Source of the DNA: Spinellus fusiger
Lineage: Eukaryota; Mucoromycota; Mucoromycetes; Mucorales; Phycomycetaceae
Direction of reading: 5' to 3'
NCBI GenBank assembly: GCA_025094145.1
Contig: JALLLS010000051.1
Location: forward strand, 124,001 to 188,000
DNA length: 64,000 nt
Shown here: one piece after another, positions 1 to 64,000 of the stretch
How positions within the stretch are numbered: position 1 is the first letter of the stretch
Layout of the letters: each line of letters begins with the position of its first letter
Notes under the pieces: generated by a model
What the model saw: only the letters and a program-made list of their open reading frames with translations
Databases searched by the model: none
Told to the model about the DNA's origin: nothing
Position numbers and translations under genes: made by a program

Positions 1-532
1 CATCCTGATAATTCTGGAACCCTGCAGGTTGCCAATTGAACATAACAGTATATGGTCTTGATTTATGTAAACAAGCATATCTGCAGTTCATTGCATACTG
101 TGCATAATTGAGGTATAAATCCCAATCCTGACCTTTACCACATAGTTCTTTAATGATGGTATGTTTGGCCAAACCAACATATGCTTCATTGACTGAATTA
201 CCTATTGGAGAATATGGTAGAGACAGTTGTCAATCAATACCACTCATTTCAATAAGATTTGTGACGATCTCATTTACAAACTCAGTACCATTGTCACTGT
301 TGATAATCTTTGGGAAACCAAATAATGAAAATATAGACAGAAGTTCTTTTGCAATGGTTGTACTGTGTTTATCAGGCAATGCTCTTAGAATGGTGAACCT
401 GGAGAAGTAATCAACCATCACTAGCATGAAATTATTGCCACTTGATGAGGTAATGTTGAATGAGCCAAGATCCATGCACCAATGATCTAGTGGTTGATCT
501 GGCAGCACTGACTTTGGAGGATGATAACACAC
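1..532 (-). pseudogene. Integrase core fragment of the Ty3/gypsy element
   Basis: The minus-strand translation shows a retroviral-type DDE integrase core: first Asp in WCMDLGSF, second Asp in SDNGTEF, and a later Glu in GNSVNEAYVG. A TGA at 230-232 interrupts the frame just after the second Asp; the same frame then stays open to base 1. The zinc-binding HHCC module lies upstream, across 540-660. In the family this enzyme inserts element cDNA into the genome. This copy is broken by the nonsense codon and cut by the window edge. Confidence 0.82.
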
Positions 533-592
533 TTTGGTAATATTGAATCTATTACACTCAAGACATTCACTTATGATGCATTGAATATCTTT

Positions 593-2038
593 TTACATAT
601 TAGTCCAATGTACACTGTCATGATGTAATTGGTTTTCAATACTTTGCAATCCAAAATGCCCCAATAGATGAGTCTTGAAAATAAGATCATCTCTCTCATG
701 AGCAGGTGGCATCATGTACTCAGCAAACTTGAGTGTTCTCATAATGGGATTATCATTCTCTTGTTCAGTTTGTATTGGTGAATTATCTTTTTTCATGCTT
801 GAAGATGACTGTTCACTTATCAACACTTCACTTGTATTACTTCTGAAGGCATCTGAACAAGACTTCTTTACTGGTCTGTATGAATATTTCTGTTTACCCA
901 CTATGTTTTCTACTTTGCTCTTCTTGTCATTAGCAGAACTACCCCCCTCCAAGATGACAACATTGTCATCATTGTTAGAGTACAGGCAACTCAAACAGTC
1001 TGGAATAAGATTCTTATAACCAGGAAGACAAATACAATCAAAACAATAGGCAAAGATACATTCCCACCACCCTAGCATAAGTGCATTAGGTGTTTCCTGA
1101 GTATTAAGGTATATCAGGCTCTTGTGGTCTGTATGTAAGGTAAATGGAATAAGATATAACCACTTATGGAACTTGGTAAATGTATAAACAACAGCCAGTA
1201 GTTCTTGCTTAGTAGTACTGTAATTTCTTTCAGATACAGAAAGTTTATGGGAGACCATAGCAATATACCTTATGTCACCATCAATGACTTGATAAAGCAT
1301 ACCACCAATACCAGTTATCAAGGTGTCTGTAGCCACATGAAAACGATAGTGTAAGTCAGGTGGGGATATGACAGGTGCATTGGCCAAGGCAATCTGAAGA
1401 TTATAGAAAGCCTTCTCATGACGTTTGGTCCAACAATCTTTAAGGCTGCCCAAATTATGAAGATCATCCAATGGTGCAGCAATATCCAAGAAAGACAGAA
1501 TTACTGACCAAAAGAAGTTCATAAAGCCAAGATAGCATTGGATCATTTTTCTGGTGGTAGGAATAGGCCATGTATGAGCATTTGCCACTCTGCAAGGATC
1601 AGGTAGAAGCTGACTATTGATTAGAGACCAATCCAAAATGTGTATGCTATGCTGAGCAAATACAATTTTATCAGGGTTCAGTACCAGGTTAGCTTGTGTT
1701 AGGCAACTGATAACTGTAACCACATACTCAGTATGATATGAGAGTGGTGGATAGGTACTGATTACAATATCATCAATGTAAACATTGATGTAGGGTAAAT
1801 CTTCAAATAAATTTGTAAGGACCTGTTGAACTACATTGCCTACAAAAGTGATACCAAAACAAGCCTTTATAAAACGGAATTGTCTGTTTGTATAAGGACA
1901 AGTAAAGGATAACTTTTCTCTGTCTTCTTCTGCAACCAAGAAGCTTGTAAAACAAGAGTGAATGTCTAGTATAGTGTGAATTGGAGCTGCACCAATACGT
2001 TGATGGATAGAAGATATGTGGTAGCTGTTGTCTATCAT
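593..2038 (-). pseudogene. Reverse transcriptase - RNase H segment of the Ty3/gypsy pol
   Basis: It encodes the RT palm with an intact YIDDI catalytic box (around 1760), followed by an RNase H domain marked by the TDHKSL motif, and the start of the integrase HHCC zinc module near the end. A TAA at 593-595 splits the HHCC module (two His before it, CxxC after it). The true RT frame enters from the neighbouring minus-strand frame through a shift near 2030, so the first Met here is not a real start. In the family, RT/RNase H copies the element RNA into DNA in virus-like particles. Confidence 0.85.
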
Positions 2039-3290
2039 TGACTAGGAGAAGTTGATTTACAAGACAAACATCACAAACAATTCTGGGTTTATCATAGGAA
2101 GGATTACCCTGAGAATATTTCTTCTTTACTACTAGCAACGGGTTATTATATGCAGTATGTGAGGGAGCTTTTTCAATTACACCTTCATTTTGCCACACTT
2201 CCAACTGTTTTAACACAGCAGGACAATAAGCAATAGGCAGCTCATATTGTTGTTTATAAGCAACACATCCCAGTTTAGTTTTTAAATGAATAATAGCACC
2301 TGGTAAATTGCAGTATGTATTACTCATGTCTATCAGTGAATTCTTTTGTAACAATTCGTTGACTTTGTTGAGCATGGGTTGACGTTCATTTTCATCACCA
2401 AAAGGATCATTATTAGGTTTGATAAAATCAGGATCTATTGGATCTGGCTTCTTTGGTCCAGCACTATCAAAGTGAGAGCTGACCAATCCAGTGATGCCAA
2501 TATTCAATTGATGCAAGATATCCATACCAAGACAAATAGGAACATTTTCATGAGAAAAGAATGGAAACACTTCAAACGTGTGTGTTACAAGCAATTTATT
2601 ATAGAACACATTCATCTTAATGGAGCCTAATCTTTTGTAAGTTGCGCTACTGTGGGCAAGCTGCACAACACCACTCTGCTCATTCAGAGGCTTGGTACCA
2701 TGGGCTTCAAAGAAGGCCAGGACAACAGAAGAAAAGGACACACCCGTGTCAATGAGTGCATAGCACTTGACATTTTCTATAATAACAGGAACAATTAATG
2801 AGTTAGATTTCAAACCAGGACATTTTGAGAATCTGTTATCAAACTTACATGCCTGTGCTTGTGTCGCCACCATCAGAAACTCCTTGTCTGACAACTCCAT
2901 GTCAGTTGACGAGGGCACAATGGTAGGTGTGGCCTCTACATTCATAGACCTCTGCACCAGGGATGGCCAATCCCTGGGTTTGCTACCTGAGCATTTGTGC
3001 TCAGGCGTCCAGTCAGGTGCATGGCACTTGAAGCATGCACCTTTCTTGGCTCTGGGTTTACTCACTCCTCCACTTGCTGCTGCCTTGCAGTCCTCAGTTT
3101 GGTGGGTAGTTACTTGATGGTACAAGCAAAAGACATTATTACCTTTACAAACTTTGACTACAGGGGACGAAGAATACTTGGAGCATTTAACTCCCATATC
3201 CCTATCTTCATGGCTCATGGATTGCTTTGCAGCAGAGCCTCTACCTTCATATTCACCAAAACAATCAGCAACCTCGTGCTGTTTGGCCAA
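1803..3290 (-). pseudogene. Gag zinc knuckles, protease and RT N-terminus of the Ty3/gypsy element
   Basis: The N-terminal part has two Cys/His clusters of the Ty3/gypsy nucleocapsid type: a CxxHx4Hx4C knuckle (CLYHQVTTHQTEDC), then CFKC...HKC. The aspartic protease active site follows as ALIDTG. The RT thumb/fingers start follows, with GVIEKAPS and NPLLVVKKK. After about base 2030 this frame becomes nonsense while the adjacent frame continues the RT, which marks a single-base shift. The segment overlaps the downstream RT frame from 1803 to 2038. Confidence 0.82.
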
Positions 3291-3552
3291 TAAATTTTAT
3301 ATCCTTTTTTTGCCAAGGGGTGCACTTCATGAGAGCCAGCTTCAAGTCATACTCAAACTTATCTGGTAATGCTTTCATAAAATGCTTCACCAACACATGT
3401 GTGTCAGTTACCCTAGCCTTTCTTCTTACTGCGTTGAAGCAATCTATGAAAGAGGACACAAATTCACCATCTCTTTTCCTCATGGTTTGCAATTTTTCTA
3501 AGGCAGCATCCACCTGGTCACTATGGTTTCCACCATAGCATGCAGTATACAC
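3265..3552 (-). pseudogene. Gag capsid fragment
   Basis: The translation resembles the retrotransposon Gag capsid domain: an aromatic and Leu-rich helical stretch with VKTWDAFKK just upstream in frame, then SFIDCFNAVRR and HFMKALPDKFEYDLKLAL. It precedes the zinc-knuckle segment but is out of frame with it (overlap at 3265-3290). An in-frame stop near 3613 separates it from the N-terminal Gag part. It would form the particle shell in an intact element. Confidence 0.65.
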
Positions 3553-3668
3553 TTTCTTAAATGCATCCCATGTTTTGACAGTGGTAGACTTCTTGTATCT
3601 ACCAAATCATTCAGCTTGACTGTTTGGTAGACACAAGGGAAGGAGACAAACCCAGTTTTGGTCCACAT

Positions 3669-4277
3669 CTAAACTATATGAGCCCAAAACATTCTCAAAA
3701 CTCCTATAGCAAGCAGGCAGATCTTCCAGGACAACTCTGGAAGCATCTGCCACCTTTCCCTGCTATTAAAAAATGGGAGGTTTCTGGGCACAATGCGAGT
3801 CATATTGCCCCAAGTTAAAGGTGAGTTACTTTTTTGCACAACAAAAGGATTTCTGCCCATGCTGGTGATCTGGGAATGCTGCTTTAGCTGTTCCCAAATG
3901 GCACCTACAGCATGAAAGTCCTTCTTCACTTGCTCATACTCAAGGAATAGGAGATCTGTCTCAGATACAACTCCTACCCTATTTGCAACTTTTGTTGTCA
4001 GAGCTGCAACTTTAGAGGCCAAGGCCATGTACAATCTATGTACACTAGTGCTAGCCGAAACTAGACTACTGCACTCATCGTTTGCAGGACACACAACCAA
4101 AACCACTGGGGACTCCAACACAGACGCAGGGTGCTCCACCATGGACACAAGGGAAGACTCAAAATCCATGTTTTCCAAGAGGAAAGACAGACTAGCAGGG
4201 GACACAGGCTGGTCACTCTCATTGAGCAAAACCTTGGAAAAGGGAGACAAGGGGGAAAGACCAGAGAAGGACGACAT
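3669..4277 (-). pseudogene. Presumed N-terminal Gag region
   Basis: This is a 202-codon open frame at the 5' end of the retrotransposon. It is Ser/Leu-rich at its N-terminus and has a likely helical segment (FLEYEQVKKDFHAVGAIWEQ). No domain is recognised by eye; the call rests on position directly upstream of the capsid fragment, on the same strand, and on the absence of any other explanation. It ends at a stop at 3669 before the capsid piece. Confidence 0.5.
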
Positions 4278-4390
4278 GTTGGTTTGTAATAAGAAAAAAG
4301 TATCAAAAAAGATAGGATTAAAAAAAATGTTAAATTCGAAAGGGAATTAATCAGACTCAAGAACAAGATACTTTTATTAAAACAATTTTG

Positions 4391-4419
4391 ACATGTCTAT
4401 TTAGTATAAATAGACATGT
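4391..4419. repeat. Perfect 13-bp inverted repeat, 3-bp loop
   Basis: Arms ACATGTCTATTTA and its exact complement flank GTA. On the minus strand it contains a TATA-like TTTATACTAAATA stretch about 115-140 bp upstream of the Gag start, so it could be part of the 5' LTR promoter. It could equally be a small palindrome at the junction with the truncated Tc1 copy. The function is unknown. Confidence 0.6.
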
Positions 4420-4576
4420 GACTGTGTTATTGAGAATAATCTATTACTGTTTTAGGATACTTGATAATAATGGCCTGTTCAGTAGACTTTAATATGCGGT
4501 GTCTTAACTATGAATTACGTTGTAGAAAGGAGACGACTTAATAATCGGTCTGTGACTGCTACCGTTGTCTTCATGA

Positions 4577-5491
4577 TTACAACAAACATTCATCAGATAT
4601 ATACATCAGATTGGATTTGGTTCCTACTTTGAAGCACACAAGCCAAGGTTGTCTGAAGAAAACATGAAGAAAAGACTTCGTTGGGTGAAGGAACGGGTCA
4701 ATTGGACTCCTGAGGACTAGAGACGCGTTGTATGGTCTGATGAGTCACGGTTTGAAGTAGAGGGTTACCAGGGAGGAGCCAGAGTGATTCGAAAGATCGG
4801 AGAGAGGTATAAGGCTGCTCATATCATACCTACAACCAAATGGGGGAAAGGCAGAATAATGATCTGGAGCTGTTTCTGGGCAGGTGGATTTGGGCCTTTG
4901 GTCTTTGTTGATGGCACTGTGAATCAGGGCGTATAGGTCAACATTTTGGCAGAAAAATTTCTGCCATGGTTCATTGAATTGAATGAGAAGGAGAATAAGG
5001 ACTTTATATTCCAAGAAGATGGGGCTAGCTGCCATACAGGTGGCTATACAACATGGTGGAAAAACACACATGCAATCAGGCACTTTGATTACTGGCCTGC
5101 CCAAAGTCCTGATCTCAACTCCATTGAACATCTCTGGAGCTGTCTTGATAATCTTATCGATAACAAGAGAGCCAGTATTAATAATATCGATGAGCTCAAG
5201 ATAGCTTTAGAAGAAGCTTGGGGAAATATCCACGTTGATCTTGCCGAATGTTTAGTTGACTCAATGAAAGACCACTGCCAGGCAGTTATTGATGCCAAAG
5301 GTGGCCCAACAAAATATTAAATAAAAACTTTTTTATATATATTAATATAAAGAATATGTTAAACTAACTTTGTGTTGAATTTGAAGTCATTAGTATGTGT
5401 TTTGAGGTTGTAACATTTATATCCGTAAAGCATGCTTTTTTTCAGGATTTCAAAAAATGAAAATCGTATACTTTCTAATGTTGTGTGACTG
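4577..5491 (+). mobile_element. Tc1/mariner transposon copy 1, 5'-truncated
   Basis: The sequence aligns almost base for base with the fuller copy at 58622-59987, from roughly 4577 to the right terminus. The right end carries the terminal motif CTAATGTTGTGTGACTG followed by TA (5492-5493), the usual mariner target dinucleotide. The left inverted repeat and the helix-turn-helix part of the transposase are missing, so this is a truncated copy. It lies next to the Ty3/gypsy 5' end. Confidence 0.85.
4630..5320 (+). pseudogene. Tc1/mariner transposase, catalytic part, two nonsense codons
   Basis: The translation has the DDE signatures of the family: SDESRF (first Asp), FQEDGASCHT (second Asp) and SPDLNSIEHLW (Glu), with 35 residues between the last Asp and Glu by my count. 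It ends in VIDAKGGPTKY. TAG codons at 4718-4720 (after PED, where copy 2 has Trp) and 4934-4936 interrupt it; the second is shared with copy 2. An ATG at 4946 opens a 124-codon C-terminal frame that cannot act alone because it lacks the first Asp and the DNA-binding domain. Confidence 0.85.
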
Positions 5492-5493
5492 TA

Positions 5494-7519
5494 CCAAGCC
5501 TTATTACTCCGATTCTTTAATGCAACTTCCATAGAATCTGACTTATGGAATCATTTCAACATTCTCTGTGTTGTGTATTGAAATATCAAAATTACCACAA
5601 ATATCAACCCAAGAGTAGAAGCATTTCATTACTTTTTATAGGCTGTTTTACAATGTGATGTTTTATAGAAGAATCTACCATTTTTGAAGTTGATATCTAT
5701 CATAAAAATAATAATAGCTCATCTGACTATTGGGTATGATGCGAGAATTCTCCCTAAAAGTGGGTTATATATTTCACACGATCTGTCCAAGGCTACTCCA
5801 TAACTTAACTAAAATAAAGTTTAATGGTAACACATTTCTTGTCTCTAGTGGTTGGCCTTTGTGGTATAAGGTTTGTTTTATGTTTTATCATGAGGTATTT
5901 TTCATTTATCTACTGCTATTCGTTTGTTATGGTTAAACAATAGATTAGCATAGGCTATTCTGAGAAAAGAAAAGTAACAGTGTATCATAAACAGGAATTC
6001 ATTTACTGTAATTGGCTACATACTCAATAATCCACCATGTACTAAGTTTAAGCTAATGATACTGAACCATAAAAAGACATTTTCAGCCACTGATCCTGGA
6101 GAAGAAAAGAAAAGAAAAATCATTAGAGAAAAGGAAAGGAGAGACAGATCGAGTCTACCCTAGCACCAGAATCTTTAAAGAAGTCAAATGCTTAGGAGTA
6201 CTCCCACTGTAAGCGTAAGACAGAGATACCAAAAGTGGATGCCATACAAAATATCATTCATCTGCAAATAAAACTTTATTTGTTTTCTGTTGAAAAACGT
6301 ATCTTTCTGAAGGTTTGAACCTTATCTCCAAGAAGTTTACAAAGTGATAACCATATTAGAACTAGAGTCAAAAATAAACAAAACTACCCGAAAGTTAAAA
6401 TGTTCCAAAGTTTATTATTTCTCAGTGTATTCAACTATTTTCTCTTTAGTTTAGTCTGTTTGAGGAATATACATTATTACCATTATGAACGACATTTTCT
6501 TTTCTTTTTGGATTCATATAATGATTAAGAATAAAAACACTTGAATGTCATACCCCGTGAATGTAAAAGGTAATTTATTATTATTTATTATTATTTTGTT
6601 TTATTCCTATGGTTCTATTGAATGGTATTGGTTAGATGCTAGATATAATAAAGCAATTCCATTTTACAGAGAATACTACAATAGAATAGAAACATTCAGT
6701 TGTTTCTGACAGACCAAAGCAGATTGCCATTACTGTGATCAAGACTGACGTCCAGAAACCCAATATACTTTTAAATGGGATGTGTGAATGCATAAATATG
6801 TAGTCTCTTAATAAAGTGTCATTTGATGATGCTGAAAGTAGTGTATAAAGAGAGTAAAATAAAATTAATAGACGTTTATTTCATATTTATAAAGAATAAA
6901 TGATAATCCATATAACTATTATAATCAGTTAAATGATTATCCACTGGTGAGAATAAAAGCAACAATAAAGCATGATTATTCTGATATTCATCACTGTAAG
7001 AGACGAGGCGGTGTTTTTTCTGTCTCTAAAACTATAGTAGGAGATTCAACTATAGTTGGTTTTTAGAGTTTTGTGAATGTCTGACTATGTGACTGAGAAT
7101 CTGAATTTTAAATAAAGTAGAAATATCTCAAGTAAAAATATAGATAAATATAAATAAACTCAACAGGACCAATACTTAAGTACAAAATGTACCCGTGCAT
7201 CTGCCAAATAAAGTTATTTGTTATGTACCTGCGTCACTGGCTAATATTAACTTTCTGTTTAAATTAATATTATCATATGACAGACATTCCAAGTTTCTGG
7301 CTCAATACATAGTTATTTTTATTATTATAAAAAGAAAAGAAAAAAAAAGAAATCGATGGGAGTAGTGTGAATAGGGTGAAAATCAAAGCAATAAAAATAA
7401 ATACATTGAGAAACATTAGTGACCATCTTTCAAACCAACAGAACAGAATTAATAAGAGATAATGTCAAATAACAAGAGATAACAAAGAGTTATGTCTATT
7501 TATCCATAAAACCGAATTA
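5494..7519. other. Intergenic, no gene seen
   Basis: About 2 kb of AT-rich DNA with only short spurious open frames (the longest is 68 codons at 5730-5936) and no recognisable domain. The right part should contain the 3' UTR of the antiporter gene that ends at 7520. TTATTA runs occur near 6575. Confidence 0.6.
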
Positions 7520-10327
7520 TCAGGCGTTTACAGAAAAGGATATCGGACCTTCAATAGGTGCCTGAACAACGACCAGACTTGCCATAACATCCAAAGAGAG
7601 TAAATCAGAGGCTATACTGCCAAGACTTTGTTTGGTATCTCTCGTCTCAGATTCTTGTCCGAGCACAGAATGAACCAGTGGACCGGTGTGGCGATCCACA
7701 ACATTTCTGCCGAGCACAACTAAATCCTGCATCTTCAAAGGTTTTTCTAGGCTGGTCAACATGCTGCTCACAGTAACATCTCTGATTGTTCTATATACAA
7801 CCGAGGTAGAGGAGTTCTTCTCTCCTGAAAACAAAGTGTCAAGTAAGAGTCGTTCATCTGATGAAGCAGACATGGAATCAAGACATTGATAGATTGACTC
7901 CTTTGTAGCAAATCGTATTACGCTTGTTGCTGTGCCCAAATGCAATATGGTAACAGCGGTGGGACGATGTGTCTGGAGTCGAAGAGCCAGCAAGACGGCA
8001 GCACAATCATCAACGCCGCCTGTAAATGGAACAAGGATTTGGAAATCATCAAGAGAAGATCTGTTGACTAGATCATTCAAACCTCTATCAATAAATATGC
8101 TCACCGAGACCTTTGTGATTTCAAATGCCTTTGTAACAAATTCTGTATCATAGTGCAATAAGTTTGATTTTTCTGCACTGGTCATCTCTGTAGGTGAGGA
8201 TGGAGGGTGATCGTGGTGGTGGTGGTGGTGGTGATTTCTATGCATAGAGATAGGAAGAAGAATAATGTCTGCGTCTGATTGATGGCTATAGTCTGCTACT
8301 GTCTTTACGTAGTCGGATAAAGGGCAAATATCGAGTCGAGTGTGAACATTGTCAATGCCAATGATACTTCCAAAAGTACGCATAACACTTAGAATAGGAT
8401 CGTAGCGCTCAGTCTCTCGCAAGTCGTGGCTTCTCATTACATCAGAGGGACGTTGTGTAAGTTCCAACAATCGCAAAGCATAAATGTCGACACTCTCATT
8501 CTGGCTTTTCTCAGTTGTCTGTTCTGCACCCACAAACAACCGAAGAATGGAAACAACATTAGGCACCATGTCAATGCTATTCAACATGGTAGCAATACGG
8601 TATTGACGAGATCTGGAGTTTTGCATTGTAGTTTCCATGATAGAGAGTTCTTTAGTAATAGTGAACTGGTTAGATCTGTCCATGTTCTCTCCACTTGTCT
8701 GCTTTTGGTACCACTCTGGATAAAGCCATAACACAGCAGGAGTTGTCATAAATGTAGTGATGAGAGCCATGACTACCATAATCACAAATACTAGAGGTAG
8801 GTTAGTATAATTGTATTAGATAAATGTGTTTGGTAGGTTGTCTTTTTCTTTTTTTCTTTTTCTACCTTGGTCATTCAAGACACCAGCATCGTGACCAATA
8901 TTTAATACAATCAGTTCCACAAGTCTATGATCAGCAAATTAGTTAGTTTGTGGACTGTGTTAAACCACACACAACTCACCCTTTACAATTCATAAGGAAT
9001 CCAACGGCAAATGACTCGCGCATTGTCATACCACAAAGTCGAGCTGCAACAGTGCAACCTACAATCTTGCCAAAACAAGCCAAGAAGATAACAAGGATAA
9101 CATAACCCCACACGATGCCACTATCAAGCAAACCAATTTGTGTTTTAAGCCCAGAGAGAGTAAAGTACTATAACCACGATTAGAACAAGATACCGGTGAA
9201 GAAACAACACTTACCAAGGGCAAAAAGATAATATTCACAATATCCTCAATCTTCTCTGTGACCTTGACTGACAGGTCACCGTCATGAGGAACAATAATAC
9301 CAGCAAGGAATCCACCAAAGATAGCATGGACACCAATAATATCAGTGACAAATGCAGACACCAAAACAATCATCAGAGTAACTGTCATTAGTAGAGGAGA
9401 AGGGCCATTTTCAAATGCTCCTGTGTGGATGCATAGTTTACGATAGAGAGGGCCTATCAAGAAGATCAAGAAGAGAGCATAGGCTATAGTGGTCAAGAAC
9501 ACCCATAGTGCGTCCAGTCCTCCTGAAGAGTTGAGAAGGGCCACAACAAGAGCAAGAAGTACCCTATTGAACAATAGTGAGTCACTGTAGAAAGAAGAAG
9601 AAGCTCTCTATTCTTTTGTCTTATTACCATGCTGTGCAATCATTCAACAGTCCACTGGACATGGTAAGGGATCCCACTTTAGTACGCAACAGTTTGAGTT
9701 CTACCAAAATACGTGCAAGGACAGGAAATGCCTAAGGATGCAGATGAGATATAGGTCATAGCCATGAAAGATCTGCTTACTGTGATTGACATGGCTACAC
9801 CCAGGAACAGAAGGAAGCTTGAAAATGGCACACTAGGTTCGTTCTGTAGCTTGTACAGACCCACACTAGCAGCAATGCCTAGACCAAAGGGAAGAGCCAT
9901 GCCCGCTACAGAGATGGCCAAGCTCTTTTTCCAGTCTCTCTTGACGACTCGCATGTCTACTTCCAAGCCCACTTGAAAAAGAAAAAAGATAAGGCCAAGG
10001 GTGGAGATCAGATTGATAAAGGGCAGGGAGGCAGTAGGAAATACAGTCTCTTGGAATCCAGGGATTCTTCCCATTACAGAAGGACCAAGCACAATACCAG
10101 CAATGACTATTCAAATAAATCCATCAGAGCTATGGATAAAGTAAAGTCCCCTTACCTTCTGCTATCACTTTTGGCTGCTTAAGCCATCCCAATGGAATGG
10201 CTAGTAGACGGCAGAACACCAGGATAATAGTACATTGAATGATAAACAGTACAACTGGATCACTAGCATTAAATTGACTTGGGTTAAGTCCAGCAAATAC
10301 GCCTGCCTGAGGTACAGCTGTACTCAT
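7520..10327 (-). CDS. Kha1-like K+(Na+)/H+ antiporter (CPA2 family)
   Basis: Seven exons give 822 aa: 10327-10156, 10106-9781, 9731-9628, 9563-9215, 9167-8980, 8924-8866, 8790-7520. All introns are GT-AG, 47-75 bp. The N-terminal ~400 residues form a Na+/H+ exchanger domain with many hydrophobic helices and family motifs (QPKVIAEVIAGIVLGPS, FLFQVGLEVD, AMSITAFPVLARIL, LYFTLSGLKTQIGLLD). The C-terminal ~400 residues are hydrophilic and resemble the cytosolic tail of yeast Kha1 (873 aa). A His run lies near residues 586-592, from a CAC-type repeat at about 8213-8235. The start is chosen because MSTAVPQAGVFAGLNPSQFN aligns with the Kha1 start. Relatives exchange K+ for H+ in endomembranes to control luminal pH. 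The specific ion is inferred. The model is intact. Confidence 0.9.
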
Positions 10328-10692
10328 GGAAAATAGAGAAACAAGAAGAGTAATTTCTCTTTGCTTTATTCACTCTCCACCTCTTTTGAACTGTCCTTCA
10401 CTCCGCATTTCTCGAGTGGACCAATTCAAGTCATGAATTGCATCGGGTTTCTCGGCGACTTTACATTCAGAAACAGGTTGCATGCAAGAGGACACTGATT
10501 CCAACGAACCTAGCTTATTCAAGGGCCCGTCCATTAGAGACTCAGACACCTACACTACATTCACTATTCCTACCACTCCTCTTAGCAATAAATTGAAATA
10601 AAAATAAAACATTCATTATTTATGTAAAAGTAAAGTAAAATTATAGGTATGTTATTTTTCTTCTGCTATTGCTATCAGTTTTCAGTTTTTTT
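10328..10692. other. Spacer between antiporter 5' end and thioredoxin reductase 3' end
   Basis: This 365-bp stretch must hold the 5' UTR and promoter of the antiporter and the 3' UTR of the next gene; both genes run on the minus strand. No clear TATA box was seen for the antiporter. No gene is visible. Confidence 0.5.
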
Positions 10693-11876
10693 TTACTCTG
10701 ATTCTAATTCGCTCAAGAAGCGCTCAGCATCCAATGCAGCCATACAACCAGAGCCAGCACTGGTGACAGCTTGACGATAACGCTTGTCCTGAACATCACC
10801 AGCAGCAAACAGACCAGGGATGTTGGTCTCTGATGAGCCAGGAATTGTCTTGATATAACCATCGGTATCCAAATCCACCAAACCCTTTACCAATGCAGTG
10901 GCAGGCACATGACCAATAGCATAGAAGAGACCGTTAGCATCGATTTTGCCCTCTTCTCCTGTGACTGTGTCTTTGGTGCTGACAGCTTGCAATAATGATC
11001 CATCTCCTGACGTTTCTGTAGGGATCTTGTTAAAGTGAACAGTGACTTTGGAGTGTTTTAAGAGACGGTCTGCCATGACCTTGGAAGCACGGAGCTTATC
11101 ACGACGAACAAGAACATGTACATGAGAAGCGTCTTTATAGATAGAGAAAGAAGAAGAAAGAAGAAAGAAAGAAAAAGAGAATGGATGAGTATCTTAGTTA
11201 CTGTAGGCCATGGACACATCCTTCCTTACTGTCCCTTCTTACATTTTGTCAGGTAAATAGCCTCTTCTGCTGCTGAGTCACCACCACCAATCACCACCAA
11301 GGGCTTGTTGCGGAAGATGGGAACAGCACCATCACATACAGCACAAGCAGAAATACCATTCTGCCAGTAGACGTCTTCTCCTGGCAAGTGCATGCGCTTG
11401 GCAGAAGCACCTGTGGCAATGATCAATGCATCGGTGGTGTCTGTGGGTTCGTCCTTTGACTCTGATCCCTCACGCCACAGCTTAAAGGGACGTGAGGAGC
11501 AGTCGAGACGAGTGATGGTCTCTGTCTCAATGGTAGTGCCAAAGCGCACAGACTGTTCACGCATCTTCTCCATTAATTCGCCTCCCATAACACCCTCAGG
11601 AAATCCAGGGAAATTCTCGACGTCGGTAGTAGTAGTAAGCTGTCCTCCCGGTGCAAATCCATTGGCTATCATTCCCTCAAACATAAAGGGTTCGAGGTTA
11701 GCACGGGCCAGGTAAATAGCAGCAGTGTGGCCTAATATATTCAGTGAGCAAGACAGCCAGAGTTATGTCAGGGCCCTCTTTCTATCAAGAGAGTCTATCT
11801 CTACAGAGAAAATAAAGGACAGCAATTTACCAGCAGGACCAGAGCCAATAATGGTTACTTTGTGGTGCTGGGGCAT
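10693..11876 (-). CDS. TRR1: Thioredoxin reductase (NADPH), low-Mr type
   Basis: Three exons (11876-11831, 11731-11243, 11132-10693) give 324 aa, close to yeast Trr1 (319). Order: FAD-binding GSGPAG at the N-terminus (split by intron 1), redox-active CAVC at Cys145/Cys148, NADPH-binding [10 protein letters not shown], then a C-terminal FAD motif [12 protein letters not shown]. Introns of 99 and 110 bp are GT-AG. The enzyme passes electrons from NADPH through FAD to thioredoxin in the cytosol. The start [11 protein letters not shown] is the only Met in frame before the Rossmann motif. A TATA box lies 45-55 bp upstream. All key residues are present, so it should be functional. Confidence 0.95.
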
Positions 11877-11920
11877 AATAATGAAGGGAGTAAACAAAGA
11901 GTTTTTTTTAAGAATAGCTC

Positions 11921-11931
11921 CCCCTTTTATA
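11921..11931 (-). promoter_or_regulatory. Putative TATA box of the thioredoxin reductase gene
   Basis: The minus strand reads TATAAAAGGGG, 45-55 bp upstream of the ATG at 11876. This sits at a usual TATA distance if the 5' UTR is short. It is predicted from sequence only. Confidence 0.5.
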
Positions 11932-13400
11932 GGATCTCAGTGGAAAAGTACTTTGCCGGACTTCATCCGTTGTTTTTTACTAATTTTTTATTATTCGTCG
12001 TAACCCTAGATAAAGGAGGGGAGGATATTGGCGGTTGATGATTGGATGTTTATCCTATCTGATTCATGATGGCAGTGTCTGACTTGATAAAATACTGGCA
12101 TGATTGGATTAAAGTGACTTGTAAATGACTCAACTAAGACTACCACCTACATTGGTGTTTGGAGTGTTGAATGGCTTTTTGAGTGATGTAATAAAGGAAC
12201 TATTACTGTATTCTATTGATTCATCGTCCTGTATTAATAGAAATGGTAGTGTTAAGACGAGTATCAACAGAATCACCGTTTGGTGGAATTTAGAATGGAG
12301 AAAGTATCAGGAAATAGCAAGCAATACTGGACTGTGCTGCCAAGTCATATTTCTTTATTTCTCTTAGTAAGCCAGTGTTATTAAGGACTGACATAAGTCA
12401 CTCTACTTTCATCTCCGCTGACATATGATTGGCTTTATCCATGTAAACAATATATGTTATTGGCTATGGTTGCTTACTCATACTCTACCAGATAAAAAAG
12501 CACATGAGTCTCCCGTCATTTAGCATATCTATTTCCTGTGATATATTTTAAAGCTCAGGATTGATTCATGGGCGGTGCTAACATTTCCTCGTTCTTATTT
12601 CTATAGTGTATCAGATAGAAAGGAGTCACATGTATTGTGCAGGTGTTAAGACTATAGACTTATTACCCTTCTTATGTTGGAAAGGATGTTCTATGCTCTA
12701 CAGTCCAAACAAAGGTACTGTCAGATAAGTTAAATCTGCTGCCTATAGTGTGTGCTGGTGACTCTTATTTTCTACTTTAAATTTCTATATTCATTCCACT
12801 ACTGCTTATCTTGTGCACTATTCACCAGAATAAGGTTATTAGGTAGGTTATCTTGTGTGCTATTATCGCTTATTCCTAATCATCTTTTATAGGATAAAAT
12901 GGCATCTACTAGTATATTTATATGTCTAACCATCCCTACACCAGTGAACTCTTTAAAATTCACTTATAGTTGTTGCCATAGTAATAAATAATAACAGTAT
13001 CCACCCCCTCCTCCTTATCTCTCTTGTCGGGAAAACTATGATTACAATATAGAGACTCTAAAAAAGAAATAGCTTATAAATATGATTATTATTTTTCTTT
13101 CTTTCTCTCTATTCACTGTATACAGTTCTACAACCACAATAAATACATTTTAACTATTGTACTCATTTTATACCATCTGTCCCCTCCCCAAATAGAGGCC
13201 CTGGAGCCAGAGACATAACTGATACACTAAAACAGCACAGACCTCTCCTATTTTACTCAATGCAAACAAAACAAGGCATTTGTAGGTGTAGATCCACTTA
13301 TAGGTATAGATACTACACTATTGAACATCAATAAACACTACCAAGTACCACTAGATATTAATAAGCACTACCAGGCACCACTGGATATTAATAAACACTG
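11932..13400. other. Intergenic, no convincing gene
   Basis: Upstream region of the thioredoxin reductase gene and, at its right end, the 3' UTR of the Sel1 gene. An 80-codon frame at 12125-12367 (+) has no recognisable domain and no coding-like composition. A short imperfect tandem with the core CACTACCA and GATATTAATAAACACT occurs around 13325-13400. Confidence 0.5.
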
Positions 13401-13559
13401 CTACATAATACTGCAGTCTTCTTGTGACCTCTTCTTTTTGACATCTTTTCTTTTCGTGTCGCCATGGAGTTTCTTGTAAGCTCTTGGATCACCATGGCTG
13501 GCTGCCAATGTATACCATTTTGTAGCCTCATTGGCATCCTTGGGAACACCTATTCCCAT
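13401..13559 (-). other. In-frame extension of the Sel1 gene beyond a TAA, ending in a CAAX box
   Basis: After the TAA at 13560-13562 the same frame stays open for 52 codons to TAG (13401-13403). It encodes a further Sel1-type half repeat (GIGVPKDANEATKWYTLAAS), a basic stretch, and the final four residues CSIM, a farnesylation-type CAAX box. The conserved continuation shows that it was recently coding. Either the TAA is a real nonsense mutation or it is a sequencing error. No GT-AG intron of frame-keeping length removes it. Confidence 0.75.
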
Positions 13560-14849
13560 TTATGTAAAATAGCCCACAGTATACTCTGCCTTGGGAAGCT
13601 CCTTTTCTGCTGCACTCAATGCCCACATGTAGGCATCCCTGTCAGAAGGGGGTAGGATCCCAGGACACCCTATCAAATACCAAGCAGTAAGAGCAAAACA
13701 AGCCTCTGCATATCCCTGCTGAGCTGCTGTTGTGTAATAATGAATCGAAAGAGCCGAGTTCTGTTGACACCCTAGTCTACCGTGCTCATAACACACTCCC
13801 AGACGGTGGATCGAGGGGAGATGGCCCAGATCAGCTGCCTGTTGATAGAGTGAGACAGCATACACAGGGTCCACAAAGGCAATGTTAGGGACTCCCTTTT
13901 CATGTAAAAGAGCGAGCTCATAAAGAGCATGAGGGAACTCTGTTGTGGCAGCTTCAGCAGATCGTTTGAGCCATTTGACACCATCACGCGGGTTTCTTGT
14001 CATGCCTAGCTCACCCTTCATTTCCACAAGGCCTAGACGGTACATGGCACCTGGATGACCGAGAGCAGCGGCTTTTCTATAATGAAGAAGTGGTCTATTC
14101 AATCATAGTGTACTTTGCTATTATACTGTTTTGAGCACCAAGATTACCTGTAAAACTGAATTGCCTTTCCATTGTCTTTTCGTGATCCCAAGCCCTCTTC
14201 GTAACATTTGGCTGTTCTAAGGAGAGAGTCAACAGTGTAAATAACATTGACAAAGATCTTTATTGCCTAGTTACCTATAAGAAGCATCGGCATGGTGATG
14301 TTTGGAGGCCTGTAGAAACAGAGAGAACGCCTTGTCGGGGTCACTCTTGTGCTTCTTATGGATAATCCCCAACCCATAGAGATTGGCAAGATAGTATTGA
14401 GATTCGACATGTCCCTGTGTCGCTAACTGCTTTAACAGCTTTTCTGCTTCCGCCAAACAGTCCCGTCGAGTGAGATCCGTGTCCTCCAAGGGTTTAACAG
14501 CCTCTACCATGAATATAGCAAAATCACATTGGATGTCAGGACTATTAGTCTTTTTAGCATTTTCCCTGTACATAGTCAGGGTCTGTGAATAAGACAACAA
14601 GGCAGCATGGTGGCCTGGCTTGAGATGGGAGTGATCCAGAAGGATACTGGGTGATAGACTGGGTGTAGAGTCGGGTTTTAGGTGAGGTCGTAGTGAGTCT
14701 TGAGGGGATTGAATAAAGCATGAACTGGAAGAGGAAGAGGAAGCAGTGGAGTGGCCATACAGTGGAGTGACCGTGAGTTCTGTGGCCTCTTCTATCTCTA
14801 TAGACCTCACTTGAAGAGGAGGTGTGGTTGGCATGAGTGGTTTGTTCAT
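13560..14849 (-). CDS. Chs4/Skt5-like Sel1-repeat protein, C-terminus cut by a stop
   Basis: Three exons (14849-14275, 14216-14148, 14076-13560) give 386 aa. The first ~130 residues are Ser/Pro-rich and probably disordered; then several tandem Sel1 (TPR-like) repeats follow, e.g. AEKLLKQLATQGHVESQYYL, ALGHPGAMYRLGLVEMKGEL and AADLGHLPSIHRLGVCYEHG. The exon 3 acceptor at 14077-14078 restores a perfect repeat (FYR/KAAALGHPGAMYRLG). The Chs4/Skt5 family activates chitin synthase at the plasma membrane and usually ends in a prenylated CAAX box; here that part lies beyond a TAA (see 13401-13559). The start at 14849 is preferred over an in-frame ATG at 14906, whose extra residues come from a poly-A-rich stretch. 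Family assignment is an inference from repeats plus CAAX. Confidence 0.78.
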
Positions 14850-15502
14850 GGAAGAATCAATTGAGTTTTGGTTTTTCTTTCTTTCTCTTTTTTTTTGTAT
14901 GAACAAATATCAGCTTACAAGTGATAAAGTGGTCTTTTTATGCTGTTAGGCTACATAGGGTACCTGAAAAGAACAGAAATAGCCATCTTGTCAATCACAC
15001 AACACATCCACACAGAAGTAGCCTACTGTTATCACAGATAGAGAGATCTCCGATGTCTGCATACCTCCCCCTTTCGTATCGTGCGTCTCATACTGTAATG
15101 GAGGAGTTCCCTGTGGAGTTCTATACCCCACATTGGACAAGTTCTGTTGATTCAACTCTAACTATGGGCAATGGTATAAGAGAATGAATTACTATAAATG
15201 GAATATAAACCCCTTCAATGTATAGAATAAGAATGATGAATTGTGAAATAGTTCCTGTATGAGCCATGGTAGGCATGCATATAAGTAATGGTTTCCATAA
15301 AATGATCTAATTCTAATACCAATCTATTCCTATCCATTGTATATCGCTCTTTCAATATGTATCACACATACTTAAGATTTCACTTTTTTTACCTCCCCTT
15401 TTGTTGTTTTTTTCCTGTTCTACTTTACCACTTCCTCCTATTCAATCCTATTTGTTACTTACATCCTTCCCCCCACTCTTTATTATTATTATTATTATTA
15501 CA
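14850..15502. other. Divergent promoter region
   Basis: This is the only spacer between the Sel1 gene (leftward) and the TMEM14 gene (rightward), so it should hold both promoters. An ATT microsatellite (15481-15499) directly precedes the TMEM14 ATG. Open frames here (e.g. 14921-15187) have no recognisable content. Confidence 0.5.
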
Positions 15503-15971
15503 ATGGAGTATTTTGGTTATGTTTACGGTACTTTGGTGGCAGTTGGAGGTCTCATTGGCTATGTGAAAGGTAAAATATAACACCTTATGGATCTATTTAC
15601 AGTTAGCCGGTAGCCAAATTTCTCTCTTGTCAGGACTTGTACTTGGTACAGGCATCTCTGTAGGTGCTTACAAGGCGTCCTATGGCAGTATTGGGCTAGG
15701 ATTAGGTATATAGAAGCAAAAGAAAAGAAAAAAGAGAAAGAAAGTTGAGTCGTGGTGGTACTAATACTGATCTACACTACAGCCAGCAATTTAATCTTGC
15801 TAGCAGTGATGGCTAACAGATACAGGAAAACTGGTAAATTTATGCCTGCAGGGCTTATTGCCTTGACCAGGTAAGCTTTTCTCTTTATTCTATACTCTTT
15901 TTGTTTCTTTTCTTCTTCTCAGTCATCAAATGTTTAGTACGTCGATGGCGATATATTATGGACGTGGATAA
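15503..15971 (+). CDS. TMEM14-family small membrane protein
   Basis: Four exons (15503-15569, 15607-15705, 15783-15870, 15923-15971) give 100 aa, the usual size of the family. The protein is almost all hydrophobic, with four predicted membrane helices. Family motifs are GYVYGTLVAVGGLIGYVKAG near the N-terminus and GKFMPAGLIAL before the last helix. Introns are 37-77 bp, GT-AG. The in-frame TAG just after exon 2 confirms that splicing is needed. TMEM14 proteins sit in mitochondrial or other membranes; animal TMEM14C is linked to porphyrin transport, but the fungal role is not established. Confidence 0.85.
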
Positions 15972-16173
15972 ACCGTGTGATGAGGAGATCAGTAACACTA
16001 CTTATTTTGTGATAAACAGTAATAATAAAAATGCTGACAATAAAAGCAAGTGTGAAATATGCAAGACTAAAACATTAGAAAAACGAGGGGAAAGGGACAT
16101 ATATGGGTGGGAATGAGACCTATGACTTGCTAAACATAGTTCTATGGAAGTGGCTGTGATGGTATAAAAAGTG

Positions 16174-17575
16174 TTACAGATGATCGAACCTTACAGTACC
16201 CTGCTGTGTGTCAATAACAATCTTTCTGCCTTGGGGAGTTTCGACATAAACAATATCAGACAAATCCTCTTGTTGGAGCAAATGTTCAGGCGGAAGAAAC
16301 ATGAGGAAGCCACGGATCAACCACGGCTTACCATTGAACAATTGTGTTACACGCTCCAATACCTGGAGTGTATTGATACTGATAGTATATTCATTAGCAC
16401 ATCACAGTAAATAGTAGATTATACAGCATAGATCACGGATAAAGTGTTTATGTTTACCTTTTAGATTGAAAGCTGTTCATGATCTCTAGGAACTCACTAA
16501 ATACTGCAGGCTGCTCTGAATAGTCCTGTTGTATTTGGTTTAAATAGCCCATCGCGTCGTTTTTTAAAGTCTTTTTCTCTACGGGTTTGGTAGGCACAGC
16601 AATAGGCACAGCAGAAGGCGGTGGCAGGGGTGCATTGGATGCATTGGGCACACTTGGCACACCAGAAATGCTAAGAATACTATACTCATTCTGTGGTACA
16701 TCCATGGGAAGACTAAGGAAATCAACAAGGTCCTTTCTTCCATTCTCACTACTATTGCTACTAGAAGAAGAAATACCACTGGGAAGAGCCCTCAGTTCCT
16801 TGCCAAAGACACCTTCCATAAGACGGAGTATCTAGCATAAGCCCATAAATACACTAGTGATACACCTTTGCCCCCGTACCTCCTGCTGCTTATCCTTTGC
16901 TGTGTGGGGATCGTAGGCTTGCGACACATTCTCTTCTTCTCTTCTCAACACAGTTCGAACCCACATCAGTGTCTCCTCTGTTCTCACTCCATCTGCACAT
17001 TGAGATACCAATTTGGCTCCACCTGTAGCTACCAATGCCTTGCCAAGATCCTCATTCTGAACAAACTTGGCGAGTAGAGCACGTCGAAGAGCTTCTCCTG
17101 GTACCTGACGTGTCTCCTGTGTCTTATTAAATTCTACGCCCTGTGCTGCTGGTGAATAGCCAAGTGGGTCATTAGAATCCAGCGTAAAGCGTCTGTAAAG
17201 ATCAGGTAGGTGTTTTACTCTAGAGGCCTCAAAGTAATGTTGAACAGACGCCCAGGCGTGGTCATCTAAGTGTAATAGAACAAGTTGCGCCGGATTGGCT
17301 GGTGCTGCAGGTGAGATGGGGTCATGGAGGTCAGTATTGCGCATGTAGTCATGAGAGAGTAGTCTTCGCCAGTGTGGAAATTGAGTATACAAAAACTGGT
17401 AGTCTTCGTTGGTTGTACAGTGCTCTCCTGGAAGTTTGCCTGGTCGTTTTGCTTCTGCCGTGATATCAAGGCAGAATGTACATCCATTCCAATGATCTTC
17501 ACTTTTCTCCTTGGTGTCCGTCTCAAGGCATAATTCTTCGTGTATTGTGGCTATATTTGTGTCTGTGGCAGTCAT
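16174..17575 (-). CDS. NADAR-like domain fused to a PAH (Sin3-type) domain
   Basis: Three exons (17575-16880, 16831-16458, 16378-16174; introns 48 and 79 bp) give 424 aa. Residues ~85-220 resemble the NADAR/DUF1768 fold: WASVQHYFEASRV, then LRRALLAKFVQNEDLGKALV and ATGGAKLV. The Glu of the usual VEHY motif is Gln here and the C-terminal W-G motif is not seen. After a low-complexity Ser/Pro linker, residues ~330-405 form a paired amphipathic helix: AMGYLNQIQQDY, FSEFLEIMNSFQ, VLERVTQLFNGKPWLIRGF, LMFLPPEHLL. PAH domains bind repressor peptides in Sin3 complexes; NADAR enzymes remove ADP-ribose from N-glycosidic adducts. Activity of this copy is doubtful; a nuclear scaffold role is an inference. 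The PAH call is strong, the NADAR call moderate. Confidence 0.78.
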
Positions 17576-18051
17576 GTCAATGGTTCAGTAGATTCATGGA
17601 GCTGTCCTTCAAAAGTTAAAGCAGAGAAAAAGACACGTAAAAGAAGACTCACTGACAGACGGGGAAGCATGGACTAGTCTACGTCATCCATTGTGTGTAT
17701 CCAATCCAAGGACCTTTGCCCTATAGTAAATCACATGACTTGGACATTGAGAAATATTGGTTGGGTATGTCTAGGGAGAGTGTATTTTAATGCCTTGAGA
17801 GCAGTAGTGAATTAATACTCTTTGTTTATATTTATTCGTAATGCTGTAATAAATGATGAGTGGAATAACATAGTACTTATTTTTTTTTGGATACTCTATA
17901 TTCTCTGTGTAATTGACTAAAACAGCAACCTACTTGTTAGTCAGTAGGTCTCTAATAATGAAAAGATGTTGGGGCCTTTTTTTTATTTTCATGCCTCTAC
18001 TATTTCTCAGAAGAACATATACAAAGAGAGTTGCTCGTACATTGTCCGAGC

Positions 18052-18085
<34 letters not shown>

Positions 18086-19653
18086 AAATGAAATGCTTAT
18101 CTCGAACACTAATCACAATTGTTGTGTTTATCATTCTTAACCAACCACAACCTATATCTGCTTATTAATTTATGGTGCAATGTTTCTTTTAGTAAGGACA
18201 TATCATTCTGGTTCAGAAGGATTAAACGCTTCATTACCACCACAGGCATTTATCATAAGAGCTGAATTTTGAGGTATAAGAATTCATCCTTGTTTTAAAT
18301 ATATCAATAAATAAAAGAATCTTCCTTGCATAGGTTGTAATTGTCTTTTTCTAGAAATCCTTGTTAGTATGTCTTTTTTTAAGATTCTTCATCAATTGGT
18401 CTATAAATAAATATAAAAGTTCAAGTGATAGTATGAGCTTGTCGTCTTTGATCTTGGGTATCAAAGGAAATCCGGAAAGTCAAACGTGTAGTAGAACTCT
18501 GGTCTTTATTCATTCAATTCAATACTTCTTTTATACTATTTTCTATATGCTAATACTTCCAACTATGATATTATTGAAATGTAATGGAATGTGTCCCTAC
18601 ATTTCTTTCTTCTTTTAGCTGGCTTTTCTTTTAGAGATGCCACTATCCATAAAAAGAAAGTAACATCACGACAAGCCTATTTAAGAATCAGATAACAATA
18701 TAGCTCTATTCAGATATTAGATCAAACTAACAGCCTTACAGATATCAAATCAGAACATCAGATCAGAACATCATTGTATTGATATATTCAACCACCGCTT
18801 CTAAAATGAAAAACACTAACTAATTAATCTCCGTCGCACTCTTTGGGAACTATAACCATTTGTCTTTGTCATAGAAATATACACTGTGCATAGTTAAAAC
18901 CCCAAACATAGATACGACATAGAACACACGAACGAAATAGAATATATTTGTTTATTAGGTGTATATCACTAATTATTATTGTCTTTGATATTATATTTTA
19001 AGCTTTAAACTCAGGTATACGCTCATGACAAAATAATTGATAGCCATCAACCCATATCTGAATACTATTGAAGAAATATATAAACTACATACATAGACAC
19101 TTTAATCTATTCTACAGGGCTTTGTCCTTCCAGACCATTTTTTCTTGCTCTTGTTGGTAATGAGTTAATAACTCTCTTGTACGACCAATGAATACAGTGC
19201 TGTTGCTTATCGGATTTAAGGAGATGGTTTTATATAAAAACAAATGTCTCTGCACCACTCATTGAATTGTGGCCATTGAAACTTGCACAATTTCTCTCAT
19301 GAATGATCGCAATCGCCTTGTATGGATCGTGTGACATTCAATGATCTACCACTCTCTTTGTACTTTATCACAACGTAACTAACAGTAGTGCAGTGAAGGT
19401 TAGAGTAAGAAGCTGTCCCAGTTAGAATAAGGTTATAAACAGTATCTCATTGTAAGTTCAACAGCAAATGTCTCTTACAAAGCTTTATACTTCTATAAAA
19501 GAATAATAAAGAATATGCTTAATAGTCATAGGAGAGTCGAGTATTATGTATAGAAACTAATAAAGAAGAAATGTTTAAAGGAAAAGTCTATTTCTTTGGG
19601 CAAGAATGTAGGAGTGTATACGAGGCGTGGCTTCATCTAAAATACGATTTCGG
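17576..19653. other. Intergenic, AT-rich
   Basis: No gene was recognised. It holds the promoter of the NADAR/PAH gene at its left end and a TTA microsatellite at 18052-18084. Short frames at 17913-18140 and 18361-18618 have no recognisable domains and are judged random. Confidence 0.5.
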
Positions 19654-20540
19654 TCTACACTTATAATTCTTGGGAAATAGATAAACAAAGTACTAAATTA
19701 TACTACTTTTAATTGGCCAAATTGTCTGAAAAGATATTTTCGCTGTGTAAATAATGTGTCTCAAACTCTATTTACTTATTTTAGTAATAGATATGAATTT
19801 TGCAATTGAAAAGTATAAAATTGGCTATAAAAGGAGAATAAATAGCCAGAAGCACCTTATTAAGACTCAGGCATGACTACTCCTCTCTTAACATAAGATA
19901 CTATGAATAAGCTCACAGTAGGGGTGCATAATAATGTTCAAAGAATATTGATTACAGAACCTATGAAATTAACTATAGTATTAATTTTATATAGATGGGT
20001 GCCAAATATTCTTACATTAAGAACAGTATAGCCATTGATTGATTAAATGTCCATAACCTCCAACAAAAAATAGCATCAAAGTTTGCTCTAACTGTGGTGC
20101 TTAATAAGAACAAGGTATTGTTTCCGATGCTATATTTTAAAGCCAAGGCAGAAAGAGTGTGATTTGCTTAACTTGTAAATTTTATGAAACTAGAGGCTAT
20201 TCTGAAGGTAAAAAGGTAAATATTGTCTTTACCAGAGCTTGGGCTCATTACAATCTACAAGATACTCTTCTGTTGTTAGGTAAGTAAAGACTCTTTTCAG
20301 GTCAGACCCGAGTGATCTTCTATACTATTAATTGTGTTTAAGGCGTATGTTCTATTACTATCTATTTCCCTAAAATAAAACATAAGGCTTTTAGAGTGTG
20401 GGTTTTATTGTTACGAGGAAATGTACTTTGACAATGACTATAGCAACAAATGCTATTAGCTATATGATTTTAATAAACAATTTTATTCACCAGTAGTATA
20501 GTTTAAAAATAATATACTTTGATGGAGATGTATACTATTT
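19654..20540 (-). mobile_element. Eroded copy (A) of the CACACC-end transposon family
   Basis: Many segments match the copy at 55241-56464 in the same left-to-right order: TTGGCCAAAT...TTTTCGCTGTG, AATTTTGCAATTGAAAAGTATA, CTCTCTTAACATAA, the stretch near AAACAAGGTATTGTTTCCGATGCT, and GAGCTTGGGCTCATT. Terminal motifs are too worn to place exactly; a TACACTTATAATTCTTGGGA-like left end starts near 19654. It is heavily diverged and therefore older than the other copies. Confidence 0.7.
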
Positions 20541-20650
20541 CCGTGAATTATTCGCTTAAAAAAAGAAATTACTTCTAACTGCATAAATGGAAAGTGATGT
20601 TATTTTTAAAAAAGGCTAGAGAAGCTCTTGAGTATAGATTCAATAATCCG

Positions 20651-20761
20651 GTCTTTCCACTCTCAATTGGCCACCTTTGAAACTTTTTTGATTGCTTTCT
20701 GTTCAAGCTTTTGACCTTTTTTTTTTTTATAAAAAAAAAGATCAATTGAGAGTGGAAAGAC
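20651..20761. repeat. 19-bp perfect inverted repeat with poly-T/poly-A loop
   Basis: Arms GTCTTTCCACTCTCAATTG (20651-20669) and its exact complement (20743-20761) flank a 73-bp loop. The loop itself contains a T12/A9 run able to fold back. It may be a tiny foldback element or a hairpin transcript. No coding content. Confidence 0.75.
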
Positions 20762-22314
20762 TGTTCAAGTAAGTGACTTTAAAAGTAAATCATCTAAAAT
20801 CTGGGGTTACCTTTTTAGTATATACACATGCACTTATAATTCTTAATTCTTAATACTTTTTCAGTATAACACTCTATTATAATACCCACCCCATCTAACA
20901 AGACTGGTGTACTTGTCAAAGCCCATCTAAAAATAAATTAGAATTGAATAATGTGAGTTCTTTAGCCACTATACAAGTTCAATAAGAGATATCATGTCAA
21001 ATATTGATATTTATTGTAGATTAAACATAGAAAGCACTATCATAGCCTAAATATTAAAGCAATATTGTGCGACTAGCTCGGGTGAAATTGGAATCAACTG
21101 TGTCTGTAAGAGAGATCTCGGTAATAGAAATTTCAGAGCAAGAGTAGGATCAGGCTTGATCTTTATTAGACCAAGACGGAGCTCGCTAAGACTATAACAA
21201 CGCATGTTTTCATGACTATAGTGGATAGTCAATCGTATTAAGAAAAGGACTGCAAATCACTCAATCATATAACAAGACCGACTTTTGAGTATCACAAGAA
21301 AGGTTCAAGGGTTCACGAGTAGTCACATTGGGTTCATAGACAGTAGTATGATCCAAAGAGTAAATGAATGTTAATTAGATTTAGTATGGGTCATCTAAAT
21401 TAGCTGAACCATGCCAAGAATTACAATAGAGCTGATATCATGCCATGAATCAGGCTCAACAGTAAAACAATAATAGGTGTGTGTACATAGAAAAAGATGG
21501 TATCGACTCCAAAGATGATGCTGATGTCTTTTTCAATGCATTATCCTGAGCTTTATATACTATTCCACTTTAACTCTAAGGTTGATTGTCAATTATAAAT
21601 AGGTTTCTCCAGTAACTCATATAAAATATATATATAAAGTGGTAAAAGATATCAGATTGTATGGTTACTTCATCCAGCTGACCATCTCAAAGCATGTATT
21701 CACTTCCAATTGATTACCTTTAAGTTTATTTGAAAAGAAGTTATTTACAAAAATAAAATGATCTAAAGAGATGAATATCAGCTAATAGTTTCTCTGTTGC
21801 TCGAATATGGAAGAGTACTAAAGTATTTTGCAATGCTTCTTTGGTCAACATAGTGCGGAGATGTCAAGCTGCCAGATAGGTCAAAGGTAGGCCCGTCAAG
21901 TACCAAACAGTTTTAATAAGACAACTTTCCTCTCTATTGAGAATTTAAGGCATATTTATAATATATATTTATACCAAATTATGCTGTGTAAACTGAAAGA
22001 AATAATAACCTGAAACAAAAATTCACTATTTTTGATGAATCACTTTATTGGGATATTATATTATTCCGGTATTTGGGGGCAATTAAGTATCATAGGCAAT
22101 TATTCAAGTACTAGGGTATTTTCGTATTAGATCAGATAAAAATATAATTAAATCCTGAGTCTTTAAGCCTTTAAAAACCATACCGAGTACCTCATTTTAA
22201 ACCTATTTAACGGAAAATAAAAATTACATAGGATAAAAGTTGATTAATTACAAGATGTGGACATGGTTAAATAATCACCAAAGGCCTTCTTCCAATGACG
22301 TCTGACTATATGTA
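20762..22314. other. Intergenic, AT-rich, nothing recognised
   Basis: No gene, repeat unit or family motif could be supported; the longest frame (21047-21232, minus) is short and has no domain. Confidence 0.5.
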
Positions 22315-23537
22315 CACACCAGGAGACTTTTCCGGCCTTTAAGCGGTGATATCTCCTTCCTTTTACGTCACAATAAAAATTACCTTTTATGTGTCTGTGT
22401 TCAAAATCAAAAGGTTTGAAGTATTCAAATTATTGTTTCCTTTTGTGGATACCTCAATATCAAATTGTATTATTAATGGAATATATTGTTTATAAATAAA
22501 ATTGTTTATTGTAATAGTATAGCTAATGATATATTATGACTATAGCTACTGCCCAAGTGCATTCCCTCATAGCAATAGAATCTATATCCCAACATTATAA
22601 TGATTTGTCCTTGGGAGATAGATAACTATGATCACGATTATACCCCAGACACCTTAGACAGTATAGAAGACTACTTGGGACTAACTTGAAAGGAGTCTTT
22701 ACTTGCCTAATAACAATACAATGAGTGTCTTGTGGAATACAATGAGCCCAAGCCCAGATGAAGACACTGCTTACCTTTCTATCACTAGAATAGTCCTTGG
22801 TAGTGTCTATCACCTCCTTCTATTGTTTCTCTTTGTTAATAATGGCACAATACTTTGCTCAGTTATGCTCATCTTGACGAGTACTTGGGTGTTAAGTTGT
22901 ATGTGCAGTATGGGAGATAATAAAAAGAGGGGGATATAGTAACAAATAACAATTTTATCTATATTCTGGTGAAGTATACACTAGCCTTCACTCATAAAAT
23001 TCACAAGTCAAACAATTCACACTCTATTTATCTTGAGCGTAAAGTCCAGTATTAGAAACAATACCTTGTTATCATTAAGTACTATTGTTGAGAACAGTTA
23101 CAACAACATAGTTGCTAGAGCGATTATGGATATGGATTCAATGAATGGCTATAATTCTCTTAATATAAGTGAGTTTGGTTCTATTTTCTGGACAATGACC
23201 ACTAGAGTTAACTCTATAAGTTCTGTAATACATCTTTCTTAAACATTGTTACGCTGCAAATACTGTGGGCTTAAGGATAACACATTATGTTAAGAGAGGA
23301 ATATCAGTGGCTGAGTTGTAATTCTGGGGTGATTTTTGTTCTATTTCTTCTCTTTACAGCCAATTCTATACTTTTTAATTGCAAAGTCAATCGTCATTGC
23401 TAGAATAGGCAAGTAGAGTTTGGAATTGACCATTTGGACAGCGAAAAAGCCTTTTAAAACACATTGGCCAATCATAAGAATATTGCGGTTTTATTCTCAG
23501 GATATTTCTTTATATATCCCAAAAATCTCCTGGTGTG
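22315..23537 (+). mobile_element. 1.22-kb non-autonomous transposon (copy B)
   Basis: It starts CACACCAGGAGA and ends TCTCCTGGTGTG, with TA on both sides (22313-22314, 23538-23539). Its interior is nearly identical to copies at 33041-34264 and (inverted) 55241-56464. Near 23033-23210 it retains a relic of the family's transposase C-terminus: LNISEFGSIF matches LNVSKLGSLF at the end of the long copy's transposase, and SIRNNTLLSLST matches SIGNNVVLPLST. It is therefore an internal-deletion derivative moved by the transposase of a longer relative. No functional protein is likely. Confidence 0.88.
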
Positions 23538-25843
23538 TAGCGGAAACTCGGAAAAAGTTGCCCACCAATCACAGGTGAAAAGTAGAAAAATAACTTTACA
23601 TCAAGAGACCAAGCTTGTATTTCAAGCGGTATTATATTTCGCTGAATTTAAAAAAAATCATTAGATTGTTTCTTTTCTTTGACGATAAAGAAAAAGGCTG
23701 CCCCCTCCAAGGCTGTTTTGAAGGCTAAATTTAATGTAAAAAAAAGAACTGTTTATAGAGCAGTAATTAGTAGAAATCAATTACCTACTTAAGACCAAAA
23801 CTTGGATTTATTGATTCTCTGACACACATGTATAAATACATATAGAAATAAAAATAGAAATAAAAATAATCGAAGTAGCCTACACTATTTTCATATATTA
23901 TCTGTTCACTTTCTGAATAAAAATCAGTTCAGAGTTATTGAACGAAAACCTGTCTGGAATTTTATACAAGAAATAAACGTCTTTAAACAGAATTTTATTC
24001 AGAGTGAACAGATAATATATGAAAATAGTGTAGGTTATGAAATTCTTGTCCTTTTTGGTGACATTTATAAAGTAAAGAATATTAATAGCACTTGGAGAAT
24101 AATGATCATATTAGGATTTGGTACGAATCTTGATTTTGCTTGGCAGTAGAATTAAATGATTGATTTACAAAAATAGGAACATTACCATGTTGGAGAGATT
24201 GTGACCTTTCATAAGAGAGGATATAGAACATCTATTAGAGGCAGAATACAAAAGTAGAAACCTATTTTGTAGGTATTTAAACTCCAGTGCCCTATTGTTT
24301 TGCTTACCAAGAAAGTAGGGATTCTTAGTATAAGGTAATAATAGGGGAAAAAGAGTCCTCTCAAAAAGACTCTCATAGGAAAGCTTCTATGATTTACCTT
24401 TAAATGAAATGATAAACATAGTATGAGTTGATAATAATACTATCATTCACATATTCTTTATTTAATAGATTGCTTTTATTATTTACCCAGAAATCAGTCC
24501 AGATGAAATTTCTTGGCTAAGTTTTACGTTTCAACTTAATACAACTCAATCAAGGTTAACTATGGAAATTACTATATAAAGAGAAGATACTATAAATTAC
24601 ACTTCATTTTACATTTTATTAGCAAATTTTCCCCCGACAACTTAATGTTAGACTTAATATTCTGGATTATTTAATTTTATACTATTATCTCATAGAGTCA
24701 CATCTTCATCTCCAGATTGATAAAATATTGTTTACAACTGGAGCAGACCAAAAGTCGAGAATATAATATTGAAACGGAGATTAACAATACACTATCCAAT
24801 AGGTAAAATAAATTTTGATGAAATTATTTGCTCAATGTACTGATTTTTTTATATGAAAACTGTATTCATTACAACAATAGAAGAAGATAAATTCTTCAAA
24901 ATATCAACAAAATTCTATTTAATTAACATATAAGCTCTTATATAATCGTTTCAAAACAAAATCAATATATTGAGGGTGTATAATATGTCTCAACAGACTT
25001 ACTAATATATGATAAATAAATAGAGCAAAGTATTGAGCATTATTTACCAATAGCTTAGTCAGAATGTTGAATAATAGAATCTGGTATCGAATTTGCATGT
25101 TGTGTTGCGCTAAAATATAATACGTAAGCATTCACAATTCTAGTTTTATTGATTTACATACTAGATCAGATCTAGGTTGGTAATGGTAATTATGTTTTAT
25201 AACATCCAGTTTTGGCTAGGATATTAAGACGGAGACAAGTAAACTATATTTATTAACCGTTTGCTAATATTTATCCGGAGTTGCTTAGCCGTACAGAGAT
25301 CGCTCTCCAAGGTGCCTGAGCTTACCAAGCGTCTTTTTATACACATATACTCATCTATGATGTCTGTATTTATACTGAACGTGATAACCAGATAAGGAAA
25401 ATAACACCATCATCCACGTGTCTATGATTAGACTTGTTTTCGTAACTTACTTTATAGAATTTATCCGAAAGTACAGCCTTAGTCGCTCAGTACCTCGCAC
25501 AGACAGTCTAATTTCAGTCAACTCACAATGAATTATTTTCACAGCTAGAAACAATTCTATTTGCCCTCTAATACTGCCTCCTCCTCCTCCCCCCAACTCT
25601 GCTCTTTCCTCCGCTGTCCCACCATATTATTAATTCTGATCTGACTCAACGAAATCGTCATGACACTTTAAGCTCACTGAATTTTCCGGAATTATAAAAA
25701 ACGCTTGATTTTCTTCCTTTTGCTTTCTTCCTTGTCTCTCTAATAACTGTATATAACCTTATTTACTTCTGATCTATCAATAGGTAAATAAAATACACAA
25801 GTCTTTAGAGTATATATTAACTGATCTACAGACATTATCTACG
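23538..25843. other. AT-rich intergenic region upstream of the GATA-like gene
   Basis: Apart from the long hairpin at 23879-24034, no gene or family repeat was recognised. The last few hundred bases should hold the promoter and 5' UTR of the gene starting at 25844; a CT-rich stretch (CCTCCTCCTCC) lies near 25580. Confidence 0.5.
23879..24034. repeat. Long inverted repeat (~42-bp arms, ~71-bp loop)
   Basis: The left arm (23879-23921) begins CCTACACTATTTTCATATAT and the right arm (about 23993-24034) ends with its complement. The arms pair perfectly except for a 2-nt length difference near the loop side. It is a foldback element or a source of hairpin RNA; flanking duplications were not evident. 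Confidence 0.85.
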
Positions 25844-27230
25844 ATGCTTCATCTACCCTGTCTCACCACACCCGTTACACCGCCTTATGATTATCAATCT
25901 TTACCGTTGCAAGACAATGCAGTACCTTTTGTCTGCAATAACTACTCCAAAACTTCAATTTCTATGAATTACTCTCTCAATTCTCATAAGAGCGCATTCC
26001 AGCGTCTTTCCATGTCAATGCTATCACCACCACTCAACTCCAATGATAGTGAAGATGATGAAGTAGTCACTACACCAGTAACAGAACCACGCTTATTCAG
26101 ACCAATGGCATATAAGCCCAGTTCTTATGATCAAGATGGCCATCTTTCTGTCATTCGCCCCAAAGCTATTCCCTACAGATCACCTGCTATTTCTTTGGAT
26201 ACACTCCAGCAATCTGCTCTCGATCAGAGCGTTGTTTTTCAGCTGACAGTGAATCCATACTCACCTGTAGATCAAGTCGGTGGTCACCATGAAGGTGGTA
26301 TGACATGTGTCCCTAAAGTTATTTGTGGTGAATCTCTTCTTACTGCTCTTCGCAAACGAGTAGCAGCAGCAAGACATCATAAAAATACAATATATTCAAC
26401 AAAGCCCTTAAAATTGGCTACCCGCATAAGAATACCAAAAACGAGACCAATGGGCAAAGCTGATACAAACTCAAAAGCCCTAGAATCAAGTCCAGAACCT
26501 GAGCCCCACCATACATCTGAAGTCCAGCGTCGTCCGTGGCTCGATGAAATCACTGCCCCTTTTATGTCTTCTCATTCGCCTAATACTCTCAGCCAACCAA
26601 TTGATCGTCTTAACTGCCCCTCTAGCCCCTCTCATTCTATAGACGCCACAATGAATGATACTACAATAGAACATTTTAACGAAAATACTGATGAAGAATC
26701 AAACCATGAAAAAGATGATTACAAGCAGCAGATAAAGAAATATGTATCTGATCGTCCTACACATTCTTCTGGAAGACCTTCGCGTGTTAAGGGTCCCTGT
26801 CAAGCTTGCCAAGAAACTTCTGATGGTTGCATGCGAAAAGCTTTTGACTGGCCATTCTCCACTCCTTCTATATTTAATGATAAAGGCAGGTCTTTTGTCT
26901 ATCTCTGCAACAAATGTGGACTTCGGTAAGTTTTATACATGTCCTACTACAAATAGAACTGTCATCTAATTATCATCTTTTAGATACAACAAAAGTGGTG
27001 GTAGTGTCTGTCGGTCCTGCAGATGGGTATTCTGTAAAGAGGAGAAACGCAAGGCAATGAAACATATTGATCAAATGCGAAAATCTCGTGCTGATGGGCA
27101 GGTAGACCCTAATGAGGACATTGAGCACTTTGTATGTACACCTAAATACTGGACCTGTGGCCAGCCATGGAAAGTTGGATGGGTATTGAACTCAAATGAA
27201 AAAGAAAGCTCTTCAGACTACTTATTGTAG
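25844..27230 (+). CDS. Transcription factor with a long-loop GATA-like zinc finger
   Basis: Two exons (25844-26925, 26984-27230; 58-bp intron) give 442 aa. The first ~300 residues are Ser/Thr/Pro-rich and likely disordered. Residues 319-361 form Cx2C-x32-Cx2C, ending in CNKCGLRYNKSGG, which matches the second half of GATA fingers (CNxCGLRY). The loop is much longer than the usual 17-20 residues. A further CRSCRWVFC cluster and a basic stretch (KEEKRKAMKHIDQMRKSR) follow directly, as basic tails do in GATA proteins. It probably acts in the nucleus as a DNA-binding regulator. The intron splits the Arg of the CGLR motif. The GATA relation is an inference from half the finger. Confidence 0.72.
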
Positions 27231-30200
27231 GGCTACAACACTTTTCTCTCTCCTTTTTCCCACTTGATCGTTGACTGCAAAAAGAAAATATGTGCTTAAC
27301 CTTTTCCTTTATTTCCACAGCAACCATTTGATAATATTTACTTCAACTCTACTTTATTGTTTTTTCTTGCTTTTTGCTTTTTGCTTTCTGTTTATTTGTT
27401 TTATATTTCTATGCCAATGATTTTTCTTCCTACAGACTCTTTCTATGACCCTACTACTCATTATTTTCTATAAAAATAAACCTGTATATACACACAAGTA
27501 AATATTCATAAAAGAGTATATACTCTATACTTTTTAATAAATATTATTGAATATTATAAAGTAATATTAGTATAATATATTTCAAGGGAAATAGCAAGTG
27601 GCATTTATTTATTTATATAGCCACATGACTGTAGAAAGCTATAATAATCATTTAACTGGCAATGTGATGGAAGTACTTGTACTTTTTTTTTTGGATAGGA
27701 AAGTAGGCTTCTGCTGATGGGTTCTCTACTGCTTTCCTTTGATGGTTGAATAGTATTAAGTATAAAATATTATGTCTATTGAGTCCAAGCATATATGAGT
27801 ATATGTTTAAGAAAAGAATAGAAATATTTGGTTCAACTGATATTTATTCTATACTGCATACTCTCTATACTCACAAGACTCACAAGACTCTATCTATGAG
27901 ATTATTTACATATGATGATATATAAAATACTAGACTTCATTCCACAATCATAATAGGACCGGGTTGTTATTCTATAGAATCTTCATTATAATGGTCTTAA
28001 CTACTCCAAGTGATTATATTACTGTTTTTAAAGTGTATTTATTCAATGAACTTCAAAAGATCGATACTTCTGAAAGAATCAGTCACATTTTCTTTCTCCT
28101 ATTTGTACTCTATGATAGTTATGTTTTGCTTATAGTTTTGTTTTATTTATGGCGCTTCACGTGTCACAGACACTAACAAAAAAACATCTAGCCATAAAAT
28201 ACGACAAACTTAATAGTGTCTACAAGTAAAAGAGGCTAAAGATTTCAGTATCCGTCTGCATTTACTGACAAGGAATATACACTTGCGTACGATGTGCAAA
28301 GGTAAATACATCGATATACATATCTACTATTAATATATTCTACATCAATTATTATAAGCATATCTAGTGCTTATAAATATAAAAGAAGTCGTATGTATGT
28401 CATTTATCGAATAATCATACAAGTGAAGATAGTAGTTATCAAATCAATGTCTCAACTATAGAAAAAATACACCGCTACGAAATGTGTCTGACGCTCTATA
28501 GGAATATGATTATTGCTCTATAGGAATATACACGTATATTACTTGTTATCATTTAATGTTAATAATTTATTCTATGAGGAAGTCGATCACTTAGCATTTA
28601 TTTTCATATACAGCCTATCAAAAGAAGAAAAGTAAAATCTATAGTCAGGCAAGCAGAATAATCTTGATGAGTCTGAAAATCCATTGCATGTATGGAAAAT
28701 AGCCCTAATTACCGACTTATCTAATTTTAGTAGTTTTGGCTTTTTAACATATTCTTTTAAGAAATCATAACTTTGTATGAGTAACTCTTACGAATATAAC
28801 ATATCGGGTCTAGTCTGAGATTTTATAGTTATGGACCTTCTATTCTTCGAATCTATTCTTTTTACTTAATATATTGAATTTAAATTTAAAAGTTGAAAAA
28901 AAAACGATAGACAAAAAAAAACTCATACTGGTGTCCTGATGCTCTAAATCACTATATTAGTAAGAATAATACCCTTTGGAACTATTTGAAATAAAAATAA
29001 ATAATAGATAATAAGCTATATATTTTCTAAATCTTTTTCTATTATACTTTTTTTTGGGGAATTATGCAGTATTGCCCAACTTTTTTTTACTGCTATGGAT
29101 CAAACTATCTGCGGACTTGCTATCAGTTAACAAATAGTGATAAAAATGTACTATTCATATATACTTCTTAAACCACGGGTGACAAGATTCCAAGCTTGCT
29201 TGATTTGTCCGGATAATGGGTAGTGCATACTTTTCCAAAAATAACAACAAAAACACAGAAATACACAGAAATTGATACTCATTTTTTCAATACTTGTGTT
29301 GTATAATTTATTTCTCAAAACCTATCAATGCTCCAATAATCTTTATATATAGAAATTGGTATACTATTAGCTTACTGAAAGAAGCGGTTAAGTTACGCGT
29401 TTTTACATTTTATACCTCCCAGATTCCTTCATTATTCGATCTGCTATTGGTTTAGTCTATCTTCTGATTCTATATCTATATATAGTATCTTTATTGGTAA
29501 GGATAAAGATGTGAATTGAGCCTCATTAAAAACACACAACTTGTTATACCAACCCTTTTGCTTTGATATTATTTTTAAATGCTGTTCTACCTGAAAGGTT
29601 ATTCTGAAAATTCTAGTCTTTTAATCTCACTGGTTTATTGTACTGAGAATCATTGATCTTCTCACTCTATATTATAGTAGTATTCATTGCGAAAAATTCA
29701 AATATAGGCATTGTACCCTAAACTATGACTAAATAGGTATAAAAAAAATAGAATTGTTGACTTTATGCAATGTATAAATTTTCCTCAGCCTCTCCTTTTT
29801 CTAGACTCTAAGTATCACCATTCGAAGCAACTATTGCATTATTTCTCTACATTTAACCAAATGCCTCTTATCAAATCATATTATTTTAATTATTATATAT
29901 AAATATATATCTTTTAAGTTTACTATCTTATGAATTAATATGAGGCTATTGTTTTCTTTTTGACAGTATTTTTTTGGGTCTATTTCTCTATATTTTAAAT
30001 GAGCCCAATATTAACTTATGTCTTTAAAGTTCCCATTCTAAATTTATTTTTATTTAGCTTAATTCAAATGACTATTTGAGAAAATTGGCGCTTAATAATG
30101 ATGCAATAAAGCCTATAATTAATTGTCAGGCTCGATGAAAAGTATAATCTATGACATACTTCTCTCTCTAACCAAAGATTACTAAAGTTTAGTAGAAAGC

Positions 30201-31639
30201 ATTATTATACTTTGGCTAGCTTACATTAAGTAAAAGAATAGCTCCATTTAAATGTGCTTTATAAATTATATCAGTGACTTCAATCTTTCTACAAGTAAGA
30301 GTATATAAATATATAATCAAGTTTTCAGAAAAGCATACTTTTTTCTTGAATCATTTGACAGAGATGGCTTTAAATATGATATAAAAAATAGTATGATTAA
30401 ATAGATTTTTTTCTCAATCTATTCGAATTTGGTGTTATTAAACAAATGTGGATAAAGTCTAGACATTCTCCTCTCATTAGGGCACTGGAAAGACCTGTAG
30501 CCTTTTCTCTATGGCAAATATCACTATGACTTCTGCAATTTTTCTTCCAATATATATTTAATTTATTTATTGCTTTGGTTTAGACTTTGTAAAGGCCAAG
30601 GTGTACTTTTGATATTGTTATTATTTTGTCTATATATCTATTTTGTAATCTTCTTACTGTTATTAATCGATTTATTGACTGATAAATAAACAAGGATAAA
30701 CTTAGAGTAATAGATCTTTTTCTTTCATAATAATGCTCTTAATGCTCTTCTCGGTGAAATAAGGCTATGTCATTAGTTTGATACCATCAAATCTATTTTC
30801 AAACTTCAGTTAGCTATAGTAAAAGTGTTTATTGTGACTATACCTTGTGAATTCAACCCTAGTAGTATCATGGTGTATATATCATAGCACTAATGCCTAT
30901 ATAATCGATCAAGATACCCATAAGTCTATAGTATCACTATTTTTGTGTTATTTTTGCTTATAGGTTTTTATTTAGGATTTCACAAGTGAATAAAATGTTT
31001 CCTAAAGTAGTTTATTTTACTAAATATATTTAAAGACGACAAGTTAGCAGTTAGTAAATTGTAAAATAAAATAAAATAAAATAAAAATAACCACAAGTGG
31101 GATTTAGATTCTTTTGGGTTCCCAAAGCTCACAAATACTAGGAATAAATAGTATTTTCTCCTTTTCTTTTTCCAAACAATTTACACACAAAATTAAATCA
31201 GGAAACACAAAAAATCAAATGCGCAAATCGTTTGGAATAAAAAAACAATACTGCTAATGTTGTTTACATAGAAGTACTTTAGTTTTCAGTCCATTTATTT
31301 ATTATAATTCAAAGTATTTTTTATTTTTCGGATGTGATTTGCTATTCACGCATTGAGCATATTAGTCACCCTGTGAGATCGTTTGAAAAAAAAATAGGAT
31401 AGACATAGACATAGAAACAATTCAAATATGAAAGTGAAAAAATAAATGCAGAGGAAGAAAACATGAGGATAGAGAAACACAAACCTCAAATGAGGGGAAA
31501 ATAATGAAAATGAGTGGAGATGATTGTAAAATAATAATTCAGAACAAAACATCCAAAAGGCCGTAGAGTCAGCAAGGAAACCAGGACACCAAAAAGATAA
31601 CCATCATCTTGTGGTGATTCAAAATACAACAAGAGATAG
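27231..31639. other. Gene desert, very AT-rich
   Basis: More than 4 kb with no supportable gene, RNA or family repeat. The left end should be the 3' UTR of the GATA-like gene. Homopolymer runs and TATA-rich stretches are common; ATAAA tandem units occur near 31064-31086. Confidence 0.55.
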
Positions 31640-32290
31640 TTAGAGCAACTCGGACAATCCTGAAAATATATGTAGCAACTACACTAGCAGCTTCTGGCTT
31701 TGCTAAACGGGCTAAGAATAGGTGGTAGAGGAGAGATCGGAGAAGTGAGAATACAGCATCTGTTGCTGGAGGAGTCTTTGCACTTTATGGCGGTGTTGGC
31801 GTTCCCGCTCAACACACCCATCAGCAGCCTCAATGAGTAAGCTACCAGCTGATGGCTCTACCTTAAAGTCTCGAGTAGACGTGGCTCGATCAATGGCCTG
31901 CAGCCGTATTAACAAATTGGGCCAGAAATCTCGTCATTTAATAACAGATTTAACCGTGCACGGCAAAAGATCTAGACAATAGTCAATTGGATGAACGTCT
32001 TGTGGTGGGGCAGGAACTAGGAAGAACAAGAACATGGAGCGTTCATGATCGACGAATGTACAAGTAATAAAGTGGTCCCAATTGGCAGATGGGTAGCCAC
32101 ATTGGCAAAGAACTGAAGGTGTTGGTGGTAACCAAGCAATCCTCCATTTTAGTAGACGATGTCTCTATTTGCGCCTGCACGGTAGTAGAAGAATTGGATC
32201 CCAAACAGGTCTACATAGTCCACGGGCTACTGTCACCAACGGGAGAATCCCCGTATACTTACATGAATTTGTCTACTGTTGTATTTGAAG
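31640..32290 (-). mobile_element. Relic of a mobile-element ORF, shared with 42085-42420
   Basis: On the minus strand an almost continuous frame encodes a Cys/His cluster (CQCGYPSANWDHFITC) followed by helical sequence (NLLIRLQAIDRATSTRDF, QHRHKVQRLLQQQ). The cluster looks like the C-terminal zinc motif of non-LTR retrotransposon proteins. One in-frame stop interrupts it near 31938. About 335 bp (31655-31990) recur at 42085-42420 at clearly above-random identity, so it is repetitive. The element class is a guess from the zinc motif. Confidence 0.5.
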
Positions 32291-33040
32291 CGTTCTTTTG
32301 GTGGACTATTTTCTCCCGATAGCTTATGATTGTAAATAGATATAGGACTTATGGCTTCCCTACAAAAAAATAACACTCAGGGAGTTTTATCTATCTATCT
32401 AACATATTATTATCTAATATCCACAGGGTGTTTTGTTAGTCCAATGCACAGTCAATATACAGTATCATCCAAATAAAAGGCTATAAACAACAACAACATT
32501 GTTAAAAATACAGCACATTAGATAAAGTATGTTGACATGGAAGAGAATATTTCATAGCCTAGAAATACTACCCATCAAAGGATAAAATAGATTACCCAGT
32601 AAGCATTATTACTAATCTTATGACTTGAATGTTTTTAATGTTGAGTAATAAATATGTGTAATCAAAATAAATATATAATATAGATATAAGGTATTTAGCC
32701 ATAATCATCAGTAAGAACTAAGTGCAAAATGACTTTTGATACAAGAATAACTTAAAATACCTCAAGAAATTCAACCAGTTAACGTGTGGTTAAACTCTGT
32801 ATTTTATTCATTGACTTGTATAATTATTGTATATTGCTGTTCTACTGCTAGAAACTATGATCTAAGATATATGTTCTGATAATATAATGAGTGTAATGTC
32901 TCTTGCAAGTTCCTGATGTATGTGGTGACCTTTTTCTTTTTGGTTGTTCTGCAACACAAATTGATGAATATTCATCTTTGGAAGGTAGTCTTATTACACA
33001 TACAAGTAAGTCGGAGACACAAATATCTAATAGATAGGTA

Positions 33041-34264
33041 CACACCCAAAGATTTTCTGGCTTTTAAGTAGTAACACAATCTCCCCTTAAAGTCCATCCC
33101 GAATTTTGCCCTTATATGTGACTGTGTTTAAAATCAAAAGGTTTGCAAGTATTCAAATTATTGTTTCCTTTTGTGGATACCTCAATATCAAATTGTATTA
33201 TTAATGGAATATATTGTTTATAAATAAAATTGTTTATTGTAATAGTATAGCTAATGATATATTATGACTATAGCTACTGCCCAAGTGCATTCCCTCATAG
33301 CAATAGAATCTATATCCCAACATTATAATGATTTGTCCTTGGGAGATAGATAACTATGATCATGATTATACCCCAGACACCTTAGACAGTATAGAAGACT
33401 ACTTGGGACTAACTTGAAAGGAGTCTTTACTTGCCTAATAACAATACAATGAGTGTCTTGTGGAATACAATGAGCCCAAGCCCAGATGAAGACACTGCTT
33501 ACCTTTCTATCACTAGAATAGTCCTTGGTAGTGTCTATCACCTCCTTCTATTGTTTCTCTTTGTTAATAATGGCACAATACTTTGCTCAGTTATGCTCAT
33601 CTTGACGAGTACTTGGGTGTTAAGTTGTATGTGCAGTATGGGAGATAATAAAAAGAGGGGGATATAGTAACAAATAACAATTTTATCTATATTCTGGTGA
33701 AGTATACACTAGCCTTCACTCATAAAATTCACAAGTCAAACAATTCACACTCTATTTATCTTGAGCGTAAAGTCCAGTATTAGAAACAATACCTTGTTAT
33801 CATTAAGTACTATTGTTGAGAACAGTTACAACAACATAGTTGCTAGAGCGATTATGGATATGGATTCAATGAATGGCTATAATTCTCTTAATATAAGTGA
33901 GTTTGGTTCTATTTTCTGGACAATGACCACTAGAGTTAACTCTATAAGTTCTGTAATACATCTTTCTTAAACATTGTTACGCTGCAAATACTGTGGGCTT
34001 AAGGATAACACATTATGTTAAGAGAGGAATATCAGTGGCTGAGTTGTAATTCTGGGGTGATTTTTGTTCTATTTCTTCTCTTTACAGCCAATTCTATACT
34101 TTTTAATTGCAAAGTCAATCGTCATTGCTAGAATAGGCAAGTAGAGTTTGGAATTGACCATTTGGACAGCGAAAAAGCCTTTTAAAACACATTGGCCAAT
34201 CATAAGAATATTGCGGTTTTATTCTCAGGATATTTCTTTATATATCCCAAAATACCCTGATGTG
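33041..34264 (+). mobile_element. 1.22-kb non-autonomous transposon (copy C)
   Basis: It begins CACACCCAAAGA and ends GATGTG, flanked by TA (33039-33040, 34265-34266). From about 33130 to 34245 it is nearly identical to copy B, including the transposase-end relic near 33761-33940. The outer ~80 bp on the left differ from copy B. It lies in the same orientation as B, about 10.7 kb away. Confidence 0.88.
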
Positions 34265-35133
34265 TAGCTCCATTGGATGTGGCTATTCTTGTAATCATGT
34301 TTCTACACGTAATTTAAGCCTTTACTTTATTTGAGACATATTTGAGGCTTCTAACCAAAGATAATTTCAAGGTAATACACAGCCAGCGTTGGCCTGGAAT
34401 TTCATAACTATTTTCTATATAAAAAATATTCTCACCATTATTACTTAAAGTAGGTGATATTATGAAGAAATATTATTTTTCTTTGGACAATAAATATCAA
34501 ATCTATAATTTACAACAACAACAATAAAAAAAAACTGCCAAGCAAACGAGGCATTAAATATGATTGGTTGATGACAAATATGAGTTGAACGATTTAAAAG
34601 TTGATTAGATGATCACGAATATATTTTACATGACAAAATCCAAAACAAAAACATACACACACACATATTTATATTATCAACTTTTATACAGTTTACCTGT
34701 ACTATGTGTTTCTGCCAGTCATGCAACCGAGACCCCCATAATAGCTGGAAAGAAGGAGAAAATAAACAAATAGGCTTGGACTTTTTCTTGGTTCTAGTAG
34801 TATCTTTAGTCTCTCTGTTTTCTTTTGTGATATCTACAAGAGTACTCTGGATGAGTGTCATTTCTCCTCAGAGATGATTCTCAAGTTGAGACGTAGTATT
34901 ATGAATGTCGGATGTGTGCATCTTTATGATTTCATGGGGAAAGGTGTGTTGAAAATCTTATCATTTGAATAGAGTGTAAGACCTATGTTGATAATCATTG
35001 TCTTTCAGTGAGTCGGCCTTCTCTCATTTGATGTACATCGAGTGTAAGACTTGATTTATCAGAAGCATTACCCTCTCTGATTTGTTTCTTAACATACGAC
35101 AAAAAGACCTCACGGGAAAGATCCATAGTCATA
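34265..35133. other. Intergenic, nothing firm
   Basis: An 82-codon minus-strand frame (34613-34861) has no recognisable domain. No repeat or RNA gene was identified. Confidence 0.4.
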
Positions 35134-36145
35134 CAGTCACATACAATTGAATTTAATACTTGCCTAAATGTTAATAAGAAAATACTCTTTTTTGCATAAA
35201 TCTCTTTTATTTTCTTCTAAATATTATTAAACCAACACAATATATCAGATAGATAGTCAAAAACTCACATTCATAGAGAATAAGATAGGGTAAAGGTTAG
35301 AAGATGATGGGACATATATTACCTGTTGAAGGCTGGATTAAAATTGACTGTCATTGTGAGTGTAGTTGAGATAAAAAAGTCTACATATCAAAATAGCATT
35401 AGGAATACCAAAGGACATAAATCACCATTAAGTTTAAAGAGTCATAGAAGAAGAAGAAAGTCAGTGAGAGGGATCTCAGACACTTATTAGAAAGAGTTCA
35501 TTTACCCCATATAATCAGTTGAAATTGTAAATGTTTAAGTTTGAGGTGGATGTATGTAGAAACACCATTATCAGCTACTGCAATCAGTTAGGGTTTGGAT
35601 CTTTTTATGTAGATCACACTCTGGCCTTGACTGAAAAACACAAGTAGAAACGGTTTCGTTGGACAAATGTGATAGCTGCCCTACTGGGGTTTATGCTAGA
35701 TGGTGAAAAGAGACACATCAGATTCGAGGCTTTGGGTGCTAGCCCGTACAAAGTCCTGACTTGAACCCAATTGAACACGTCTGGTGGGCCTTTGAAAGAT
35801 GAATTGAAGAAAGAAGGGTATGTATTACCAAATGTTGAAAGTGTGAATACTCTACTTGCAGAGGAGTGGGTGAGAGAGTTGGTATTGAACTTGCATAGCA
35901 ATAAATTCAAAGTATGACAGACAGATAGATGCCAAACAGTCATTGATGCCAAAGGAGGCCATACAAAAAACTAACTATATTATTATTGTTATTATTCTCA
36001 ATCATTAAGGATTTTAAGCCTTGGTATGCCTAAGTTTGAATGTATTTGATCAAATGTGAAGTGTCTTATTTAATGTTGAACATATCCTAAATATTTTGTC
36101 CTGATATTTATTTTCAAAAGTATTCAATTCAATTGGGTGTGACTG
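35134..36145 (+). mobile_element. Decayed, shortened Tc1/mariner element of a second lineage
   Basis: The left end CAGTCACATACAATTGAATT and the right end (complement CAGTCACACCCAATTGAATT) form inverted repeats of about 30 bp, flanked by TA (35132-35133, 36146-36147). Inside, 35730-35975 (+) keeps shattered transposase pieces: QSPDLNPIEHVWWAFER, then a stop, and at the end VIDAKGGHTKN. At 1.01 kb it is shorter than a full element, so most of the N-terminal coding region is deleted. It differs from the Tc1 copies at 4.6 and 58.6 kb. Confidence 0.82.
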
Positions 36146-38245
36146 TATATTTAACAAATGTTACGCCCCTTAAAATTGTTGTATACGCTTTTATACTCAG
36201 ATATACACTTTATTCATAGATTATTAGTACACTATTAGCAAAAAACTGGTGCAAAAACAAAGTAAAGATTGACCGATAAATAAGTTTAAAAATGAGACTA
36301 TAGAATTAGTAAAAAGACAGTGAATATTTCTTTATTTAACTTATATATAAATAAAACAAGAGTAAGAGGGAAAATTGAAAGAAATAAGTTGGTATATTTT
36401 ATGGAATAATATATTAAGATCTACAAAAGTACTATGGGTAGTACAGTTATCATTGCACAGGAAATCATGAATAAAAAAAAACAAAGCATAGTGGCCAAAT
36501 CAAGACTCAACAAGAGTTGCCAGACTACTTCTTCTGTACCGAGGGCCTGTGTTAGGTTGATCTGTATATCTAAAATAAAAACAAAGGCCAGTTAATATAA
36601 TAACGTAATAGGTGTCTTTACCTTCCACTTGGAGCCTATATTGCTCAATCGTGGTTTGCTAGTTCACTGAGAATAAAGCCTTTTTATTATTAATATTATT
36701 CTTGCAAACAACTACAAGTTATAGTCTTGTTTGCTAGTTCTACTTCAGTGACATTACCAAAGTACTACTTGTCATTGATTAATAGACAAATTGCTACTAA
36801 TAAACAGACATCTTCTAGGACATCCAGGCAGGCAAGGTAGTCAAACTGCCCTATCTCACACTCCTTTTTATGTCACGTAAATTATTTCTCTTAGTTCTTA
36901 GTGTTTGAATTATCTTTTTGTTTCAGAAGAATGAGGTTTATTGACTCGGTATTCAATTATTATAAGACATCCTGCGAATAATACTAAACTTGAGGAATGT
37001 ATTTTACTACTGAAGTTGACCTATGATTTTAATACTGTTTTGATCAAAAGTCTACTTAATAAACATCTTTAGTTATCTTTACACTAAAAGAGAGGTCGAC
37101 TTTTTCAATATTTGTTATATTTGTCGTAAACATAAGACAGATTTCATTTTAATAATGAGACACCTTTTATAGGCTTTATTGGACAAAGATTTGTGAAAAC
37201 AGTGTAGTATTTTTTTTAATAATAGTAATAGTAATAACACTAATAACAACACTAATAATAATTATACTCAAGTAATGATCCTACAACAAATATGTCTTTA
37301 TTTCACATGACATTGGCCCCAGGGCTTGGGTTACGGTAAATGATTCTCTGTGTTTATCTAATTATCCGTTTTAGTGGTCTTGAAATTGCTCTATACCAAT
37401 GACTTTCATATGCTTTTTATTTATTTTTATTCTTGAGATGTGTATCCCTGAAATAGAGAACTAAGGAAAAAAAAATCTGTTTTCATAGCCTTTATTTATT
37501 TATTTGTGTTTAGTACTACGCAACCTTTGTAAAAATTTTGTTTAGTTCTATGATTTCTAGCATGATTCAATTTATGAATACTCTTAATCTCGGAGTGTGT
37601 GCATCTAGATATTCTTAATGGGTACCTGTCTAAAATTAAGGAGTTTTGGTCCAATATTTATCTCCACCAGATGTCTTACAATGCCCAATACTACTAAAGC
37701 TCACTAAAGAAAGATATGTTTATTTCTTCTTGTACTGATGAATTTTGATCTCTTAAACATATACATCACAATAAGCAATAAGATTGAGAGTTTATGTGTG
37801 TAAACTTTATTATTATTATTATTATAATAATAATAATAAAAAGTAGCCAAGATATAAACAAACAAACAAACAATTTCAAGGAACAAGTAAAGTAAACAAG
37901 AATCAAGCTATAGGCTGCCTTAGTTTAAGCAGGAGATTATGGTGAGGAGAGAGGTTTAAAATGCCCTTCTGATCTCCAGGTTATTCTATAAGCTTTCAAT
38001 GCCTTGTTAAACTCTATTGCATAGAGTGATGCTTTTCTTGTTTATAACACTTTAATATACCAAAATAGAATCATGATAAGTTATTCACAAAAGTTCTGTT
38101 CCTATGAAATATAAATTATCCTAAAGACATCAGTCATTAAGTCAAAACTCATTTCAAAGACCCATAGCAGTGCTACTTCACTACATTGGTAAAAGAGAAT
38201 ATAAATATGTAAATGCCAGGGTTATGATCTTTAATGAAATGAAGT
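36146..38245. other. Intergenic, AT-rich
   Basis: No gene was recognised. A palindromic TTA/TAA microsatellite lies at 37807-37839. The right end should include the 3' UTR of the START-domain gene. Confidence 0.5.
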
Positions 38246-39264
38246 CTAAGCCTTTGAAATAGTAATAGAAACAGGACCATTGATGTTTTTGACTACTATC
38301 AGTTTGTTTTTTCTATCAGCAGGTAATATTTCGTGTGTTGCAGATCCATTAATAGACACTTTAACGCCATTTGGATACATCTTGTTGGAAGCAATATATC
38401 TGACTTCACCTTGACCTTCAAACTCTGATACCAAAGTACGTTTGAGGTGATCAAAACTCTCAGACTTGAACTTGGCAGTGGCACTCTCATTGATAGGGGG
38501 AAATCCATAGCTATTGATGTAATCAATCACCTTTCCAGCACACAGAGGCACCTGGATTTGAATAGCCTTAAGTAAGGCAGAGGGAATAGAGCCAGCAAGA
38601 TCTACTTGTGTAATATAGGTGATAGCAACACCTTCTGGTACTCTGTATAACCTCCATCCAGAGATAATCAGATTACCACGCACACAGCCAGAGACAGGAG
38701 GTGTCATAGAATCTTCAACAGAAGAAATCACAACATTGCATTCATCTTCACCGATGTCGCGTATGGTTGCAACTGAGAAGTCTCTTGGGCTATTTGTACA
38801 ATGGATTAAGATATTAGAGACCTTGAAAAAGAAACACACTCCACACATGCATGTCCCTATTTACCTAACGGGCCATGGTGCCTTGAGCTTGACCCAGGTC
38901 AATGACTCCGTCGAGGAAAACCATTCTTTTGTATCAGAGACATCATAACGATCATCCCCTGAACCACAAATGTAAGTATCGATGCTATTCTACATAGTCG
39001 GCTATACTACTTACAAATCTTTCTACATCCAGGATCCAACGCAACTGAAGCGACATTTCTTGGAGTGAACTCATCTCCCTTGAGTGTCACTTCACCACGT
39101 ACCATGGGGAGTGGACTTCCCTCCACAGCCTTTGTGTACAGTTTCACACCGTCCTTTTGTGTTGAAAGTTCCCATCCCTCCAAAGTAGCAGCCATAGCCT
39201 TGAATTTATTCAAAGCAGTACGATTGTGGGCGGCATGGCGGTGGCTGGCTTCAGGAATAGTCAT
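38246..39264 (-). CDS. START-domain lipid-binding protein
   Basis: Three exons (39264-39015, 38958-38865, 38789-38246; introns 56 and 75 bp) give 295 aa, which is almost entirely one START domain. It starts with an amphipathic helix (ALNKFKAMAATLEGWELSTQ). KDGVKLYTKAVEGSPLPMVRG, WDDRYDVSDTKEW and GWRLYRVPEGVAITYITQVD follow, all typical START core strands. It ends with helix residues IPSALLKAIQIQVP and a short tail. No signal peptide or membrane helix is seen, so it is probably a soluble carrier of a lipid such as a phospholipid or sterol; the ligand cannot be read from sequence. The start at 39264 is preferred over an in-frame ATG at 39309 because a TATA box lies just upstream of the latter. 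Confidence 0.87.
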
Positions 39265-39320
39265 TGTAAAGTCCAAATAGATTATAGTATGAGTATTCTT
39301 TAAAAGCAATTGACCTGGCT

Positions 39321-39329
39321 GCTTTTATA
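39321..39329 (-). promoter_or_regulatory. Putative TATA box of the START-domain gene
   Basis: The minus strand reads TATAAAAGC 57-65 bp upstream of the chosen ATG (39264). It is only 12-20 bp from the alternative ATG at 39309, which would leave no room for a transcription start before that codon. Confidence 0.5.
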
Positions 39330-42084
39330 TTGTTGGTCGTTGGCCTGTGTAACGAGCTCGTAGCTTAATGTGTTTGTCATGATGAGCACTTGAAGATAGG
39401 GAGTAGGAATACCAAGTGACTGAGATATAATTCATCTTTATTCATACCAGGCAAGAGCGGTTGACATATGAAATTTCCACACGTGAATGCAAATTCTTCA
39501 TTTTTTAATGGTTGGCAAATCAGTATACATGACAATCCTTGATTATGATGTATCCATTCAACATGTTCTCAGTTGGTTGACTATTTATTCTATTATCTAT
39601 TAATGAATAAACTGTATAGAACATACTACCTTTAGATATTCTGTTTTCTATTGTCGACAAAGTATTTCATTCTATCCAAGCTGTTTAGATTGTATAGTAT
39701 CCTATACTAGACAGGAAAAGATATTCAATAATGTAGGTAAAAATAGAGTAGACATGGAGATACACTATATAACTTTATTGTTTTTGCTATTAAGAACAAC
39801 TATTGGTCTTCTTACTAGAATAAAAGGGGTGCACTTTTAAACATCAACATAATCTTACTTTTCCGTGCCAATAATAAAGGAGAGTTTATATAGGAGAGAT
39901 GGGGGCTCAAGAAGCAAAGAAAAAGTTTGGTCATCAAGGAAGATGGGGTATATTCTTTATTAGCAAAACATACAACTAAAAAAAACAAATAAGCAACAGG
40001 TGATAAACTGGGGGAATTCTTCTCAAAAGTGTCTGTCACTAGATCAATGTTTCTCAATTCAAGTACTTGATGGGATCCTTGGACTCTACATGAGTATATA
40101 TCGTGTAACTATAGGTTGTTGACATTCTACTGCTACTCACTGAGGCAGTGTATTATTACAATCCGTCAAACCCAAGAAGATGGGATGCAGTATTGAATAC
40201 ATGTGTCAAAAAAGACTCGTGTTTCTATAAGGAGTACATAGTATCTGCTGCATCTATCAACCTTTTCTTTTTTATTTAGTATTTTGCTTCTGTCATGTCT
40301 ATACTACCTATTGACAGCATAGCTATTTATTCCTGTAATGGAAAGCACCTGTCTTCCTTTATTATTTATACTTGTACATACAGAACTACTAGAAATCAAG
40401 CACCAAGAAAGTGCTTTTAATGATATTTTCTTTCTTGAAAAATATGGAGCTCAAAGGATATAGGATTGTCTCTCTCTACTAGCTCCTTACCTTTTTCATG
40501 ATACCATAATATATATTAAAGTTTCTCTCCTTTCAATAGACCAGCACGTCGATCAATGGGTTGCACTTGATTTAGCAATTGTTAATATTCAACTTTGATT
40601 TCATTTGTAGTTGCTCGAGACACTGTTATTACCTTTCTTCTTTTAATAGTTACAGTAGCAAAGGATAGGCCCTTGCAGATACGATTAATTTTGTTTTGCT
40701 TATTGGAGAGGTTATTATTATTATTATTATTATCAGTGATATTACTACTAATACTACTACTACTACCACTGTTATTATCCTTAGCCTGTTTCCTTACAAA
40801 TCTTACTGTACTAAAAGTCCCACTGGTTTCATACTAGAAAGCACCAGTGACTGCTTTATAAATGATAACACTTAGTCTTTAGATCTATTCAGAATATAAA
40901 TAATGTCCACAGTGATTCAAGTACAGGTTTCTTGAGAGTTGCATAGAGTTCTGTCCTGATGCTTGTGTTTACGTCTGTATCGATGTCTTGCTTGGGGTTC
41001 ACTTATGAATTTAGATCTCAACTAAACGTCTACTTTAATATCAGTTTATTCTAGACTCAGGGGAGTTTTCTTCAAAGACGGAGTGGAGGTTCCAGATGAA
41101 TATGTGACACCATTATTACTGTCATAATTCTATAGCCTGTTAGTGAGCTACATTGGTTAATGGCACCCACTATTCATAGCATAGAAACGATAAATTAGTT
41201 CAATTCAATTTTAAATATTTATGGTATTGACTGTTTCTATTATACTGGCCATAAAAAGTCAGTACATTCAATTTAGGTATTGTAAAGTAAAGTATCAACG
41301 GTATACATATATTCGTGTGTGTAGCATTTATAAGGTTTGGGACAGTTGTGATGACAGACAGGGTAAATGTCAAGTATTCTTATTTTATATATTTTATATA
41401 TTTCAAATAGAAAAGATGCTGAACAAAATCAGAAAAGATATATCATTCGTTAGTGACTTAATTTAATGAAAGCAATCACTCAATTGGCATTGCTAATAAC
41501 AATAAAAAGCCTTTTACACAATGAGAATAGAGTTGATACTAGAGGCAGGTATGTACTGGTAGTACTCTAATTTTCTTAAACCGGCAGTAATATCTATATC
41601 TATATCTACAGCTTTCTTAATGGTTTCTTCCTAGCAGTGCATTGTAATTATCTTCTCAAAAGTTACATGTCTTCAAACATCCTTTAGTACCAACCCTACA
41701 CATTTATTCGTTTGCTGGGACTATAATATGTTCTATCACGCAAGGAAGAGAATAGCTGGTTTATAATGATGTAGCTAATACAACCTTCAATAGAAAGTAT
41801 AAGGCTAGAATTTAATCAGTATTAGTTTTATAAAATATCTTATATACTATACAATATTATTTGTTGATTTATACTTTTAATTGTTGGTTATTATTATTAA
41901 TTACTTTGGATGATAGTGAATCCCAAAGTATCTCGGAACTTATGTAGTTCAAAGTCTTTTTTTATTTTTTATTTTTTATTCTTTTTTAAGTAAAAATGTT
42001 ACTTGTGCACTGGGCCTGATATATGTTCTACAAGTGCCTTTGGAAACTCAAGAATATACATACAAACACTTTAAACACAAAGAA
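39330..42084. other. Intergenic, no supportable gene
   Basis: It holds compound microsatellites (TTA then TAC units, 40722-40770) and a T-rich stretch with ATTTTTT units at about 41957-41992. Short frames at 39815-40057, 40595-40837 and 41221-41466 show no recognised domain; the second is partly microsatellite. Confidence 0.5.
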
Positions 42085-42420
42085 TATTCAAAGTAACTCG
42101 GACAATCCTGGGAATATATGTAGCAACTACACTAGCAGCTTCTGGCTTTGCTAAATGGGTTAAGAATGGGTGGTAGAGGAGAGATCAAAAGAGAAGTGAG
42201 GATACAGCGTCTGTTGCTGAAGGAGTCTTTGCACTCTATAGCAGTGTTGGCATTCCCACTCAACACACCCATCAGCAGCCTCAATGAGCAAGCTACCAGC
42301 TGATGGCTCTACCTTAAAATCTCGAGTAGACGTGGCTCAATCAATGGCTTGCCACAGTGTTAACAGACTGGGCCAAAGATCTTGCCATTGAATAAAAGAC
42401 TCAATTGTACACAGCAAGTT
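42085..42420 (-). mobile_element. Second copy of the relic at 31655-31990
   Basis: Begins CTCGGACAATCCTGGGAATA and matches the 31.6-kb relic over ~335 bp with scattered changes. The minus-strand frame that is mostly open at 31.6 kb has several stops here, so this copy is more decayed. It lies next to the 3' end of a LINE, but there is no proof that they are one element. Confidence 0.55.
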
Positions 42421-42633
42421 TGGAGCAAATATATTTTTCTTTTTGTATAAGACACTTTTTTATTAAGCATCTTTTTACGCAGCCACACATCGCACTGAGA
42501 GGTCTGACTGGGAAAAACATAATGGACATAAGTCACTTGCAGAAAATGAGAAAAGGAAAGAAAACAGAACTAGCTAAAAGGAAACAAAAAAGAAAAAATA
42601 AGAGAAACAGATAGAAAGGTAAACTTATCTAGA

Positions 42634-43543
42634 CTATGACATGTCTTTGTTTTCGTGGATGAGGGTGGTAAGGAAGGATCGAGCACGTTCAGAGATGGTG
42701 GAGGTGATGAAAGGAGAGTTGTGGAAGTGGCTGACCCAGTAACCATGCCAAATTGCCTGTAGAATTGCTCCATAGACTTGATCACCAGTCAGAGGTCCAT
42801 TGGGAGGGAGAGAAAAGAAATGTAAGTGCTGGATGATTGCTGCCCAAGAAGGAGTGTAAATGTTGAGCCAATAGGGCAAAACGGACATCCAGACAGTCCA
42901 TACCCTTGGACAAGTCACCAAGAAATGGTCAGGGCCATGCCGAGGAAGAAGCCAACGAGACTGGAGGGATGCTTGTTGAGTGGACGGATCCAACACACCA
43001 AAACCACTACAGTGACGAGGGAAGCGGAAACGGGTAAGGACAGACTGAAGGTATTGGGGATGAACTCGTTCATAGGCTTTTTCTTGGTCCAGAAGGACAC
43101 CAATGGTAGGGGAATGAGAGGAAGCTGCGTGCTCCATTGCTAACTTGATCATTAGACCATTGTCAGCAATGAAGCGAGAAGGAAGGAAGCCAGTTTGGTA
43201 GGGATTAATGAGAGTCTTTGCTACCCAGACCATTCTCGAGTTCAGCATCCGTGTAAACACTTTAGCATCACAATTGATTAGGGAAAGGAGGCGCTGGTTG
43301 CAGAGGAGAGAGGGAAACAATACCACAACGGTATGTCCATAGGGAAGCGTGGGCGCGGAATTGTTGGTGAAGGAGAGTGGCGAGTTGAGGTGATGTGACA
43401 TATGTTTCTTGTAATGCAATGATGTCGAATGAGGATTGTCGAAGGAAGGAAATAAAGTCTGAACGACGAGAAGGACTGGATGATTTGATCAAGCTATTGC
43501 AGTTGATGCTGGCAATGCTGACAGAAAGAGAAAGGGCCGACAT
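42634..43543 (-). pseudogene. LINE ORF2 remnant: endonuclease start, RT fragment, C-terminus
   Basis: Residues from 43543 resemble the start of an APE-type endonuclease (IASINCNSL, FDIIALQET). A frame change near 43300-43400 then leads to RT motifs LINCDAKVFTRMLNSRM, QTGFLPSRFI and GVLLDQEKAYERV. The catalytic YADD box, the rest of the RT and most of the endonuclease are absent. The frame then continues into C-terminal sequence with a likely zinc motif (HFLVTCPRVWTVW). An intact ORF2 would nick the target and copy the element RNA; this one cannot. Confidence 0.8.
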
Positions 43544-43669
43544 CCTAGGATGTTAATGTTGTTGCTGGCAATGTTCCAGCAGAAGGAATGGCAGGGGTTG
43601 GAGCAGGCTTGGCCTGTACTCCAGGGATGTGGGTGGTGGGCTTGGTGGCAGCAGAGGAAGCAGACCTAG

Positions 43670-44800
43670 TCAATCTAGGCAAGACCTCCTTTGTCTTCTG
43701 CCTTTGGTGGCAGGGTTCTCCATCTGAGGTCGCTCCTCGACCTGGTTGACCTGTTCGGCCATGGTGTGATCATGGCCAGGAGAGAGCAACTCACTCTCTT
43801 CTTCTTCCACGGCTACTGCTGTTGCTGCTGTTGCCTCTTCATGTGCAAGACGCTCTTGTTCTTTGACCAGAACAAGGCGCTCTTCTTCTGCCTTGCGAGC
43901 CAGGCGCTCCAGCTCTTCTTTTTCAATGTCCATGGCATTGGGGTTAGACACTTTGCGGGGCTTGATGTTGCGAGCTGCAGCCCGGGGACAGTTGGCCTTG
44001 GTGTGGCCAGATTCTTGGCAGATCCAACAAACTCTCTTATTGGGTCTTACGGGACAGGTGTCCCGCTCATAGCCATCCTTGTGGCAATACCGGCACCACT
44101 TGGAGAGGGTGCTGGTGACTGCATGGAAGATATAATCTTCATTATACCAGGAGATGTTGTGTTTGAGATCATCAAACGTGATCTCATCCCCCTCGGAATC
44201 CTTGTAGGATGCAACGTCCAGAATGACGTGCCCAGTACCCGAGAATGTTTTATATTTGGCGTCATAGTAGACACCAATGTCCAAGACACGGCCATAATTG
44301 ACCATGCTATCTTTGATTCCCTCTACCAGCAACTGGTGCTCCAGAGGGGGGAGTCGGGTCAGGCTGACCTTGCGGACGTCAATCTTTGGGCCAAGTGCAG
44401 GGGTGGCATGTACCACAACATTGGCTACTTTAAAGAAGAGGCCTTCTTCTACTGCCCTCTTCTGGCTTTCCAGATCTCCCACTGGAAATGTCACTTTGTA
44501 GATGGTCTTGCCACCTTCACACTGCATGGCAACGCACAATCTTCTCGAGTACTGTTCATAGACAGCCTCGAACACCTGCATGGTGGTAGGTGTGAATGAC
44601 AACACGTCAAACAACACCATCCCGGGAAACACTGAACTACGCCACACCTTTGTGTGGATGACCTTTCTGCCACTGGTACTGACAGTTTGGTTAGGTTGGT
44701 CGCTGTTGTTGGCGCGTTGGGCCCAACTTAAGGCAGGGGTAGAGGTGGTGCCAATAGGCGGTGGTGTGGTATCGGGAAGAGCTATGGAACAAATTCACTA
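43670..44800 (-). pseudogene. LINE ORF1 (zinc-knuckle protein), 5' end missing
   Basis: The frame is open from the transposon border (about 44800) to TGA at 43670-43672, roughly 375 codons, without an early ATG; the first internal ATG is at 44647. The middle holds two CCHC knuckles: CRYCHKDGYERDTC, where the His position is Tyr, and the intact CWICQESGHTKANC. A Glu/Arg-rich coiled-coil-like tail follows (EELERLARKAEEERLVLVKE). ORF1 proteins of this kind bind element RNA. The true start was probably cut off by the insertion at 44807. Confidence 0.78.
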
Positions 44801-45036
44801 CTGAGATACACACCCAAAGATTTTTGGGATATATAAGGAAATCTATGGAGAATAAGATCGCAATATATTTATGATTGGCTATAAAAGGAAGAAATGAAGC
44901 CTATATTTAAACTCAGTCATAGATATTCTTCTCTTAACATAATGTACTATCTATAGGTTCAAAGTAAGAGTGCATAACAATGTTGAAAGTGTGTTTATTA
45001 TAGGACACACACTGAATTGACTCTAGTGGTCATTGT

Positions 45037-47914
45037 CTAAAAGAGAGAGCCAAGCTTACTTACATTGAGCACAGTGCATTCATTCATTGACTGAATGTCA
45101 ACTGCCTCTACAACTACTACACCATCAAAAGCTACTACAGTTGTAGTGCTCAAGGGCAAGACAACATTGTTTCCAATGCTATCTTTTTGACCCAAGGAAA
45201 AATAGTGTGAGAGTTGGGGCTTTCTACAGCCGAGACCAGATGTTGTGGGTGAGTTTTGGCCAAAAGCAAGTTGTAAATTGTATGGCACAATAGCTATTAC
45301 ACTTTTCTTTCTGTCAATGGTAACGATCTTACCAAAGATGAGGGAAGCACCAGAAGAGAGCGAGAACAATCCAGCTATACCAACGACAATGCTTTTGGGA
45401 CTGCTGTTGTTATCTGCAAGCTCACGGGAGAGAACAAGAGGATGTATGTGCTGAAACAGCTTTACCTTGGCACCAGCAGTGAGGAGACCGCCATGACCAG
45501 ACACCTGCCAGTATCCACCTTGGAAGATATGCGTGGAAATGCATTTTTTCCCAAAGGAAATTGCAACATCACGGGAGGGCGATTGGCGGTTGGTGTGCAG
45601 TCTATGATCTCTGATGAACTTGTTATACTGCTCTCCTCTCTCAGTCTCATAGCGGATGGGAGATCCAAAACGCAAGATGTCTTGATGTAGATGACTGAGC
45701 AGATGCATTTTTAAAGTACTGCTAATGACTGTCTTCTTCACAGACTTCTTTAAGGCTGGCAGGGAATCATACTGGATGATTGCAGCAACCAACTCTTGCG
45801 TGCAATATCTCACCTTGTTCATGTAGATGTCCAGAGAGACATTGATTCTTTGTATATAAAGAATAGAGACGAGAGAACCAAGCTTCACAAAACAATCAAA
45901 GATTATTGCCTTTGAGTTGGTGATGGCAACGAGTCTTCTCTGGATCAAATCATACAAGATGATGGGCATCTGCTGCACAATGATCTTATAATCTCTTCCG
46001 AGATATGAGCCACACAGGCGGAATGGGGTGCGGTGCTTTCTCGAGAAAGCCTTCGAGCTGTAGTGAAAGAAGCTTTCTTCCAAGTGCTTCACTTCTTTCT
46101 CGGTGAAGAACGGCACCATGCTAATCACAAGATTCTTTGCAACACCAAGGAGGATGGTGTGCAAGATTTCTACTGGGCAATCCTTGAAGGGATCCCACGA
46201 CTGGAGAGACAGGAGGGCTTCACCACCAGTTAGCTTATAGCCAGTGCTGGGGCTACTTCTGAGGCTGGCATTGTTGGGGTTGTTGTTGCAGTGTTGGCAC
46301 ATCTCCACCAACTCTTCTATTCTTCTGGCAGGGGCACCATCCACTACTGCACTTCCGCTTTCATTCCTCCAGTAGCACTTTCTGCATGGTAGATTGGCAC
46401 TTGCACCAAGACTACATGCAATCGCCGCATGCATGGGATTGTCTGCCATGATGAAGTGAAGAACACCAACAACAAGGACAGATTCTCCAAACTCCACATC
46501 GAACATCTCAACGCCTCTCTCCAACATCTCCAAGTCCTTTACCAGCTCTGGAAGCATCTCCATTGCCGACGACTTTTTGCTGGTACAAAGAAAGAACATA
46601 TTCTCGATCTTGTTCTGCTCTTTAAGAGGCATTGCTGCAAGTGACATCACCCAACTCTCAAACTTATTCCACTTCTTGGTGGTATTTCCACTCGTGTCAT
46701 CCGAGAACAAGTTCAGAGGCACAATTTTCACTGGCATGAACTGTCTTTTGGGGTTGGTGGTGACTCTTTTGAGAGGGTGGTAGGTGGTGGAGTTGGTGTG
46801 GGAGTAGGTGGGAAATTGAATATCACCAACAGTGTCAAGAATGACAATGTTACTCTCAAAAGAGAAACCAGGTGCTTCTTCATAAGCTTCAGCCATCAAT
46901 CTACCACTTGATGTGAAGAAAGAGGCGAGCTTGTATGTTGTAGTTGTTGTTCCTTCACTGGAAGAGGCGCACACAATATCTCCAACCCAGAGATCAACAG
47001 AAGTGCTATTGATGGTGACAGTGACCATTGGATGCTAAAACAGCGGGTGAGTCTTCCACTTTCCACCTTGTTGGGGCAAAACACTTTGGTTGGGAGTTCT
47101 GTCTGGCAAGGCAGAGAGCATTGTTGTTTTGTGGCGGTTGGCGGTGAGGATCTTGAGATGCTCTGAAAGCATGTTCATAGAGAGCTTATTAGTGGTGGTG
47201 GTGGAACTTGGGGACTTGGTTCTTGGTTCTCTTGTCCAAGTTAAAGATCGTATCCAAGACAGGTGTCTGTTCTTGAGAATGATTAATCCAGGCATCTGCT
47301 CTTGAGGACTTGCAATCCAGGCATCTGCTCTTGAGGATTTGCGATCCAAGAATCTCTCATGTCCTGACACAAAGCCATGACTTTGTCTGCAAGTGCTTTT
47401 GAGAAACGACTCTCATTCTTAAAAAAGAACCGGTGTAAGATCATTTCTGATCTTGTTGCAAATGGGAAGATATCTTCCACAAAGGCAACTTCCTCAAAAA
47501 TGTTGCTGCCGTTGTTGTTGCTGAGTTCTTTTCCTCTGTCAGCCCAAAGAGGTTTCTCTCCGAGCACTTCATCAGCCTCAGTGATGACTTCCTGGGCATG
47601 GTTAGTTTTATTATTCTCTTTTACACGGAAGACTGTTGTCATTCCATAAACAGGTCTACGCATAATACTAATGAAGCATCATTAGCTTATTTCTTATTAT
47701 TTCACGTCTATTTCTATGATAAATACTTAGAAGACCCAGCCTTGGGGCTATTCAAGCCAGAGAATGAGCAACATTACTTTTAGAGTTGAGATTATCCTTA
47801 CATGTTGTGAGTAGCTACATGTGCTTTCATAATTTTCTTTTTTTGGAATGTCTTCTGGCAGATGGTGCAATTGAACGTTCTTTCTTTTTTAAAGTTGATG
47901 GTTGTGAAGGACAT
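45037..47914 (-). pseudogene. Plavaka/CMC-like transposase with N-terminal C2H2 finger, frame-broken
   Basis: Exon 1 (47914-47802) encodes a C2H2 finger (FNCTICQKTFQKKKIMKAHV...H). A 146-bp GT-AG intron joins it to exon 2 from 47655. That frame ends at about 47283 inside a 29-bp tandem repeat, resumes in another frame to a TAG at 47035-47037, then runs open for 663 codons to 45037. The large part has signatures of Plavaka-type (CACTA-related) transposases: LFSDDTSGNTTKKWNKF, MADNPMHAAI, CRKC, CPVEILHTILLG, RFGSPIRYETERGEQYN and HTNRQSPSRDVA. The enzyme would cut and move the element and its short relatives. Deleting one 29-bp unit would bring the two upstream frames together; the TAG remains unless it is an intron acceptor. 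Confidence 0.75.
47262..47348. repeat. Three 29-bp tandem repeats inside the transposase gene
   Basis: Units of 29 bp start at 47262, 47291 and 47320; the second and third (GGCATCTGCTCTTGAGGA...) differ by two bases and the first is more diverged. Since 29 is not a multiple of 3, each added or lost unit shifts the frame. Confidence 0.85.
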
Positions 47915-49255
47915 GTTGAGGAAGATTGTATTTAAGAAAAGAAAAGTTAAGCTGCTTGACCTGAGAATTTTATGAAAGTGGAGGGCAAAGTGCGATTTAC
48001 TTACATCATAGACTGTCACGCTGTGTTTTAAATAAGCAAAATGGATGACGTGAATGTACACTACTTCCAAAAATTAGTCGCGTTTCATAAATATTTATAA
48101 TACAATATATACGCAGATGTGACAAGTGAATGCGACATTACTTTTCGGAAATGGTATATTGCAATTCTTTTTGTTGGGAGGAGCCCAAGTAAGAAATAGA
48201 TATGAGATTGTTCAAAAACCCAAATAAACAAGAGGTGTGTTAAGTAGGTAAAAGGTATATTTCTCAAAGAATTTATTCTATGAATCTGAAGACTACCTAT
48301 ATACATCTTTTAAGGTATGTCTGACATAAGACTAATTTTCAATAGCATTCTCTTCAAAAAATGCACGGACAATAATCTTCCCTTCTTCAGACTCCCAGGG
48401 ACAGAATCTTTCCTTATTTGTAGCAAGATAATGACTCTTACAAGAAATTCACACTAACAAAAGAGTAAACTGGTGTGTATATATTTTTTTTCTAAAAAGT
48501 AATGTTGTATCTGCGTATATATTGTATTATAAATTATCATAAAATGCAACATTATTTTTTGGAAATCATGTACAATTACTAATTCCCTCATTTGAGATTA
48601 TATATTCTTCTATTCTTCTGTCTCTCATTCCTCTGCATTTATTTATTTTTAACTTTAGTGTTTAGAGTGTTTCTATGTTTATACTTAAGATCTTCAAAAG
48701 ATCTCATAGAGTGGCTGATATGTCCAATGCGCGAATAGCAAATCATGCCCAATAATAATAATAAATACTTTGAATTGTGTTGTTATTAGGTGAATATTGC
48801 CAAGTCAGTCTTAAGTGGTCTTTTACAAGGTCAATAATGTTTAGTGTATACTCCTGAGCATAATTATCTATCCCTCAAAGATAAACCATTAGGGTTTTAG
48901 GTTATATATTATATTTCTATGAGGGAATGCACTTGGGCAGTAGCTACAGTACATAATATAGTATTAGCTATACTATTGCAATAAACGATTTTATTCATAA
49001 ACAGTATATTCTATTGATAATACAATTTGATAGTGAGGTGTTCTACAAAAAGAAATAATAAATGGTATACCCATAAACCTTTTGATTTTTAGACATTATT
49101 CTATAGAAAGCATCTATTTACATTATATAAAAGGAAGGAAGTATCACCGCTTAAAGGCCAGACATATTTTTGGGTGTGTAGTCATATATGAAGCGCTAAA
49201 TTATTCTTCCGTTCATTGGCACTGTCATTGAATCTTTTGCTCTTTTGTCTTTTTC

Positions 49256-50655
49256 ATGTCTCATACAACCCATCCTCACTACAAGACGCCCATACCCCAC
49301 AGTGCTTATGAAGGACGTACCAATCACAGTCCTTATGAGAATTCAGAAAATCGACACTCTCACCATCCTCATCATCCTCACACTTATTATGAGAACTATT
49401 CAGATGCCTCACCAGCTGCCAGTTCAGACCTTCATCATTCACATCATGGTGCTTCTCAACCCTCTAGACAGTCTATGGACCAGACACCAGGCAATGAAAT
49501 ACCACGATCTATATCTGCTTGTGGTGCAATAGGCTACGATGAGCGTGAAATGAGGCAAGTGATGCGTATTCATGGCCCCGATCTAACTCTTTCTTTTCTT
49601 CTTACAGGACTTATGAACTGATTGTATCCCAACAACCTCTTCACGCAAGAATGTGTGGATTTGGAGAGAAAGACAGACGTCCTATTGATCCTCCTCCGAT
49701 TGTTCAACTGATTGTAAAACAGAAAGGCCAAGAAAGTGCTATGTTAGACCTTCAGTAAGTGTCTTTTTTATTAACATGCTTATATTGATCGTAAGGTCTC
49801 TTCAAATCCCTTTCTTTGTGCTCCATGTTACCCTTTGGTCAGATGATCGTCAAGAAGAACGTAACATTATATCAAATCCACCAAAATATACACGTGTTCT
49901 CATGGGCTCATTAGTGAGCTCACCCAGTCTATTGAAGAACCCTGAGGGAGAACCTGGTCTTTACTTTGCATTCCCAGATCTTAGTATTCGTACAGAAGGG
50001 AGATATACGCTCCGGTTCAGTCTAATGAAGCTAGTGAGGTACATTGGGCATGGCTATGTATTCATTCTAGAGTGTGTTGACTAATCTATCTATCCATCTA
50101 CAAGTGCTGATTTCCAACAAAACGCCACCTCCTCCATTATTGCCCAGATATTTTCAGATCCATTTACAGTCTATTCGGCCAAAAAGGTAATGGTGGGTTC
50201 TTTTCCATGGGCTAATGTTACTCTTTTGCATTCTTTTGTTCTTTTGTTTGTTTTTATTATGTCTGTGGATGTAGTTTCCTGGAATGACAGGTACAATAAA
50301 TATACCAATGTTCAGCCATTCATGTGGGTTTTTATTATCATTTTAGAATCTACGGAGCTTTCAAAGGTGTTTGCTAAACAAGGGCTTAAGATACCTATTC
50401 GTAATGATGGTAAGAAAAGAAAAAGAAAAAGAAAAAGAAAAAAAACAAGAAAAGGCATCCATCTCATACATGCTGATTCTAGTACGATCAAAGAAATCGG
50501 ACTAGCACAGGCACTTTTTGCTCTTTACCCCGTTTTAAATATTACTTTTTGCTATTTTTTCTTCTTCTTTTTCTTTTTGAATAAATCCTTTGTTCTATTT
50601 TTCAGATTTCTTTAAAAGAAAAGGGAATATAACAAATAATAGAATGGCACTGTAG
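49256..50655 (+). CDS. Velvet-domain regulator (VelB/VosA type)
   Basis: Seven exons (49256-49554, 49608-49754, 49796-50038, 50105-50186, 50275-50290, 50347-50409, 50606-50655) give 299 aa. After a His/Ser-rich start (~95 residues) the velvet domain runs from [20 protein letters not shown] and [15 protein letters not shown] through [30 protein letters not shown] and [18 protein letters not shown] to KIPIRND. Intron 1 uses a GC donor (GCAAGT), and exon 5 is a 16-nt microexon coding FPGMT. The last exon is uncertain: without the final intron the frame runs on through a Lys/Arg repeat to about 50615. Velvet proteins bind DNA through an NF-kB-like fold and control fungal development and secondary metabolism. 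The first ATG lies 78 bp from a transposon end, so its promoter is partly transposon DNA. Confidence 0.88.
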
Positions 50656-50892
50656 AAAGTAGGTTTTTTGTTTTTCCTTTGGGCCTCAACTATATTAAAA
50701 TAAACTCCCTGAACACCTATCTTTTAGTTTTTTTTTTTAAAAAAAAGAAGACAGTATCTTAGAGATCTTAAATGAAGGAATAAAATATATCTAAAGAACC
50801 TTTAATGTGTATTATTACTGCCTTCTTAATTCATCATTCCAAGTTAAAATATACTAACTTTTGAAATATCCAACACATTCAAAGATTCTCTA

Positions 50893-51377
50893 CACACCCA
50901 AAAATATGTCTGGCCTTTAAGCGATGATACTTCCTTCCTTTTATATAATGTAAATAGATGCTTTCTATAGAATAATGTCTAAAAATCAAAAGGTTTATGG
51001 GTATACCATTTATTATTTCTTTTTGTAGAACACCTCACTATCAAATTGTATTATCAATAGAATATACTGTTTATGAATAAAATCGTTTATTGCAATAGTA
51101 TAGCTAATACTATATTATGTACTGTAGCTACTGCCCAAGTGCATTCCCTCATAGAAATATAATATATAACCTAAAACCCTAATGGTTTATCTTTGAGGGA
51201 TAGATAATTATGCTCAGGAGTATACACTAAACATTATTGACCTTGTAAAAGACCACTTAAGACTGACTTGGCAATATTCACCTAATAACAACACAATAAG
51301 TGTCTTGTGAATTACAATGAGCTCAATACCAGATAATAACACTTATTACCTTTCTATCTCAAAAATCATTAGGTGTG
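50893..51377 (-). mobile_element. 0.49-kb short copy (E) of the CACACC-end family
   Basis: It starts CACACCCAAAAATATGTCTG and ends TTAGGTGTG, flanked by TA (50891-50892, 51378-51379). Its left ~400 bp are a near-identical inverted match to the right end of copy D (48780-49178). It is a minimal derivative lacking all transposase sequence. Together with D's right end it brackets the velvet gene in opposite orientation. Confidence 0.85.
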
Positions 51378-53632
51378 TATTTTCCGAGAGTATTGGACCA
51401 TTTTTTGAATTGAATTTGGACCAGTGAGAATAACTAAATGAGTTAGACATAGTCAAAAAGAAAAATGTATTAGAGGTGTTTATTTTCTAAACAATCGTCC
51501 ATTTTTAACATGAAATATCTAAAAGTAATAATGAATGGGGCTTTTGTTTTGTTTTAAGAGTAAATTATCTTTTATTGCCCCCTCTTAACCATATCAATGG
51601 TATAACAAGTCATAAAATAGCCAACAGATGATCCCCTCTACATTTTTATAATAGGATAGGAGTAACACCGTTGAATCCAAAAATAAACTTAAAGAGTATA
51701 ACCTTCTATGGTATATTTTATTCAATACCTTTTATGCTAAATTATTAATGCAATGCATACTCACCTATTAATGATTTTTAGAGGTGTCTCTTTAGTGTCT
51801 CTTTCTCATATAATAGAATAGATGGCTAACATACGAATGGGACTACTGAGTGTCGGATCCCAATAGTATTCACAATAATGAACTGATAGAATCATATCTT
51901 ATATTAACACTTATTTACTTTCTAGAAAAACATAAACATGAACTTTGGAAACCATTTAGACGCTGTTGATCATAGTCAACTTGTCTTGCGTAATGACCAA
52001 CAGGCATTAACTAAGAAGAAGAAAGATACATTTTATATATAAACAATATCCAGTTGAACTCTGGACACTGTGTCTGTCATACTGTTAATACTTTAATCGA
52101 CATCCATTATCAAAGGAATGAGTTAATCTCAAATGAAATTCTTAAACCTACTCCGCCTCCAACAACAAGATTTAATGAGGCTATATATGAGATTGTCCAT
52201 CTATTTCTTAGTTCAGATCTGTGTACATTCTACTGTTTTTCTTCTTCTTTGTCCCTCACAGATCTTTTGTTATACTACAATCTACAGTAAATTTCTATAC
52301 CAAACTATCATCGGTCATGGTTGGAAACTTCAAAATAAGATGACTTTTTGGGATGATGTAGTTGAATTGAATTTTGATAGCCTTACGATACGGATAGAAT
52401 AATATACTTTGTTTTGGTGGCATAGTTCAAACAGATGGTATGTGTCACGATGATTTTTATAAAAAAAAAAAATCAAGATACAGTACACGATTCCTAATGT
52501 TGGTCGGAAATACAGAATATATAAACAAAAACAGCCCTATAAACATCAAGAGATTGATGGCTGATGTGTTTTTTTATTGATTCTGAAAGGGTTAACACCT
52601 TATTATGTATCAATGAAAGCTTCACAGTCTTTTTTTTTTTTTAAAAAAAAAATACATAGAGATACACCAAACTATACCAAGAAAAATGTCAAAAGATAAT
52701 AAATACAGAAATGTCTGCAAAACAATTAGGCTATAGAGAGTATTTGATACTAAAAAAAAGGTTGGTATATACCAAAAGAAAAGATAATACAAATCTATTG
52801 TAAAGTTAAAGCTCGCTTTTGGTACAGAAGTTGTATTTATCATAGGTAACAGTTCTCTCCCAAACACTCGATTTAAAGAGCCAATGAAGTCTCGGCTTCA
52901 GAGTATGGCTGGGAAGGTTGGGATTTTTAAGTTTATTTGATGGGTGAGTTTAGAATGAGTAAATCATGCCCTGAAGGTGAAGATATCAGCCTAGAAACAT
53001 TTAAAGTGGTTGAAAACTCATATCTTTTCAGGAGAAAAACCAGCCCAGCTGTTGCTATACATGGCTTATTAAGGTATTGAAAACAATATAAAGATTGGCA
53101 TTTACTCACTTTGATAGATGTATAAACCAAACATGCAGAGAGGCTGTTCTAAACAATTCTGGGGTGAATGATCGTTTATTGGACCAATATTTGACTGTTT
53201 GCTTTAATATGATACATGTCCCTCGTTCTGTCTGTCAAAAGCGAGTGATCATTACCAGATTCTAATGGGCTGTGCTTCCACAAACTATAAATACAAGAAG
53301 ACTAATGAATTCACAACAAAGCAAGAGATGGGTGCACAGAGGACAGCAAGCAACTCTCCAGTCTAGTTTAACGCCATGACTACCCAAGATACATTCGTTA
53401 AGCTCAAGTCCATTATTTAATTTCTTTTCTTCTATTTTTTGGATAAACATCCAGCTTCATCACAATCAATATAAGTTCTCATTTTAATTATCACAACATT
53501 TAATTTAACCTTTTATTATTTATGCACTAAATCTTTATTTTGGCTCAATACTTTTGGCAAATAATGTATGAATATTTTAGTATTTTATTTTTAAGGAGTG
53601 TGGATGATGAACAGGAAGAATGCCTGTTGATA
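51378..53632. other. Intergenic, no supportable gene
   Basis: It contains poly-T/poly-A foldbacks (52631-52653) and short frames without recognisable domains (e.g. 52054-52290, 52622-52867). The right end should hold the 3' UTR of the glycosyltransferase gene. Confidence 0.5.
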
Positions 53633-55080
53633 CTACTTTTGAATGAATCTTTTTCCCCAATAGAAAATAACACGGGAGCATTGCTGCCTCACATGGAGAG
53701 ACTGTGGCCCTGCCCATAGCCCCAGAGTGTTGAGTTGGCGTGTCTGATAAACGCACTGCTCCCAATAGTACTTGGTATATAGCCTTAATTCAATTACATG
53801 CTGATAATCGTCAATAACACCCCTTTCTTGCTAGACTTACATCAATCGGTCGAAGAGTGTCCCGGGCAAAGAGCTGAACTGCATAGTCTATGGGCAAGAC
53901 ATAAAATTCACTTCCAGACATATAGCTAGTGAAGAAACAGGCAGATCGTTTATCAAGGAACCGTTCGGGACACCTAGGTATAGATTAACATGCAATTTCT
54001 ATCTCTCATCCCTATACCATGGAACAACAGTCTTGCTGTGTATTGCAATGGGGTTGTAATGGTGTTCATAATGATCAACCTTATAGAGAGAAGTAGTTTC
54101 TATCCAGTGATCAATGTTTGTGGGATTGCTGTTCAGTGGAAGTGTGGAGGAACTGTCATTGATTTCCTTGTGATATTGCAATAGTTGACTTTTTGTGGTA
54201 GGCATTGAATGATGCGGTAAAAGTTTAAAATGTGGTAATACCAGCACATCACCCTGGGCCAAGAGATGAATGTAGTTCGTATGGCTTTTCTTCCAATTCG
54301 AAAGTAAATGACTGCTAGGTAAAATACCTACAGGCATGTCACACACATAGTCTGTACGTGCATACAGTCGTGCTATGTTTCTCTCACTATTATGAGAAAG
54401 AATACCAATAGACTCACTCTTGACCACTAGTAAATGTACATCTACATATCTAAAGACATCACGTTCACTCGCATATTCCTGTTGAATATTTACTAGTTGG
54501 TCACACTGTTGAATGGACACAGTGAGTGTTACAGAGATAGGACCTAGAAAGTGTCAATATCTTTATGTTATAGTATAGATTACCCTGCCAATGTTTTGCC
54601 AATTGTCTCAAGTAAGACCACTCTTTCAAAGATAAATTAGTGAGAAGAGTAAGTGTGTGTGAGGATCGATCTGCTTTAAGCCAGTAAGGCTCTGTTTTGT
54701 ATGTAGTTCCATAGTGAACATGGGACAGTAGTTTGGACATTTTGACTTCATGAGATAGAGTATCTATCATGGAATGGTTCTGATCTAAGAGTGTTTAGTG
54801 TATCTTATAAATAACACTGTGGCTTACTCCAATGATAAGATAATGTGGGTGTCCATAAAGTATTAAATGAGTTCACAGGTTTTAATAGCCATAAAAATAG
54901 ATGGCTGCCTGTCAAATAAAAACAAAACAGAATGTACAGCGCAATAAAAATGAAGATAAACGGGTGTTTTCGTCTAATGTCTGTCCAAAATGTGCAAGTG
55001 GGTAAATTGCTTAGCCAAGAATGTCCCCATAAAAAAGAACGTTTCACAGCCATTGGAACAGGAGTAGATGGTGCTGACAT
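53633..55080 (-). CDS. GT49/LARGE-like glycosyltransferase, type II membrane protein
   Basis: Exons 55080-54828, 54784-54584, 54543-54018 and 53973-53841 are well supported (introns 40-44 bp); a final exon 53755-53633 is tentative. This gives about 411 aa. Residues ~38-60 are a single membrane anchor (FIFIFIALYILFCFYLTG), as in Golgi transferases. GT49-type features follow: LTLLTNLSLKEWSYLRQLAK, HWQGPISVTL, ERNIARLYARTDYVCDMPVG, and the C-terminal VVPWCPERFLDKRSACFF with SGSEFYVLPIDYAV. Where other members have a metal-binding DxD, this protein reads CDMPVG, so catalytic competence is uncertain. Relatives add sugars in beta-linkage to glycans; the donor here is unknown. Splicing at 54017 is chosen because it joins PW to CPERF, a conserved block. 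Confidence 0.78.
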
Positions 55081-55240
55081 AAAGAACAGGATAGGAAGAG
55101 AAGATGAAGCCAGATCTAGTTTAATTCATATGTGTTTTTACAAGGACATGTTCCCTTTTTCTTTTTTTTCTTTTTTTAAATATAAATAAGGGGTTTCACT
55201 CACTCACTCAAAGACCCACACGCCTTTAAATAAATTTATA

Positions 55241-56464
55241 CACACCAGGGTATTTTGGGATATATAAAGAAATATCCTGAGAATAAAACCGCAATATTCT
55301 TATGATTGGCCAATGTGTTTTAAAAGGCTTTTTCGCTGTCCAAATGGTCAATTCCAAACTTTACTTGCCTATTCTAGCAATGACGATTGACTTTGCAATT
55401 AAAAAGTATAGAATTGGCTGTAAAGAGAAGAAATAGAACAAAAATCACCCCAGAATTACAACTCAGTCACTGATATTCTTCTCTTAACATAATGTGTTAT
55501 CCTTAAGCCCACAGTATTTGCAGCGTAACAATGTTTAAGAAAATATTTATTATAGGACACACATAATTAACTCTAGTGGTCATAGTCCAGAAAATAGAAC
55601 CAAACTCACTTATATTAAGAGCATTATAGCCATTCATTGAATCCATATCCATAATCGCTCTAGCAACTATGTTGTTGTAACTGTTCTCAACAATAGTACT
55701 TAATGATAACAAGGTATTGTTTCTAATACTGGACTTTACGCTCAAGGTAAATAGAGTGTGAATTGTTTGACTTGTGAATTTTATGAGTGAAGGCTAGTGT
55801 ATACTCCACCAGAATATAGATAAAATTGTTATTTGTTACTATATCCCCCCCTTTTTATTATTTCCCATACTGCACATACAACTTAACACCCAAGTACTCG
55901 TCAAGATGAGCATAACTGAGCAAAGTATTGTGCCATTATTAACAAAGAGAAACAATAGAAGGAGGTGATAGACACTACCAAGGACTATTCTAGTGATAGA
56001 AAGGTAAACAGTGTCTTCATCTGGGCTTGGGCTCATTGTAATCCACAAGACACTCATTGTATTGTTATTAGGCAAGTAAAGACTCCTTTCAAGTTAGTCC
56101 CAAGTAGTCTTCTATACTGTCTAAGGTGTCTGGGGTATAATCATGATCATAGTTATCTATCTCCCAAGGACAAATCATTATAATGTTGGGATATAGATTC
56201 TATTGCTATGAGGGAATGCACTTAGGCAGTAGCTATAGTCATAATATATCATTAGCTATACTATTACAATAAACAATTTTATTTATAAACAATATATTCC
56301 ATTGATAATACAATTTTATATTGAGGTATCCACAAAAAGAAATAATAATTTGGATACTTGCAAACCTTTTGATTTTGAACACAGACACATATAAGGTAAT
56401 TTTTATTGTGACGTAAAAGGAAGGAGATATCACCGCTTAAAGGCCAGACAAATCTTTGGGTGTG
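55241..56464 (-). mobile_element. 1.22-kb non-autonomous transposon (copy F)
   Basis: It starts CACACCAGGGTATTTTGGGA and ends ATCTTTGGGTGTG, flanked by TA (55239-55240, 56465-56466). It is an inverted near-identical copy of the elements at 22315-23537 and 33041-34264, same length as C (1224 bp). It keeps the transposase-end relic on the minus strand (55600-55745). It lies about 160 bp upstream of the glycosyltransferase start and directly abuts a LINE. Confidence 0.9.
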
Positions 56465-56469
56465 TAGTA

Positions 56470-58540
56470 AGGAGAATATCTATGTAGAACTAGAAATTAG
56501 TTATATGCACTTAGCCAACAGCGTCTCTTTCTTTGAGGAGGAGAGAAACAGCTATAAAAAAGAAGAAATAATAGTAGAGGGAGAGAAAGGAATGTCATCA
56601 AAAATCAATTGCCAATGGGCACGCCACAATTCACCAAGCACACTGCCAATAATTTGGGAGCTTCTAAAATCCGGTGGGTCGGGAGGGAGCTTAAGAGAGA
56701 GAACACATGGAATAGAATATCGGATTGCCTGGGCGAAATGAAAGAAAAAAAAGTATATAAAGAGCACACTACACAGGCCATTTGGATGGACACTATACTA
56801 GAAAAATGCTCAATAGTGGCAGTGAATTGAGAGCAGACTCGACACTGTGGAGACGAGAGAAATGTTGGACATAAGGATTCAATATTCCAAGACCACCACT
56901 GGCCCGAGAAAGACATAGAGTGGCAAATTCAATAGGAAGATACATCCGCTTCATCAGAAACTTGCTAATGATAGACTGGAGTGATTGGAAAAAGGTGTGA
57001 GGAAGAGGTGTGATGCGGATGACATACCAAAGGGTAGATAGAATGAGAGAATGAATAGTGGTGGCTCTGCCACGAACTGAAAGAAAACGTTGGCTATGGA
57101 TGTTGGTGGCTGCTCTTATCTTTCCAAGTAGCTGTGCATAGGTAGATTGCCTTTGACTTCAAAAAAAAAAGTAGCTACTCAGGGTAGACCAAAGCAGTAG
57201 GGCATGTATTGTCAAACCAAGCTGTAATACCCACCTCAATGAGCAATGGCTGTCATTCAGGAAGAAGACATCCAGAGAGAGAAAAGGCATGAATCTTGTG
57301 AAGGTTCATCCTGGCATTGGATTCCTGTCCATATATTTTCAATTGGTGTAGTATCCGTCCCAAGTCTCCTGGGTCCTGAAGAAAGACAACTATATTATCA
57401 GCATAGGCTAGAGCACAAAGAGAATATGTAGGAGGAGGGGCAACTGCTGGTGATAGTACAGGAGGAAGAAACCCTTTGAGTATGGTTTCTTGCAGTACAC
57501 TCAATAGAAATGGCTCCAGAACAGGATTAGAGAGGACAGGAGAAAGAGGATCCCCCTGCCGAAGACCACGACTTTGCATAACTTGTTGTGAGAGATGTCC
57601 ATCGACATTGATGCGAATACTAGTAGAGAAGAAAAGAGCAGTGATACTATCTACAAGAGATCGCTTAAAGGAGAAAGCTAACGGTGTCTTGGTGAGCCAT
57701 AGCGGGTAAACTCTATCATAAGCCTTTTCTTGATCAAGAAGAAGACCCCATTGCTGTTGAGTTTGTGTTCTTTGCACGTTCCATGGGCAGACGAACCAAG
57801 ATTCTATTATCGACGATAAATCTTCCAGGAAGAAAGCCAGTCTGACAAGGATTGATACAAGTACGAGCTACTTTAACCATCCTCCCATTGACCAAACGGG
57901 TGAATACTTTCGCATCACAGTTGATCAAAGAGATGGTTCGCCAATTCTTCAAAGTAGAGAGATCACTCTTTTTTTTTGGTAAAAGACACATGCCAGTTTT
58001 CTGCCAAGAAGGAGAGAAAAGAGAAGACAAGAGAGCATCTTTGTAAACCTGACATACAAGACTGGCATAGTCTTGTTGCTTAAATACTAAATACTAAATC
58101 TAAGATACCATAAGGCAATCCATCTGAGCCAGGGCTACTGTACCGAAGAGCATGCCAAACACCCTATTGTCTGTCCTCAATAGTGAGTGGCACCAGAAGA
58201 TCCTCTTGTTGTTGGGCAATTATCTTTCTATTTTCTGGTATCTGTCTAAGCAGAGTACTGACTGAGTCTTCCTCAGTTTTCTCTGGTGTCAACAGAGTGG
58301 TATAGAAAGCCTGTGCGGCTTCTGTCATAGTAGGAGAAGTATCACACAGTGCATTGGTGGTAGGGTGACGAAGGGGCGGTACAGTTCGTTGGATTTGTCG
58401 TATCTGGATTGTGGCTTTAAGGTACCCAGGGGATTTCTCACCCTGTTCCCGCCAGAAAGGTGAAAACCATGAGAGCGTGGCCTGTGCGTAGTTATGGTGA
58501 CAATGTTTAATTGTAGAAAGATGATTAAAAGTCACACCAA
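56470..58540 (-). mobile_element. Degenerate LINE (non-LTR retrotransposon), RT region
   Basis: Minus-strand pieces of ORF2 are found in order from 58535 to about 56605: pre-RT region, RT motifs, C-terminal region. Endonuclease and ORF1 are missing on the 5' side. The left (3') boundary touches the transposon copy ending at 56464, so it may have been inserted into or cut by it. It is related to, but distinct from, the LINE at 42.4-44.8 kb, with similar LINCDAKVFTR and QTGFLP blocks. Confidence 0.85.
56605..58535 (-). pseudogene. LINE ORF2 remnant with mutated RT active site
   Basis: 58535-58164 is the linker upstream of RT (SPTMTEAAQAFYTTLLTPEK). 58030-57734 has NWRTISLINCDAKVFTRLVN and CQTGFLPGRFIVDNRI. 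57777-57253 has LLLDQEKAYDRVYP, QSRGLRQGDPLSPVLSN and the catalytic box, which reads YADN instead of YADD (about 57395-57410). Beyond this are further C-terminal pieces with stops and shifts (SGGLGILNPYVQH near 56900). The element is dead by frame breaks and by loss of the second catalytic Asp. Confidence 0.85.
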
Positions 58541-58621
58541 AATATGTAATAAGAAAACTTTTTTTTTATATTTAGCATTGTAGTGATAGGTAATAATGCC
58601 AAATATAGATTGGATATTGTA

Positions 58622-59987
58622 CAATCACACCCAATTAGAAAGTGTACGACCCCATAATTTATACAATTTTAAACATGATTCATCTTCTTTTTCCTACCAC
58701 AGAATCATATTCCATTAATCAATCTCAAATGTCAAACGCAGAATCTTTAACTAAATAATCTAGAGTTTATAATATGTTTTAAGAAATAGAGTACTAAGGT
58801 GTTTAATAGCTTTTTTTTTAAAATATATATATATATATATATACTCTATAGGTAGCATCTCAAAGGTCATTGACATTAGCAAGACTACTGTCCAGAATTT
58901 TATTAGTAGAATCAAGACCACTGGTGCACCTCTACCGAATCCTAGCTCTGGTGCACCAAAAAAACTTAACGAGAGAGACCTCAGACGAATTGAGGTCATT
59001 CTAAGAGGCAACCCATTTGCCTCCTATAACTATATAAATTTGGAACTTAAATCATATGAGATAATCATCTGTAGAGCAACATTCATCGAATGCATACACT
59101 AGATTGGGTTTATTTCCTACTTTTCAGAACACAAGCCAAGGTTATATGAAGAAAAACACGAAGAAAAGAGTTTGTTGGGTAAAGGAACAAGTCAACTGGA
59201 CCCTTGAGGACTGGAGACGTGTTGTATGGTCTAATGAGTCACGGTTTGAAGTAGAGGGTTACCAGGGAGGAGCTAGAGTGATTCGAAAGATCGGAGAGAG
59301 GTATAGGTCTGCTCATATCATACCTACAACCAAATGGGGGAAAGGCAGAATAATGATCTGGAGCTGTTTCTGGGCAGGTGGATTTGGGCCTTTGGTCTTT
59401 GTTGATGGCACTGTGAATCAGGACGTATAGGTCAACATTTTGGCAGAAAAATTTCTGCCATGGTTCATTGAATTGAATGAGAAGGAGAATAAGGACTTTA
59501 TATTCCAAGAAGATGGGGCTAGCTGCCATACAGGTGGCTATACAACATGGTGGAAAAACACACATGCAATCAGGCACTTTGATTACTGGCCTGCCCAAAG
59601 TCCTGATCTCAACTCCATTGAACATCTCTGGAGCTGTCTTGATAATCTTATCGATAACAAGAGAGCCAGTATTAATAATATCGATGAGCTCAAGATAGCT
59701 TTAGAAGAAGCTTGGGGAAATATCCACGTTGATCTTGCCGAATGTTTAGTTGACTCAATGAAAGACCACTGCCAGGCAGTTATTGATGCCAAAGGTGGCC
59801 CAACAAAATATTAAATAAAAACTTTTTTATATATATTAATATAAAGAATATGTTAAACTAACTTTGTGTTGAATTTGAAGTCATTAGTATGTGTTTTGAG
59901 GTCGTAACATTTATATCCGTAAAGCATGCTTTTTTTCAGGATTTCAAAAAAATAAAAAATCGTACCCTTTCTAATGTTGTGTGACTG
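58622..59987 (+). mobile_element. Tc1/mariner transposon copy 2, both ends present
   Basis: The left end CAATCACACCCAATTAGAAA and the right end (complement CAGTCACACAACATTAGAAA) form ~30-bp imperfect inverted repeats, flanked by TA (58620-58621, 59988-59989). The 1366-bp element contains a full-length but broken transposase gene. Its right ~900 bp are almost identical to copy 1 at 4577-5491. An AT dinucleotide run lies at 58823-58843. Confidence 0.9.
58845..59814 (+). pseudogene. Tc1/mariner transposase, degenerate
   Basis: The N-terminal part keeps a helix-turn-helix region (ISKVIDISKTTVQNFISRIK, then a second basic helix GAPKKLNERDLRRIEVIL). A stop near 59100 and a one-base shift near 59150 (extra A relative to copy 1) follow. 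The catalytic region runs from 59104-59430 to a TAG at 59428-59430, then 59440-59814 carries FQEDGASCHT and SPDLNSIEHLW. First-Asp context is SNESRF, where copy 1 has SDESRF, so the first catalytic Asp is mutated here. The enzyme is inactive. Confidence 0.87.
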
Positions 59988-60620
59988 TAATACCATAAAG
60001 ATAAGGTATTAGAAAGAAGTAAATGGTATAGATAGGCTTCTTTGGCAGACATTCTATGGCCAATATTTTCAGGCTGTCATTGTGTTGGAGTGAGAGATAA
60101 TAGCCAAAGAATATACATATTGCTTGTATGGGGCAAAGATGCTGGATCGTCATTGATGCCAAGAGTAAATACATAATATACTAGCTGCTTTTGTAATGAA
60201 GTTGTTTCTATACCTATAAAACACTCTTCTTATTCACTTAAAGGGTTATGACAGTATTTCTTGTAATCATAGTTACAGTACTATGGAATTAGAGAGTACA
60301 AGTTGATAACATCACCATGAGTTTGATATACTGTAGTCGATCCTCCCTCTTCTCTCAGACTATTACAGGGTGTTCTCTTTCTTTCTTTTACAGCTTCACT
60401 ACTATTAATAGAATAATATATTGGTTGAATTTCCATTGTTTATTGTTAGTACCTATCTACTTATTAAACTGGGTCTTGTAGTAGTGGTGTTTATTGTTGG
60501 CTTTACCAAGTTTCATTTTCTAACTACAGTGGTAAAAGTATTACACTTGTACGTTTCCTACAAACGTCATAATTAAGAAGATTCCATTCAAGGGCAAAAT
60601 AGAGTCAGAATAGGTTCATT
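59988..60620. other. Intergenic between two transposons
   Basis: No gene was recognised; the only frame of note (59971-60174, minus) is short and begins in the Tc1 terminal repeat. Confidence 0.45.
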
Positions 60621-60831
60621 CACACCAGGAGATCTTTAGGATATAAAAGGAAATAGTCAAAATACAATTATTTAAAAATGACATCGATTTGAAAAGGAGC
60701 AAAAATAAATTATGTATTCATGTTAGTTTTTAAACAAATAAAGATTATGTAGATTTACCTGTAGATATCTGAATCCCGAAGGAAACCACTTTCGATGTGG
60801 CGATATATGATATGAATACAAATAAGAATGT

Positions 60832-61302
60832 CTATTCTTCTCTACGTAATGGAACTGGTCGGTGGCAACCCTTTAAACACTCTTCTGCAATTGTATAGAT
60901 ATTCTTTGATGCATTCACATGTCTGCTCCAAACAATTCCGCAACTTTGGCAAGCGCGGATATTGTTGAAATTCACTAATACCTCGGTGAGGTTATTTGTG
61001 TTATAAGTATGGCAGATCTTGAGAACAAAAATAAAACAGAGTAACTGTTAGAAGAGCTTTTTATATTGGGTGAGAGGTCAATCCTGCTTACCCTTGATGT
61101 AAAGAACTCATCGACATCAACCATTAGATCTCCACCCTTTTTGTCTCTTTTCCAATGATTGATATAAAACTCTCGTCAAACCAACACAATGACCTTTAAA
61201 CTTGGTAGCATCTTTTACCTTTATTCCTTTGCCATAAGTAACGACTGGCAGCTTGGCAGGATCATACTCCAATCCTTTTAGGTGCCAATATCCCTTTTCA
61301 AT
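60832..61302 (-). pseudogene. Fanzor (eukaryotic TnpB-like RNA-guided nuclease) C-terminal remnant
   Basis: The minus strand from about 61302 reads YWHLKGLEYDP, PVVTYGKGIKVKDATKFKGH, VGLTRVLYQSLEKRQK, then, after a one-base shift near 61133-61142, GDLMVDVDEFFTSRIC. A 74-bp GT-AG intron (61018-61091) separates the last exon 61017-60832: RACQSCGIVWSRHVNASKNI, ending GCHRPVPLRREE. This is the order of the RuvC-II/zinc-ribbon/RuvC-III part of TnpB and Fanzor proteins. Three defects are visible: the frameshift, a Cys-to-Tyr change in the first zinc pair (CHTY, codon 61003-61005), and His (60919-60921) where the RuvC-III Asp of RDxNAS is expected. Upstream exons may lie at 61490-61560 (FNLFAFAWHINQQ) but are unproven. 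Family members cut DNA guided by an omega-RNA; this copy is dead. Confidence 0.78.
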
Positions 61303-61932
61303 AATAAAACAGTAAAAATAATTAGTTTGAGATGTATTAATGTACTCTATGTGTGTGTCGTATTACCCTTGCATTGGTATCTTCTTGCCTTTGCCTTTGT
61401 AATGGATTCACTGGGTTTATTATAGTAAAAGAATATACAATAGAAACTGACTAATATGTCAGACATAATAAACATACACAAACACTCACCAGACCAAAAC
61501 TGTTGGTTTATATGCCAGGCAAAGGCAAACAAGTTAAACAGGGTAGAAGTTCTGAAGAACAACAGACAGTGTAATTAGCAGGTATTAATATCCGAACAGA
61601 AGAGAACAATACGAAATCTCACAAGTCATTTGCTTAATCAGAACCACCAAAGCAATGCAGACTACAACAACATTTTAAAAAGAAAAGAATTGCTTAAAGA
61701 ACAGTTGCCTAGTTACCCGTTGTGCTCAAATCGTGTGTTGTGTCCCTGTTCATGTACCCTCTTTGATTTCCCTAGACCAGTCTTTGTATCCAATACTCTA
61801 TTTTGTAGTCCCTGCTAGAGACCAAATATCAATACATTTATCTCTCTTGATTGAATTGTTACTAATGCACTCTTCTGTTATTAGGTAAATAAAGACTCTT
61901 TCTCAAGTCAGTCTCAGGTGGTCTTCTATACT

Positions 61933-61977
61933 GTCTAGGGTGTCTAAGGTGTCTAGGGTGTCTAGGGTGTCTAGGGT
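61933..61977. repeat. 9-bp tandem repeat, five units
   Basis: The unit GTCTAGGGT is repeated five times (the second has one change). Copies B, C and F have only one or two units at the matching place, so the array expanded in copy G. Confidence 0.8.
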
Positions 61978-62289
61978 GTATTCTCAAGCATAGTTATCTA
62001 TCTCCCAAGGATAAAACACAAGGCCATTAGGGTGTGGATTCTATTTCAATAAGAGGAATACATCTAGAACAGCAGTAGCTATATTATTATAATAAACAAT
62101 TTTATTCATAAACACTATATTTTATTGATAATACAATTTGATATTGATGTATACTACAAAAAGAAACAATTATTTGGATACTTGCAAACCGTTGATTTTA
62201 AACACAGTTCCATAGAAGGGCAACATTCGGGATCCTCGTAAAAGGAAGGAGATATCACCGCCTAAAAGCCAGAAAAATCTTTGGGTGTG

Positions 62290-63039
62290 TAGTAAAAAAA
62301 AAGAAAAAAAAAGAGAGAGGAGCTATTACACAACTGTACATCAGACCCTATTTATGACATGATAATGTCACAAGTGCAAAGCCAATGAACTTTATCTGCT
62401 GTAGTACTAAAGAGTGATCTGCCTACTGTTTTCCCTCACAGATCAATCTGTACACTGTGCTTAGTCCTATGAATTGAAAGGAGACCTGTACACTAGTAAG
62501 AGAGTACTGGTGAATGCAGTGGCCATTGACAGAATAGTGCTCAGTGGCAATACCCTCTGTGCACCCGCCTTCTTCTCAATAGTACTTTATAGTCGACACC
62601 CTTGTCGATAGAACTTTATCTATTTTTATCTATCATCAATGCTAAAAGGCATATCTTCTCTCCAACACCCATAGAGAGGGTTTTATCAGCATAAATAGTC
62701 GGCCTTTGGTTAGCTATTGTTAGAATACAGTGTCTTGTTCAACCTGGAGGCTGTCAGTCCATCGGCCATTCAAGTCCACTGGTAAACTCATATGCTTTTT
62801 TTCTTTTCTTTTTTCTTTTCTTTTTCTCATAGAAGGATGACATTCAATCCAAGTCAGCCAAATATGTTTTGGCTCCAAATGACATCAATGTATCATAGAG
62901 AGAGTCCTCAAGTGAATAAAAAGAGACAAAGAATGATGGAAAAAAGAGTCCATTTTTATTTTCCATCTTAATACCACTTCATTCTTACTCGTGTCTGCTA
63001 TAAGATTGCCTCTCCATCTCCATCTATTCTCTGCTCAAT
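62290..63039. other. Upstream region of the CYSTM gene
   Basis: No coding sequence was recognised. It includes pyrimidine-rich runs (TTCTTTTCTTTTTTC near 62800-62825) and should hold the promoter and 5' UTR of the gene at 63040. Confidence 0.45.
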
Positions 63040-63330
63040 ATGAACCAATATCCTAGTTATCCAAACCAGCCTGCCCAAACACCTCAGGCCTATATTCCTG
63101 GAGGACAGCAGGGTAAGTCCATACTTTGTTTATTCTGTTCCTTACCCCACACACTAGGTTATTATCAACCTCAGCCACCACCCAATGCTATCTATGCCCC
63201 ACCCCAGCAAGCATCCCGGAAAGAAGGAAACTGCCTAACTACATGTCTGCTCTCTTGTTGTGCCTGTTGTGCCCTAGAAGAGCTGTGCTGCTGTTGTACT
63301 GGAGAGATTTGCAATGATCTCTGCTGTTAA
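63040..63330 (+). CDS. CYSTM-family small cysteine-rich membrane-associated protein
   Basis: Two exons (63040-63112, 63158-63330; 45-bp GT-AG intron) give 81 aa. The N-terminal half is Pro/Gln/Tyr-rich (MNQYPSYPNQPAQTPQAYIP, YYQPQPPP). The C-terminal half is a Cys-rich module (CLLSCCACCALEELCCCCTG) ending in NDLCC, the CYSTM pattern of small stress-related, membrane-tethered proteins in eukaryotes. Without splicing the frame stays open but inserts unlike sequence, so the intron is inferred from GGACAGCAG/G joining GYYQPQ. Such proteins are likely S-acylated at the plasma membrane; the exact role is unknown. Confidence 0.82.
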   Translation: MNQYPSYPNQPAQTPQAYIPGGQQGKSILCLFCSLPHTLGYYQPQPPPNAIYAPPQQASRKEGNCLTTCLLSCCACCALEELCCCCTGEICNDLCC

Positions 63331-63342
63331 TAGACCCTTTCC

Positions 63343-63460
63343 TTTCCCTCTCTGCTGCTGCTAATACTGCTGCTGCTAATACTACTCCTCCTCCTCCTCC
63401 TACTACTACTACTCCTCCTCTACTACTACTACTCCTACTCCTACCACTACCACTACTGAC
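63343..63460. repeat. Compound CTG/CTA/CTC microsatellite in the CYSTM 3' region
   Basis: Runs of CTGCTGCTG, CTCCTCCTC, CTACTACTA and CCACTACCA units lie just after the stop codon, probably in the 3' UTR. Confidence 0.8.
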
Positions 63461-64000
63461 TTACTATTGAATAAGTAAGCCACTTACTATCCCATTTCTT
63501 TATTTAGTAATCAAAAGAAATAAACTGCTCTTTTTCTGGACTTTATTTTCCTCTTCATCTACTTCTTCCTTCCTTTTTCTCACCCACCGCCCCTTGTGCT
63601 GTTCTGTGCCTTGATAGCTCTACAATAAAGTAGGAAAAGGCTTTATCATTCTTTCCTTCTACATAAAGAGCCAATAAGCTTACCTTGTTTCGAGTCGTCA
63701 TCTGTAAGTTATTAGAAAGAAAGAAAAAGAGAGAAGCCCCCCTTTTTTTTCTTTTTCTTTTTCTCACTCATGGAGTAGGTCCCCTTGTCATCTTACAATC
63801 GGGACTCTTTCTGAACTGTCTTTTCTCCTTTGCTGCTGTTGCTCGGCTGGCTTTTTTTTATTCGTAGTCGTAGTATCAGTATTATCATCTACCAACACAT
63901 AAAATAGAGACTCTCAAGTGACCCGTGTCTGTGTGTGTTTGTGTGTTTGTTTGTGTGTGTTTGTGTGCGCATAAGTAAGACGAATCAACCCGCCACTCTC
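63461..64000. other. Window end, no gene called
   Basis: C/T-rich stretches and a GTGT-rich run (63920-63970) are seen. Short frames on both strands (63555-63767 minus, 63685-63867 plus) are low-complexity (Lys/Arg or Phe runs) and not supported. It could be the promoter of a gene to the right. Confidence 0.4.

Follow-up and report, generated by a model that had tools for sequence, protein, structure and literature searches.

The window analysed, a stretch of 64,000 nucleotides of the Spinellus fusiger genome, contains a dead transposon copy, element G, which carries the remains of a Fanzor gene (Table 1). Very probably, G is a non-autonomous member of a TA-targeting, ESTA-like family of the CMCT clade, in which the Fanzor gene would have been taken up by a composite event, mobilised in trans and amplified as a passenger. 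A transposase-less derivative would have acquired the gene, with a left end coming from the Fanzor side and a right end from the transposase side; its copies would have been mobilised since the transposase of other members would recognise their ends. Once truncated and damaged, the Fanzor part would have gone on multiplying as passenger DNA, reaching some 400 copies.

Table 1. Features of element G and of related family members; positions refer to the window.
Feature	Position	Strand	Remarks
Element G, non-autonomous Fanzor-relic transposon copy	60621..62289	+	1669 bp, CACACCAGGAGAT...ATCTTTGGGTGTG
Left end of G	60621..60655	+	Similar to transposase-type left end over 35 bp (88.6%)
Region 3' of Fanzor stop up to left end	60621..60834	-	Expected omega/re guide RNA place by polarity
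Exon of the Fanzor gene containing zinc ribbon and RuvC-III (ICHTY...CQSCGIVWSRHVNASKNI)	60835..61017	-	In G, Tyr replaces a Cys and His an Asp
Inferred intron between TSR and ICH	61018..61091	-	Splicing raises PF07282 score
Fanzor exon GYWHLKGLEYDP...VDEFFTSR	61092..61293	-	Frame change near 61136
Right terminal ~430 bp, common to transposase-type family	61860..62289	+	DNA match to other window copies
Element D, transposase-type member	44809..49178	+	TA on both sides, CACACCCAAAGAT...TTTTGGGTGTG
Transposase open frame of D, 665 aa	45040..47034	-	Broken; N-terminal part lies in a different frame
Element F, transposase-type copy with internal deletion	55241..56464	+	Retains a transposase 3' remnant (residues 816-881 by tblastn, E=8e-17)
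Element B, F-type copy	22315..23537	-	97% to F
Element C, F-type copy	33041..34264	-	96% to F
Inverted right-end region of another family member	50890..51366	-	First 408 bp 99.8% identical to right end of D

The boundaries drawn for G in the first-pass annotation were retained, as was its description as a Fanzor/TnpB relic with a RuvC/zinc-ribbon C-terminus. The minus-strand peptides lie in separate frames: GYWHLKG.. (61293-61135), ..VDEFFTSR (to 61092) and ICHTYNTNNLTEVLVNFNNIRACQSCGIVWSRHVNASKNI.. (61017-60835). Within the interval 60832-61560, singled out by that annotation for HMM searching, the zinc-ribbon frame taken unspliced matched PF07282 (TnpB zinc ribbon) at E=9.1e-4 (19.8 bits), below the curated cut-off of 26.3; once the TSR/ICH intron was removed and the frame change passed over, the joined ..TSR/ICHT.. 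sequence reached E=1.1e-8 (35.5 bits), above the cut-off. A sequence comparison of the spliced C-terminus with PDB pointed to the mimivirus TnpB-like protein L79 (E=0.004). Megablast found no match in the phage collection. The Fanzor/TnpB identity of the relic is supported. A chance or compositional likeness to TnpB, for which the low score of the unspliced frame might be quoted, has a practically negligible probability, and was already refuted by the spliced score, by an annotated relative (P0050) with RuvC-I and a PF07282 match above cut-off, and by the genome survey, in which 147 of the 150 listed places exceed the same cut-off.

G is a dead copy, because it shows RH for RD, Tyr for a zinc-binding Cys, a frame change and no RuvC-I part. 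Its finger, which had been read otherwise, is CHTY...CQSC, with one Cys lost and TSRIC kept, and the RuvC-III residue is H instead of D. The left end, previously read as preceded by TA, is preceded by TT.

P0050, a partial hypothetical protein of Spinellus fusiger, was the only protein found with the spliced C-terminus of the sister copy L055; it matches contig C13 at 91-98%, and G (L009) aligns with its residues 137-245. Its RuvC-I motif is CGVDLGRK, including D66, followed 136 residues on by T203 of FRTLR and then by CQSC and RD. This spacing falls within the 125-275 residues before [TS][TS] stated in the rule of Bao and Jurka (2013); the motif reads TL where two of T/S are expected, and the gene model lacks the first zinc pair. 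In relatives such as L055, inferred splicing restores [TS][TS]XX and a C4 finger, as TSRICHTC...CQSC, and 5-50 residues after the finger RD occurs in 43 of 47 copies, KD in 3 and RH in G. Other comparisons of P0050 were poorer: L79 was matched in PDB by sequence at E=0.68, the first 137 residues had no PDB match at E<=10, the NCBIfam guided_TnpB model gave E=2.8e-4 (20.3 bits, where 100 are needed) and the predicted structure, with a mean pLDDT of 38.8, was unusable. A genome search with NF040570 (guided TnpB) at E<=10 produced 106 matches, all at model positions 348-386 and none above cut-off; the resulting suggestion of a family devoid of any RuvC-I was overturned by P0050. No RuvC-I frame was recognised in the consensus of 15 long copies, and none of 161 candidates reached E<=1e-3 in a protein search with the read-through relic frame of L058.

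When the first 137 residues of P0050 were used as query and all 55 candidates were scored, 18 loci were found with a match covering D66, 7 of them stop-free in the matched piece; frame length at these loci depends on the query (316-376 aa versus 206-242 aa at the same places) and has no checked value. The locus on C13 is followed by a Fanzor-type left end with TA. At C1:1102820-1105177 a RuvC-I Fanzor is flanked on both sides by family ends, in the order right end (1102820), RuvC-I (1103904), exons (1104281, 1104521) and left end (1105148). The RuvC-I of this C1 copy contains 3 stops. On the contigs covered by the exact right-end list, an exact right end lies near 3 of 7 RuvC-I loci, namely this one and two others on C1, 908802 and 1159380, which have it 0.7 and 1.1 kb upstream; no exact match was found near the other 4, including the C13 element. 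Another Fanzor copy keeping the RuvC-I region, with 2 stops inside, is located 12.8 kb beyond the window (C145:200767-201765).

The copy family was surveyed over the 38.08 Mb assembly, in which the window occupies C145:124001-188000. In a DNA search with G, 40 of 1772 candidates were scored, the window among them, and 71 matched pieces were obtained. The other 39 main matches show 84-91% identity, extending over a large part or the whole of the left 1.23 kb; in 38 of these the Fanzor segment and the left end form one piece at that identity, and in the 39th the left end is separate. The association of the two is therefore not a chance juxtaposition among the scored copies. The left-end region was also present in all 20 loci fetched for a TNB hit (20 of 150 hits). 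Pattern searches located a left end of either type at 717 genome places, the Fanzor-type left end at 397 (up to 1 mismatch), the transposase-type left end at 149, the right end at 798 (up to 2 mismatches) and the RuvC-III exon at 439, more mismatches being allowed; the reversed-pattern controls gave 0 throughout. The great majority of copies are without the RuvC-I part.

Both ends were mapped in 32 copies by similarity to G, so that their common right end is partly a matter of construction. Ten of these are 1.36-1.39 kb long, the left 1.23 kb being joined in them to no more than the final ~113 bp of the right end; 16 measure 2.15-3.09 kb, and the remaining 6, including G, have other lengths. 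TA is found before the left end in 29 of the 32, after the right end in 26 and on both sides in 24, against a background TA frequency of 0.087 in the loci. The sampled copies are not independent, since some are near-identical pairs.

The ends of G are common to transposase-bearing copies, as previously proposed: its right ~420 bp are 71-73% identical to 56063-56470, 33039-33443 and 22313-22715, and its left 35 bp resemble one other window copy. The transposase of these sisters is CMC-like, with C(2)C and H(3-4)H located between the second D and the last E (D401, C420/C423, H647/H651, E671) and a RAG1/Transib-like fold, predicted on a model of the L059 relative, 87% identical to D. PF18759 had no match in the genome, but control genomes were silent too, and one relative was detected at E=0.005. 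The termini, CACACC..GGTGTG, agree with the CMCT lineages, described as having mostly CA..TG termini in Kojima 2025 (PMC12730594). The TA flanking both sides of 24 of the 32 copies likewise agrees with the 2-5 bp TSDs of CMCT transposons. The Plavaka label is not supported: Plavaka termini are TGT..ACA or CATCA..TGATG, and those of the family fit neither PlavakaA nor PlavakaB as presented in that paper. TA target duplications, an EnSpm-like transposase and the predicted RAG1 fold instead fit ESTA. A Tc1/mariner mobiliser, suggested by the TA target, was rejected: in sister elements that share these ends, the transposase is the RAG1-fold one.

Other sequences of the window adjoin family members. 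A velvet-factor gene (49183-50889; PF11754, E=1.1e-22) lies between two inverted family right ends, 48774-49181 and 50890-51297, which are 99.8% identical. Beside G, a different DNA transposon with a DDE_3 domain (PF13358) is found at 59078-59832; a second copy at 4585-5338 is 95% alike over 300 bp, and by look similar frames adjoin the element in L059.

It had been proposed that the family exchanged its transposase gene for a Fanzor gene. In support of this, scored TNB hits were absent from the 5 kb downstream, same strand, of all 66 distinct transposase loci; a rare two-gene element may be missed, because 150 of 457 TNB and 67 of 693 transposase candidates were scored. Outside that range, one TNB hit on C111 lies 7.2 kb downstream of a transposase, on the same strand, and another, on C25, lies 1.9 kb upstream. 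The swap was not a clean one, since the longer Fanzor copies retain a transposase 3' remnant (in L046, for example, residues 771-881, E=3e-14) along with old left subterminal sequence, followed by the Fanzor exons and the new left end, and most copies lack RuvC-I. In L055, L046, L048 and L017 the old left subterminal sequence is retained to ~11 bp of its end, with an identical break; the break in L039 is earlier. On the simplest reading, the long copies are composites, joining the right end of an internally deleted transposase-type element, similar to F, to the left end of a neighbour that bore a Fanzor. Such nesting has likely left a trace on C1, where a left end of the transposase type (515158-515187) lies immediately against a RuvC-I stretch (515191); the composite origin is drawn from one junction in four copies and from these coordinates. 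The spread of transposase-less copies implies that they would have been mobilised in trans, in line with the first-pass annotation.

The same arrangement could be read differently, with the Fanzor elements forming an independent transposon family, moved by an unseen transposase of its own, and the likeness of ends and the transposase remnant deriving from a later nested insertion of F type. The two left-end types agree over ~35 bp only, the C1 abutment involves a transposase-type end and a Fanzor RuvC-I stretch, and the F-type and Fanzor parts are adjacent blocks in the long copies, all of which would suit such an origin; it is nevertheless unlikely, as short copies without transposase remnant, such as L013 and L034 (1.38 kb), share this right end and the TA, and family ends flank the RuvC-I Fanzor at C1:1102820-1105177. 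A selected RNA-guided system, in which a few loci still make Fanzor and truncated copies provide, at their left ends, the guide RNA that keeps or returns the element at its sites, would be consistent with the 18 RuvC-I loci, 7 of them stop-free in the matched piece, and with the retention of the left, guide-side end in truncated copies. Such a system appears quite improbable, given that no copy is demonstrated intact, that folds and covariation give no structural signal and that conservation of the 3' region does not exceed that of exons or introns. A variant about as improbable would have the RAG1-fold transposase and the TnpB-lineage nuclease serve one family in trans, a few RuvC-I-bearing loci supplying Fanzor and other loci the transposase, with ~400 truncated satellites keeping only their ends, including the 3' guide-RNA end, and borrowing both enzymes.

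The data on guide RNA and on sequence variation are as follows. Fanzor guide RNAs arise from whichever end of the element lies 3' of the gene, according to PMC10711439. Because the 3' end of the minus-strand gene faces left, this polarity would place the guide RNA source at the left end of G (60621), on the minus strand, and not in the right ~430 bp, toward which an omega-RNA had been expected. Neither the left region 60621..60834 nor the right end folds better than shuffled sequences (z=+1.10 and z=-0.11), none of the 23 predicted pairs shows covariation across 14 copies, and Rfam has no match at E<=0.1 over 60500-62400; this silence is an absence of signal, and not a disproof of a guide RNA. 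Among 28 copies selected for their DNA similarity, introns deviate at 0.066-0.072 per site and exons at 0.073-0.075; the value is 0.074 for the 3' region and falls to 0.044 for the terminal 40 bp. In the zinc-ribbon exon of the same copies the three codon positions vary by 0.055, 0.085 and 0.078, the synonymous share is 0.287 versus 0.241 expected, and 15 of 28 contain stops. A sample of 47 copies, which is biased towards intact ones, as 18 were chosen via HMM, and includes some near-identical pairs, has C-C-C-C-R-D kept in 21; Tyr occupies the second finger Cys codon in 25, so an already damaged source was amplified, and this Tyr probably marks a subfamily amplified after finger loss. In the sampled copies the Fanzor part is not maintained, and they behave as cargo.

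No report of a Fanzor in a CMC-type or RAG1-fold CMCT carrier was found in open-licence PMC full text. A 2023 Fanzor survey in Science Advances may include additional transposon associations. A RAG1-fold CMCT transposon may therefore be an unusual, new kind of carrier and, if so, the RAG1-like CMCT clade would join the known carriers of Fanzor genes. One genome holds, side by side, transposase elements, RuvC-I Fanzors by the same ends, truncated Fanzor elements and many dead copies; this coexistence of stages allows a direct test of whether Fanzor is of benefit to the carrier or a mere passenger of derivatives that lack a transposase.

Transposons carrying only Fanzor are already known (PMC3627910, PMC10711439). 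Bao and Jurka 2013 (PMC3627910) describe Fanzor1 carried by DNA transposons of Mucor, Rhizopus and Phycomyces; certain families show TIRs and TSDs of a known superfamily and no transposase (MuDR-like and Mariner cases). These fungal elements resemble the Spinellus family in having Fanzor cargo in transposase-less elements, whereas in Spinellus hundreds of copies exist in which, for the most part, a 3' relic is what is left of the Fanzor; the words CMC, EnSpm and CACTA are absent from the text of that paper. The SfAV Fanzor1 element, whose transposon family is given as unknown in PMC10711439, is likewise a non-autonomous transposon with TIRs and a short TSD encoding just Fanzor1, but its guide RNA was seen by sequencing. 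RAG1, ProtoRAG and Transib differ from the Spinellus family, with ~11% identity in alignment and a 2-bp TA target in the latter. The ESTA transposons of Kojima 2025 (PMC12730594), in whose main text the words Fanzor and Mucor do not appear, share the EnSpm-like transposase with RAG1 resemblance and the TA target duplications; the families described there carry TET/JBP dioxygenase genes, whereas the Spinellus family carries Fanzor. Finally, while the Fanzor1 carriers named in PMC3627910 are Mariner, Sola, IS4-like, Helitron and MuDr elements, the carrier in Spinellus would be a CMCT transposon with a predicted RAG1 fold.
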